IMG/VR virus record: IMGVR_UViG_3300005534_000024
Location: 1-40,068 of that record
Length of the DNA: 40,068 nucleotides
Reading direction: 5' to 3' (one strand)
Source: a virus
The notes under the pieces are model-generated. The model did not search any database. It was given only the letters and a program-made list of their open reading frames with translations, and was not told where the DNA came from. Of the stretch, positions 1-40,068 are shown piece after piece. The first letter of the stretch is position 1; the number at the start of each line of letters is the position of its first letter. The translations under genes were made by a program, and so were the position numbers.

Positions 1-63
1 CCCGAGTTCCTTGCCCGGCACCTTGCGAACAAGCGCAAGCGGTACCCGGAATTACGATCATGA
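1..63 (+). CDS. 3' end of an upstream gene (partial)
   Basis: Frame 1 is open from the window edge to TGA at 61-63 and encodes a basic tail ending KRKRYPELRS. The stop overlaps the ATG of the next gene as ATGA, the arrangement seen at many junctions in this window, so it is probably a real C-terminus. Too short to identify. Confidence 0.5.
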   Translation, partial: PEFLARHLANKRKRYPELRS

Positions 64-398
64 CTCCCGACATTAACAAGATACTCGCTCGCCCATGCAA
101 CAAGGCATGCGACGCTTACGGTTCCTCCATGGGAAGGCGCGATCAGCGCGAAGGGACGCCTGAGCGCCTTCACCTTCAGAAACTCCGCTTTGTGGGAGGG
201 GACTATGATACTGGCGGTGCCTATTGGGGTGGAGGGAGCAAGGACGGTGCCATCTATTGCGCCTTCTCGCCAGAGGACACAGAGAACGACGTGCCGATTA
301 TGGTGTTCGTAAGGGCCAGGAACCGCGAGGAGGCGAAACACAAGATTCGCGATTTGCTACCCGGAGAAGGATGGAGTTTCACCTATCAAGAACGGTAA
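60..398 (+). CDS. small phage protein with GGAYWGGG motif
   Basis: 112 aa, starting at an ATGA overlap. The body reads LHLQKLRFVGGDYDTGGAYW, then an acidic segment and FVRARNREEAKHKIRDLLPG. A 'D-x-GGAYWG' core followed by a 'VRAxxREEAK' tail is a pattern I associate with short conserved phage and plasmid proteins of unknown function; that link is from memory. The N-terminal 35 residues look unrelated and the true start could be internal. First of a long same-strand run of small genes. Confidence 0.75.
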   Translation: MTPDINKILARPCNKACDAYGSSMGRRDQREGTPERLHLQKLRFVGGDYDTGGAYWGGGSKDGAIYCAFSPEDTENDVPIMVFVRARNREEAKHKIRDLLPGEGWSFTYQER

Positions 399-443
399 CG
401 AGAACGTACTAGGAAGGCCGTACGGCCCTTACAGGAGAGGATC

Positions 444-800
444 ATGGCACGCAGTACCGCACATTGGACGTTTTGCACCTTTACAAGTGGCGAACAAGGA
501 TGGCGCATTCAAGTCGACTGCGCTTCTGGTTGGACTGATTGGCCCATTCAATACGAAGATGGCAGTATCGCTTACGACTTCCCTGAGCGTATTCCCGCGA
601 GCGTTAAGAGACAAGTAGAACGCCTTTACCGAATTGGTGCCCCTGTGTCTTACTTCGGAGTCGTAAAGACGAACGGGGAAAAGGAATTACTCATTCGCAA
701 GTTCGCCACGAAGGAGGAAGCAGTCACCTGTATTAATCGACTTATGGCAACAGCGACTCCGACGTATTGGTACGAGATTCGACCGACCGAGAAAGGATAG
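444..800 (+). CDS. hypothetical protein
   Basis: 118 aa, ATG preceded by AGGAGAGGATC, a strong ribosome binding site. Rich in aromatic residues and tryptophan (WTFC, GWRI, GWTDWPI, YWYEI), with a segment FATKEEAVTCINRL that recalls the 'EEA' helix of the neighbouring gene at 60. No recognised domain. The next gene starts 4 nt after its stop, so the two are cotranscribed. Confidence 0.75.
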   Translation: MARSTAHWTFCTFTSGEQGWRIQVDCASGWTDWPIQYEDGSIAYDFPERIPASVKRQVERLYRIGAPVSYFGVVKTNGEKELLIRKFATKEEAVTCINRLMATATPTYWYEIRPTEKG

Positions 801-804
801 TCTC

Positions 805-1224
805 ATGAAGGTATACCAGAAACTCGCAACAGCTATCGATGCTTACAAGCGGTGCGTCAAAGAGGGAAACGGACTCTGGGAGGACAGGCACAAGCAAACC
901 ATCTCCGCCATTATGGACACTGCCCCGTCTGGCGCAGGTATTGATAATGGCACAAAGCTAGACCTTGAAGCGTCGACGGCGAATAAGCTAGTGTTCACCT
1001 TTGGGTTTCACCATATGAATGACGGTGGCTATTACGACGGATGGACTGAGCATGTCCTGCGCGCCGTTCCCTCCTTCGTTTGCGGAGTGGAGCTGACGAT
1101 CAGCGGCAGAAACAGAAACGATATCAAGGAGTATCTGTATGAACTGTATGAAGGTTGGCTGTCAGAGGAATGGACGGATCCTGTTCTAGCCGCTTTCACT
1201 TCCCCTCTGCAGGAGATTAGATAA
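805..1224 (+). CDS. hypothetical protein
   Basis: 139 aa; RBS GAAAGGA before ATG. Contains FGFHHMNDGGYYDGWTEHV, a 'DGGYYDGWT' segment typical of small phage proteins that describe a beta strand plus turn, then an acidic alpha-helical C-terminus (EYLYELYEGWLSEEW). Its TAA overlaps the next ATG (TAATG), implying translational coupling. Function unknown. Confidence 0.75.
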   Translation: MKVYQKLATAIDAYKRCVKEGNGLWEDRHKQTISAIMDTAPSGAGIDNGTKLDLEASTANKLVFTFGFHHMNDGGYYDGWTEHVLRAVPSFVCGVELTISGRNRNDIKEYLYELYEGWLSEEWTDPVLAAFTSPLQEIR

Positions 1225-1439
1225 TGACGTTCATCGACCAAGCCCGCGAGCGAGTGAACACCATTACGAAACTCGCCTTGAAGCACGATGGCTACCCGGA
1301 AGATACCTTTGACGCTGACTTCACTCCTACCAATCCATGGCTGCCACTTCTCCGGACAGCGCGCAGGAACCTGGCGGAACACGTCATGGCCGACGAGAAG
1401 CATGGCGCGCTTGTCGTCAAAGACTTGAAGCGTGATTGA
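1224..1439 (+). CDS. hypothetical protein
   Basis: 71 aa, coupled to the preceding gene through TAATG. Mostly helical and charged (FIDQARERVNTITKLALKHD ... LLRTARRNLAEHVMADE). No domain recognised. Followed by about 95 bases without an obvious signal. Confidence 0.65.
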   Translation: MTFIDQARERVNTITKLALKHDGYPEDTFDADFTPTNPWLPLLRTARRNLAEHVMADEKHGALVVKDLKRD

Positions 1440-1534
1440 AGGATTACAAAGTTTCATATCAAAACCAGGCGTCGACTGCGGAATGATGTAAATGGCGGCA
1501 ATTGGCTGCCTTGTTCGAACGAAAGGGACGACGG

Positions 1535-1726
1535 ATGAAGTACCGAGGATACACGATATCGAAAAGCGGGATGAATTACACTGTCAACAAACCCAACGGG
1601 GAAAGACTCGGCGCCGAAATAGCGGCAACAATCGAAACGGCAAAGAAGTGGATCAATTGGGATATTTCGGAAACGATAATCTCAAACGCCCGAAAGGCAA
1701 GCGTTAAAACGAACGATAGGAGCTGA
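1535..1726 (+). CDS. small hypothetical protein
   Basis: 63 aa. I chose ATG 1535 (MKYRGYTISKSGMNY) because AAAGGGACGACGG lies just upstream; an in-frame start at 1502 adds 11 residues without a better site. The pattern Y-x-G-Y-x-I ... Y-x-V-x-x-P-N-G-E-x-L-G ... AKKWIN matches short phage proteins with a two-strand hairpin plus helix. An alternative overlapping frame (1492-1707) reads like a shadow. Confidence 0.65.
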   Translation: MKYRGYTISKSGMNYTVNKPNGERLGAEIAATIETAKKWINWDISETIISNARKASVKTNDRS

Positions 1727-1728
1727 TC

Positions 1729-2088
1729 ATGGAATACACTTTGACTCTGCATGGCTACTGCGGAATGCCCATACCGATTGAGGAAGGCGATAGGGAAACG
1801 GTTCGCCAGAAGGCTGCCGCATGGCTTCGTTCCCTGCGAAGAGACGGGTTCCCTATCGCGCTGTTGGAGAAGGGCAAAGAGTGGGAGGTACAGGAACCGG
1901 ACGACTGCGTTATGGTGCCTGACTGCTGCGGGATCCTTCACATTCGCCAGAAGCCCGTTCGCATGGTGACGTGTTGGGAATGCGACGAGGAGTTTCCTGC
2001 TGGAGAGTATCACGAATGTTTGGTAGACGAGGAATGGGAAGCAGAGGAGAAAGCGCGCCTGACGCAAGAAGAAGAGGTAGAGGACTAG
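1729..2088 (+). CDS. small zinc-ribbon-like protein
   Basis: 119 aa, RBS TAGGAGC. The N-terminal part is mixed alpha/beta; the C-terminal third has TCWECDEEF and EYHEC, giving a CxxC...HxxC arrangement that may bind zinc, followed by a very acidic tail ending EEEVED. Same-strand neighbour spacing is 2 bases upstream and 40 downstream. Function unknown. Confidence 0.7.
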   Translation: MEYTLTLHGYCGMPIPIEEGDRETVRQKAAAWLRSLRRDGFPIALLEKGKEWEVQEPDDCVMVPDCCGILHIRQKPVRMVTCWECDEEFPAGEYHECLVDEEWEAEEKARLTQEEEVED

Positions 2089-2128
2089 CGGAACCGCCGC
2101 ACAGGATTACAGAGGGAAAGGTACGACC

Positions 2129-2446
2129 ATGGCATACTTATACAAGATTGATCCGCAGTTCTATCATGGCAATTATCACTATTCAACACACCCGACTCAC
2201 AATCGGGAAAGCTACTACTCCCTTCGCTCGCAAGTCAGGAAGTGGAGACGGCAAGGGATAGCGCGCATGGACGTGCTATGGTATGCGCCTTCCCTAGGCA
2301 TTGAACCCTACACGACCGAGGTAACGCGGAGGGAAGCGTACGATTGGGGAAGCAAAACCTGGTATACCGTTCCGCGGCTATGTTCGCCACGATTACACTG
2401 GGGTTTGCGAGTCGCTGTCAATGCATGCGTCGGTCGGCTGCCGTAA
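2129..2446 (+). CDS. hypothetical protein
   Basis: 105 aa, ATG preceded by GGGAAAGG. The first 75 residues are tyrosine-rich and look like normal protein (YKIDPQFYHGNYHY, AYDWGSKTWYTV). The last 25 residues look less natural, while another frame from about 2350 on reads smoothly (GYVRHDYTGVCESLSMHA), so an ancestral frameshift near 2350-2370 is possible. Function unknown. Confidence 0.6.
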   Translation: MAYLYKIDPQFYHGNYHYSTHPTHNRESYYSLRSQVRKWRRQGIARMDVLWYAPSLGIEPYTTEVTRREAYDWGSKTWYTVPRLCSPRLHWGLRVAVNACVGRLP

Positions 2447-2468
2447 TCATTACGAGGAGGAGACGAAC

Positions 2469-2630
2469 GTGTATCAAGTTCACTATTCGCTTAACGTTGG
2501 CGGCCCTTGGTATCTTCTTGAGCATACAGTGTTTACGCTGCAGGAGGCGTGGGACTGTGCAGCCTTCTGGCGGGACTACAGCAAAGACGGGTACGCCGTT
2601 CGAATTTCGCCGATTGTTGCTACTAAATAA
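2469..2630 (+). CDS. small hypothetical protein, GTG start
   Basis: 53 aa from GTG 2469 (VYQVHYSLNVGGPWYLL), chosen because GAGGAGGAGA sits 7 bases upstream; an in-frame ATG at 2421 lies inside the preceding gene. Contains an 'F-T-L-Q-E-A-W-D-C-A-A-F-W' helix and a final strand AVRISPIV. Unknown function. Confidence 0.65.
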   Translation: MYQVHYSLNVGGPWYLLEHTVFTLQEAWDCAAFWRDYSKDGYAVRISPIVATK

Positions 2631-2642
2631 GGAGACGTCAAC

Positions 2643-3059
2643 ATGGTCGCCACAATTACGCTCAACAACTTTGACTTCCAATTCTCTGACAGTGACGTTG
2701 TAAACCCTGATGATTACATCCCGAAGGGAGAATACAATCCGCATAACGTTCGCCCATGGCTTCTTCACCACGAAGGGCTTTCTCTCGCCATTGTGTTTGC
2801 CGAATGCCTGCAAGACGCCTTAGACGAAGCAGCAGACGCCGGCAAGCTCGACAGGTTCCAAGTGGCAGAGGAGGACATGGGAGATTACGGAGACGACGAA
2901 GAGGGTATCACTCGGTTGGGGAACGCGTCTGAGCCCTTTGATATTGAAAGTGTTGGCGTATTGGAATTGCCTAATCCACCCTTCTCGTTTTGCGCGCTGT
3001 TGAAAGCGACCGACGAACGCGTACAGCGATTGGTGCAGTTTCATCGGAGTAAGCTCTAA
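2643..3059 (+). CDS. hypothetical protein
   Basis: 138 aa, RBS TAAGGAGACGTCAAC. Starts with a beta-rich segment (TITLNNFDFQFSDSDVV), has HEGLSLAIVFAECLQDALDE and an acidic stretch EEDMGDYGDDEEG. Resembles small conserved phage proteins by composition only; no domain recognised. Confidence 0.75.
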   Translation: MVATITLNNFDFQFSDSDVVNPDDYIPKGEYNPHNVRPWLLHHEGLSLAIVFAECLQDALDEAADAGKLDRFQVAEEDMGDYGDDEEGITRLGNASEPFDIESVGVLELPNPPFSFCALLKATDERVQRLVQFHRSKL

Positions 3060-3099
3060 CTTCAAGCCGGCGCCTTTGTTGGGGTGGTGAGGAGAAGCT

Positions 3100-3411
3100 A
3101 TGCGGCAATTGAGAATGACAAAATACGGGTTACAGGAAAACGCCATAGGGTTAACCGTCACTTGGACTGAGCATGGTCGGGAACACTTAGCGCGAGTTAC
3201 GGGTTACGCTTTGAAGAAGACGTCTGGAGATAACTCAGTCCTTGTCCTGCAAACCGCGTACTTCAACGGAGAGCAGGCTCCGTTTGTCTCTCCTTGGGCC
3301 GTTCGCGTGTTGGAGGAGAGGCCAGAAGACTTTGAGACTGCCGATCCTGACGAGATTACAGACGCCGCGCCAGGCGAACCACGGCGTCAAACGGAGAGGG
3401 TTCAGGAGTAG
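3100..3411 (+). CDS. hypothetical protein
   Basis: 103 aa, RBS TGAGGAGAAGC. Probably a small beta-barrel-like protein (GLTVTWTEHGREHLARVTGY ... VLVLQTAYFNGEQ) with a disordered acidic/basic tail. Unknown function. Confidence 0.7.
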   Translation: MRQLRMTKYGLQENAIGLTVTWTEHGREHLARVTGYALKKTSGDNSVLVLQTAYFNGEQAPFVSPWAVRVLEERPEDFETADPDEITDAAPGEPRRQTERVQE

Positions 3412-3484
3412 GGCTGTCTCCTTATGCCAGAAGCGGCAGAGGGTCGTCAGAATCGGCGCGTAGTGCGCCAGAGAGGATATTGAC

Positions 3485-3682
3485 ATGCAACAGAAGTTCA
3501 CCGTCCGTCAAATTGAAACAGCCGTAACCCGAGATAACGAATGGAATGGAACTTGCTTTCAAACAAGCTGGGCCGTTGGTGCCGTCGACTCTGCCGACTG
3601 CTGGCATGTCGTCAGCCGGACGCGTTCGATAGAACAGGCACGCAGGATTGCGCAGCAGTTAAATGCTGCGGAGATTTGTTGA
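3485..3682 (+). CDS. small hypothetical protein
   Basis: 65 aa, RBS AGAGAGGATATTGAC. One predicted beta meander (FQTSWAVGAVDSADCWHVV) followed by a helix EQARRIAQQLNAAEI, similar in layout to the gene at 444. Unknown. Confidence 0.65.
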   Translation: MQQKFTVRQIETAVTRDNEWNGTCFQTSWAVGAVDSADCWHVVSRTRSIEQARRIAQQLNAAEIC

Positions 3683-3692
3683 GAGGATTACA

Positions 3693-3941
3693 ATGAAGCG
3701 ATTACTCTGGTTAACCCTTCCCGTTACCTTACTCCTCGCCGGCTGCGGCGATGATTACGCGATTGTTTACCGTTCACCGTCCGGCATGGTGCGAGTGGTC
3801 GAAGACGCCGCATGGACACAGAGGAAAGCGTTTGCCTTCTCCCGACAGTTGGAGACGGCCGGCTACGCGAGGAAAGGTTCGACCCTGGTTGTCACGCACG
3901 ACGCCGCTTGTGATTTGATGAAACAGAACTCGGTTCGATAA
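3693..3941 (+). CDS. small lipoprotein
   Basis: 82 aa. Start taken at ATG 3693 after GAGAGGATTACA; an in-frame upstream start at 3663 would spoil the signal. The N-terminus MKRLLWLTLPVTLLLAGCG is a textbook type II signal peptide with lipobox LLAGC, so the mature 63-residue chain would be lipidated on Cys17 and sit at the outer face of the membrane. Asp at +3/+4 after Cys (CGDD) could favour inner-membrane retention in proteobacteria-like sorting. It is not proline-rich, so not an Rz1 spanin. Phage lipoproteins of this size often act in superinfection exclusion; that role is inference. Confidence 0.7.
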   Translation: MKRLLWLTLPVTLLLAGCGDDYAIVYRSPSGMVRVVEDAAWTQRKAFAFSRQLETAGYARKGSTLVVTHDAACDLMKQNSVR

Positions 3942-4001
3942 CTGTTCTTCAAATTACCCTGCAGAAACGATTACAAACCGCCGATAGATGAACCGGTTCC
4001 A

Positions 4002-4018
4002 ATCAGGGAACCCTGTTA
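4002..4018 (+). repeat. short inverted repeat before gene 4038
   Basis: GGTTCC-AATCA-GGGAACC lies in the 96-base gap between the lipoprotein gene and the next gene. A weak hairpin or operator-like site; no promoter pattern was found beside it. Confidence 0.3.
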
Positions 4019-4037
4019 CGAGAGCGAGGACACGAGC

Positions 4038-4517
4038 ATGCGAGACTCAATTACAGTACGACTGCAATACGATGTAAAGAGCGGCAGTGTTGCTGCGGCC
4101 AAGGAAGCTATTGAACATCGGTTTCTGCAATTCCTGCCAGGTTTGGAGGAGTTCGTCGGCCCGGATTATCACGCCAAAAGGTATAGTGCCGATGTAAACC
4201 CTGAGGAGGTGAGTGGGTATTCGAATTATCCCACTTTCCAAGTCGCCATGTTCCTCTCCAACAACAAGCCACAATATGACAATTGCCGAATCTTGGCGAA
4301 GAACGCACTCCGCGAAGAGATGCCCACCGTTTGGCTTGCCGACATGTTGAAGGAAAAGGTGGAGCAAGGATGGTTACAAATGGATCGACAGGAAGAGCAA
4401 CTGTGCGGCGATGTTGATACGCTCGCCCATTCCCTCCTCTCTGCTGCGCTTGGTCGCGTCAACTGGATGGAGATAGCCGAAGAATGGCTGAGCCAGGCGC
4501 GCGAGGAGGTTGCCTGA
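4038..4517 (+). CDS. hypothetical protein, possible small phage regulator
   Basis: 159 aa, RBS GCGAGGACACGAGC. Contains the segment SGYSNYPTFQVAMFLSNN, then a helical C-terminal half (ILAKNALREEMPTVWLADML ... NWMEIAEEWLSQAREE). 'NYPTFxVxxFLSNNxxxY' is a conserved core I associate with short plasmid and phage proteins of unknown role. The start of the next gene is 3 nt downstream. Confidence 0.75.
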   Translation: MRDSITVRLQYDVKSGSVAAAKEAIEHRFLQFLPGLEEFVGPDYHAKRYSADVNPEEVSGYSNYPTFQVAMFLSNNKPQYDNCRILAKNALREEMPTVWLADMLKEKVEQGWLQMDRQEEQLCGDVDTLAHSLLSAALGRVNWMEIAEEWLSQAREEVA

Positions 4518-4519
4518 CT

Positions 4520-4831
4520 ATGACGCGCACTCGTAAACCTACGGCGGTTGATGAATACCTGAACAGCGTTATGAATTACGGAGGCGAATATCTCCGCGTT
4601 CACGAGGTTTGTAAACGATTACGCAAGGCTGCTGCCAGTTGGGTAGATGGATGGACGCGACAGGAAGCCCTTGTCTCCTCCTATATGTGTGGTGCCATGC
4701 AGTCAGATCGGATCCTCCCTCCGCCAGAAGAGCCCGGCTGGCGCTGCGAGGGATGCGACTGCGAGGTATGGCGCGATCTTGGTCCGCACAAATGTTTTCA
4801 ATGCTTGGAAGAGGAAGAGGAGGTTTCCTGA
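4520..4831 (+). CDS. hypothetical protein with C-terminal zinc knuckle
   Basis: 103 aa. Start ATG 4520 follows GAGGAGG and begins MTRTRKPTAVDEYLNS; an in-frame ATG at 4484 lies inside the previous gene. C-terminus carries CEGCDCEVWRDLGPHKCFQC, a CxxC...CxxC zinc-binding pattern, then a glutamate tail. TGA overlaps the next ATG (TGATG). Confidence 0.7.
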   Translation: MTRTRKPTAVDEYLNSVMNYGGEYLRVHEVCKRLRKAAASWVDGWTRQEALVSSYMCGAMQSDRILPPPEEPGWRCEGCDCEVWRDLGPHKCFQCLEEEEEVS

Positions 4832-5079
4832 TGGCTTGGCAAGCGCCATGGGAAGACGAATACCGGCGGATTGACGCGCTACGTCAGCAGCTCGCCGCCG
4901 AAGGGACATGCCTTGGTTGGGGCGAATGCCGTATCAGTTTCTGGCGACTGCAGGACAAGGTTTATTGCTGCCGCAGTCATACGCAGATTGACTACTGCTG
5001 CCCGGCTGCGGAGTGGGACGCCTACAGCGCGAAGTTTCGCCGACCACTGCGAGCGGAGCCGATACCGTATTCAGATTGA
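4831..5079 (+). CDS. small cysteine-rich hypothetical protein
   Basis: 82 aa starting MAWQAPWEDEYRRIDALRQQ at the TGATG overlap; the longer frame upstream to 4639 is out-of-frame noise inside the previous gene. Six cysteines, including GTCLGWGECR and YCCRSH...DYCC, suggest metal binding. Unknown function. Confidence 0.65.
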   Translation: MAWQAPWEDEYRRIDALRQQLAAEGTCLGWGECRISFWRLQDKVYCCRSHTQIDYCCPAAEWDAYSAKFRRPLRAEPIPYSD

Positions 5080-5094
5080 AAGGAATTACCGACG

Positions 5095-5304
5095 ATGATT
5101 GACGTTTATTCAGAAGGCGTCATGTGCGCTTGTGTATGCAGCGACTTGTCACAGGAGGAAGTAATCGAGCACATGAAAACGCGCCATAGGGCCGGCGAAA
5201 CGCTTGTTTGGGAACTGTCCGAAGAACCGTTTGCGACAGGAGAGCCTAACCCTTGTCCATGCGATACGCTACCCGGCTGCAAGCACTATCTATTTTACTG
5301 CTGA
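5095..5304 (+). CDS. small cysteine-rich hypothetical protein
   Basis: 69 aa, preceded by AAAGGAATTACCG. Cysteines in CACVC near the N-terminus and CPCDTLPGC near the C-terminus; the middle has an EEVIEHMKTRH helix as in zinc-finger-like proteins. Unknown function. Confidence 0.65.
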   Translation: MIDVYSEGVMCACVCSDLSQEEVIEHMKTRHRAGETLVWELSEEPFATGEPNPCPCDTLPGCKHYLFYC

Positions 5305-5317
5305 CGAGAGGGATACA

Positions 5318-5377
5318 ATGGATACAACTGCGACCATTACACTCGAATCAGTTAGGTTAACGGGAGGACCCTTGTAA
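5318..5377 (+). CDS. 19-residue mini-ORF
   Basis: ATG 5318 after GAGAGGGATACA encodes MDTTATITLESVRLTGGPL and stops in a TAATG overlap with the next ORF. Its core TITLESVRL matches the start of the protein at 5578 (VTLESVGLK), also at DNA level (ATTACACTCGAATC versus GTTACACTCGAATC). This suggests a partial duplication of the 5' end of that gene, now a leader peptide or remnant. Confidence 0.45.
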   Translation: MDTTATITLESVRLTGGPL

Positions 5378-5553
5378 TGAGGGTATTACTGACGGTAATG
5401 TTGGGTAAAGCTAAAAGGCAAAGACTCATCGAAATACCAGAATCTGATTTGGTGCGCTATAAGAACGATGAAGAGCGCAAAGAGGTAATTAACGACCATC
5501 TAGAGCAATTCGTCTGGGAACACGTCAAAGCGGAATACGAGATTATCAAATAA
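5377..5553 (+). CDS. small hypothetical protein
   Basis: 58 aa starting MRVLLTVMLGKAKRQRLIEI, coupled to the mini-ORF through TAATG; GGGAGGACCCTTG provides its RBS. Mixed hydrophobic/basic N-terminus and acidic helix (NDEERKEVINDHLEQFVWEH). No domain recognised. Confidence 0.6.
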   Translation: MRVLLTVMLGKAKRQRLIEIPESDLVRYKNDEERKEVINDHLEQFVWEHVKAEYEIIK

Positions 5554-5577
5554 TTATTACTTAAAGGAGATTCATTA

Positions 5578-6537
5578 ATGGTTACACTCGAATCGGTCGG
5601 CCTAAAAGTCACTGCGTCTCAAACCACGCCTAGCAAGCCCGGCAAGGCGCCGCGGCCCGTCTGGGAAGTATCCGGACTTACCGGAGGGTTCGAAGACCTT
5701 CTTTACTCCCTCGGCGGTAAGAAGTGGCGTAGGGCCTTCTCCTTCTGGCACGACCCGACTGCAGAACTGTTGGAAGCTCTCCAAACGGCCGAGCGCACCT
5801 CCTTTGCCGAGCGCAAGGAAGGAGAACAGGAACGCGCTGCGGAACGAGCCGAGCGATACCGGGGGTATGCGGCTAATGCGGAGGCCAAGTCAGAGGCTGC
5901 CCATGAGAAGTTCCGCGCCATCCTTGACCCTATCCCGCTAGGGCAGCCGATTCTCGTCGGACATTACAGCGAAGCCCGGCACCGGAAGGCGCTGTCACGC
6001 GCTGACGCGGCGTTAGGGAAAGCCGTACAGGAAGCAGACAAGGCCAAGCATTACAAGAGCCGCGCTTTCTCCTCCTCTTGCAAGGCAGAAGGGCATGACG
6101 TCGGCTTTATGGCGCGCAGGTTGAAGGAGTCAGAAGCGGAGTTACGACGCTTGCAGCGTGTCCTTGCTGATTCGAACGAGGACATGTGCGGGAAGTACTC
6201 GCCCGATATAATCGAGCGCGAAAACTTGCGATTTGGTATTCTTATTTCTGAATACAAAGAGCGCGTAGCTTACTGGCAGCAGCAGATTGACGAAGCGGGA
6301 GGCGTTCCGTTGGCCCCGACCCCAGAGAAGCCGTCGAACATAAACAAGGGAGATTATGTATACTCCGATAGGGATTGGTGGCAAGTGATTAGGGTTAATG
6401 CGAAGACGGTTACGGCACAATGCCTGCTTCGTGGCTGCGATACATTTAAACCTAAAATCCCGTATGCGGAGATTGAGAAGGTGATTACGGCTGGGGAGTA
6501 TGAGGCGGCGGTTGCGAAGAAGGAGGCGTCAAAGTGA
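5578..6537 (+). CDS. DUF3560 domain protein
   Basis: 319 aa, RBS AAAGGAGATTCATTA. Residues 1-65 are a compact N-terminal domain (TASQTTPSKPGKAPRPVWEV, WRRAFSFWHDP). Residues about 80-150 are alpha-helical with ERAERYRGYAANAEAKSEAA and then PLGQPILVGHYSEARHRKAL, the hallmark 'IPxGQPILVGHHSE' of DUF3560. A coiled-coil region follows (ARRLKESEAELRRLQRVLAD) and a C-terminal beta segment (KGDYVYSDRDWWQVIRVNAK). DUF3560 occurs in plasmid and phage proteins, sometimes near anti-restriction genes; biochemical role unknown. Its stop overlaps the next gene's GTG. Confidence 0.85.
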   Translation: MVTLESVGLKVTASQTTPSKPGKAPRPVWEVSGLTGGFEDLLYSLGGKKWRRAFSFWHDPTAELLEALQTAERTSFAERKEGEQERAAERAERYRGYAANAEAKSEAAHEKFRAILDPIPLGQPILVGHYSEARHRKALSRADAALGKAVQEADKAKHYKSRAFSSSCKAEGHDVGFMARRLKESEAELRRLQRVLADSNEDMCGKYSPDIIERENLRFGILISEYKERVAYWQQQIDEAGGVPLAPTPEKPSNINKGDYVYSDRDWWQVIRVNAKTVTAQCLLRGCDTFKPKIPYAEIEKVITAGEYEAAVAKKEASK

Positions 6538-6737
6538 CCTGGTTACAATTGTATGAACAGATTCGGGCAATGACGCCCGAGGAGAAGCTTCTGCCTGTAC
6601 GGATTCGCATGACACTGCCTTTTCAAGACGTTTTCAGAGAAGTAAACATTGAACGATCCGACAAAGCGTATCTTCTCGAAGGAGAGGACAATCCAAAAGC
6701 AGGCGTAATTCGCAAAGGCGAACTGTATCTTTGGTGA
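6534..6737 (+). CDS. small hypothetical protein, GTG start
   Basis: 67 aa from GTG 6534, overlapping the preceding TGA (GTGA) with AAGGAGGCGTC upstream. Sequence has an amphipathic N-terminus (WLQLYEQIRAMTPEEKLLPV) then beta strands (FQDVFREVNIERSDKAYLLE). Resembles a small phage regulator by layout only. Confidence 0.65.
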   Translation: MTWLQLYEQIRAMTPEEKLLPVRIRMTLPFQDVFREVNIERSDKAYLLEGEDNPKAGVIRKGELYLW

Positions 6738-6747
6738 GAGGAGAAAA

Positions 6748-7140
6748 ATGCCGAGAAGCTGGAAACCAGAAATGCTTGAGTGCGCGTGTTGTCATAAGGA
6801 TTACGTATCTTACATGGGCAGCGATGAGATTTTCTGCTCAATACAATGTCAACGCGCAAGTACGCAATCTGTATCTTTAGAGAGAGGAAGACACACGATG
6901 AAACGACAAGGCACCATAAACTCCCTTTGCCGGGAGTTCCCTGCGTTGGCCGATCAAATCCGCCGAGCAGGAACGCGAATCATAGAAGATCACAGCCGAG
7001 AGGAAACGATTTACGGGTTCGAAGAGCGCCTTGGCGAACCTGTGCCGCGCACATACCGACTTTACTTCAGCGTATTCGCCAAGCCGAACATACCCGGCGA
7101 CACCATTCTGTGGTTGACGGATGAGGGGTGCCACAACTGA
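6748..7140 (+). CDS. zinc-ribbon protein with possible internal second gene
   Basis: 130 aa from ATG 6748 (RBS GAGAGGAGAAAA). The first 50 residues have ECACCHKDYVSY and EIFCSIQC, a treble-clef type CxxC...CxxxC pair. There is no stop before an in-frame ATG at 6898 that has its own good site AGAGAGGAAGACACACG and starts MKRQGTINSLCREFPALADQ. Either one fused protein is made, or the 80-residue C-terminal part is also translated alone. An ancestral stop loss between two small genes would explain this. Confidence 0.6.
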   Translation: MPRSWKPEMLECACCHKDYVSYMGSDEIFCSIQCQRASTQSVSLERGRHTMKRQGTINSLCREFPALADQIRRAGTRIIEDHSREETIYGFEERLGEPVPRTYRLYFSVFAKPNIPGDTILWLTDEGCHN

Positions 7141-7391
7141 TGGATTACGAAGCGCAACTGTTAGAGGCCATAGCGCGCGGCGTGAAGGCCGTTCTTTACC
7201 GTCTCCATTACCGCCAAGCGACGACCGACGACGAGGGCGAGTTGCTCTCCTACTGCAGGTCCATCGACGATGCGCTTGAGGAATGGCGTGAAAGTCGGCG
7301 ACCTAAGGCTACCCATGATGAAAGCCCGCCCGAGCCGGGGGAGCGCAACCGTGCCGATAGGCAGGACATCGCCGACAGTCAAGGGCATTAA
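7140..7391 (+). CDS. small hypothetical protein
   Basis: 83 aa beginning MDYEAQLLEAIARGVKAVLY at a TGATG overlap. Helical N-terminal half, charged disordered C-terminal half (ESPPEPGERNRADRQD). No recognised domain. Next ATG follows its TAA directly. Confidence 0.65.
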   Translation: MDYEAQLLEAIARGVKAVLYRLHYRQATTDDEGELLSYCRSIDDALEEWRESRRPKATHDESPPEPGERNRADRQDIADSQGH

Positions 7392-7583
7392 ATGAAGAAA
7401 CAGGATATTACCTTTGAACTCGGCCGCATGTATTTCCACGAAAAGTACGGGGTGGGCACTGTGCTGGAGATCGCACATAGACCTAACGGGTTCTCTGGCG
7501 ATCTTGTCCGCATGTTGACACTCGGCGGGATCGTTGAGTTCATCCTTGGAAGTGCGCTGGCCGATGAATGGGCGCGCGCCTAA
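7392..7583 (+). CDS. small hypothetical protein
   Basis: 63 aa. Contains MYFHEKYGVGTVLEI, an SH3-like 'F-H-x-x-Y-G-x-G-T-V-L' turn, then a helical tail. Last gene of the left rightward block; converges on the packaging operon read from the other strand. Confidence 0.6.
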   Translation: MKKQDITFELGRMYFHEKYGVGTVLEIAHRPNGFSGDLVRMLTLGGIVEFILGSALADEWARA

Positions 7584-7690
7584 GAATGTGTGCCGAAGCG
7601 CATGGCACAAAACTCCATGAAGCGGCTACCAAGCCAGATACTGACGGCGAGGAGGATTACGAACGCGAGAGCAGAAAGCAGGTTCTTCAT
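7580..7690 (-). CDS. possible 36-residue membrane peptide
   Basis: Downstream of the terminase ATPase on the same strand, an ORF starts MKNLLSALAFVILLAVSIWL and ends after 36 residues: one clear transmembrane helix. No good ribosome binding site is visible (GATTGGACT upstream), so translation is uncertain. Its end overlaps the convergent gene at 7392-7583 by 4 bases. A small holin-like or inner-membrane peptide is conceivable. Confidence 0.35.
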   Translation of the reverse strand: MKNLLSALAFVILLAVSIWLGSRFMEFCAMRFGTHS

Positions 7691-7697
7691 AGTCCAA

Positions 7698-7741
7698 TCG
7701 TCGGCATAACGGAGAGGAAACTTCAGCGATTATGCCGACGA
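7698..7741. repeat. perfect 12-bp inverted repeat at the TerL stop codon
   Basis: TCGTCGGCATAA at 7698-7709 and TTATGCCGACGA at 7730-7741 with a 20-base spacer. The right arm contains the stop codon and last codons of the terminase ATPase gene. It may be a weak terminator (no T run follows), an mRNA stabiliser, or a recombination site. Confidence 0.6.
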
Positions 7742-8731
7742 CTGCGCAAGAGCTTGTATATGCTCGTCCTCCTGACCGCGCATCATGGCCATCTCCACCC
7801 AGTCCATCGGGATAAGCGCGTTTGACTCCGAGCTGCAGAAACGGCCTAGCACGCGGCTGATATAGGCTGCGCTGTCCTCGCCCCACTCCAGTTTCTTCTG
7901 CTCCATGAAGTCGAGAGACATGCGTCCAGCGGCAAGCACTTCTTCCGTAGTTACGTAGCGGCAGTGCCAGGCTTTGTATTTCTCCCTGTCCTTCTGGATT
8001 TCGTAGAAGCGCCCTATCGGGTTCCCTGGCGTCGACATAGTGAGGATGTACGCCTCCCTCCCTGTGTCACCACCGGCCCCGGACAGCGCGCCTTCGGCCG
8101 CATCAAAGATTTCGTCGGGCACCGCCTTGCTCTCATCGATGACATAGAGGAGGCTGTCTGCGTGAGCGCCTTCCAGCTTCGCCGGCTCTTCCGGCGCGAC
8201 GCAGAAGGCTCGCCCGTTGGAGAGGATGAGTTCGAGGGTTAGAAGCTCATTGCGAGGATTAAAAGGTGGGCGGCCGATCTTGTCCCACTTCAACTGTTTG
8301 CACCACTTCTTAACTTCAGGCCAGAGAAAATTACGAAGCTGTGTGCCTACCGAGGCGGTAATACAAATCTTGAAGTCTACCCCTGTGGCTTCTCGGGTTA
8401 AAGCGAACCACAGGATTAAAACTGAGGCGGTGCAGCTCTTACCGAGGCCGTGGGCGCCGCGTACGCAGATACGGCGTTTGTCGGTTATGTCGTTGAGTAT
8501 CTCTTCCTGATAAGCGGTGAGAAATTCGCCATGTTTCCACTTGATACAGTCTCTGGCGAATTCGACAGGATTATGATAGTAAGTTTGCCCGAACTTCTCA
8601 AACTCCGACGTCCGCCTCGCCTTCGCCTGCGCCAGAAGCTGCGCCGTCTCCTTCTCCAACTGCTTCGCCTTCTGCGCTGCAGCGCCCGTCGGTAAGCGCA
8701 GCAATCCCAGCGAGTCTATCTCCTTCGCCAT
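7730..8731 (-). CDS. terminase large subunit, ATPase domain only
   Basis: 333 aa. DNA-packaging motor ATPase. Visible motifs: Walker A RGAHGLGKS at residues 91-99, Walker B LLYVIDE at 194-200 followed by SKAVPDEIFDA, and coupling motif TMSTPGNPIG near 231-240. The chain ends at the linker segment ALIPMDWVEMAMMRGQED, which in ordinary TerL proteins leads into the RNase H-like nuclease; here it stops. Normal length is about 450-600 aa. The missing nuclease half is found at 21788-22474 on the other strand. The ATG is preceded by GAAGG and the gene overlaps terS by 134 bases. Confidence 0.93.
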   Translation of the reverse strand: MAKEIDSLGLLRLPTGAAAQKAKQLEKETAQLLAQAKARRTSEFEKFGQTYYHNPVEFARDCIKWKHGEFLTAYQEEILNDITDKRRICVRGAHGLGKSCTASVLILWFALTREATGVDFKICITASVGTQLRNFLWPEVKKWCKQLKWDKIGRPPFNPRNELLTLELILSNGRAFCVAPEEPAKLEGAHADSLLYVIDESKAVPDEIFDAAEGALSGAGGDTGREAYILTMSTPGNPIGRFYEIQKDREKYKAWHCRYVTTEEVLAAGRMSLDFMEQKKLEWGEDSAAYISRVLGRFCSSESNALIPMDWVEMAMMRGQEDEHIQALAQSSA

Positions 8732-9248
8732 CCTGACCTTCTTTCAGTTCCTTGATAACCCGCTCATTCTCACGAATCACTTCGTTGACCAGCTCGCTTT
8801 CTCGCTCTTGCTCTACCACCTTCCAGAAGTACTCCATGAGAATCTTCGCGGCCGAAGTGCGCGCCATCTCGCTCTTGGCGTTGTCGCGCAGATCAACGAG
8901 CGTCTGCAGCGTCTTTGCTGCTTGGCCGCACACGGCGCCCAACACTATCGCCATCCCCTGCCGACGGGCTTCTACGTATTGCCGATTGAACTCCGGGTTC
9001 TGCAGCCAATTGTAAAGGGTCGTCCGATCAACGCCAATCGACTCCGCCGCCTGCTCCATGTTGGGGATGAGAAGCATGGCGGCGATGGCCTGGTTCCACA
9101 AGAGTTGCTGCTTTGTCGAACCGCGGGGACGACCGATGACGGGGAGGGTCTCTTCCGGCTCCTCGTCCTCTGCTGCAGGCATCCACGCCGGACGAGGCTC
9201 GGCTCGCGCTTTGATGGTGCCTTTCGGTTTTTGACGACGGGTTGCCAT
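8598..9248 (-). CDS. terminase small subunit (TerS)
   Basis: 216 aa. Recognises phage DNA and presents it to TerL. After a basic/acidic N-terminus, IGRPRGSTKQQLLWNQAIAA leads into a helix-turn-helix at about residues 58-90 (MEQAAESIGVDRTTLYNWLQ NPEF), the homeodomain-like fold of many TerS proteins. A central helical oligomerisation region and coiled coil follow (EQERESELVNEVIRENERV), then a glycine/glutamate-rich tail encoded within the terL overlap. Directly upstream of terL, the usual order. Confidence 0.85.
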   Translation of the reverse strand: MATRRQKPKGTIKARAEPRPAWMPAAEDEEPEETLPVIGRPRGSTKQQLLWNQAIAAMLLIPNMEQAAESIGVDRTTLYNWLQNPEFNRQYVEARRQGMAIVLGAVCGQAAKTLQTLVDLRDNAKSEMARTSAAKILMEYFWKVVEQERESELVNEVIRENERVIKELKEGQDGEGDRLAGIAALTDGRCSAEGEAVGEGDGAASGAGEGEADVGV

Positions 9249-9256
9249 CGTTTAGA

Positions 9257-9472
9257 CTACCAACCGCTGAAACAGATTATGCAAGAGTGGATTTCCATGG
9301 AATAAATCCATTTGCCGCAGCCGGGGCATCTATATCCGTTGGGATAAGTGGTGCCAGGTGGTTGAGGCGGTGTAAAAGGAATTGGTCTTGGACCAACAAT
9401 TACAGGCTGTCGATCCTCCAACACCTTCACCCGCTCTTCCAGTTCTTTCAATCGCTTTTCAACTGAGTTCAT
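9257..9472 (-). CDS. coiled coil plus zinc ribbon small protein
   Basis: 71 aa. Residues 3-23 form a short coiled coil (VEKRLKELEERVKVLEDRQ), then a proline-rich linker and a C-terminal YRCPGCGKWIY...HSCIIC metal-binding motif. Lies 8 bases before terS in the packaging operon, so may be a packaging or head accessory factor. Function unknown. Confidence 0.65.
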   Translation of the reverse strand: MNSVEKRLKELEERVKVLEDRQPVIVGPRPIPFTPPQPPGTTYPNGYRCPGCGKWIYSMEIHSCIICFSGW

Positions 9473-9517
9473 TATTATCCCTCGTAAAGTTTTCTAAGGC
9501 GATTCTGACGCCCCTTT

Positions 9518-9916
9518 TTACTGGGGTGGGGCAACGGGAGGGGGAGACGACGAGAAGCCCGTAGAATCGAGCGGTGGTTCGCCAGCGGGGCATTCTAGGG
9601 ACTGTCGATAACGGATACGATGCTCCAGCAACTGAAGCGCGGTGACGTCCCTCTCGTCTTCCCCTCCTTCGGCAGTCTGCGCCTGCCCTCCACCCTGCAT
9701 GGCTCGCCGCGCCTGGGCGCCGTTCAGGGCGCTGGTGATCAACTGCCGCGCCTGCTGGGAGTTAGACAGGGCGACGCGAGTTTCCGTTCGACTGTGTTGG
9801 ATCAACTTCTCGAAGAACTTGAGGCTCTCATCCAACTGGTAGATGCGCAGGCTAAGCAAGATGACACATACCCCGAGCAGCAGATAACCCACCGCGATGA
9901 ATAAGTTCCCGTCCAT
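9518..9916 (-). CDS. membrane-anchored hypothetical protein
   Basis: 132 aa, RBS AGGAGGAATGA. Residues 4-24 form a transmembrane helix (LFIAVGYLLLGVCVILLSLR) followed by an amphipathic helix (LDESLKFFEKLIQHSRTETR) and a low-complexity proline/serine tail. First gene of the leftward packaging operon. One TM helix plus cytoplasmic coiled coil is compatible with an i-spanin-like or holin-associated protein, but nothing is diagnostic. Confidence 0.65.
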   Translation of the reverse strand: MDGNLFIAVGYLLLGVCVILLSLRIYQLDESLKFFEKLIQHSRTETRVALSNSQQARQLITSALNGAQARRAMQGGGQAQTAEGGEDERDVTALQLLEHRIRYRQSLECPAGEPPLDSTGFSSSPPPVAPPQ

Positions 9917-9952
9917 TCATTCCTCCTGACCAAGCCCTCGTTTGTTGACCTC

Positions 9953-9982
9953 AGTGTATCCAAGGCAGGCGCTGTCTGTCAA
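9953..9982 (-). promoter_or_regulatory. promoter for the packaging operon
   Basis: Reading leftward: TTGACA at 9982-9977, 18-base spacer, TACACT at 9958-9953, about 35 bases before the start codon at 9916. It has the same form as the promoter at 16153-16182. Confidence 0.6.
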
Positions 9983-10158
9983 ACCCTCCTCCAGTGCGCT
10001 TTCCTAAAAATATGGGTATTGCCTTTATTGCAACATCAGCGCGTGGGCATTGTCTGATACGAGCGTCATTTTATTTTTATAGTTGTCCATTGTCAGGCAG
10101 GTAATGTGAAGAGAAATGATCTTATAATCAGACATGGTTAGCCTTGAGGAGAAGGCCC

Positions 10159-10239
10159 ATGTATACCCGTGTGTACGTTTACTCATCTTCATTTGCGGAT
10201 TCACTGTACATCAGGACGAAAAAATTGGTTTTTGATTAG
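10159..10239 (+). CDS. possible 26-residue peptide gene
   Basis: ATG 10159 follows TTGAGGAGAAGG and lies 30 bases after a TATAAT box at 10123-10128 (no clear -35). It encodes MYTRVYVYSSSFADSLYIRT and a few more residues, and its stop codon touches the 32-bp palindrome. Promoter-like box, RBS, ORF and hairpin in the right order suggest a small independent transcription unit. Confidence 0.35.
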   Translation: MYTRVYVYSSSFADSLYIRTKKLVFD

Positions 10240-10270
10240 CGCAGGCCCGCGCGCGCGCGCGGGCCTGCGC
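10239..10270. repeat. perfect 32-bp GC palindrome
   Basis: GCGCAGGCCCGCGCGC followed by its exact reverse complement, with no spacer. The centre is alternating GC. No T run follows, so it is not a typical intrinsic terminator. May extrude as a cruciform or bind a dimeric protein. Confidence 0.85.
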
Positions 10271-10273
10271 GCG

Positions 10274-10299
10274 TCTCCTCTCTTTCAAAAGAGAGGAGA
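10274..10299. repeat. 12-bp inverted repeat, purine/pyrimidine
   Basis: TCTCCTCTCTTT, two-base loop, AAAGAGAGGAGA. It follows the GC palindrome by 3 bases. Each arm is all-pyrimidine or all-purine. Reading rightward the second arm is followed by further GAGGAG repeats. Confidence 0.8.
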
Positions 10300-10696
10300 G
10301 GAGAGGAAAATGATTGATCATGTCTTGTACTGTACTTAGAGTCTTAGAGTCTTTAATACATTATATAGAGTCGTGAGTTTTACAGATGTCATAGATGGAG
10401 AGGAAGGAGTGTCCCTTTTTTCAATGAGATGAGACATAGAAAAATCTCCCAATCCTTTTCTTTAGGTCGCGCGGGTATACATGAGGGGCTGTCCCAGCCA
10501 GCAATATAGCGTAAATATCATCGTGCCTACAAGCACGGATTTGAAACCTGTATAGATAGCAAGAAGGCGTGTTCAAAATCAGGAACGTGCCTGATGGTAG
10601 CGATAACTGCAATACCTTTATTTTGCGGTAACTTCCCTGCGCCCTGGTCGCTTGAGGCTGCGGACCCTGGTCAGGCCAATTATTTTCGCCGAAGGT

Positions 10697-10726
10697 TTGA
10701 CGTTTCGGGAGTATCTCGGATAAATG
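10697..10726 (+). promoter_or_regulatory. promoter for HNH-like/prepilin operon
   Basis: TTGACG at 10697-10702, 18-base spacer, TAAATG at 10721-10726; the RBS GAAGGAG begins at 10735 and the ATG is at 10747. Same form as six other promoters in the window. Confidence 0.6.
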
Positions 10727-10746
10727 CATTAACGAAGGAGAACGAT

Positions 10747-11481
10747 ATGGCGAAGGACGCACTCCAACAGTTAGAACAAGACCTGAAGAAGCAGTGTCTG
10801 CTGCTCTTCTCTGACCCAGAGACAGACCTACCCATTTTTATCGATCTGTTCGACGCCCCGCCGAAGCGAGGGGCCTTAAACGTTATCAGCATGGCCGAAC
10901 GGTACGTTTCCCGTCCGTGGACACGGCGCATCCAGCAAATCATGGCGACGGGACGGTTGCCGGATGTTACGGTACTCGCTGATGATCTTGATCCATCGAT
11001 AATGACTCAGTGGGCACCATACATCCACGAGCTATCTCTGCGTTTGGCAGAGGAGCCAGGGGGTACTATCGAAGAGACCGCCTCCGACAGCCTGGTGTTT
11101 ACCCCCGAAGATGGTTCGGAGATTCTCGTCGATCAGGACCAATTCGATGAGATTTCGCAGCATCGCTGGCGGCTGCGCAATCCGGAATCCGAGTCAAGTG
11201 TTGTCTTGCACGTTTGTAGAGAATTTGGAATTGAATGTTCCTGCTCCTCGACAAGTCTTCATCGTTTTGTCGCAGATGCCCAAACGGATCAAATTGTCTG
11301 GCATCGGAAATCCTCGTATGACAACACCCGATCTAATCTCCTTCGCTGCTGTTTGAAACCAAGCAGAAAGCGACGAGACGAGATTCTTCAGAGGATCAAG
11401 ATCATGATTGAGGAAAGGTCTCATCGGCGAGGACGCCCGAAGAAACGGCATGAGTGGAGGACGATTGAGGATCCAATCTAA
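10747..11481 (+). CDS. protein with degenerate C-terminal HNH fold
   Basis: 244 aa from ATG 10747 (RBS GAAGGAG; upstream in-frame ATG 10594 has none and precedes the promoter). The N-terminal 100 residues are helical and unrecognised. Residues about 105-200 follow the layout of phage HNH endonucleases: 'ILVDQDQFDEISQHRWRL' for the leading strand-helix, SLHRFVAD for the 'LHR' strand, and VWHRKSSYDNTRSNLLRC where active enzymes have 'VDHINGDxLDNRRxNLR'. The DH of the active site is WH and the Asn/Gly loop is replaced, so catalysis is doubtful. A basic tail (HRRGRPKKRHEWR) contains an AT-hook-like RGRPKK. Likely a DNA-binding protein; coupled to the next gene by TAATG. Confidence 0.65.
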   Translation: MAKDALQQLEQDLKKQCLLLFSDPETDLPIFIDLFDAPPKRGALNVISMAERYVSRPWTRRIQQIMATGRLPDVTVLADDLDPSIMTQWAPYIHELSLRLAEEPGGTIEETASDSLVFTPEDGSEILVDQDQFDEISQHRWRLRNPESESSVVLHVCREFGIECSCSSTSLHRFVADAQTDQIVWHRKSSYDNTRSNLLRCCLKPSRKRRDEILQRIKIMIEERSHRRGRPKKRHEWRTIEDPI

Positions 11482-12092
11482 TGTCTAATGACCCCCGCCT
11501 AAAACTTACTGGCCCGTTCACGGCCCGAGTAGATCCCGACGTCTATGAAAAGCTCCGCGTCTATAAGTTCTACGCCGACTCGAACGGCCTTGGCTACCGC
11601 TGGAACGAGGACAAGACCAAGCGAATCTTCCTCCATCGCGAGGTGACAGGGGCTGGCCCTGGCGAATGGGTCTTCTTCCTGAACGAGGACCCAACCGACT
11701 GCCGGCGCGAGAACCTTGGTGTCTGTCCCCGCGGGGCGAAGCGCACCTATCGGCGCCGCGCCGTTCTGGAGAAGATGAAATCGGAACATCCGGCATCCGG
11801 GGAGGGGGCATCTATCCGTCTGACTGACGGCAGCGAGGTATGGGTCGACGCGGACGTGTACGACAGCCTGAAGGACCGAATCTGGCATCGATATAATGGC
11901 TGCGCGATGACGGTTCTCCCTGACGGGAAGCATCATTTTCTCCACCGCGAAGTCATGGGCTCGCCGCGTGGTCTCTACATCACTTTCAAGGATGGCGATA
12001 AACTAAACTGCAGACGAAACAATCTTGTCACATTCCATCCGGGCACCAAGCATGCCGTTCTGGCAGAGCTACGCGAGGAGGAAAACGCATGA
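11481..12092 (+). CDS. tandem degenerate HNH-like DNA-binding protein
   Basis: 203 aa with two copies of the HNH-type fold. Copy 1: ARVDPDVYEKLRVYKFYAD ... FLHREVTG ... DCRRENLGVC. Copy 2: VWVDADVYDSLKDRIWHRY ... FLHREVMG ... NCRRNNLVTF. In both copies the 'LHREV' strand and 'RRxNL' helix are kept but the catalytic histidines before them are gone (WVFFLNEDPT and YITFKDGDKL). This pattern suggests an endonuclease fold reused for DNA binding. Compare the intact HNH at 32516. Its end overlaps the prepilin start (ATGA). Confidence 0.65.
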   Translation: MSNDPRLKLTGPFTARVDPDVYEKLRVYKFYADSNGLGYRWNEDKTKRIFLHREVTGAGPGEWVFFLNEDPTDCRRENLGVCPRGAKRTYRRRAVLEKMKSEHPASGEGASIRLTDGSEVWVDADVYDSLKDRIWHRYNGCAMTVLPDGKHHFLHREVMGSPRGLYITFKDGDKLNCRRNNLVTFHPGTKHAVLAELREEENA

Positions 12093-12688
12093 TCCACCGG
12101 CGATCTGTCAAAGGGTTCACCCTCATTGAGCTGCTCGTCGTGATCGGCATCGTCGTGCTGCTCGCCGCTTTGCTTCTGCCGGCGCTTCAGGCCGCCAGAA
12201 ACAAGGCCCTCACCGCCGGCTGCCTGTCGAACCTCCGGCAGATTGGCTTCTCCCTCCGCATGTACCTCGACGACAACGACTCCTATTTCCCCGTGGGCGC
12301 CTATAACAGCGCGTCTCCCTCTCCCACTCCGCAGTGGGACGTCACTTGGCGTGACCTTCTCCTCCCCTATGCTGACTACCGCTCTACCCTGTACGCTTGT
12401 CCCGGATCTGTTTCTGATCAAAACTCCTACGGATGTAACCCCTGGCTCAGTCAATACTATCGGTCGATTTCCACGGCCACCCTTGACACCGATGACAAAG
12501 TTTGGGCCGGGGACCACATTACCGGGGACTGGGCCATTTTTCCGTGGGCCTACCGCGACGATCCCCGGCACCTCTACCTCACCCCACGACATCTCGGCCG
12601 CGTCAACATCCTCTTCGTCGACGGACGGGCACAGACGCTCCCCGTCGAGGCGCTGAACCTCATTCATCGCTACTGGCTGCCGCAGTAA
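12089..12688 (+). CDS. type IV pilin / pseudopilin-like prepilin
   Basis: 199 aa. N-terminus MIHRRSVKGFTLIELLVVIG is a classic prepilin leader: cleavage expected between Gly9 and Phe10, Glu at +5, then a long hydrophobic helix (LLAALLLPALQAARNKAL). The segment CLSNLRQIGFSLRMYLDDND and the C-terminal RHLGRVNILFVDGRAQTLP are typical of the large pseudopilin families of PVC, Armatimonadota and related bacteria. Expected to be processed by a prepilin peptidase and inserted in the host inner membrane or a pilus. RBS GAGGAGGAAAAC lies in the previous gene; a terminator follows. GC-rich wobble use (CTC, ATC) differs somewhat from the left block, suggesting host origin. Confidence 0.9.
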   Translation: MIHRRSVKGFTLIELLVVIGIVVLLAALLLPALQAARNKALTAGCLSNLRQIGFSLRMYLDDNDSYFPVGAYNSASPSPTPQWDVTWRDLLLPYADYRSTLYACPGSVSDQNSYGCNPWLSQYYRSISTATLDTDDKVWAGDHITGDWAIFPWAYRDDPRHLYLTPRHLGRVNILFVDGRAQTLPVEALNLIHRYWLPQ

Positions 12689-12690
12689 CT

Positions 12691-12735
12691 GGCCCGCAAA
12701 GCCACAGAAGACGATTCTGGCTGACTTTGCGGGCC
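12691..12735 (+). terminator. terminator after prepilin gene
   Basis: Perfect 11-bp stem GGCCCGCAAAG (12691-12701) / CTTTGCGGGCC (12725-12735), loop 23 bases, between convergent genes. No T run, so it may act on both strands weakly. Confidence 0.55.
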
Positions 12736-12793
12736 GCTTGAATAGTTAGCCCTCACTGGCCCGAGACCGGGTTCCTGGAGCGGCTGGCTGCGG

Positions 12794-13027
12794 CTATCCG
12801 CCGAGTTTCTCTTCTGCTTTGAGAATGGTCCTGGCGTCGATGAGGGCTTCCTTCGCCGCCTCCAACCTCTCTAGGGAATCGGCCAAAAGCAGCGCCAACG
12901 GCAGATCCATATAGTTTGGAACGGGCTGCGGACATTTGTCGATGAACTTGAGCGCATCGACGTATCTTTCCGTCAAGGTCATCACTCGTCGGGCCGCAAT
13001 CACCACATCCTCCTCTGAGTTCTTCAT
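12794..13027 (-). CDS. small helical hypothetical protein
   Basis: 77 aa, ATG overlaps the stop of the upstream gene (ATGA), so it is the second gene of a leftward pair. All-helical: VVIAARRVMTLTERYVDALK and LLLADSLERLEAAKEALIDA. No recognised domain. Confidence 0.6.
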   Translation of the reverse strand: MKNSEEDVVIAARRVMTLTERYVDALKFIDKCPQPVPNYMDLPLALLLADSLERLEAAKEALIDARTILKAEEKLGG

Positions 13028-13761
13028 TCTGTTTCCTCGCTTTCCTCGAAATCAAACGGGTCGTCCTCAAACAACTCTGCCGTTGACATGTCCTCGTTGT
13101 GCTTCATGTTCGTTTCGGCCAAGGCCGCGGCCAGAGCGCGCGGCATCCCGTGCCGTTCTTCGGCGTACTGGTTCGCGAACTCGCGACTCGTCTTGAATCG
13201 GATGTTGCGACCCTGGATCACCAGGGCCTCGGTCTCCACCCGCTCTGCAGTCGGTCGCCCGGCATTCAACAGCCCTAGTTCTTCATGCAGCCGTTCTTTA
13301 TCCCGCGAGGACAGCTCGTACGGATAGGAACGGCGTATCCGCCCATAGATGGGCAAGCAGTGGCGGCACAGCGAAACGTGGTCGTAGCGGCACACACCCT
13401 CCTCGCCGCAGCGCCAGCAGAGATCGAGGTCGGGGCTTCGCCAGTTCATCCGATAAGCCACGGCCGCCGGTTCGGCCCGCTCCGGGCGGCGACTGTTGGC
13501 GATGTCGACGAGTTGGCGCCAGTACTTGGGCATCCGCAGTCGGGCCAGTTCCAGTTGCTTCGGGGAGAGCAGCGGGCAGTCCGCGCTTCGGTCCCCTCTC
13601 TCAATCTCTCGCCGTCGCCAGATCGCCTGCTCGGCAAAACTGGAGAGGAGATCCGTATCACTCTCGGTAAACGCCTGCTGTTCCCAGAGACGAATCACGC
13701 TCCATGTCACGCTTTTGTCTGACCCCTCTAACTGCTGGAGGATCAGGTCTTTTGTCCACAT
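13024..13761 (-). CDS. zinc-finger hypothetical protein
   Basis: 245 aa, RBS AAGGAGGGAGAAAC. Central CWRCGEEGVC and SLCRHC form a CxxC...CxxC zinc knuckle at about residues 115-135. The rest is helical and rich in Arg/Glu, with an acidic C-terminus (FEDDPFDFEESEETE). No known family recognised. Reads leftward with the gene at 12794. Confidence 0.65.
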   Translation of the reverse strand: MWTKDLILQQLEGSDKSVTWSVIRLWEQQAFTESDTDLLSSFAEQAIWRRREIERGDRSADCPLLSPKQLELARLRMPKYWRQLVDIANSRRPERAEPAAVAYRMNWRSPDLDLCWRCGEEGVCRYDHVSLCRHCLPIYGRIRRSYPYELSSRDKERLHEELGLLNAGRPTAERVETEALVIQGRNIRFKTSREFANQYAEERHGMPRALAAALAETNMKHNEDMSTAELFEDDPFDFEESEETE

Positions 13762-13906
13762 TGTTTCTCCCTCCTTTCCTCATTTCCTTCTCTTGCAATC
13801 TTGGGGCCAATCGCTTCTGCCTGTTTGCGACCGGCCCTTGTTAGAATAATGGCAGGCGTGATGCAAATATCCAGGGCCGCCGAGTTCCGCCTAAAAGGAG
13901 CTGAAC

Positions 13907-14779
13907 GTGGCGTCAGATCAATTACCCTATCTGGTCGAACAGGATCACCCCGATGTGATCACCGTCCGCATGAAATCGACCGGCCCTTCGTTTGAGCAGT
14001 GGTTTCTCCTCAGATCCGACGCCCACCACGATTCGAAGCACTGTGACCAGGCACTGGAGAAGAAACACCTGGATGAAGCATTGGCCCGCGGCGCCGGCAT
14101 CATTGACCTGGGTGACATCTTTGACGCGATGGGGGGACGGGGGGATAAACGCTTCGATGAGGATGAGCTGCCGGACGATCTGAAGGCCACGCGCAAGACC
14201 TACTTTGATTCGCTGGTGAACTACGCGGGCGGTTTCTATGAACCCTATGCCAAAAACTGGATTCTGCTGGCCCCCGGCAATCACGAAACGTCCGTCCTCG
14301 ATTTTTACCAAACCTGCCTGACGACCCGCCTGGCCGAGCGACTGCGGGCCGCGGGCAGCCCCGTCAAGGTGGGAACTTACTCCGGTTTCATCCGCCTGAT
14401 GTTCACGTTCTGCAGCACGCAGCGCCAGAGCTTTACGATCTTCTTCCATCACGGTTTCGGAGGCAGCTCGCCGGTGACAAAAGGGGTCATCCACGGCAAC
14501 CGCCAGCTCGTCTTCCTCGACCATGTGGATTTGATCATCTCGGGCCACCTGCACACCACCTACAACACCACCTATCGCCGCACCGGGCTGACCCCCGAAG
14601 GGCGACCGTACGAGAAGGACGTCGAGGTGGTGCGCATCCCGAGCTACAAGAACTCCTTCCGGGGTGGGAAGGGTTGGGCAATTCGTAAAGGGTTTGGACC
14701 GGAGCCGCTGGGGGCCTATTGGCTGCGCGTGTACTACCAAAACAAGCAGATGCACTACGAGGTGATGCGGGCGAAGTAA
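13907..14779 (+). CDS. calcineurin-like metallophosphoesterase
   Basis: 290 aa, GTG start with AAAAGGAG 7 bases upstream. All five motif blocks of the two-metal phosphoesterase fold are present: D38-A-H40 in LLRSDAHHD, GD70..D73 in LGDIFDA, GNHE at 124-127, HHG at 181-183 and GHLH at 213-216. Predicted to hydrolyse phosphomonoesters or phosphodiesters with Mn2+/Fe ions; phage members act on nucleic-acid ends or nucleotides, but the substrate cannot be told from sequence. Stands alone between terminators. Confidence 0.85.
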   Translation: MASDQLPYLVEQDHPDVITVRMKSTGPSFEQWFLLRSDAHHDSKHCDQALEKKHLDEALARGAGIIDLGDIFDAMGGRGDKRFDEDELPDDLKATRKTYFDSLVNYAGGFYEPYAKNWILLAPGNHETSVLDFYQTCLTTRLAERLRAAGSPVKVGTYSGFIRLMFTFCSTQRQSFTIFFHHGFGGSSPVTKGVIHGNRQLVFLDHVDLIISGHLHTTYNTTYRRTGLTPEGRPYEKDVEVVRIPSYKNSFRGGKGWAIRKGFGPEPLGAYWLRVYYQNKQMHYEVMRAK

Positions 14780-14795
14780 ACCGGCCCAAACGACG

Positions 14796-14824
14796 GAAGG
14801 AGACAGGATCAATCTGTCTCCTTC
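14796..14824 (+). terminator. terminator-like hairpin
   Basis: GAAGGAGACAG / CTGTCTCCTTC, 11-bp perfect stem with 7-base loop, 17 bases after the phosphoesterase stop. No T run. Confidence 0.55.
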
Positions 14825-15012
14825 GACCATCAGCTACCGATGTTTGCTACCGACTTCTCTTCCCTCCTCCGCGCTGAAGAACATCGCCCGGTCGGAGAGG
14901 TTTAAAAACTTTCTCTTTGGGGAAAGCATTAACGGGCGGCGTGTCCGTCCAAGTGGTGTTGCCAGGGCCGCCGCCCACGGAGGCGAGTTCAGTTGTACTC
15001 GCCTCCTCTTTT
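14825..15012 (+). ncRNA. possible small RNA ending in an intrinsic terminator
   Basis: Between two hairpins lies about 150 bases with no convincing ORF that end in a textbook intrinsic terminator. Internal stems: CTTTC-N8-GAAAG near 14909 and GGGCGGC (14934-14940) / GCCGCCC (14970-14976). No clear promoter was found, so it could also be a 3' UTR of the phosphoesterase gene. Confidence 0.3.
14979..15012 (+). terminator. intrinsic terminator
   Basis: GGAGGCGAGT / ACTCGCCTCC 10-bp stem, 8-base loop, followed by TCTTTTGTT. Confidence 0.75.
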
Positions 15013-15026
15013 GTTGGGGTGCCGCC

Positions 15027-15332
15027 TCAGGCAGGCGGGTCACACAGGATCAGCTTGTTCGATTTTGCGTCGATGCGAATCTCCAATCCATAAAAGTTAC
15101 GCGCGTATTCGACGAGGCATTCGTGATAGATTTCGTTCATCCGGCGGCGAGGAAGCGGCATCCCGACTTCTGCCTTATAGGGCCAGAGGACCCAGGAGAG
15201 CCCCATCGGTCCTTCTCCGAATTTTTGGTACATCGACATCCAGTGATGCCAGCCCCAGAACCTTACGTCCCTCCGATAGACCTCTCGCAGCGTGTTTTCC
15301 TCATCGATGGTAAGACACTCATCGGTTCGCAT
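15027..15332 (-). CDS. hypothetical protein
   Basis: 101 aa from ATG 15332 (GAAAGGATGAA upstream); an in-frame start 7 residues earlier is less well placed. Tryptophan-rich (VRFWGWHHWMSMYQKFGEGP, LSWVLWPYK) with a helical segment MNEIYHECLVEYARNFYGLE. No recognised domain. Ends facing the intrinsic terminator of the opposite strand. Confidence 0.6.
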   Translation of the reverse strand: MRTDECLTIDEENTLREVYRRDVRFWGWHHWMSMYQKFGEGPMGLSWVLWPYKAEVGMPLPRRRMNEIYHECLVEYARNFYGLEIRIDAKSNKLILCDPPA

Positions 15333-15406
15333 TTCATCCTTTCGTATCCGCACAGGTCATCGATCCCCGATGACATGGGGCGGCCCGAATCTCCTTGCTG
15401 TCTGGT

Positions 15407-15428
15407 GGGAGGGAGCCCGCTCCCTCCC
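15407..15428. repeat. G/C-rich hairpin in the leader of gene 15027
   Basis: GGGAGGGAGC / GCTCCCTCCC with a 2-base loop in the 5' region of the leftward gene. Belongs to a set of hairpins built on GGAGG/CCTCC-type stems in this window; could act as terminator or attenuator. Confidence 0.5.
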
Positions 15429-15522
15429 TGCTGAGGCCGGCAATCCTCCATTATGGCAGAAGCAGCCGTTCTCTCTAGGGTGAGCCAGCAAGAATTGTCG
15501 TGCCAATGCGGATGGGGGACCA

Positions 15523-15538
15523 AGCACGTCTCGTGCCA
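15523..15538 (-). promoter_or_regulatory. possible sigma54-type promoter
   Basis: Reading leftward TGGCACG-AGAC-GTGCT: the GG and GC pairs have correct -24/-12 spacing, one mismatch to TGGCACG-N4-TTGCW. It could serve the gene at 15027-15332, though the leader would be long, and the site is also a small inverted repeat (GCACG-TCT-CGTGC), so it may be chance. Confidence 0.3.
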
Positions 15539-15546
15539 AAAATTAT

Positions 15547-15577
15547 AAGGCGCAATTCCTGACGGGAATTGCGCCTT
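15547..15577 (-). terminator. intrinsic terminator of the metallopeptidase gene
   Basis: AAGGCGCAATTCC / GGAATTGCGCCTT, 13-bp perfect stem with 5-base loop; on the minus strand it is followed by ATAATTTTT. Placed 25 bases after the metallopeptidase stop codon. Confidence 0.8.
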
Positions 15578-15601
15578 GGTAGGCTATTGATAATGGATGG
15601 G

Positions 15602-16117
15602 TCAGGCGACGAGGATTTTAGCCTCGCTGATCCTCGCGCCGTCGCCCTCTGTTTCATAGAGGCTTCGCTGCTGGGCCTGGGCCACGACGTCGGCGAACTG
15701 CTCGACCTCGTTTCGCCACAGGCCGCGCCTTAAAACCACCCCCATGAATTCTTCCAGATCGTGGTGTAAGAGTTGGAGGGAAAGGCTGCCGTCTTCTTTT
15801 TCCTCGATCCAGGCATGGCTTAACTCGTGGTCGACGAGTGCCTCCCGCCGGGTCTGGTCCAAGGCCCGCCAGACGGGTTGGCTGATCACCATGCAGAAAA
15901 AGGCGCCGGGTCCGTCGCCGTCCGTCTCGCCGGCCAGAAAGGCGGCGAGACTGGAGACCTTTCGCATGGTTCCCCAGACTTCCTTGCCCTTCGATTTCAT
16001 GTCTTTGATGGAAAACAGGCACTCTAAACGGGCGTTTTGCAGGTGCGGATGATGCTCGCGAATAATGGCCCGCGCGACCGCTTCGACTTCGGGAGCGGGG
16101 ATAAACTTGGCTGTCAT
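15602..16117 (-). CDS. putative phage metallopeptidase
   Basis: 171 aa. Zinc-dependent hydrolase signature REALVDHELSHAW with HELSH at residues 97-101, preceded by FFCMVISQPVWRALDQTRR. This 'W-x-x-L-x-x-x-x-R-x-A-L-x-D-H-E-L-x-H' layout matches the putative phage metallopeptidase domain family. A third zinc ligand is probably His/Glu in QLLHHDLEEFMGVVLRRG. Role in phages unknown. Transcribed as a single gene from the promoter at 16153 to the terminator at 15547. Confidence 0.8.
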   Translation of the reverse strand: MTAKFIPAPEVEAVARAIIREHHPHLQNARLECLFSIKDMKSKGKEVWGTMRKVSSLAAFLAGETDGDGPGAFFCMVISQPVWRALDQTRREALVDHELSHAWIEEKEDGSLSLQLLHHDLEEFMGVVLRRGLWRNEVEQFADVVAQAQQRSLYETEGDGARISEAKILVA

Positions 16118-16152
16118 AGGGTCTCCTTGCGCATAAGAGGTGTTGTAACATC

Positions 16153-16182
16153 AGTGTACCGGAGCCGAGGAAGAACTGTCAA
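16153..16182 (-). promoter_or_regulatory. promoter for the metallopeptidase gene
   Basis: Reading leftward TTGACA (16182-16177), 18-base spacer, TACACT (16158-16153); start codon at 16117. Element sequences and spacing are identical to the promoter at 9953-9982. Confidence 0.65.
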
Positions 16183-16300
16183 AACTTGACGCCCATTGGC
16201 CCGCATCTTGCACCGGGTGGGACTGAAGATATCATCAGTTATTGCCAATAATTATCGTCGTCGGGCACAAGCAAAGGCCCGCTACTGGGAAGGAGCAACC

Positions 16301-16627
16301 ATGCAAAACCGCGGAGGAACGGTGCGCATGACCGTCGAACAGCATCTCCGGTATGACCCGGAGGAACCGGAGACATTCAACTGGTCTCTGGTCGTGAACC
16401 CTAAAATTGGTCTTCTTGCCGAGGCGTTGTCGATTGAGATCGTCCGCCGGCAAGATGAGTGGGAAGCCGGCAGCGGGCAGGAAGACGACCCGCTGATTCC
16501 GGGGCTGCGGGAAGCACTGCGGCACATCGCCCGGATCGCCGTCTGGGCCACCATGGTCGAAGCCAAAGTAAAGGTTGAAGAACCGCTTCAACCCCTTTTG
16601 CATCGATTATCAGACGTAATTTTATGA
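16301..16627 (+). CDS. hypothetical protein
   Basis: 108 aa from ATG 16301 with GGAAGGAG 6 bases upstream; the longer frame from 16196 has no RBS. Sequence: acidic first half (YDPEEPETFNWSLVVNPKIG), helical second half (LREALRHIARIAVWATMVEA). No domain recognised. Confidence 0.6.
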   Translation: MQNRGGTVRMTVEQHLRYDPEEPETFNWSLVVNPKIGLLAEALSIEIVRRQDEWEAGSGQEDDPLIPGLREALRHIARIAVWATMVEAKVKVEEPLQPLLHRLSDVIL

Positions 16628-16733
16628 TTGGCGTGCGTCTTGCAGCGGTGTGTTTATCGAGTTTACGAAGAGAGACTCGCTGAACAGGCGAGACGAGAAG
16701 CGGTTGACAGGATCCGCAGAGAGGAGACACAAA

Positions 16734-17414
16734 ATGACCGAAATGAAACAGATCGAGCCGTGTGTGAGCCTGGATTTTGGCGACAACACGGGCGTTACGA
16801 TCACGGTATCGGCCCGGCTGCAGCAAGGGGCGCAGAACTGGACCCCCGAGGAAGCCGGCGTCTGGTTCGGGCGGAACTGGCAGAGGGCGGCGGAGGTGTT
16901 GACGGCGATGACGGTGCATGAGGCCCTTGCAGTCGGAGCCCGTCTGGTTCGGCAGGGGGAGATCGCCTGGGCGCTGGCGGGAGGGGAAGCACCTGCGGCA
17001 CCAGGCGAGGCGCTGCTGGACATCTCCTCCGGCGAGAGCGCGACCCCGCTGACGATTCCAGTGCAGTCGCCCGGTCTTCCGTTCACCGAAGATTCGCCGC
17101 GGCGCTATGAGGACCCGGAGGAGAATGCGGGAGAGGTCGAGCCGGCTGGCCCAGAGAGCGGTGGCGTTGCCCCGCCGCGCATCCCTGAAGGCGCCGCCGA
17201 CTCTCCGGATCAAAAGAAGATCGTTCGTCATCTCAACCGATCAGGAAGGGCCATGTCGATTGCCGATCTGAAACGCGAGACGGGCCTGTCACAGTATCGC
17301 GTGACGAAGGCGGTTGAGCTTCTGACCGACAAGGGTTTGCTTCGCGCGGAGACGGCGCCGGGTAAGGGCCGCTGGAAGGAGCAGACGGTTTACTCGGGGT
17401 CGGGAAGTCGATGA
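16734..17414 (+). CDS. protein with C-terminal winged helix
   Basis: 226 aa from ATG 16734 (AGAGAGGAGACACAAA upstream). N-terminal 80 residues begin with a beta segment (VSLDFGDNTGVTITVSARLQ) and a helical region; a disordered proline/glutamate linker covers about 85-165. Residues 168-225 are a winged-helix domain: KKIVRHLNRSGRAMSIADLK, LSQYRVTKAVELLTDKGLLR. Likely a DNA-binding protein, perhaps an RRNPP- or MarR-like regulator; only the fold is supported. Followed at once by a terminator. Confidence 0.7.
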   Translation: MTEMKQIEPCVSLDFGDNTGVTITVSARLQQGAQNWTPEEAGVWFGRNWQRAAEVLTAMTVHEALAVGARLVRQGEIAWALAGGEAPAAPGEALLDISSGESATPLTIPVQSPGLPFTEDSPRRYEDPEENAGEVEPAGPESGGVAPPRIPEGAADSPDQKKIVRHLNRSGRAMSIADLKRETGLSQYRVTKAVELLTDKGLLRAETAPGKGRWKEQTVYSGSGSR

Positions 17415-17437
17415 CCAGGGAAGTTCTAGGAGCAGCG

Positions 17438-17464
17438 AAGAGGCCCCGTGGGGGCCTCTTTTTC
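17438..17464 (+). terminator. intrinsic terminator
   Basis: AAGAGGCCCC-GTG-GGGGCCTCTT followed by TTT; 24 bases after the winged-helix gene. Confidence 0.85.
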
Positions 17465-17663
17465 ATCTTTGCTTGATTGCCTTGATAGTTAGCGATCCAT
17501 TGACCGTCGAGATTTCGCAGCGCGGTGTGGGGTGACCCCCGACGCGCTCGGTAACCCGTACGGGACACCCCGTCTCATGGTGCAGACGGAGGGCTCGTTG
17601 GATCCCGGCCTGCCATCCCTCCTCGTCGGTGATGCGGCTCCAGGTCACAGTCCGGTCGCCCAT
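17463..17663 (-). CDS. small hypothetical protein
   Basis: 66 aa, ATG 17663 with GGGGAGATCGAGGTG before it. Contains WSRITDEEGWQAGIQRALRL and a C-terminal strand pair (PRCEISTVNGSLTIKAIK). Convergent with the gene at 16734. Domain unknown. Confidence 0.55.
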   Translation of the reverse strand: MGDRTVTWSRITDEEGWQAGIQRALRLHHETGCPVRVTERVGGHPTPRCEISTVNGSLTIKAIKQR

Positions 17664-17752
17664 CACCTCGATCTCCCCGATTACGTTCGTAACATCTCCA
17701 GGCCCCCCTTTCAGGTTTAATTTGGTGCGGAGAATGGGTATTGCACCGACGT

Positions 17753-17822
17753 AGCTCTCGGCGCCTCCCCCGAGGCGGGACTTGGACCTCGCTTCGAGAC
17801 GGTACGGACGGCGCCGAGAGCC
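17753..17822. ncRNA. candidate structured RNA
   Basis: A 12-bp perfect inverted repeat GCTCTCGGCGCC (17753-17764) / GGCGCCGAGAGC (17811-17822) encloses 46 bases that can fold into smaller stems (CTC-CCCC-GAG, CTCG-CTT-CGAG). No ORF explains it. Strand unknown; a DNA site (recombinase or regulator) is an equal possibility. Confidence 0.35.
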
Positions 17823-17840
17823 ACTCCCCTATGGTGGGCT

Positions 17841-17870
17841 CTATTGTCGGAAGAGTCAATAATTAAGCGG
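17841..17870. repeat. 30-bp imperfect direct repeat, copy 1
   Basis: Matches 18181-18210 at 24 of 30 positions, with the 12-base core AAGAGTCAATAA identical. The copies are exactly 340 bases apart and bracket the ORF at 17856-18068. Confidence 0.55.
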
Positions 17871-18068
17871 GCGGGCGACAACCCGCTTAGCCCTATCGGA
17901 AGATCCGCTTGCACCAGATGGGTCTTGCTGATGACAGCGGCCCATGGCCATTACCTCGATGAACTCCAGATCGAGGGGGTGAGCCGGCTTACCCCGGTAG
18001 ACGAACACCCCGATATGCCTCTTTCGCCTGGCCCGGAGAACAATGGCGAGACGATAGACGCCCTTCAC
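17856..18068 (-). CDS. possible small hypothetical protein
   Basis: 70 aa from GTG 18068, which has CAGGAGGCGGCG upstream; the frame stays open to 18140 without a better start. Reads MKGVYRLAIVLRARRKRHIG then VFVYRGKPAHPLDLEFIEV. Just before its stop is an inverted repeat TAAGCGGG-N10-CCCGCTTA (17864-17889) which leftward is followed by ATTATT, acting as its terminator. The overlapping plus-strand frame is less likely. Confidence 0.4.
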   Translation of the reverse strand: MKGVYRLAIVLRARRKRHIGVFVYRGKPAHPLDLEFIEVMAMGRCHQQDPSGASGSSDRAKRVVARPLNY

Positions 18069-18180
18069 CGCCGCCTCCTGTTCATGAGAATAAGCTCCCT
18101 TGTTCGCCGTAACGTAAGCTCCGGCGTTCAGGCAAGGCACCTGACAATCTTTCCTTACCCAGACGGGAGCATGTTGGACC

Positions 18181-18210
18181 CTATCGCAGTAAGAGTCAAT
18201 AACTGAGCGG
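18181..18210. repeat. 30-bp imperfect direct repeat, copy 2
   Basis: Partner of 17841-17870. Lies 117 bases before the stop of the serine recombinase gene. Confidence 0.55.
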
Positions 18211-18295
18211 TCGTTTGTTCATCCGATCAGTGAAACTTCAAGGGCTCGGTTGCCCGAGAAGGATTTGAACGAGGGGTACAAGGCTAAATCCTCTC

Positions 18296-18341
18296 ACCGG
18301 TAAGCGTTAGCGTTTACTGGTATCGGCTAACGCTTACCGGT
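18296..18341. repeat. 46-bp inverted repeat at the serine recombinase stop: terminator or attP
   Basis: ACCGGTAAGCGTTAGC (18296-18311) and its exact complement GCTAACGCTTACCGGT (18326-18341) with a 14-base centre. The centre itself partly repeats the arm (CGTTTACTGG). The right arm encodes the last residues TGKR and stop of the recombinase. Attachment sites of large serine recombinases are imperfect palindromes of about 40-50 bp next to the gene, so this is a good attP candidate; a terminator is the alternative (no T run). Confidence 0.5.
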
Positions 18342-19931
18342 GCAGGAATCAGGCACCCAATCGAGCCATTCGACCCCTACAACCCGTCGGCAGAGGCTCA
18401 CCTGGCCCGGCACCGATTCGACTGCCGCCCAGAGGTAGCGGATGAATCCCTTCACGATGCGCCGCCGAAGGGCGGGCTCGACTTCGGGCCACCACTCTTG
18501 AAGACGGGGCATCTTATCGGTAACGAAAGGAAGCAGTCCGTCGAGATCAGGAGCCTCGGGACCGGCAGTCGCAGCGACGGCTTGAATCTCGGTCGTAAGC
18601 CGCTGAATGTCCTTCTCCTTGACGGCGCGGAGTCGGGCGATAGAGGCCCGCTGGATCTCACTCTCTTCGTCCAACTCGCGCCGGAGGAGATCGTCGAGCT
18701 GTCGTTCGGCCCGTCCTCGCTCAGCGGTGAGGGTCTCCAGATCGCGTCCAGCAGCGGTGTGAACCGCACGAAGGGCCTGGCGCGACCGATGCTCTTCAAG
18801 AGATTCGCGAAGCAGTTCGGGAGCGTCGAAGATTCGAGCCAGAGCTGCTTCAGCAGCGGCGTGAACGACATAGCGAGGGATGTAGACGCGGGCGACCTCG
18901 GGGCTGGCCTTTGTCGGCCGGCTTCTTCCGGCCTCATATGTCCAGCGGCTCGGATCGTCAGGGCGGTTCCGGTAGTTGCTGTCGGTGGCGAGGTAGGCGC
19001 TGCACTCCGGGTGGGAAACAAAACGCAGTACATCGCGGCACCAGCCATTCTCGTCACTGCCGGGATTAGCCCGCCGGTGTGCTCGCTGCCGAAGGACTAC
19101 CTGTATCTGCTCCCACCGATCCCGACTGCACGCCGGCTCATACGTTCCCTGCCGCTCCGGCCATCGCCAGTCTTCGCGCTTCAGCCGGACATGCTTTCGC
19201 GAGCACTCGCGCTCGCCATGATGGGGACCGGTACGGCGCGCCGGCCAGCCGCAGATGGTGGGGTTGGTGAGGGTCTGGTAAACGACCCACCGGCCCACAC
19301 CCCAACGGGCGGCGATCCGGTCAATGGAAAGCGAGAATATCTCTTCGCACCATCGCTGCAGGATCGTAAACTGCTCGGGGTGCGGCACGAAGTCCTCCCG
19401 TTCCGGATCCCAGCGATAGCCGAACGGCTCGCGCCCGTTCGGGGTCCGTCCTTCTCGGAGAAGCTTCTCCAGCTTGAGGGCCTTGCGCTCTTTGTACTTG
19501 CCGAGTTCATGCTCAGCGAAGATCCACTGGATCTGGGCCATGAGCCGGTCGTCGGTGTTGCGGAGATCGTAGCGGCGATGGAGGGTGAGGATGTGGATAT
19601 CGGCGCGCGCCAGGGCGTCGGCGATCCGCCCGCGCTCCTGCATGGATCCCCGAGAAAGGCGCTCCAACTCGGTGACGAGGACGATGCCGCCCGCATCGTA
19701 GGGCAGCCTCTCCCAGTACTCCAGCAACGCTTTGAAACGCGGGCGACCGCTGATCGTTTCGGCCGATCCGATTTCTCGGATGTAGCGTTCAGGGGGGATA
19801 ACGAGATCCTCGCGCAAGGCGAGGCGTTCCAGGGCTTCCTGGTGGTGGTCAAGGATCTTCGGATCGTCCGGGTCACCGAGCGCCCTCGACTTCCGGAGGT
19901 AGGGATAAAGACTGTTGTTCTCGTTCTGCAC
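18327..19931 (-). CDS. large serine recombinase
   Basis: 534 aa, within the 450-600 range of large serine integrases. Catalytic serine: YLRKSRA with Ser15 and Arg13. Resolvase core continues with IREIGSAETISGRPRFKALL and LVTELERLSRGSMQERGRI. The 'recombinase' domain follows (GREPFGYRWDPERED ... RIAARWGVGRWVVYQTLTNP). The zinc ribbon is weak: HPECSAY has one Cys and the usual CxxC pairs are not clear, which is unusual. A long coiled coil (TAERGRAERQLDDLLRREL) is the synapsis-control arm. It likely integrates or excises DNA. Start overlaps the gene at 19873-20067 by 59 bases. Confidence 0.9.
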   Translation of the reverse strand: MQNENNSLYPYLRKSRALGDPDDPKILDHHQEALERLALREDLVIPPERYIREIGSAETISGRPRFKALLEYWERLPYDAGGIVLVTELERLSRGSMQERGRIADALARADIHILTLHRRYDLRNTDDRLMAQIQWIFAEHELGKYKERKALKLEKLLREGRTPNGREPFGYRWDPEREDFVPHPEQFTILQRWCEEIFSLSIDRIAARWGVGRWVVYQTLTNPTICGWPARRTGPHHGERECSRKHVRLKREDWRWPERQGTYEPACSRDRWEQIQVVLRQRAHRRANPGSDENGWCRDVLRFVSHPECSAYLATDSNYRNRPDDPSRWTYEAGRSRPTKASPEVARVYIPRYVVHAAAEAALARIFDAPELLRESLEEHRSRQALRAVHTAAGRDLETLTAERGRAERQLDDLLRRELDEESEIQRASIARLRAVKEKDIQRLTTEIQAVAATAGPEAPDLDGLLPFVTDKMPRLQEWWPEVEPALRRRIVKGFIRYLWAAVESVPGQVSLCRRVVGVEWLDWVPDSCTGKR

Positions 19932-20067
19932 GGCGCTTCTCCTGGACCCGTGCGTACCCCGACAGGAATGCCTCGACGAGCAGGGCCATTACGTCAGCCG
20001 GTGATTCCCGCTCTGGACATTCCCGATCCGGGAACGACGGGATCGCGATCATGTTTTCTGTTTTCAC
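19873..20067 (-). CDS. small protein preceding the serine recombinase
   Basis: 64 aa, GTG start with GAAGGAG 8 bases upstream. Contains ADVMALLVEAFLSGYARVQE, a single helix, and a charged tail; overlaps the recombinase gene in another frame. Possibly a regulator or directionality partner of the recombinase, by position only. Confidence 0.6.
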   Translation of the reverse strand: MKTENMIAIPSFPDRECPERESPADVMALLVEAFLSGYARVQEKRRAEREQQSLSLPPEVEGAR

Positions 20068-20102
20068 GGTATTCTCCTTCGAATCCTCGGGCTTTCAGCG
20101 CA

Positions 20103-20132
20103 TGTATATCCGAGGCTGCGAAGGAGCGTCAA
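20103..20132 (-). promoter_or_regulatory. promoter for the serine recombinase unit
   Basis: Reading leftward TTGACG (20132-20127), 18-base spacer, TATACA (20108-20103); first start codon at 20067. Confidence 0.6.
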
Positions 20133-20163
20133 ATCGGTTAGTATGGAATTCGACAAGCCCCTG

Positions 20164-21276
20164 TCAGTCTGGCTCTGCAGCCGCACCGCAGTTCGCCTGA
20201 AACCCCCTTTCGAACCGCTGCGCGGCGTCCTGCTCCACACTGGTCAGGAGATGGCCATAGACATCCATCGTTACACCGATTCCGCTGTGACCGACGCGGG
20301 AGCTGATGGCTTTCATCTCCACGCCATACTTGATGAGGAGGGAGACATGCGTGTGTCGTAAGTCGTGAAACCGCATCTTTGGCAGCTTGTTACGGCGCAG
20401 TAAATCGGCAAACGCGTGGCTGAATGCATCGGGAGCCATGGGCCTCCCATCGGGACGGCAGAGAATTAAACCCTCGGATCTTTGATAGTTCCGGAGGACG
20501 CTGGTTGCTCCCGGCGGGAGGAAAATCGTCCTCCGGCTGGCTTTTGATTTCGGTCGCTTAATTAGTGTCCCTGCATTAACACGGGCGGCTGCCCACTTTA
20601 CCGACACTGTTTCTCTCTGCAGGTCGATGTCTTCCCAGCGAAGGGCCAGTATCTCCCCGCGCCGGAGACCGGTAAAGAGGGCGAGAAGAATCGGAAGGTA
20701 TAAAACCGTTCCTGCTGCCGCAGCGAGTAACTGATGCGCCTGCTGTTCGTTGAGAATAACCACGTCTGCATCATCCGGCTTCGGCGGCTTGACCAAACCC
20801 ACCGGATTTCGTTCTAACAGTCCATCATTAACCGCCTGCTGCAGAGCCTGATACAAGACGCGATGCAGGTGGCCAACACTGCAGGCGGATAAACCTCCCT
20901 TTCCATCTATCCGACCGGATTCTTTCATTTCCGAATAGAAAAGGCGAAGATCATTGGCGTTCAATTCCGAAAGGCGACGATTCCCCAGATGGGGAATCAG
21001 GTGATTGTTGACGTGTCGCTCGTTTGTTTCATACGTTGTGACCTGGACGGATGCCTTGACACCTTGAAGCCACCGCCCTAAAAAATCACGAACGGTTTCT
21101 TTTGTCGCGTCAACGCGGTGGCCTGATCGCTGCTGGGATCGAAGACGAATCTCTTCTTTCTTTGCTTCGGATTCCGTTTTGATATGAGGGCAACTGATCC
21201 ACTTTTGAATGCTTTTTCCAGCAGCGTTTTTCGTTCCGATCCGAACATACCATGTGTTGCCTCGTTTAATGACCAT
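20164..21276 (-). CDS. int: tyrosine recombinase / phage integrase
   Basis: 370 aa from ATG 21276, which has AAGGAGGGCCGGTG upstream; an in-frame start at 21366 adds 30 unlikely residues. N-terminal beta-sheet arm-binding domain (VIKRGNTWYVRIGTKNAAGK), core-binding SAM-like domain (TTYETNERHVNNHLIPHLGN) and catalytic domain with Arg in FTGLRRGEILALRW, Lys in KRPKSKASRRT, HxxR in RFHDLRHTH, His in RVGHSG and nucleophile Tyr in MDVYGHL. Complete and probably active. It and the serine recombinase are transcribed the same way, unusual in one phage. Confidence 0.93.
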   Translation of the reverse strand: MVIKRGNTWYVRIGTKNAAGKSIQKWISCPHIKTESEAKKEEIRLRSQQRSGHRVDATKETVRDFLGRWLQGVKASVQVTTYETNERHVNNHLIPHLGNRRLSELNANDLRLFYSEMKESGRIDGKGGLSACSVGHLHRVLYQALQQAVNDGLLERNPVGLVKPPKPDDADVVILNEQQAHQLLAAAAGTVLYLPILLALFTGLRRGEILALRWEDIDLQRETVSVKWAAARVNAGTLIKRPKSKASRRTIFLPPGATSVLRNYQRSEGLILCRPDGRPMAPDAFSHAFADLLRRNKLPKMRFHDLRHTHVSLLIKYGVEMKAISSRVGHSGIGVTMDVYGHLLTSVEQDAAQRFERGFQANCGAAAEPD

Positions 21277-21357
21277 CACCGGCCCTCCTTGATCTCTGTG
21301 ACTCCTGTTGGATAACGGCAGGATTGTCACTTCCCTCTCGGGTATATGGACGCTTGC

Positions 21358-21374
21358 TTTAACCATCGGTTAAA
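21358..21374. promoter_or_regulatory. operator-like inverted repeat
   Basis: TTTAACC-ATC-GGTTAAA lies between the divergent integrase and the rightward promoter at 21393, a suitable place for a repressor site. Confidence 0.4.
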
Positions 21375-21392
21375 ATAGGTCGGGTGTAAACT

Positions 21393-21422
21393 TTGACGTT
21401 TGCCCTAGAGCCCGGATAAACA
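21393..21422 (+). promoter_or_regulatory. rightward promoter before gene 21438
   Basis: TTGACG (21393-21398), 18-base spacer, TAAACA (21417-21422). The next ATG (21438) would be only about 10 bases from the transcription start and has no ribosome binding site, so the first message may be nearly leaderless. Confidence 0.6.
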
Positions 21423-21437
21423 GAGTATGCAAACACG

Positions 21438-21788
21438 ATGCCAATGGATCGGCCAGTTCGGACTCTCTACCGGTCAAGGCACGCCTCTCTCGTTAAAATG
21501 GGCATGATGGCACAAAAAACTTTCTCTGACGGATATCGATTCTCGGTCACCCTCAACGGCTCGCCTCTCGACGACGTCCTCTGGGCGGACGAGGAAACGG
21601 GGCAGGCCGAGGTCTACGAACACGCGTGGTCTCTGGAACAGCGCGGCCAGCGCGTTCCGGATTCCGATTCAGTAACTGGCTACCGCACCTTCATCGTGCG
21701 CGGCGACATCCGTATCATCGATGATCAACCGCCCGCGCAGCCCCCTCTACCGATCATGGACCCCTGGTCTGGATGGATGCCGTCCTGA
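21438..21788 (+). CDS. small hypothetical protein
   Basis: 116 aa at the longest; starts at 21504 or 21507 (MAQKTFSDGYRFSVTLNG) fit the globular part better, but no start has a good RBS. The core is beta-rich (YRFSVTLNGSPLDDVLWADE ... YRTFIVRGDIRIID) and the tail proline-rich. The stop overlaps the nuclease start as TGATG. Unknown. Confidence 0.5.
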   Translation: MPMDRPVRTLYRSRHASLVKMGMMAQKTFSDGYRFSVTLNGSPLDDVLWADEETGQAEVYEHAWSLEQRGQRVPDSDSVTGYRTFIVRGDIRIIDDQPPAQPPLPIMDPWSGWMPS

Positions 21789-22474
21789 TGCGCACCTTCG
21801 GTGTCGACGTCGCCCGCGAGGGCGGAGATAAGTCTTGCTGCATCGTTCGCGAGGATAACAAGGTTCTCCTGATCGATGCATGGACGAAATCGGACATCCC
21901 GCAGTCGGCCGACCGGGTGGAGCGGCTCTATCGTCGGTACGGAGCCGAGCAGATCATGGTCGACTGCGACGGGTTGGGAGTAGGCGTTCATGACATCCTG
22001 CGGCAAAAGGGCCTCCCCGTCTTTGCCTTTCACGGACAGGCGCGGACTGAACGGAAAGATTCCAGCGGCGAGCTGGGATTCAGTAACATGCGGTCGCTTG
22101 CCTGGTGGAATCTCAGGCAAATCCTTGACCCCCACAAAGGGTTCAACCTCATCCTCCCCAAACATGACGGGCTGCTCGGCGACCTGACCTGTCCTCGGTG
22201 GGACGTCCAGAATCAGAGAATTAGTATTGAAGCAAAAGAGCAGATCAAAAAACGGCTGGGCCGTTCCCCGGATTTCGGAGATGCTCTCGCCTACGCTTTC
22301 TGTCCGATGGAGGGAGCGAACTTCGAGGAGAACTTTCGCATCCTGACCGCCGCGGACGTCGAGGCGTTGGCGCTTCAAAACCAGGCGAAAGAGCCGCGCA
22401 CCGAGGAAACCCAACTCGACGCCATGCTGTGGCAGGGCGCCCACCAGAATTTTGATCTGTTCAGCGAATACTAA
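21788..22474 (+). CDS. terminase large subunit, nuclease domain only
   Basis: 228 aa from ATG 21788 in the TGATG overlap. RNase H-like endonuclease half of TerL: FGVDVAREGGDKS with Asp7, MVDCDGLGVGVHDILRQKG with Asp59/Asp61, FSNMRSLAWWNLRQIL, and RLGRSPDFGDALAYAF with Asp162/Asp165. These are the standard positions of the three-acid metal site that cuts the concatemer at packaging. There is no ATPase domain; that is at 7730-8731 on the other strand. RuvC-type resolvase is a weaker alternative because the 'N-x-R-x-x-x-W-W' and 'GRSPDxGDA' segments are terminase-specific. Coupled to the upstream gene, so this is an organised gene, not debris. Confidence 0.88.
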   Translation: MRTFGVDVAREGGDKSCCIVREDNKVLLIDAWTKSDIPQSADRVERLYRRYGAEQIMVDCDGLGVGVHDILRQKGLPVFAFHGQARTERKDSSGELGFSNMRSLAWWNLRQILDPHKGFNLILPKHDGLLGDLTCPRWDVQNQRISIEAKEQIKKRLGRSPDFGDALAYAFCPMEGANFEENFRILTAADVEALALQNQAKEPRTEETQLDAMLWQGAHQNFDLFSEY

Positions 22475-22488
22475 CGGAGGAACTCAAA

Positions 22489-23334
22489 ATCAAAGTTTAC
22501 GTCTCGGGGCCGTATTCCGCCCCATCTGTCGAAGAACGAGAGCAGAACATGAACCGCGCCGCACGAGCCGGCGCCCATCTCATGCTGCGAGGGCATACTC
22601 CCTTCGTTCCTCATCTTGCCCATGTGATCGATAGGGTCGCGCTGGGAATCGGGATGACGTTCAGTTGGGAAGAGTGGATGGAGTGGTGCAAGGTCTGGCT
22701 GCGCGAGTGCGATGCGTTCCTGTTCCTTGGCACATCGAAAGGTGCGGATATCGAGTTGGCCCTGGCCAAGGAACTAGGGCTGCCGATCTACACCCATCCC
22801 TCACAACTCCCTTTGGGAGGAGTCGCAGCAGATAAAGTTCCATCGAATGGACGACTCGTGCCCGCCAGCCGGAACGCCGATCTACAGGTAGATATCGTTC
22901 GCTTACCGCACGCGTGCGAGGAGCTGCCGGCTTACCAGACGGATGGGGCCGCAGCTATGGACCTGCGAGCTGCAATTCCTGAATGGCCCGAAAAGTATTT
23001 TATCTATCCTCAAGAAGTGCTCATGATCTCTACCGGTATCTGCGTCGCTATTCCATCAGGCTACGCCGGCTTCGTGCTCCCTCGTTCAGGATTAGCGACT
23101 AAGCACCGAATAAGGCTAGCGAACTCGCCCGGTCTTATTGATTCAGACTTCAGGGGTGAACTATTGTTGAGCTTGACCAACGAAGGACCTGGACCTTTCT
23201 CGATATGCCGAGGAGATCGCCTCGCTCAATTGATGATCGTGCCCGTGACCCGCGCCGTCTGGCATGAGGCGGAGCAACTCCCTCCGACCGAGCGGGGGCG
23301 GGGCGGCTGGGGATCGACCGGGGTCGCCGAGTAA
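22489..23334 (+). CDS. deoxyribosyltransferase-like (DUF4406) / dUTPase fusion, ATC start
   Basis: 281 aa if read from ATC 22489, which stands where the family Met should be: (M/I)KVYVSGPYSAPS after GGAGG-AACTCAAA. No ATG, GTG or TTG lies upstream in frame; ATG 22549 would delete the first strand of the fold. Residues 1-105: Rossmann-like nucleoside deoxyribosyltransferase/DUF4406 domain (GHTPFVPHLAHVID, CDAFLFLGTSKGADIELALA). Residues 130-281: dUTPase with motifs GAAAMDLRA (153-161), PRSGLATKH (198-206), PGLIDSDFRGEL (213-224), GDRLAQLMIVP (242-252) and RGRGGWGSTG (269-278). dUTPase turns dUTP into dUMP and PPi; the first domain may act on nucleotides too. Confidence 0.85.
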   Translation: MKVYVSGPYSAPSVEEREQNMNRAARAGAHLMLRGHTPFVPHLAHVIDRVALGIGMTFSWEEWMEWCKVWLRECDAFLFLGTSKGADIELALAKELGLPIYTHPSQLPLGGVAADKVPSNGRLVPASRNADLQVDIVRLPHACEELPAYQTDGAAAMDLRAAIPEWPEKYFIYPQEVLMISTGICVAIPSGYAGFVLPRSGLATKHRIRLANSPGLIDSDFRGELLLSLTNEGPGPFSICRGDRLAQLMIVPVTRAVWHEAEQLPPTERGRGGWGSTGVAE

Positions 23335-23335
23335 T

Positions 23336-23351
23336 TGGCACGCTCTTTGCA
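23336..23351 (+). promoter_or_regulatory. sigma54 (RpoN) -24/-12 promoter
   Basis: TGGCACG-CTCT-TTGCA at 23336-23351 matches the consensus TGGCACG-N4-TTGCW at every defined base, and it sits just after the dUTPase stop codon. Activators of RpoN bind upstream, here inside the dUTPase gene; none was identified. Confidence 0.65.
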
Positions 23352-23696
23352 TATCCCTTATGCGGCGGGGAAACCGCTGAAGTAACGGAATTGAACGATA
23401 AGATCCGTTAGTCAATGATCTCCGAACGATTTCAATTCACAATCGGAATGGCGGCGGCAGTTGGTCGTTCCCGTACCCTTTTGTGAAGCGAAACATACGG
23501 CAGCGCCTGGCCCCTCCAGGCAGCTAATGGACCGGACAAGGATCTCCGAGGCGTGCGAGCGGGTAGCGATCACTACCCGCTGCGCGCACCACCTAAACCG
23601 GTCGTATCGGGCCATTCGCCCGACTTTAGACGCTGCTTTCCGTCCTAACCAGGGACGGCCCAACCCAATCGTCACCATCACAGGAGTCTGAACAAA
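23352..23696 (+). ncRNA. hairpin-rich leader or structured RNA
   Basis: 345 bases without a convincing ORF (a frame at 23461-23691 lacks RBS). Perfect stems in series: TAACGGA (23383-23389) / TCCGTTA (23404-23410); GCCTGG / CCAGGC (23505-23521); GCGGGTAG / CTACCCGC (23559-23580); CGGGC / GCCCG (23608-23622); CCGTCC / GGACGG (23640-23658). With the sigma54-type promoter directly before it and the sigma factor gene directly after, it may be an RNA regulator or long leader. Confidence 0.45.
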
Positions 23697-24443
23697 GTGG
23701 ACGCCGCTTCCGCCATGCGCGACGCGGCGCAGGATGGCCGAGCTGTGTCTCTCTGGCGGCAGATGTGCGAATCTGCCGCCGTTGGAGACGACAGCGGTTA
23801 TTTTTGCGCCCGAACTGCGCTCTACGAGATGTTTGAAACCTTGTCGTTCCACATCATCGCCCGCTTCTTTGGGTATCCGCGGGCCGACCGAGACGATCTG
23901 CGGCAGGAATGCCGTATTGCCGTGGTCGAAGCCGTCGACCGCTGGGATCCGCAGCGCGGTGAGTTTCCGGTGCTGCTGACCTATTACGTTCGCAAACGCA
24001 TTCGCCGTTATCTGCGGAACACGGAGATGATCCGAAGGACGCACTCCGCCTTTGACAAGCATGGGCAAGAAACGAGCCAAGGGCGGGAAGGGGAGGAGAC
24101 GGCGCCCATTCGCTGCACGTCTCTGGATGCGCCACTGGGCAATCCCATGAGCTATGAAGCCAGTCTGTTCGGACATCACGGCGACAAATCGATGGAGGAA
24201 ATCGTCTCCGATGCTGACGCTGCATACGCGCGCATTCAGGATCAGACGGCCGTTGCGCAGGCTCTCGAATACCTGCCGCCGTTGGAGCGAGAAACTATTT
24301 GCCTGTACTTCGGGCTGGAGGGCCAGGAGAGCCATTCCTACCGCGACATCGCGCCGATCCTGGGCTGCAGCTATATGACCGCCAAGAACTACGTGGACCG
24401 GGCGCTGCCGATCCTCGCGGCAGCCCTCGAAGGCGTTCTGTGA
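23697..24443 (+). CDS. sigma-70 family RNA polymerase sigma factor (divergent)
   Basis: 248 aa from GTG 23697 (AGGAG 11 bases upstream; ATG 23715 also possible). Region 2 at about residues 55-110: RADRDDLRQECRIAVVEAVD, FPVLLTYYVRKRIRRYLRN. Region 4 at about 180-245: LEYLPPLERETICLYFGLEG, SYRDIAPILGCSYMTAKNYV. Region 3 is missing or reduced, with a variable linker between. A phage late-gene sigma factor is a reasonable guess; it would redirect host RNA polymerase. Overlaps the next gene by GTGA. Confidence 0.8.
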   Translation: MDAASAMRDAAQDGRAVSLWRQMCESAAVGDDSGYFCARTALYEMFETLSFHIIARFFGYPRADRDDLRQECRIAVVEAVDRWDPQRGEFPVLLTYYVRKRIRRYLRNTEMIRRTHSAFDKHGQETSQGREGEETAPIRCTSLDAPLGNPMSYEASLFGHHGDKSMEEIVSDADAAYARIQDQTAVAQALEYLPPLERETICLYFGLEGQESHSYRDIAPILGCSYMTAKNYVDRALPILAAALEGVL

Positions 24444-24637
24444 CCGCGCAGGACCGGCGCGATTGCCTCACCGCAGTCCTGATTGCCAAACGCAGCGAGG
24501 AAACCCTCCTGGGATGGGCCAGCCGCCTGACGACGGAACATCGTCGTCAGGTCCTGGCCCTCCTCGTGGCCCGCCTAGACCAACGCGCCGTAGACATCTG
24601 GCAGGACGCCTGCCTGTGCGCCGACGAAACCGCTTGA
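24440..24637 (+). CDS. small helical hypothetical protein
   Basis: 65 aa, GTG 24440 in a GTGA overlap with the sigma factor stop. Entirely helical (RRDCLTAVLIAKRSEETLLG ... RRQVLALLVARLDQRAVDIW). Coupled translation with the sigma factor suggests a partner such as an anti-sigma factor, by position only. Confidence 0.6.
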   Translation: MTAQDRRDCLTAVLIAKRSEETLLGWASRLTTEHRRQVLALLVARLDQRAVDIWQDACLCADETA

Positions 24638-24649
24638 GAAAGAGGAGCG

Positions 24650-25036
24650 ATGTTAGTGGCTATCCAGCATCAGAAGAACAGTAGATATGGCGACGTCACA
24701 GAGCTTCACTGCCCGGTGGAGTTCTCGCAGCAGGTGCGGCAGGTCATCCAGAGGGTGACGGGAGAGCATCCGGTTCCGGTCCCGATTTCCGAATGCATGG
24801 TCGCCTACTTCGTGAAGGGGCTCGACCTCGAAGAAGCCTGCGCCGTGCTGCGGATGATCACTGTCTTTGAGGAGGACCCTGACGAGATCGACCGCGAGAC
24901 CATCGAGACAGATGTCCTGTTGGAACGCTGTATTCAGGCGCGGAAAGCAGCGGGCGGCACGTTTGACTTATCGGACATCGCCTGCTCCTGTCCCATCTGC
25001 ACGAATCATCTGGACCCTCGCGAAGGTCAGAAATAG
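24650..25036 (+). CDS. hypothetical protein
   Basis: 128 aa, RBS AAGAGGAGCG. Middle region helical (FSQQVRQVIQRVTGEHPVPV), then VAYFVKGLDLEEACAVLRMI and a C-terminal CSCPIC...H cluster that may bind zinc. Function unknown. Confidence 0.65.
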   Translation: MLVAIQHQKNSRYGDVTELHCPVEFSQQVRQVIQRVTGEHPVPVPISECMVAYFVKGLDLEEACAVLRMITVFEEDPDEIDRETIETDVLLERCIQARKAAGGTFDLSDIACSCPICTNHLDPREGQK

Positions 25037-25110
25037 TAAGGGTCATTCGGTATTTCCTTAGACGTTATTATCGCTTCGAAGTGACTTTAATCAACGTAAG
25101 GAGAGTCGAC

Positions 25111-25461
25111 ATGATGCGATCACTCGAACAGGCGCAAAAGGAGTACGTCATCGCCTGTGATCTGGCCCGCAGTGCGGGCGTTGAGCACGCGCAGGCGCGC
25201 GTGGAGCTACTGACGGCCGAGCGGTCGGGGGACGACGAGCTGGTAGCTATCGCCGCCCTTCGTTCCGCCTACGCGACAAAACTCTGGGAGATGAAATGCC
25301 GGGAGCAGTCGGTGGCGCTCTCCCTTTACAACGACAAGCTCGTCGCAGAGATCAAGAAGCAGCGCCGGCAGGGAACGCCTGATCCAAACGAGGAGGGTTA
25401 TCATCTCTGCTTCAAGCCGGGTCTGGAGTTGCCGGAGGCGCCCCCGTTTTGGCTGCGTTGA
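25111..25461 (+). CDS. coiled-coil hypothetical protein
   Basis: 116 aa from ATG 25111 after TAAGGAGAGTCGAC; the longer frame from 25081 is unlikely. Helical coiled coil over most of its length (SLEQAQKEYVIACDLARSAG ... LWEMKCREQSVALSLYNDKL), ending in a short proline-rich segment. Stop overlaps a TTG start of the next frame. Confidence 0.65.
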   Translation: MMRSLEQAQKEYVIACDLARSAGVEHAQARVELLTAERSGDDELVAIAALRSAYATKLWEMKCREQSVALSLYNDKLVAEIKKQRRQGTPDPNEEGYHLCFKPGLELPEAPPFWLR

Positions 25462-25733
25462 AACTGCGCCGGTGGGACCTGGCCCTTGACCTGGCGGTGG
25501 CGATCAATCTCCTCTTGTGGAAACGCGGCAGCCGCCAGACAGCGACCCTGAAAACGTTATTTCAAGGCAGAAAAGAGCAACATGTGGTAGGATCAGAAAT
25601 GATTGATCAGGCAGAACTTACCGCGATTATCCGTTTACTATTGATGGGGCGCAGCCCGAATCAGATTGACGAGACGGCGGTGCGAACCGAGATGGAACAT
25701 CCGAGCTTAGGAGCGAGACACTATGCCGCGTAA
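25458..25733 (+). CDS. small hypothetical protein, start uncertain
   Basis: From TTG 25458 (TTGA overlap with the previous stop) the product is 91 aa, with LALDLAVAINLLLWKRG as a hydrophobic N-terminal helix. An internal ATG at 25599 with GTAGGATCAGAA gives a 44-residue product MIDQAELTAIIRLLLMGRSP and more. Either could be the main product. Last bases overlap the next gene. Confidence 0.45.
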   Translation: MKLRRWDLALDLAVAINLLLWKRGSRQTATLKTLFQGRKEQHVVGSEMIDQAELTAIIRLLLMGRSPNQIDETAVRTEMEHPSLGARHYAA

Positions 25734-25989
25734 GCCACCTCCCGTTCCGCGCGGCATCTATCGGCCCGGCAAAGATATCAGCTATGCCCGCTGCGGCGCC
25801 TGCGGCGATGACTATGATGTCGAGATGATGCGCCCACTGGGGCGAACCCTGATTTGTCTTCTCTGTTTGAATCTGGCGCGGGAGCGACAAAAGCGGGATC
25901 TGCAAATGCGATTAAAGCGAAGGATACAGGATGCAGCAAATACAGAACATCGTCAAACTGAGCCCTGCAGAGCGGGCGGTGTTGAATGA
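25723..25989 (+). CDS. small zinc-ribbon protein
   Basis: 88 aa, RBS GGAGCGAGACACT. ARCGACGDDYDVEMMRPLGR and LICLLCLNLARER give a CxxC...CxxC ribbon followed by a basic helix. Probably nucleic-acid binding; function unknown. Overlaps both neighbours. Confidence 0.65.
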   Translation: MPRKPPPVPRGIYRPGKDISYARCGACGDDYDVEMMRPLGRTLICLLCLNLARERQKRDLQMRLKRRIQDAANTEHRQTEPCRAGGVE

Positions 25990-26173
25990 GCTGTTGGAGC
26001 ACGACACAGTAGCGCAGGTGGCCGACGCTCTATTCGTGAGTCAGCATACGGTGAAGTCCCATATTTATCATTTGTGTGGGAAGTTCAACGTGAATTCGCG
26101 ACATCGACTCATGGTGCGGGCTTATCAGTGGGGCTATCTTGCCGTTGACGGAGACGACAATGCCAAACAATGA
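25931..26173 (+). CDS. LuxR/GerE-type HTH regulator
   Basis: 80 aa, almost only a DNA-binding domain: LSPAERAVLNELLEHDTVAQ, VADALFVSQHTVKSHIYHLC, KFNVNSRHRLMVRAYQWGYL. This is the GerE four-helix layout (S-x-x-E-x-x-V-L ... VS-x-x-TVK-x-H). There is no sensor or receiver domain, so it acts as a stand-alone transcription factor. RBS GAAGGATACAGG lies in the previous gene. Confidence 0.8.
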   Translation: MQQIQNIVKLSPAERAVLNELLEHDTVAQVADALFVSQHTVKSHIYHLCGKFNVNSRHRLMVRAYQWGYLAVDGDDNAKQ

Positions 26174-26549
26174 GCGTGATACAGCAGCGGAAGAAGAAAA
26201 GCTTATTGAAGCGTACGACAGTGTAAACTATCGTGCGGAAAACCTCATCTTCGGAGACCGGAACAAGACGTATGGTCATCCTATCGACGATTTCGCCACA
26301 ACGGCAGAGTTCTGGACGACGTGGGGACAGGCCCGCGGTTTGTTGAAGCCGGAAGCAGAGTATGTCCCCGAAGACGTGGCCATGATGCTGAACCTGATGA
26401 AGATAAGCCGGGAAAGCAGAGTCCACGGTCTCGACAATATCGTTGACGGGCCAGGATATTTTGGCTGCCTCGGCCGCGTGATTGCCGAGCGAATGCGGCG
26501 CGGATTGGGCGCGGCGTACTCGCGGTTGACGAAACGTCCATGGGAATAG
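26160..26549 (+). CDS. DUF6378-like phage protein
   Basis: 129 aa from ATG 26160 (GGAGACGACA upstream, overlap with the HTH gene). Conserved core ENLIFGDRNKTYGHPIDDFA, AEFWTTWGQARG, VPEDVAMMLNLMKISRESRV and DGPGYFGCL matches the small phage family 'GDR-x-x-x-YG-x-P ... DVAMMM-x-LK-x-R ... D-x-GY' (DUF6378 type), function unknown. Identification from memory of the motif. Confidence 0.75.
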   Translation: MPNNERDTAAEEEKLIEAYDSVNYRAENLIFGDRNKTYGHPIDDFATTAEFWTTWGQARGLLKPEAEYVPEDVAMMLNLMKISRESRVHGLDNIVDGPGYFGCLGRVIAERMRRGLGAAYSRLTKRPWE

Positions 26550-28081
26550 GCTGCATGGAAGAATGCGAGATTGACCCGGTGGAGAATGAGGAGACTGTTC
26601 AGGAAGAAGCCTTTCGCTGGTCAGTGATCCAGGGCGACTGCATCGAAGTGATGAGAACGTGCCCCGACAACTACGTAGACTCGATGGTTACAGACCCGCC
26701 GGCTGGCATTGCGTTTATGCCGGGAAAGGCAGATTGGGACTGCTTCCGCAGGCGACACAACCCGAAAGATGTGGGACGAGAAAACGTCTTCGGCCGCACG
26801 TCGGAGCACGCTCCGCACTCATACGGCGAATCAGAGCGAGGGAACTTCATTGCGTTTATGACCGAGGTGATGAAAGAATCCTGGCGAGTAGTCAAGCCAG
26901 GAGGACATGCTTTCGTCTGGGCGTTGCCGCGGACGTCACATTGGACGGCGATGGCTTTGGAGGACGCAGGCTGGGAAATTCGAACCGTAGTTCATCATCA
27001 CTTCGGATCGGGCTTTCCCAAATCGGCCGATATTTCCAAGGCGCTGGACCGAATGGCTGGAGCCGAGCGAAAAACAGTTGTCGGTTACGGACGGGGAGGT
27101 GCGGCTCTTGCGTTTGCCGGCGATAATCCACGCCCATGGCACGCACGACAGGTTGCCACAGGAGGGGTCTATGCCCACACCGCTCCAGAGACCGAATCAG
27201 CAAGGGATTGGGAGGGATTTGGAACCGCTATTAAGCCGGCCACAGAGCACTGGATTCTCTGTCGAAAGCCCCTCTCGGAATCAAGTATCGCCCGCAACGT
27301 CCTCAAGCATTCGACCGGAAGCTTGAACATCGATGCTTGCCGCGTTCACCGTGACGCCGACGACGTGCCTGGTTGGCACGAGAGCGGGGCCAAGGGGAGT
27401 AAGGGTTATCAAGGCGAGGATACGTTCAAGATCCACGACATGAGCCCGGAGGAGATTCAAGAGCGATGTGGCGATAAGGGGCGCTGGCCTCCCGACCTTC
27501 TGCTCTCACACAGTGCCGACTGCAAGGAGGCCTGTTCGGCTGATTGCCCGGTGGCAGAGCTGGACCGGCAGAGTGGTGCAACGAAGAGTTCAGGCAAGAC
27601 GCGTAAGGGATCAGGAGAAACCAAATCAGGATCGGTAAGTCAAGGAGGTGGATTGATGGCTGATCTATCATTCACAGACTACGGTGACTTCGGCGGCGCC
27701 TCCCGATTCTTTCCGACGTTCCGCTATCAGGCGAAACCCTCGCGTTCCGAGCGCGAGGTTGGCTGTGAGGATTTGCCGACTGCCGTCCTGAATCGGGTCA
27801 ATCCTGGCGGTCTTGAAAACGAGCCCAGATTTGCTCCAATCAAGGTCAAGAATAACCACCCAACGCCAAAGGGGATTGAACTCGCCCGATGGTTGTCTCG
27901 CCTTATAACTCCGCCTGGCGGAATGATCTTGGACCCATTCGCTGGAAGTGGCTCCCTTGGCTGCGGCGCTCTTCTTGAAGGTTTCCGATGGGTGGGAATC
28001 GAGCAAAATGAGGATTACTGCGCCATTGCACGGGCGCGTCTTCGCTATTGGGACGTCAAGTGCCAATGCGAGAAGTCGTAA
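26540..28081 (+). CDS. DNA methyltransferase (amino-group MTase)
   Basis: 513 aa; ATG 26540 or ATG 26555 (GGAATAGG upstream). SAM-dependent N6-adenine or N4-cytosine methylase of beta-type order: catalytic motif near residue 52 (MVTDPPAGIAFM, DPPA in place of DPPY) and SAM-binding DPFAGSGSLG near the C-terminus. Between them is a long target-recognition insert with CxxC-type pairs (SADCKEACSADCPVAELD). Motif TDPPAGI is a recurrent variant in phage methylases. Likely protects the phage genome from restriction. Overlaps its upstream neighbour by 10 bases and RNase H by 16. Confidence 0.85.
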   Translation: MGIGCMEECEIDPVENEETVQEEAFRWSVIQGDCIEVMRTCPDNYVDSMVTDPPAGIAFMPGKADWDCFRRRHNPKDVGRENVFGRTSEHAPHSYGESERGNFIAFMTEVMKESWRVVKPGGHAFVWALPRTSHWTAMALEDAGWEIRTVVHHHFGSGFPKSADISKALDRMAGAERKTVVGYGRGGAALAFAGDNPRPWHARQVATGGVYAHTAPETESARDWEGFGTAIKPATEHWILCRKPLSESSIARNVLKHSTGSLNIDACRVHRDADDVPGWHESGAKGSKGYQGEDTFKIHDMSPEEIQERCGDKGRWPPDLLLSHSADCKEACSADCPVAELDRQSGATKSSGKTRKGSGETKSGSVSQGGGLMADLSFTDYGDFGGASRFFPTFRYQAKPSRSEREVGCEDLPTAVLNRVNPGGLENEPRFAPIKVKNNHPTPKGIELARWLSRLITPPGGMILDPFAGSGSLGCGALLEGFRWVGIEQNEDYCAIARARLRYWDVKCQCEKS

Positions 28082-28590
28082 TCTTCTCGGATGGCGGCTG
28101 TAATGGCGCCTCCTCTCGCGAACATCCGGTCGCCATCGGCGCCGGCATCGTGGCCCTGTGCGAAGAGTTCAGACAGGAGTGGGCCATCCCTTTAGGGACA
28201 GGGACGAGCCAGAAAGCCGAGATACTAGCGGTCAAGACGGCCTTGGAACTCCTGACCGACCGTCGCCAGCTTTCCGTTCTTGTCGTCTGCGATTCGCAGT
28301 ATGTGGTAGGCGCTCTTACGGACTACACTTGGAAGTTGAAGTACAACCGCAGTCTCATTCTATCAACCAGGACATTAATCCGATCATTCGGTGGTTTTAG
28401 AATAAAATGGGTGAAGGGGCACGCTACGACCAAAGAGAACGTCCGCGCTGATTATCTGGCGGCGATAGCCTGCGGAAAGAAGACATGTCCGACCATCACG
28501 CTGTCCTTACCGGTGGAGTATGGTGTCCTAACAACGGGAAACTACCCGCCCGCGCCGAATCCGATGTCTACCTCACCCCCAAAGCCGTAG
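28066..28590 (+). CDS. ribonuclease H family protein
   Basis: 174 aa from ATG 28066. RNase HI fold with the four acidic residues: Asp9 in VIFSDGGCNG, Glu52 in SQKAEILAVKTALE, Asp76 in VVCDSQYVVGA and Asp129 in KGHATTKENVRADYLAA (with His119). Cuts RNA in RNA:DNA hybrids, so probably removes replication primers or R-loops. The 35-residue C-terminal tail is encoded inside the overlap with the next gene. Weak RBS. Confidence 0.85.
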   Translation: MREVVIFSDGGCNGASSREHPVAIGAGIVALCEEFRQEWAIPLGTGTSQKAEILAVKTALELLTDRRQLSVLVVCDSQYVVGALTDYTWKLKYNRSLILSTRTLIRSFGGFRIKWVKGHATTKENVRADYLAAIACGKKTCPTITLSLPVEYGVLTTGNYPPAPNPMSTSPPKP

Positions 28591-29156
28591 TGGAAGTCGC
28601 CCTTCAGTTTCTGAAAGAACAAGTCGACGACGGAAGTTTGTTCTCCGATTGGACGTGGGACGCCGGCAGCAAGCGCCCCTGGCGCATCCTCGATCTGGGA
28701 GCCGGAGAGGGCGCGTGGGGCGAGGCTGCGCGTGAGCACTGGCCCTCGGCGTTCATTCACGGGGTAGAACTTAGGAGGGTAACAAAACCGGCTTCCTATA
28801 GCCTGTGGTCTATCATTGATATGCAGGAGTGGAATCAGTGTTATGCGGCTCAGCCGTTCGATATCGTGATCGGCAATCCTCCCTATTGCCTTGCCGAGCA
28901 AGCGGTTCGCATTGGATTGGAGCGGGTCCGTGATGGCGGCTACGTAATGCAACTCCTGCCGATCACTTTCCTGACGTCGCAGGGTCGGCGCGACGGTTTG
29001 TTCAAAGAATACCCTCTGTACTCTTACGCGCAGTACTCGCAGCGCATCAGTTGGACCGACAACGGCAAAACGCCGCCGCGCGATCATGCGTTATACCTTT
29101 GGAAGAAAGGCTGGGGCGGTCCTTGGGAGGGACATTTCCTGCCCAACGCAAAATAG
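28485..29156 (+). CDS. SAM-dependent DNA methyltransferase, NPPY type
   Basis: 223 aa. Motif I ILDLGAGEGAWGEAAREHW at about residues 69-87 and catalytic IVIGNPPYCLAEQ near 128-140, the order of gamma/alpha-type adenine methylases; GGYVMQLLPITFLTS follows as in that fold. Start ATG 28485 (GGAAAGAAGAC) overlaps RNase H by 106 bases in another frame, long for a phage overlap, though the N-terminal DVYLTPKAVVEVALQFL fits the family. Short for a methylase with its own recognition domain. Confidence 0.8.
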   Translation: MSDHHAVLTGGVWCPNNGKLPARAESDVYLTPKAVVEVALQFLKEQVDDGSLFSDWTWDAGSKRPWRILDLGAGEGAWGEAAREHWPSAFIHGVELRRVTKPASYSLWSIIDMQEWNQCYAAQPFDIVIGNPPYCLAEQAVRIGLERVRDGGYVMQLLPITFLTSQGRRDGLFKEYPLYSYAQYSQRISWTDNGKTPPRDHALYLWKKGWGGPWEGHFLPNAK

Positions 29157-29168
29157 TCGCCTCCAACT

Positions 29169-29198
29169 TTGACGAAAACGCGTTGCCTCTTATAAACT
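29169..29198 (+). promoter_or_regulatory. promoter for the tRNA-like cassette
   Basis: TTGACG (29169-29174), 18-base spacer, TAAACT (29193-29198), directly after the methyltransferase gene. Confidence 0.65.
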
Positions 29199-29264
29199 GT
29201 GCATGTAGACACCTTGAAGATCCTGTGAACCTCATCTTGACCCACTGCGAGGCGGGTCATTTCT

Positions 29265-29335
29265 TGGGCAACTAGCTTAAAGAAAGCGTCCGGACTCCCT
29301 GCCGGAAGACGAGGGGGCGGTACCCTCTAGCCCAC
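29265..29335 (+). ncRNA. cloverleaf-like element without canonical tRNA loops
   Basis: Can fold as: acceptor TGGGCAA / TAGCCCA (6 of 7 pairs), D-type stem GCTT-AAAGA-AAGC, anticodon-type stem TCCGG-ACTCCCTG-CCGGA (8-base loop), variable AGAC, T-type stem GAGGG-GGCGGTA-CCCTC (7-base loop, no TTC). Stem order and sizes fit a tRNA, but the T and D loops lack conserved bases, so standard tRNA finders would miss or reject it. May be a degenerate tRNA or a coincidental fold. Confidence 0.35.
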
Positions 29336-29387
29336 AAATATAGATCGTGGCAGAAACAGGATGTTGCGTGATTAGAAGGAGACTGTT

Positions 29388-29807
29388 TTGAAGCTTTCCC
29401 TTGTTGCGGTTGTTTGCGGGCTGTTCTTCCTGATGTGCGGCGCGTTTACGCAGACGGCGATGGCGGACTCGAAGCCGATGAGTTATGATCTGACCCTCGT
29501 TCTCCGTTCGCCGTTATGGAGCAGCCGGGATGGCTATGTTGATAATTACCGGACGACGGAATTCGGCGGGATGTTGAAGCTGAATAACGTCATCGCCAGT
29601 TTGCCGCGCCTCCATCCGTTCATCTCTGGTATGCACGCCGTCGGCGGATGGAATACGATCTTCGACGCCAAGAATGAGTTTCAGGCAGGTGCGGATTGGG
29701 ATCTCGGTTGCGGGTTTACGCTCTCCAGTTGGTATGACAAGCACCTCACCAAAGACGTGGACCGAGTTTTCGTTGCGATCAAGTACGGAACGCACGGCAT
29801 TTTTTAG
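29388..29807 (+). CDS. secreted or periplasmic protein, TTG start
   Basis: 139 aa from TTG 29388 with AGAAGGAGACTGTT upstream. Signal peptide MKLSLVAVVCGLFFLMCGAF, predicted cleavage after TAMA. The mature part alternates beta strands (YDLTLVLRSPLW, GYVDNYRTTEFGGMLKLNN, GADWDLGCGFTLSSWYD), recalling a piece of an outer-membrane beta-barrel. Too short for a whole barrel. Sits inside the tRNA-like cassette. A surface-modifying function is a guess. Confidence 0.65.
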   Translation: MKLSLVAVVCGLFFLMCGAFTQTAMADSKPMSYDLTLVLRSPLWSSRDGYVDNYRTTEFGGMLKLNNVIASLPRLHPFISGMHAVGGWNTIFDAKNEFQAGADWDLGCGFTLSSWYDKHLTKDVDRVFVAIKYGTHGIF

Positions 29808-29820
29808 CCGTTAGACGTAG

Positions 29821-29864
29821 AAGGCCGACTGGTATTCGCGAGGTTCGATTCCTCGCCGGCCTTT
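29821..29864 (+). ncRNA. acceptor plus T-arm minihelix (truncated tRNA)
   Basis: AAGGCCG (29821-29827) pairs with CGGCCTT (29857-29863). A canonical T arm CGAGG-TTCGATT-CCTCG precedes the 3' strand. Only 11 bases join the 5' acceptor strand to the T arm, so D and anticodon arms are absent. Cannot decode but could be seen by RNase P, CCA-adding enzyme or EF-Tu. Confidence 0.5.
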
Positions 29865-30047
29865 GGAAGCCAAACCAAAGGAGGCGGCAGTATCCCGGCC
29901 ATCCGGGGAGAATCTGGCCGATATGGAGGCGCGGTTTCCATTACAGGGGAAGCATATTTCGCGAGGTATGCAGACTAGCCGGATTGATCCCCGGTCTCTG
30001 AGGGCGGTGGACAAGAAACAAGAAGCCGTTGCTACTCGCCCCTGTTT

Positions 30048-30168
30048 GGAGCGTTAGCGCAGACGGACTGCGCATGGTTTAGGGGCACCTATCCCTGATG
30101 CCGGGATGCCATTGATCGAACTGAACTGCAGCAAGGGAGATCATCTGGGTCGGCTCCAGAACGCTCCA
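30048..30168 (+). tRNA. expanded tRNA-like element (121 nt)
   Basis: Acceptor GGAGCGT / ACGCTCC plus A; TA linker; D arm GCGC-AGACGGACT-GCGC; then extra sequence, a 5-bp hairpin ATCCC-TGATGCC-GGGAT with a 7-base loop lacking U33, a stem TGATC / GATCA, and T arm TCTGG-GTCGGCT-CCAGA (T54 and A58 lost). About 30-45 bases longer than a normal tRNA. May be degenerate or carry an insertion. Confidence 0.4.
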
Positions 30169-30182
30169 TTAAATGATTAACC

Positions 30183-30203
30183 GGAGGTGATGCGATGAAG
30201 TAG
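30183..30203 (+). other. two-codon minigene with perfect Shine-Dalgarno
   Basis: GGAGGTGAT, a 9-base full complement of the usual 16S 3' end, then GCG-ATG-AAG-TAG at 30195-30203. ATG-CGA-TGA is also readable at 30190. Minigenes like this (lambda bar) can trap tRNA as peptidyl-tRNA; here the role is inference. Confidence 0.4.
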
Positions 30204-30256
30204 CATTCATTTAAAAACGAGGCATGTTTAGGACAATTCACGCCTGGAGAAGCAAG

Positions 30257-30286
30257 CAGGGCTGTCGCTTCGGGGCGACAGCCCTG
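30257..30286 (+). terminator. strong hairpin
   Basis: CAGGGCTGTCGC / GCGACAGCCCTG, 12-bp stem with 6-base loop TTCGGG. Followed by ATTAAAA, not a T run, so it may be a processing or attenuation element inside the cassette. Confidence 0.55.
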
Positions 30287-30305
30287 ATTAAAAGGAAAAT
30301 GGACG

Positions 30306-30500
30306 GTGCGTAGACTCATTTCGTATTGTCACGGGGTGGTCCGAAGGATGTTTTGTCGCCATCCAGAACGAGAAATGATAGCCATCGAGCGCCACCTAGA
30401 AAGTTATCAGCGGTTCGGTCGTTATGAATGTCCTGACTGCGGTGATCGCTGGTTGTCTGTTGAATTGCCAGAAACCGTTTACAGACAACGGCCCTGGTAG
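30306..30500 (+). CDS. small zinc-ribbon-like protein
   Basis: 64 aa, GTG start after AAAAGGAAAATGGAC. MFCRHPEREMIAIERHLESY and YECPDCGDRWLSV form a CxxH...CxxC site, a layout common in short phage proteins. Function unknown. Located between tRNA-like elements. Confidence 0.6.
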   Translation: MRRLISYCHGVVRRMFCRHPEREMIAIERHLESYQRFGRYECPDCGDRWLSVELPETVYRQRPW

Positions 30501-30511
30501 TTATTGATTAC

Positions 30512-30610
30512 GGAGCGGCAGTAAGCGGTACTGATGTGCATTTGTCAGCGTGAACTAGGCCGGGCAGCCGCATGTTAACGCACTCGCTGGTTCAAATCCA
30601 GCCCGCTCCT
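30512..30610 (+). tRNA. tRNA-like element, class II layout, possible anticodon GCA
   Basis: Acceptor GGAGCGG / CCGCTCC plus T; short D arm GTA-AGCGG-TAC; anticodon arm CTGAT-GTGCATTT-GTCAG (8-base loop with T33 and GCA next); long extra arm GCGTGAAC / GTTAACGC with one mismatch; perfect T arm GCTGG-TTCAAAT-CCAGC. 99 nt. T arm and acceptor are canonical. If functional it could be Cys-type or a frameshift-suppressing species, but the 8-base loop is against normal decoding. Confidence 0.5.
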
Positions 30611-30626
30611 TCCCCGAAAGGGGAAC
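30611..30626 (+). repeat. GAAA-tetraloop hairpin
   Basis: TTCCCC-GAAA-GGGGAA directly after the tRNA-like element's last base. A stable GNRA hairpin in the transcript, perhaps a processing boundary. Confidence 0.55.
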
Positions 30627-30660
30627 GTGGAACCGATCTGATCATAATCAATCTCCTTTT

Positions 30661-30678
30661 GGGAGGCGAAATCCTCCC
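30661..30678 (+). repeat. hairpin before the fourth tRNA-like element
   Basis: GGGAGG-CGAAAT-CCTCCC then ATTTCTT. May terminate weakly or serve as a spacer structure. Confidence 0.5.
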
Positions 30679-30685
30679 ATTTCTT

Positions 30686-30747
30686 GAAGCGACGGGCTTT
30701 GGTCAGCTCATGCGACGGCATTCCAGGTTCGATTCCTGGGCGCTTCC
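30686..30747 (+). tRNA. truncated tRNA-like element without anticodon loop (62 nt)
   Basis: Acceptor GAAGCGA / GCGCTTC (6 of 7 pairs) plus C, D arm GGGC-TTTGGTCA-GCTC with GG in the loop, then ATGC-GACG-GCAT (4-bp stem, 4-base loop) where the anticodon arm should be, no variable loop, and a perfect T arm CCAGG-TTCGATT-CCTGG. It cannot read a codon in a normal way. Confidence 0.45.
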
Positions 30748-30802
30748 TCCGGCAATCAAGCCGGGCTCTGCCCTTTCCTCATTGCATATCCCTTTTGTTC
30801 GG

Positions 30803-30834
30803 GGAGGAGAAGTGCTCTCTCCTCCTCTTTTTTT
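30803..30834 (+). terminator. intrinsic terminator ending at a start codon
   Basis: GGAGGAGA-N7-TCTCCTCC then TCTTTTTTT; the next ATG (30835) follows directly. Its 5' arm is the only Shine-Dalgarno-like sequence in front of that gene. Confidence 0.8.
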
Positions 30835-31191
30835 ATGTCCAATATTCATGACGAGTTAACGATAGATTGTTCGGCGCCACCTGTGCGGCGTTCCTCGCCT
30901 CCCAAGAAGGCGGCTCCTAAGCCAACAGGGCGCAGCGCCCCCGTGGCCCTGACGGCGAAGCCCGTTCCTCCTCCGGACGAATGGGACAGCGACGGCAAAC
31001 CCGCAGAGTTGGGCTCGATTGAGGAGCTGCAGAACGCGCTGGTGTCGAAGCTGACCTTCGCGCTGCAGACGGCGCTGCGCGAGCCACTGGAGACCGAGAC
31101 ACCCTCCTGGCGCTGGACACGAGTGAGCCTGCTGTGCCGACGGTGCATGGCGATAGCGGATCGACTTGAAGAGAAGGTCACGCCAAAATGA
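30835..31191 (+). CDS. hypothetical protein with disordered N-terminus
   Basis: 118 aa. First 55 residues are proline/lysine-rich (SSPPKKAAPKPTGRSAPVAL), the rest helical (SIEELQNALVSKLTFALQTA). The ATG follows the terminator T run directly with no free RBS, so the real start may lie further in or expression needs antitermination. Stop overlaps the next ATG (ATGA). Confidence 0.55.
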   Translation: MSNIHDELTIDCSAPPVRRSSPPKKAAPKPTGRSAPVALTAKPVPPPDEWDSDGKPAELGSIEELQNALVSKLTFALQTALREPLETETPSWRWTRVSLLCRRCMAIADRLEEKVTPK

Positions 31192-31382
31192 GATGCGCGC
31201 GCTGCGGGCAGTTGAGGTCCAATCTCGTATCCTATCCGTGGGAAGGGTGGAAGACCCATTGGCAAAACGGAATGTTTTGGATTTGTCCGGACTGCTTAAA
31301 TGAACTGTTGGGTTGGTGGCTAGACCTGACCAAGACGATGCAGTCTCCGGATCCTTCTAAACTCAATCAAAATAAACGATGA
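31188..31382 (+). CDS. small zinc-ribbon protein
   Basis: 64 aa at ATGA overlap. MRCARCGQLRSNLV and WICPDCLNELLGWW form a CxxC...CxxC site. Directly upstream of and overlapping the clamp gene (ATGA), so cotranslated with it. Unknown role in replication. Confidence 0.65.
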   Translation: MRCARCGQLRSNLVSYPWEGWKTHWQNGMFWICPDCLNELLGWWLDLTKTMQSPDPSKLNQNKR

Positions 31383-32506
31383 AAATCACCTGCCAATCAC
31401 AACACCTAAAAGAGATTCTGAAACTCACTGCCCGAGGGGTGAAGAAAACATCCCCTATCCCCATCCTCCAGAATGTCAAGCTTGCCACAGACAACGATCT
31501 CGGGCTGACTTTGACGGCCACTGATTATGATCTTGAGATAACGTGCTGTCTGGGCTGCAACGTTCAGGAACCCGGAGCAGTGACTGTTCCTGCCCGCCAG
31601 TTTCTGGAAATCGTCGGCGCTGCGGCTGGACCGGAAGTCACCATCACCGCAGACGAGAACCTGCAAGTCCAGATCAAGAGTGCTCGCAGTCGTCACAAGC
31701 TCTACGGAATCAATCCAGCAGAGTTCCCGTCTCTTTCGGAAACAAAGGATGGGGAAGGGCTCATTTTGCCCGTCAGCCTCCTGCGGGATATGTTCGCGAA
31801 GGTCCTTCACGCTGTCAGCAAAGACGAAACTCGGACGGGAATGACCGGCGCCCTGCTGATGGTAAAGGGCAATGGCGCACGAATTGCGGCTACGGACACC
31901 TACCGTCTGGCGGTGTACGACATTGGCTTTGAGGGTGACACAGGTCGCGAGTTCAGCGCCTTGATTCCCAAACGGACGCTGACCGAAATTCTTCATTTTC
32001 TTGCTTCCGACGACGAGGAGGACGAGATTGAGGTGCGGGTCGATGAACAGCAGATCGAGTTTCGAACCCGGCTTTACACCGTCAAGAGCCGCTTGCTGGC
32101 GGGCCAGTTCCCAAACATCGATAAGGTCATCGATCTGGTTTGTGACAACAAGCATGATGTGATCGTTCCTCGCCACCCCTTGATCGAGGCCCTGAAGCGA
32201 ATGGATATCGTGGCCCGCGATGACGCCCACCGGATCAAGTGGGAGGTGGCCGGGAGAACTCTGTTTCTCTCTGCACACGCATCAGATCTCGGCGAGAGCG
32301 GAGAGGACTTGGAGATTTGTGATACCTCGCCTCCCGAAGGCATGTCGATCTGGTTCCGCGCCGATCAGCTGTTAGAAGCCCTGCAGGCGTTCGATGGCGA
32401 TACGGTGACGTTTGCGTACCAATCGGCAAAGCGGCCCGTTAGCCTGTTCCCTTCCGACGGCGCTTACTTCGAGGTCCTCATGCCTGTCGTCGCCCCGGAG
32501 GGATGA
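31379..32506 (+). CDS. dnaN: DNA polymerase III beta sliding clamp
   Basis: 375 aa, normal length for the bacterial clamp (about 365-380). Three-domain pattern present: N-terminal LKEILKLTARGVKKTSPIPILQN style clamp opening, EFPSLSETKDGEGLILPVSL, middle TGALLMVKGNGARIAATDTYRLAVYD, and C-terminal FRADQLLEALQAFDGDTVTFAY with final YFEVLMPVVAPEG in place of the usual LMPMRL. Ring that holds the DNA polymerase on DNA; also binds repair and ligase partners. A phage copy may keep phage synthesis independent of the host or recruit a phage polymerase outside this window. Confidence 0.95.
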   Translation: MKITCQSQHLKEILKLTARGVKKTSPIPILQNVKLATDNDLGLTLTATDYDLEITCCLGCNVQEPGAVTVPARQFLEIVGAAAGPEVTITADENLQVQIKSARSRHKLYGINPAEFPSLSETKDGEGLILPVSLLRDMFAKVLHAVSKDETRTGMTGALLMVKGNGARIAATDTYRLAVYDIGFEGDTGREFSALIPKRTLTEILHFLASDDEEDEIEVRVDEQQIEFRTRLYTVKSRLLAGQFPNIDKVIDLVCDNKHDVIVPRHPLIEALKRMDIVARDDAHRIKWEVAGRTLFLSAHASDLGESGEDLEICDTSPPEGMSIWFRADQLLEALQAFDGDTVTFAYQSAKRPVSLFPSDGAYFEVLMPVVAPEG

Positions 32507-32515
32507 CGTGTGATA

Positions 32516-33022
32516 ATGGAAACGACGCTGCAGGATGTCTATTTCTTTAGTTTGCCACACGGGCTTTTAACCCAAGTAGACTTGGACATTTACGAACGTT
32601 GGAAGCGTCACTCATGGTGCCGAGCCCGCGTGGGATATGTGGTAAGACGAGTTGCTGGAGCATCGAGGCAATCGCATATTGTTTATCTCCACAGGGAAAT
32701 CATGAAGCCTGAACCTGGACAAGAAGTTCATCACATATCAGGAGACAAACTTGATAATCGTAGACAAAATCTAGTGGTTATCGATGCCGTTGAGCATCAA
32801 ACACATCATGGTCATGTCTCCGGTCCGATGACGGGCAAGTATAAGGGTGTGTTTTGGGCAACGAGAGAAAGAAAATGGATCGCCCAGATTAAGCACCGCC
32901 AGAGGAAGATATATATCGGTAGTTTCACAACACCCGAGGAAGCAGCGATTGCTTATGATCGTGTAGCATTTAGGTTGTTCGGAGAGGAATGTTATCTTAA
33001 CTTTGGTAATCCTAATGGGTAA
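32516..33022 (+). CDS. HNH endonuclease with AP2 domain
   Basis: 168 aa from ATG 32516 (GTG 32510 is in frame; GGAGG at 32498-32502). HNH core intact: LTQVDLDIYERWKRHSWC, YLHREIMK, VHHISGDKLDNRRQNLVVID with both catalytic histidines. C-terminal AP2 DNA-binding domain: YKGVFWATRERKWIAQIKHR, YIGSFTTPEEAAIAYDRVAF, LNF. Typical free-standing phage homing-type endonuclease. AT-richer than its flanks, which suggests recent entry between dnaN and the methylase. Confidence 0.9.
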   Translation: METTLQDVYFFSLPHGLLTQVDLDIYERWKRHSWCRARVGYVVRRVAGASRQSHIVYLHREIMKPEPGQEVHHISGDKLDNRRQNLVVIDAVEHQTHHGHVSGPMTGKYKGVFWATRERKWIAQIKHRQRKIYIGSFTTPEEAAIAYDRVAFRLFGEECYLNFGNPNG

Positions 33023-33827
33023 ACGAGCATCAATTGAGTTCAGATGCTGTGATTCTACCCAAGGTTTATTGAATTGCCCCGCAGGTTCCATAGATGTTAT
33101 TGTGTGCTCGCCCCCGTACAATGTCGGGACTGATTACGGCCAACACAAGGACAACGAAAGTCGTGGCGAATACCTTATTAACATGGCGACGTGGGGTCTG
33201 GCCGCGAGACGTGCCCTCAAAGAGGATGGCAGTCTGTTCTTGAACATCGCGGGCAAGCCCTCTGATCCGTGGATTCCCTATGATGTTCTGAACAGCTTGC
33301 GCGAACCATTCGTCCTACAAAACACGATTCATTGGATCAAGTCTATCGCCATCGATGGTAAAACTGTCGGCCACTACAAACCGATTAACAGCCCTCGTTA
33401 CCTGAACCAGTGTCATGAATTCATCTTCCATCTGACGAAGACAGGGCAAGTCGCACTTGACCGGATGGCGATGGGCGTCCCGTACGCGGACACCTCGAAT
33501 TTGCATCGCTGGGAAGGCGCCAAGCAGAGTGAAGTTCATTGTCGAGGAAATTGTTGGTACCGCCCCTATAAGACGCGGCAGGAGAAGAGTGTTCACCCCG
33601 CCGAATTCCCGGAGACGCTTCCGGACTCCTGTATTCGTCTGCATGGAGTTCCTGCTGAGAATGGCTCGGCGTTCGTTGTCTGCGACCCGTTCTGTGGCAC
33701 GGGTGCGACGGCCTGGGCCGCGGCCAATCTGGGTCTATCGTTCATCGGATTTGACATCAACCGGGAGTATCTGGAAGAAGCGATGCGGCGCCTGCAAGCG
33801 ATTGGCGTGACCGCCGACCTGAAATAG
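33015..33827 (+). CDS. DNA methyltransferase, SPPYN type
   Basis: 270 aa from ATG 33015, overlapping the endonuclease end by 8 bases. Catalytic motif [15 protein letters not shown] near residue 31 and SAM-binding [17 protein letters not shown] near the C-terminus, i.e. beta-class. SPPY is more frequent in N4-cytosine methylases, so m4C is the likelier product. Family size is normal. The adjacent endonuclease is a homing type, not an obvious restriction partner. Confidence 0.85.
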
Positions 33828-33838
33828 GGAGAACAAGG

Positions 33839-34729
33839 ATGCTGCGTTGGGAAGACACGCTGCCGGACGATGGATCGGAGATGGAGCCACATGAACGGAA
33901 CGTGCAGTCAATCCCGACCAGTTATCCCTGTGGCCGGTCCCTCCTGAACAAAGAGGATGAAATGCGGCTTTGCAGCCGCGCCCAGGAAGGCGACGAGGAA
34001 GCCCTTCGGCAGATGATGGAGGCGAACCTGCGGCTCGTCATGTCCATCGCCCGGCGTTATCGGGGACGCAGCATGGTCTACGAAGACCTGGCCCAGGAGG
34101 GGATCATCGGCTTGTTGACGGCTATCCAGAAGTTTGATGGAACGAAGGGTTTCCGGTTCAGTACCTATGCGACGTGGTGGATACGCCAGGCGATTGTCCG
34201 AGCCATCGAGAAGAACGACCGGATGATCCGTCTCCCCATCCATGGCTGCAACGCGGAGCGGAAGATCAATCAGGCCGAGAGAGAACTGGAAGGGCGGCTG
34301 GAGCGGTCCCCGTCCATCGAAGAGCTGTCGATTGAGACGGGCCTCTCGCGCAACATGGTACAGGCTCTGGCCTTCCTGGGGACGGACCCCCTGTCGCTGG
34401 ATGTATTGATGGGCGAAGACGTCGACACTCCCTTCGTGGAGATCCTTCCCGATCCGGCCGCTATCGACCCGGAAGATAACTCCCTCCGTTCGGCGATGAA
34501 TGCCGAACTGGTCGATGCCTTCGAGGGTCTGTCGGCCAAGGAGCGGTTCGTCATCGAGCGCCGGTTCGGTTTTGCTGATGGCGGCGTGTGGACTTTGCAG
34601 GATCTGGCCGCGGAACTGAAGATGTCGCGGGAAGGCGTGCGCCACGTCGAGGGCCGGGCGATCAAGAAGCTTCGCAGCAACCTCGCCAGCAGCTCCCTGT
34701 TTCCCTACGCGGCCGACGACGCGCGGTGA
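33839..34729 (+). CDS. sigma-70 family RNA polymerase sigma factor (RpoD/RpoS type)
   Basis: 296 aa. Starts after AACAAGG. Contains regions 1.2, 2, 3 and 4: [101 protein letters not shown] and [20 protein letters not shown]. The 2.3-2.4 segment closely resembles primary sigma factors, so it probably reads a similar -10 element. Group 2-like; possibly drives the TTGACR/TAnAyW promoter set. Stop overlaps the helicase ATG (TGATG). Confidence 0.93.
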
Positions 34730-36558
34730 TGGCGACCCTCCTCTCCCCGCAGGCCCCTGTCCCGCTGCAGGACCCCGGTGTTTCCGTTGTCAACCGCGTC
34801 GGCGTGGCCCCGGATGCTGTCGGAAACCCCATGCTCTGTTATGCCGGCGGCCAGAAGCAACTGGCCCTTCTCGGCGGCGTGCCGGGAGCGCGGCGCTGGT
34901 ACGAGTGGGATTGCCTCGCGCTGCCCGCGAACCGTACGAACGTCCTCCTCATCGAGACGGTGGGGCGCGTCGAGGAAGCGACCGACGAGTACGTGGCGCT
35001 GCGAAACGAGATGCTGGCTGCGCCGCGGCAGTATGCGCACCTGTATCCGCCGACGCCAGAAGGAGAGCCCGAGCCCTTTCCGCATCAGGTGGATGCTTTC
35101 GCAGTGGCGTGCGAGGCATTTGCGCGAGGCTTTGGCGGATTCGGAGTCTGGATGGAACAAGGCACAGGAAAAACTCGCCTCGCCTGCGACATGATCCGCT
35201 ATCACTGCCATCGCGCTGCAGTCGTGGTCGTCCAGAACTCCACCATCCTGCAGTGGAAGGATTGGCTGGAACGCATCTGCGGGGACTTCGAGATTCGCCT
35301 GCTTACTGGATGCTCGATGAAGGCGCGAGCGGCGTCCATTGACGAGGTGACCCGAGGCACCCAGATGTTTGCTCGGCCGGTTGTCTTCGTCCTTAACTGG
35401 GAGTCCTTGTCACGATTGCAAGACGCCCTGATCCGGTTGAAACCGGAGATGACGATTCTGGATGAATCGACTCGCGCCAAAGAGAGAACCTCCCAAATGG
35501 CCAAGGCGGCGCACCGCATTGGGGCGGCATCGCGACTGCGGATTGCCATGAGTGGGACGCCGCTCGGGAATTCGCCCGGTGACCTCTGGAGCGTCTATCG
35601 TTTCCTCGAACCCGAGCTTTTTGGTCGCTCTTACTGGGCGTTTATGCGCACCTATTTCTTGCTGGGCGGGTTCAGCGGAAACGAGTTCACCGGGTTTAAC
35701 CCCATGCAGATCGGGTCTTTCATCGGAAAGCTTTACAGCCTTGCCTACCGCGTTACGAAATCCACGCTGCAAAACATGCCGGAGAAGAACTACGAGGTCG
35801 TCAACCTGAAGATGAGCGACCAGCAGCGCAAGCTTTACGATCAGTTGGAGAAGGACCTCTATGCTCGCCTCGTTCAGGAGGACGGAACGGTCGGAACACT
35901 CTCCGTGGCGAACGCGCTCGTGCAGGTGACCCGACTGCAACAAATCAGTGCTGGCCTGTTCCCTATGGACAACGATAGCGGCGAGCGGTCGCGCTGCGTT
36001 CCCATCACCAGCGTTAAAACTGAATGGCTGACAGATTACTGTCGGGAAGCGATGGCGAACACCGACGTTCAGATCGTCGTGTGGTGCCGGTTCAGCGACG
36101 AAATTCAGTTAATCTGCCGGGCTCTGGACTCGGTGGGTCTCAAGCAGGAAGAGGACTTCGCCTTCATCGACGGTTCTGTGAAGACCACAGATCGGCGGAG
36201 GTATCAAACTCGATTCAACAACCGTGAGGATCGGATGCGGATTCTTGTGTGCCAGATTCAGGCGGTCGCGTTGGGATTCGATCTCCCAAGTGCCGACGAG
36301 ATGATTTACCACACAAATTCATACAGTTTTCTTGACAGGGCGCAGTCGTTAGAACGCGGGCACCGGATGGGTAGAACGCGCCCGTACAGGATTATCGATT
36401 TGGTCTGCGAGAAGAGCATCGATATTGAGGTGCTGTCCGCCCTAAAGAGAAAGCAGAATCTTGCCGATACTTTATTGGTGGAAGGATTCGGGTCAGTTCA
36501 CTCAAATGGCATTGATCTTGCAACTCCTTTAGTCGTAACGCAGCGGCGCTCATCTTAG
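34729..36558 (+). CDS. SNF2-like DEAD/DEAH-type helicase
   Basis: 609 aa from ATG 34729 (TGATG overlap; the extension to 34588 lies in the sigma gene). Helicase core: FPHQVDAFAVAC (Q-like), Walker A EQGTGKT at 143-149, motif II ILDEST near 245 (DEST rather than DEAH), motif III IAMSGTPLGNSPGDLWSVYR, motif IV VVWCRFSDEIQLICRALD, V RILVCQIQAVALGFDLPSAD and VI SLERGHRMGRTRPYRI. SNF2-type translocase without a separate nuclease. First 110 residues unrecognised. Phage members accompany replication and recombination genes, as here. Confidence 0.88.
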   Translation: MATLLSPQAPVPLQDPGVSVVNRVGVAPDAVGNPMLCYAGGQKQLALLGGVPGARRWYEWDCLALPANRTNVLLIETVGRVEEATDEYVALRNEMLAAPRQYAHLYPPTPEGEPEPFPHQVDAFAVACEAFARGFGGFGVWMEQGTGKTRLACDMIRYHCHRAAVVVVQNSTILQWKDWLERICGDFEIRLLTGCSMKARAASIDEVTRGTQMFARPVVFVLNWESLSRLQDALIRLKPEMTILDESTRAKERTSQMAKAAHRIGAASRLRIAMSGTPLGNSPGDLWSVYRFLEPELFGRSYWAFMRTYFLLGGFSGNEFTGFNPMQIGSFIGKLYSLAYRVTKSTLQNMPEKNYEVVNLKMSDQQRKLYDQLEKDLYARLVQEDGTVGTLSVANALVQVTRLQQISAGLFPMDNDSGERSRCVPITSVKTEWLTDYCREAMANTDVQIVVWCRFSDEIQLICRALDSVGLKQEEDFAFIDGSVKTTDRRRYQTRFNNREDRMRILVCQIQAVALGFDLPSADEMIYHTNSYSFLDRAQSLERGHRMGRTRPYRIIDLVCEKSIDIEVLSALKRKQNLADTLLVEGFGSVHSNGIDLATPLVVTQRRSS

Positions 36559-36606
36559 CCCAGCAGCTCGGAGCGTTGCCCAGCGTAGCATATCAAAGCG
36601 CAGGTG
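36557..36606 (+). repeat. AGCNN pentamer array 1
   Basis: Ten in-phase 5-base units from the helicase stop: AGCCC AGCAG CTCGG AGCGT, then TGCCC AGCGT AGCAT, ATCAA AGCGC AGGTG. Six begin AGC. Merges with a hairpin GTGGGGAGGA/TCCTCCCCAC. Confidence 0.7.
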
Positions 36607-36625
36607 GGGAGGAGTTCCTCCCCAC
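36604..36625 (+). terminator. hairpin after array 1
   Basis: GTGGGGAGGA / TCCTCCCCAC, 10-bp stem, 2-base loop, then ACTTTTG: a weak intrinsic terminator. Confidence 0.6.
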
Positions 36626-36649
36626 ACTTTTGAAACGGAGGTACCTAAA

Positions 36650-37252
36650 ATGTTGTTGTCTGTGGAGTTAACGGGAACCCATCCCTTGATCATGGCGAAC
36701 GCCCGCGCCGTCAACAAGTTTGACGAACTCGTGCAGGAGCTTGACAAACTGACGGGCAAAGGGTCGAAAGGTCGTACGCTGGAGGAACTCAACGACATCG
36801 CCGATCTCGAATTTGAAATCTACATGTATTATGATGATGCCGCTGGTCCTTACCTCCCTGGTGATAATTTGATGGCGTCTATTAAAGAAGGTGCCATTAA
36901 GTTCAAAAAAGGGATGGGGCCGAAAGTCGAAACTGGAGTTATCGTACTTACGGATATCATTCCCGTGAACTATAAGGGCTCCCGCGATATTGACGAATTC
37001 ATTCATGATAAGAACTTTCGATTTACTACGGCTGTGGGTCAAGGAACAGGAAAAAAGAAAGTGCGTCTAATGAAGACGCGCCCGATATTCCAGTCATGGA
37101 GTATTCGAGCCGAGGTAGAATTGGATACGGAACAGATTGACCTTACAACCTTTGAAGAATCCGTCAAGACGGCAGGACGACTGTGCGGAATCGGGGGCTA
37201 TCGACCCCGGTACGGACGCTATACAGCGACGGTGAAGAAGATTAAGCAGTAA
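36650..37252 (+). CDS. conserved phage protein of recombination module (possible Cas7-like fold)
   Basis: 200 aa, RBS ACGGAGGTACCTAAA. Ordered as ELTGTHPLIMANARAVNKFD, LEFEIYMYYDDAAGPYLPGD, NLMASIKEGAIKFKKG, VIPVNYKG, MKTRPIFQSWSIRAEVELD and a final GRLCGIGGYRPRYGRYTATV. I recognise this set ('YLPxDNxxAxxxxGA', 'RPxFxxW', 'GxGxxRPxxGRF') as a widespread phage family; the glycine-rich C-terminus resembles RAMP/Cas7-type RNA-binding folds, but that is uncertain. Sits between helicase and Sak4, so likely acts in DNA or RNA annealing. Confidence 0.65.
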   Translation: MLLSVELTGTHPLIMANARAVNKFDELVQELDKLTGKGSKGRTLEELNDIADLEFEIYMYYDDAAGPYLPGDNLMASIKEGAIKFKKGMGPKVETGVIVLTDIIPVNYKGSRDIDEFIHDKNFRFTTAVGQGTGKKKVRLMKTRPIFQSWSIRAEVELDTEQIDLTTFEESVKTAGRLCGIGGYRPRYGRYTATVKKIKQ

Positions 37253-37276
37253 GTGGCAACCAAGGAGGGACTAATT

Positions 37277-37852
37277 ATGGAACAAACGCAAGACTCTGTT
37301 TACATGTCGAAGAGTGATCTCGTGTATGAGGTCATCAAGAATCTCGCCATCGACGAAACAGTTCCCTATTGCGTTCTGAATGCGGCTATTGATGGGTCAA
37401 TCGAACGTAACCGAACCTGTCTATACGTGGCAATGCGGCGGCTCGGCAAAGAGAAAAAGCGCACGTTGAAGAATATTCCTAATGTCGGCTATCGGTGTGT
37501 CAGAGCTGAAGAGCATGAAGGCATCGCTCGCGGTCACCACGAGCGGGCTCGCCGCCAGCTTCGCCGCACCCGAGAGACACTCGAATCGGCGGATCGTAAT
37601 CAGTTGTCCCACGAAGAGGCCAAGCGGCTCGACAACCTGACGATGACCGTGCGCTCGCAGCAGGCGGCAATCCATCGTCTGGAAGAGCGGCAGGCACGTC
37701 AGGAAAAGACGTTGCGACTGGTGGCCCGAAAGACAACGGTTACGGATACGAACGTGTCTGTTTTGGAAAAGAAGGTGATGGATCAGGCAGCAGAAATGCA
37801 GTCGATCAAGGAGACGTTAGGAACCTTGATCAGCGAAAAGAAGGCGGCGTAA
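37277..37852 (+). CDS. winged-helix plus coiled-coil protein
   Basis: 191 aa from ATG 37277 with CAAGGAGGG; the GTG at 37253 would put the RBS inside the gene. Residues 12-75: helix-turn-helix-like (SKSDLVYEVIKNLAIDETVP, LKNIPNVGYRCV, the last similar to OmpR-type wings). Residues 90-190: long coiled coil (HERARRQLRRTRETLESADR ... LEERQARQEKTLRLVARKT). Could bind DNA and bring others together. No family named. Confidence 0.65.
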   Translation: MEQTQDSVYMSKSDLVYEVIKNLAIDETVPYCVLNAAIDGSIERNRTCLYVAMRRLGKEKKRTLKNIPNVGYRCVRAEEHEGIARGHHERARRQLRRTRETLESADRNQLSHEEAKRLDNLTMTVRSQQAAIHRLEERQARQEKTLRLVARKTTVTDTNVSVLEKKVMDQAAEMQSIKETLGTLISEKKAA

Positions 37853-37868
37853 ACTGTCATCGTTTCAC

Positions 37869-37923
37869 AGCCCGGCGGAGCTAAGCGCTGCAGTGCAGCG
37901 CAAAGCGCAGCGAAGCATAGCAA
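37869..37923 (+). repeat. AGCNN pentamer array 2
   Basis: Eleven in-phase units: AGCCC GGCGG AGCTA AGCGC, TGCAG TGCAG CGCAA, AGCGC AGCGA AGCAT AGCAA. All carry GC at positions 2-3; seven start AGC. A hairpin starts 4 bases later. Confidence 0.8.
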
Positions 37924-37926
37924 ATA

Positions 37927-37947
37927 GGGAGGAGATCATCTCCTCCC
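37927..37947 (+). terminator. hairpin after array 2
   Basis: GGGAGGAGAT-C-ATCTCCTCCC, near-perfect palindrome; no T run. Confidence 0.6.
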
Positions 37948-38004
37948 TGTAACCCAACCAACGGACGTGACAAGTCGTCGTGTAATGGGGAGGCCGAAAA
38001 ACTT

Positions 38005-38069
38005 AGCAAAGCACAGCACAGCACTGCATAGCGAAGCCAAGCGGAGCGGAGCGGTGCATAGCAAAGCAT
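38005..38069 (+). repeat. AGCNN pentamer array 3
   Basis: Thirteen in-phase units without interruption, 11 starting AGC and two TGC: AGCAA AGCAC AGCAC AGCAC, TGCAT AGCGA AGCCA, AGCGG AGCGG AGCGG, TGCAT AGCAA AGCAT. Clearest copy. Confidence 0.85.
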
Positions 38070-38073
38070 ACAA

Positions 38074-38107
38074 AGACCCTCGACTTCGGTCGGGGGTCTC
38101 TTGTTTT
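38074..38107 (+). terminator. intrinsic terminator after array 3
   Basis: Stem AGACCC-TCGAC / GTCG-GGGGTCT with a TTCG tetraloop, then CTTGTTTT. Confidence 0.8.
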
Positions 38108-38143
38108 GGCATAACTTGTGCATAATCATGAGTACCTCGCCAG

Positions 38144-38193
38144 AGCCGAGCAAAGCGAACCGCTCCATAGCAAAGCCGAGCAGAGCATAGCAT
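38144..38193 (+). repeat. AGCNN pentamer array 4
   Basis: Ten in-phase units: AGCCG AGCAA AGCGA ACCGC, TCCAT AGCAA AGCCG, AGCAG AGCAT AGCAT. Eight begin AGC. Confidence 0.8.
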
Positions 38194-38198
38194 ACGAA

Positions 38199-38234
38199 CG
38201 GGCCTGACGGTTTACGTCAGGCCCGATTTGTTTT
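38199..38234 (+). terminator. intrinsic terminator after array 4
   Basis: CGGGCCTGAC / GTCAGGCCCG, 10-bp perfect stem, 7-base loop, followed by ATTTGTTTTT. Confidence 0.85.
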
Positions 38235-38248
38235 TGTGTGCTCGGACT

Positions 38249-38277
38249 TTGACAATCGCCCGCGCCTCAGATAAACT
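38249..38277 (+). promoter_or_regulatory. promoter for the Sak4/SSB genes
   Basis: TTGACA (38249-38254), 17-base spacer, TAAACT (38272-38277); start codon 72 bases downstream. Perfect -35. Confidence 0.7.
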
Positions 38278-38288
38278 GTAATCACCGC

Positions 38289-38313
38289 ACTCCACTCTAC
38301 TCCAACCCATCCC
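38289..38313 (+). repeat. pyrimidine-rich 5-base repeat in the leader
   Basis: ACTCC ACTCT ACTCC AACCC ATCCC, five phased pentamers at the start of the transcript from 38249. Same 5-base period as the AGCNN arrays but different content. Confidence 0.4.
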
Positions 38314-38348
38314 AAGTCTTCAATCATCACCGCGAGGAGGATTCGTCC

Positions 38349-39125
38349 ATGGCCGCAGCGCCACCCAAGGCTGTACAACGGTTTGCTCGTCCGAAAACTG
38401 TCGACGAAGCGGTAAGCAATTATTTCAACTGTATCATTTACGGTAGGCCAGGATCAGGAAAAACGACAGCCGCAGCGACAGCGCCCCCGCCGATCCTCTT
38501 TCTTGACTGCGACCAGGGGCTTCTCTGTCTCAAAGGTATACCCGACGAGATGGCCCAGAAGATCGGTCTCAACCCCAAGGAGACCTACTTCGAGCCGATC
38601 CGCAGTATGGACGACATGCTTCAGCAGATACAGCGCGTGGCCCGCGAGAATGCGGCCAGCCCCGGATTCTGGAACACTGTGGTCGTAGACAATCTCACGG
38701 AGCTTCAACGCGTGCTGCTGACGGATATGCTGTCCGCGTCGGAACGTTCTATTCCCACGATTCAAGACTGGGGTGTCATTCTTCTTCGAGTGCAAAAGAT
38801 TGTTCGCCTCATTCGTAACCTCCCCTGCCACACCATTTTCCTTGCCCACGAACGGGAAGATGAACACGGTATCGGCCCTGCTTTGAGCGGCCGAATCGAA
38901 GAAGAACTGCCAGGATATGTCGATTTGATGGCCCGGCTGACGGTGATCGAGCGCGAGGAGGACGATGCGAAGGGTGGCAAAACCATTCGTACCATTCGCC
39001 GCCTGCGCTGCCGCGAATCAGTGAGTCAAAAAGTTAAAGCCAAGTCCCGCTCCTTTCGTATCGGCGAGTGGGAGAAACCAAACCTCACAACGATCATCAA
39101 AAAGTGTCACAATCCCCAACCCTAA
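38349..39125 (+). CDS. Sak4-like recombination ATPase
   Basis: 258 aa, RBS GCGAGGAGGATTC. RecA-fold P-loop ATPase: Walker A GRPGSGKT at 32-39, PPPILFLDCDQGLLCLKG (beta strand and acidic residue typical of phage NTPases), Walker B TVVVDNLTELQR near 115-126. Arg-finger-like FLAHERED follows. The combination of one ATPase domain and an adjacent SSB-type protein is the Sak4 arrangement, a single-strand annealing or RecA-like recombinase of phages. Located just after promoter 38249. Confidence 0.82.
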   Translation: MAAAPPKAVQRFARPKTVDEAVSNYFNCIIYGRPGSGKTTAAATAPPPILFLDCDQGLLCLKGIPDEMAQKIGLNPKETYFEPIRSMDDMLQQIQRVARENAASPGFWNTVVVDNLTELQRVLLTDMLSASERSIPTIQDWGVILLRVQKIVRLIRNLPCHTIFLAHEREDEHGIGPALSGRIEEELPGYVDLMARLTVIEREEDDAKGGKTIRTIRRLRCRESVSQKVKAKSRSFRIGEWEKPNLTTIIKKCHNPQP

Positions 39126-39146
39126 CCAAGGAGAATCAAAACGAAC

Positions 39147-39890
39147 ATGGAAGACGGATTGACAGAACAAGACAGGCGGGATCTGGCCGAGCTAGAGCGG
39201 GCCAGCCGTTCGCCACGCGGCAGCGGCGGCACCGGCAACCTCGATGAGGTCATGTCTCTCGACCTCTCGGAAGCGGGCCGCATCGGCGTCATCTGGCCCG
39301 AAGGGAAACATCCCTTCGAGATTACGGGCGTCGAGAAGAAGGCCAGCCAGCCGCGCTTCAACGAGAAGACGCAGAGCATGAACGAGGGCGGCGTCCCGTA
39401 CGCCGAGTTGCAGTTGACCTGCATCGGCGGCGATATGCGGGGTGAGGTACTCTCCGACCGCCTCATGCTGGCCGGCAAGGGCCTCTCCCGGTTTGTCATC
39501 TTCGCCGACGCCATCGGCATGTATGACAAAGAGAACAAGTCCTTCACGGGTAAGCTTGCCGACTTCATCGGCCAGCGCGTCTGGGGTGCCGTCGTGACCG
39601 AGAAGAGCACCTATCAGGGACGGCCGCGCGAGCGGTCCATCATTGATTTCGCCGGCTATGAGCCGATTACGGCCTACGCGATGCCGGACGGGGAAATCTT
39701 CGAGAACGATCCCGGCGACGACAACTACACCGAAGAGGAGCTTGAAGCAGCGGAGACAGAAGAGCTTCAGGCGGTCGTTGAGGAGCCCGTCGTTCAGGCC
39801 CCTGCGCCCGTAGCCCGTCCCGTTGCTCGTCGGGCCGTTGCGGCAGCCGGTGCGCCCGGCAACAAGCCCCCATGGAGCGTGGCTCGTTAA
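39147..39890 (+). CDS. ssDNA-binding-like protein (DUF669 type)
   Basis: 247 aa, 22 bases after the ATPase gene, RBS AAGGAGAATC. Beta-rich OB-like core: FEITGVEKKASQPRFNEKTQ, PYAELQLTCIGGD, RLMLAGKGLSRFVIFADAIG, WGAVVTEKSTYQG, SIIDFAGYEPI. The 'G-K-x-L-S-R-F-V' and 'V-x-x-x-x-Y-x-G' pieces match phage DUF669/SSB-like proteins next to Sak ATPases. The C-terminal 60 residues are acidic then Pro/Val/Ala-rich, as in SSB tails. Likely coats ssDNA for annealing. Confidence 0.72.
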   Translation: MEDGLTEQDRRDLAELERASRSPRGSGGTGNLDEVMSLDLSEAGRIGVIWPEGKHPFEITGVEKKASQPRFNEKTQSMNEGGVPYAELQLTCIGGDMRGEVLSDRLMLAGKGLSRFVIFADAIGMYDKENKSFTGKLADFIGQRVWGAVVTEKSTYQGRPRERSIIDFAGYEPITAYAMPDGEIFENDPGDDNYTEEELEAAETEELQAVVEEPVVQAPAPVARPVARRAVAAAGAPGNKPPWSVAR

Positions 39891-39922
39891 TCTTACTCAT
39901 CACAGGCAGGAGAAGAGGAACC

Positions 39923-39948
39923 AGGGCACCCGGTTCGCCGGGTGCCCT
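39923..39948 (+). terminator. hairpin after the SSB-like gene
   Basis: AGGGCACCCGG-TTCG-CCGGGTGCCCT, 11-bp perfect stem with a TTCG tetraloop. Followed by GACTATTAG, no T run. Confidence 0.65.
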
Positions 39949-39971
39949 GACTATTAGAACGGAATGGCCCC

Positions 39972-40068
39972 ATGGCTCGATTAGGCCAGCTAGTCAAAGA
40001 AAAAATCAGCAGAGAGATTGGCTACTCGAACTGGCTCAGTCGCTTCGTGGACATCGAGTACACCTCGG
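39972..40068 (+). CDS. 5' end of a further gene (partial)
   Basis: ATG 39972 begins MARLGQLVKEKISREIGYSN and stays open for 32 codons to the window edge. Basic and helical so far. Upstream ACGGAATGGCCCC gives only a weak RBS. Cannot be identified from this fragment. Confidence 0.6.
   Translation, partial: MARLGQLVKEKISREIGYSNWLSRFVDIEYTS

What the first reader, a model, noticed from the sequence alone, without database searches (positions are those of the whole stretch)
29265..30747. Cluster of tRNA-like elements with abnormal anticodon domains
Between a promoter (29169) and a terminator (30803) lie five elements with acceptor-like and T-arm-like stems: 29265, 29821, 30048, 30512 and 30686. 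Three have textbook T arms (TTCGATT or TTCAAAT loops in perfect 5-bp stems) joined to 6-7 bp acceptors. Their anticodon halves are missing (29821), shrunk to a 4-bp/4-base hairpin (30686), or enlarged (30048, 30512 with an 8-base loop). Independent decay of several tRNAs is possible, but the same half is kept each time. They could be RNase P/Z processing tags separating the small ORFs, decoys for anticodon nucleases, or frameshift suppressors.
Basis: partly seen in the sequence, partly recalled or inferred. Interest (0 to 1): 0.8.

Follow-up and report, generated by a model that had tools for sequence, protein, structure and literature searches.

The report
Anticodon-less tRNA-like elements between phage genes
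Between the small genes of this virus lie tRNA look-alikes that keep the "top half" of a tRNA but have lost or altered the decoding half; the smallest one has the same architecture as a widespread, apparently uncatalogued family of 42-base mini-tRNAs between genes of many phages and mobile elements, which probably serve as cutting marks for the host's tRNA-processing enzymes.

Summary
In the 40-kb window, a canonical T-arm loop in a 5-bp stem joined to a 6-7 bp acceptor occurs exactly three times (29822, 30512, 30686), all in the reported cluster; shuffles give 0.05. 29265 is the window's only four-stem cloverleaf, with a non-canonical T-loop (0.17 expected); 30048 has a good tRNA 5' half and a poor T-loop. 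No normal tRNA was found.
The 41-nt element at 29822 (12-bp acceptor/T stack, 10-nt linker containing TGGT, TTCGATT loop, no anticodon arm) led to many more. Structurally identical mini-tRNAs occur in Mycobacterium, Gordonia and Streptomyces phages, many IMG/VR contigs and actinobacterial integrative elements: 364 in 201 loci, not deduplicated. Their stems covary almost perfectly, and a linker pair and a T-loop base covary too. All 69 multi-copy loci keep every copy on one strand. In five annotated phages 37 of 38 copies are intergenic, typically 5-14 nt after a stop codon and 32-50 nt before the next start. None reaches Rfam's threshold, and I found no description of them.
Best explanation: cis-acting tRNA-like "punctuation" cut by host RNase P (and perhaps RNase Z). 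Structure and placement are shown; cleavage is inferred. Decoy and frameshift-suppressor readings are not supported.

The parts
29265..29334 (+). e1: cloverleaf-like element, 5-bp acceptor, 4-bp D-arm, 5-bp anticodon stem with 8-nt loop, 5-bp T stem with non-canonical loop GGCGGTA; 53 nt upstream of ORF 29388
   Evidence: only full cloverleaf in the window, ~0.17 expected in shuffles; MFE close to the cloverleaf; moderate support
29388..29807 (+). ORF, 139 aa, secreted-looking protein of unknown function (TTG start after AAGGAG)
   Evidence: no Pfam, PHROG or NCBIfam match
29822..29862 (+). e2: mini-tRNA element, 12-bp acceptor/T coaxial stack, 10-nt linker ACTGGTATTC, T-loop TTCGATT, no anticodon arm; 14 nt after the stop of ORF 29388
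   Evidence: same architecture as the mini elements of other phages
29863..30057 (+). small ORF, 64 aa from TTG (likely start ATG 29923, after GGGGAG)
   Evidence: no family match
30048..30167 (+). e3: tRNA-like element, 7-bp acceptor, tRNA-like D-arm, enlarged middle, 5-bp T stem with loop GTCGGCT; its first bases overlap the stop of ORF 29863
   Evidence: z -2.9; moderate support
30257..30286 (.). perfect 12-bp GC-rich inverted repeat between e3 and ORF 30306
   Evidence: self-match
30306..30500 (+). small ORF, 64 aa, zinc-ribbon-like
   Evidence: weak PHROG matches only
30512..30609 (+). e4: tRNA-like element, 7/7 acceptor, D-arm, 5/5 T-arm TTCAAAT, anticodon arm replaced by a ~52-nt insert; 11 nt after the stop of ORF 30306; followed at once by hairpin TTCCCC-GAAA-GGGGAA (30610-30625)
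   Evidence: 3' half 96% identical over 26 nt to phage tRNA-Tyr genes, E 0.5
30686..30746 (+). e5: 61-nt tRNA-like element with D-arm, 4-bp/4-nt stub in place of the anticodon arm, T-arm TTCGATT
   Evidence: sub-threshold match to the Rfam tRNA clan
30801..30834 (+). intrinsic terminator closing the cluster
   Evidence: 10-bp stem plus T7

Best explanation
The elements are cis-acting tRNA-like structures embedded in a polycistronic phage transcript. They keep what tRNA-processing enzymes read (acceptor helix, T-arm, a GG-bearing linker or D-loop that can dock on the T-loop to form the tRNA elbow) and drop what the ribosome reads (the anticodon arm). The likely use is punctuation: host RNase P cuts at the 5' side of the acceptor, a few bases after the upstream stop codon, and RNase Z or exonucleases may trim the 3' side, separating the transcript into units with defined ends. 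Shown: structure, selection on structure across the wider family, intergenic co-directional placement. Inferred: elbow formation, cleavage, and its effect on mRNA. The window's e2 is an instance by architecture; e4 and e5 are larger relatives that keep a D-arm and a stub or insert; e3 and e1 are probable.
For: Window. The e2 architecture was found blind in 165 related-phage loci: 33 hits, window included, 32 of them with GG in the linker, versus 2.7 hits and 1.3 with GG in Markov shuffles. Covariation: 38 diverse copies without any window sequence give 100% paired cells, 189 double-change cells (45 in shuffles) and 12 of 13 pairs with changes on both sides, one of them the linker pair G-C/A-U; 99 distinct copies give 97.9% paired and 414 double-change cells. 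The T-loop base 6 follows the linker (G..C with C 28, A..T with T 8, exceptions 2). Placement: 37 of 38 copies intergenic in five annotated phages, random-placement probability about 0.12 each; distances to stop and start; 69 of 69 multi-copy loci one-stranded. At orthologous gaps with near-identical flanks, T stems have swapped with compensation, e.g. CCGGGG/CCCCGG versus CCCCGG/CCGGGG. N73-C74 is conserved: C74 85%, A73 47%, G1 58%. The same punctuation occurs in an actinobacterial integrative element. RNase P binds the T-stem/acceptor stack, measures from the elbow, does not need the D-loop but needs a T-loop (PMC4919913), and is known to process phage M3 and C4 RNAs and some mRNAs (PMC11143913).
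Against: No transcript data, so cleavage is not shown. A model of the main class built without e2 (R2) matches only e2's T-arm (18.3 bits), not its linker, so e2 joins by architecture, not by sequence. Window elements carry T, not C, at position 74 in e2, e4 and e5. C75 is avoided in the family (13%), so a full RCCA contact with RNase P is absent, and N-1 is mostly A rather than T. The window elements have no independent relatives, so their own conservation is untested. phiC31 and the TM4 stretch searched lack such elements, so they are not universal.
Confidence: 0.5

Rival explanations
1. Structured mRNA ends without tRNA-enzyme cleavage: the elements act as hairpins that block exonucleases, terminate transcription without a U-tract, or insulate neighbouring genes.
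For: Position right after stop codons and before a start; GC-rich stable stems; the window cluster ends in a real terminator.
Against: A plain hairpin does not need a fixed 12-bp helix with a 10-11 nt bulge carrying GG, an almost invariant TTCRANY loop, or covariation between linker and T-loop. No U-tracts follow the elements.
Confidence: 0.2
2. The window elements are decaying tRNA genes acquired by the phage, with the anticodon half lost.
For: e4's 3' half resembles phage tRNA-Tyr genes; e3 has a degenerate T-loop; no close relatives to test conservation.
Against: Three perfect T-arm/acceptor combinations kept while the same arm is lost each time; e2's architecture recurs in hundreds of covarying copies elsewhere; e2 and e4 start 14 and 11 nt after stop codons, as in the family.
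Confidence: 0.17
3. Trans-acting small RNAs: processed mini-tRNAs released to act as decoys for tRNA-binding factors (nucleases, modification enzymes) or as non-decoding aminoacyl carriers.
For: They carry the T-arm/acceptor half recognised by many tRNA enzymes (PMC4810234); several copies per genome.
Against: No encoded CCA and C75 is avoided; the stems differ within a genome, which does not fit one charged identity; exact placement between genes argues for a cis role. As anticodon-nuclease decoys they lack the cleaved arm.
Confidence: 0.1
4. Frameshift suppressor tRNAs with 8-base anticodon loops.
For: e1 has a clear 8-nt loop in a 5-bp stem.
Against: e2 has no anticodon arm; e5's loop is 4 nt; e4's 8-nt loop is not the favoured fold; ARAGORN and Rfam recognise no tRNA.
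Confidence: 0.03

Closest known systems
tRNA punctuation of mitochondrial polycistronic transcripts
   Same: tRNA structures lie between genes on the transcript and mark the cut sites for RNase P and RNase Z (established knowledge).
   Different: Mitochondria use real, decoding tRNAs; here the elements cannot decode, are 41-42 nt, and belong to phages and mobile elements. Cleavage not shown here.
Canonical tRNA (Rfam RF00005)
   Same: 12-bp acceptor/T stack, TTCRANY T-loop, GG able to pair with the T-loop.
   Different: Anticodon arm missing, stunted or replaced; no match at gathering score in the window or for the mini elements.
RNase P-processed phage RNAs (bacteriophage M3 RNA, P1/P7 C4 RNA; PMC11143913)
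   Same: Phage transcripts with structures processed by host RNase P.
   Different: Single RNAs, not a repeated intergenic series; their structures were not compared here.
Viral and lncRNA tRNA mimics (TYMV tRNA-like structure, mascRNA/menRNA)
   Same: Rebuild the tRNA elbow and recruit tRNA enzymes including RNase P (PMC4810234).
   Different: TYMV uses a pseudoknot and sits once at the genome 3' end; here a plain bulged hairpin in many copies between genes.
phiC31 early-region terminators without poly-U tails (Ingham et al. 1995; from memory, paper not held)
   Same: GC-rich inverted repeats between early genes of an actinophage.
   Different: phiC31 contains none of these mini elements by my scan.

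Membership tests
Canonical tRNA | Recognised by ARAGORN or Rfam RF00005 at its cut-off | tested here: not met
   none in the window
Canonical tRNA | Acceptor of 6-7 bp joined to a 5-bp T stem with TTCRANY loop | tested here: met
   e2, e4, e5; not e1, e3
Canonical tRNA | 5-bp anticodon stem with 7-nt loop | tested here: not met
   none of the five; sequence
Intergenic mini-tRNA elements (class described here) | 11-12 bp acceptor/T stack with a 7-13 nt linker containing GG and a TTCRANY loop, no anticodon arm | tested here: met
   e2 only
Intergenic mini-tRNA elements (class described here) | Conserved linker GATGGTCGYA / AATGGTTGYA (model R2) | tested here: not met
   R2 matches only e2's T-arm, 18.3 bits
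Intergenic mini-tRNA elements (class described here) | C at position 74 | tested here: not met
   e2 is followed by TTGG; C74 in 85% of the class
Intergenic mini-tRNA elements (class described here) | Lies between co-directional genes, shortly after a stop codon | tested here: met
   e2 14 nt and e4 11 nt after stops
Intergenic mini-tRNA elements (class described here) | Stems conserved by compensatory change in relatives of the same locus | tested here: inconclusive
   strong for the class; the window has only a 99.99% identical twin
tmRNA | tRNA-like domain plus tag reading frame, found by ARAGORN or Rfam | tested here: not met
   alpha_tmRNA match at e1 is sub-threshold, 13.6 against 50 bits
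RNase P substrates | Cleaved by RNase P at the 5' end of the acceptor | not testable with these tools
   needs RNA 5'-end mapping or in vitro cleavage

The most novel reading that the evidence does not exclude
Phages and actinobacterial integrative elements carry a dedicated, structurally conserved RNA class, the anticodon-less mini-tRNA, that punctuates their polycistronic transcripts gene by gene for host RNase P, a prokaryotic-virus counterpart of mitochondrial tRNA punctuation that works without real tRNAs. The window shows a mixed set of minimal and larger versions in one operon.
Probability: 0.5. Interest if true: 0.93.

Novelty: new variant of a known kind. Interest (0 to 1): 0.82.

Why it matters
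If true, many phages mark gene boundaries with tiny tRNA mimics that borrow the host's most conserved ribozyme to cut their messages, a layer of phage gene control missing from annotation. The class is easy to find (42 nt, strong covariation), occurs in cultured phages of Streptomyces and Mycobacterium, and so is directly testable. It would give natural minimal RNase P substrates and a compact way of splitting polycistronic transcripts.

Tried and rejected
Close relatives of the window: beta-clamp, methylase and phrog_4652 protein searches and an exact e2 pattern found only the same twin contig; megablast against phages found nothing; virus records have no 'relatives'. Distant blastn of the cluster gave only tRNA-Tyr 3' ends and noise. 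Rfam at loose threshold gave only sub-threshold matches, among them a partial tRNA-Sec and a partial alpha_tmRNA; Rfam on other phages' mini elements gave none, only real or near-real tRNAs. The idea of normal tRNAs with introns was dropped: the inserts are far shorter than group I introns and e2 has no anticodon arm at all. The promoter at 29169 is not above chance. phiC31 and TM4 were tested as classical actinophages and lack the elements. Ten literature searches found no description; the cluster J phage paper does not mention them in the passages found. The library is open-access only, so absence is weak evidence of novelty.

Full report
1. The observation. The window is an IMG/VR virus record with a 15-kb twin contig that differs by one base, outside the cluster. 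ARAGORN and Rfam at gathering score find no tRNA or tmRNA. A direct scan for a canonical T-loop (TTCRANT) in a 5-bp stem joined to an acceptor of at least 6 pairs returns exactly e2, e4 and e5 in 40 kb on both strands; 100 dinucleotide shuffles give a mean of 0.05. e1 is the only four-stem cloverleaf in the window, about 0.17 expected in shuffles. e3 has an excellent tRNA-like 5' half (acceptor, T8, D stem, A14, GG) but a non-canonical T-loop, and its acceptor plus T stem alone are not above chance. The terminator at 30801 is strong; the promoter at 29169 is at chance level.

2. Layout. Reading 5' to 3': e1, 53 nt, ORF 29388 (139 aa), 14 nt, e2, small ORF ending at 30057, e3 overlapping that stop, a 12-bp palindrome, a zinc-ribbon-like ORF ending at 30500, 11 nt, e4, two hairpins, e5, terminator. 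The elements alternate with small genes on one strand.

3. Relatives. Close kin of this phage were not found. Alignment-based searches with the terminase and with a phrog_4652 protein brought most of 165 loci. Running the same blind scan on them revealed elements like e2 in Mycobacterium phage LittleE, Gordonia phages Trine and MakoManhole and others: a 12-bp acceptor/T stack interrupted on the 5' side by a 10-11 nt linker with GG, closed by a T-loop, no anticodon arm. Allowing for this architecture gives 33 hits including e2, 32 with GG, against 2.7 and 1.3 in Markov shuffles.

4. A widespread class. A second linker class gave more. In all loci held there are 364 elements in 201 loci (not deduplicated), and each of the 69 multi-copy loci has all copies on one strand. 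In one genome per species of bacteria and archaea, a strict pattern gave 78 stretches, 74 with a valid stack, nearly all Actinomycetota, with a few in Bacteroidota.

5. Selection on structure. In 38 diverse copies without window sequence every pair forms in every copy, with 189 double changes; a linker pair (G-C or A-U) covaries fully. In 99 distinct copies 97.9% of cells pair, with 414 double changes against 97 in shuffles (that alignment was fitted to a model, which favours the structure). A T-loop base follows the linker type, which is tertiary covariation consistent with, but not proof of, elbow-like docking. At orthologous gaps of Streptomyces phages Endor1, Joe, Alsaber and Speedwell the flanks are nearly identical while T stems have been exchanged with compensation.

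6. Placement. In five annotated regions 37 of 38 copies are intergenic, most 5-14 nt after a stop and 32-50 nt before a start. The per-copy chance is about 0.12; the product is about 1e-35, an overstatement because four of the phages are related. In the four Streptomyces phages 7 or 8 of every 8 gaps of at least 75 nt hold an element. The order is stop, mini-tRNA, often a small hairpin, ribosome-binding site, start. An integrative element of Nonomuraea has the same arrangement.

7. Larger forms. Other phages also carry non-ARAGORN elements with T-arm and perfect acceptor but a stunted or odd anticodon domain, some next to mini elements, e.g. L212 2624-2682 and L294 9394-9461, and a set in L084. 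They parallel e4 and e5, though L212's scores as a tRNA in Rfam.

8. Mechanism. RNase P binds the T-stem/acceptor stack and measures from the elbow; the D-loop is dispensable but a T-loop or similar is needed (PMC4919913). RNase Z also clamps the elbow (PMC4810234). The kept features match these enzymes and the lost arm matters to the ribosome. Conserved G1, A73 and C74 fit RNase P, but avoidance of C75, A at -1 and absence of CCA do not fit a textbook tRNA. I infer cis processing, with confidence 0.5; structured mRNA ends without cleavage is the main rival.

9. Membership. e2 has the architecture and placement of the class but not its commonest linker (R2 finds only the T-arm) nor C74; all of e2, e4 and e5 have T at that position. 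I therefore describe e2 as the same architecture, not as a sequence-family member, and e4/e5 as larger tRNA-like elements in the same setting.

10. Novelty. No Rfam 15 family reports them at gathering score and ten literature searches found no description, within an open-access library. tRNA mimics cut by RNase P and tRNA punctuation are known kinds; dedicated anticodon-less mini-tRNAs between phage genes appear to be new.

Noticed in passing
window 7730-8731 (-) and 21773-22474 (+): The large terminase is split: N-terminal half on the minus strand, C-terminal half 13 kb away on the plus strand, with a serine recombinase (18327-19931) and a tyrosine integrase (20164-21366) beside the second half. 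This looks like an inversion with one end inside the terminase gene.
   Followed up: partly
L118 5850-6300, L010 2085-2360, L012 2580-2860, L009 1150-2960, L099 7380-8250: In several actinophages the mini-tRNAs are separated by long arrays of GGCNN pentamers (ggcaaggcaaggcat...), a striking low-complexity spacer of unknown role.
   Followed up: no
L292, L293, L295, L296 orthologous gaps: Within one phage the mini-tRNA stems mostly differ, and at the same gap in sister phages whole stems are exchanged while flanks stay near-identical, as if stem diversity itself were selected, perhaps to avoid recombination between copies.
   Followed up: partly
L333 4109-5751; L350 3878: Actinobacterial integrative-element-like loci carry a near-invariant version (GCCCC-GATGGTCGCA-GGCAGGG-TTCGACT) between small genes.
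   Followed up: partly
window 12089-12688: A prepilin-like protein with an N-terminal methylation motif and a C-terminal H-X9-DG-like motif (HLGRVNILFVDG) hints at a Planctomycetota/Verrucomicrobiota-type host (the motif reading is from memory).
   Followed up: no
window 33839-34729, 31379-32506: The phage encodes its own sigma-70 factor and DNA polymerase sliding clamp.
   Followed up: no
L297 (phiC31) around 31491: A perfect T-arm (GCCGG-TTCGAAT-CCGGC) lies between genes 13 and 14 of phiC31, outside the mini-element definition; possibly a larger form.
   Followed up: no
window e2, e4, e5 3' flanks: Position 74 is T in all three canonical-T-arm elements, whereas the wider class has C there in 85%; this may reflect a different host processing preference.
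   Followed up: no
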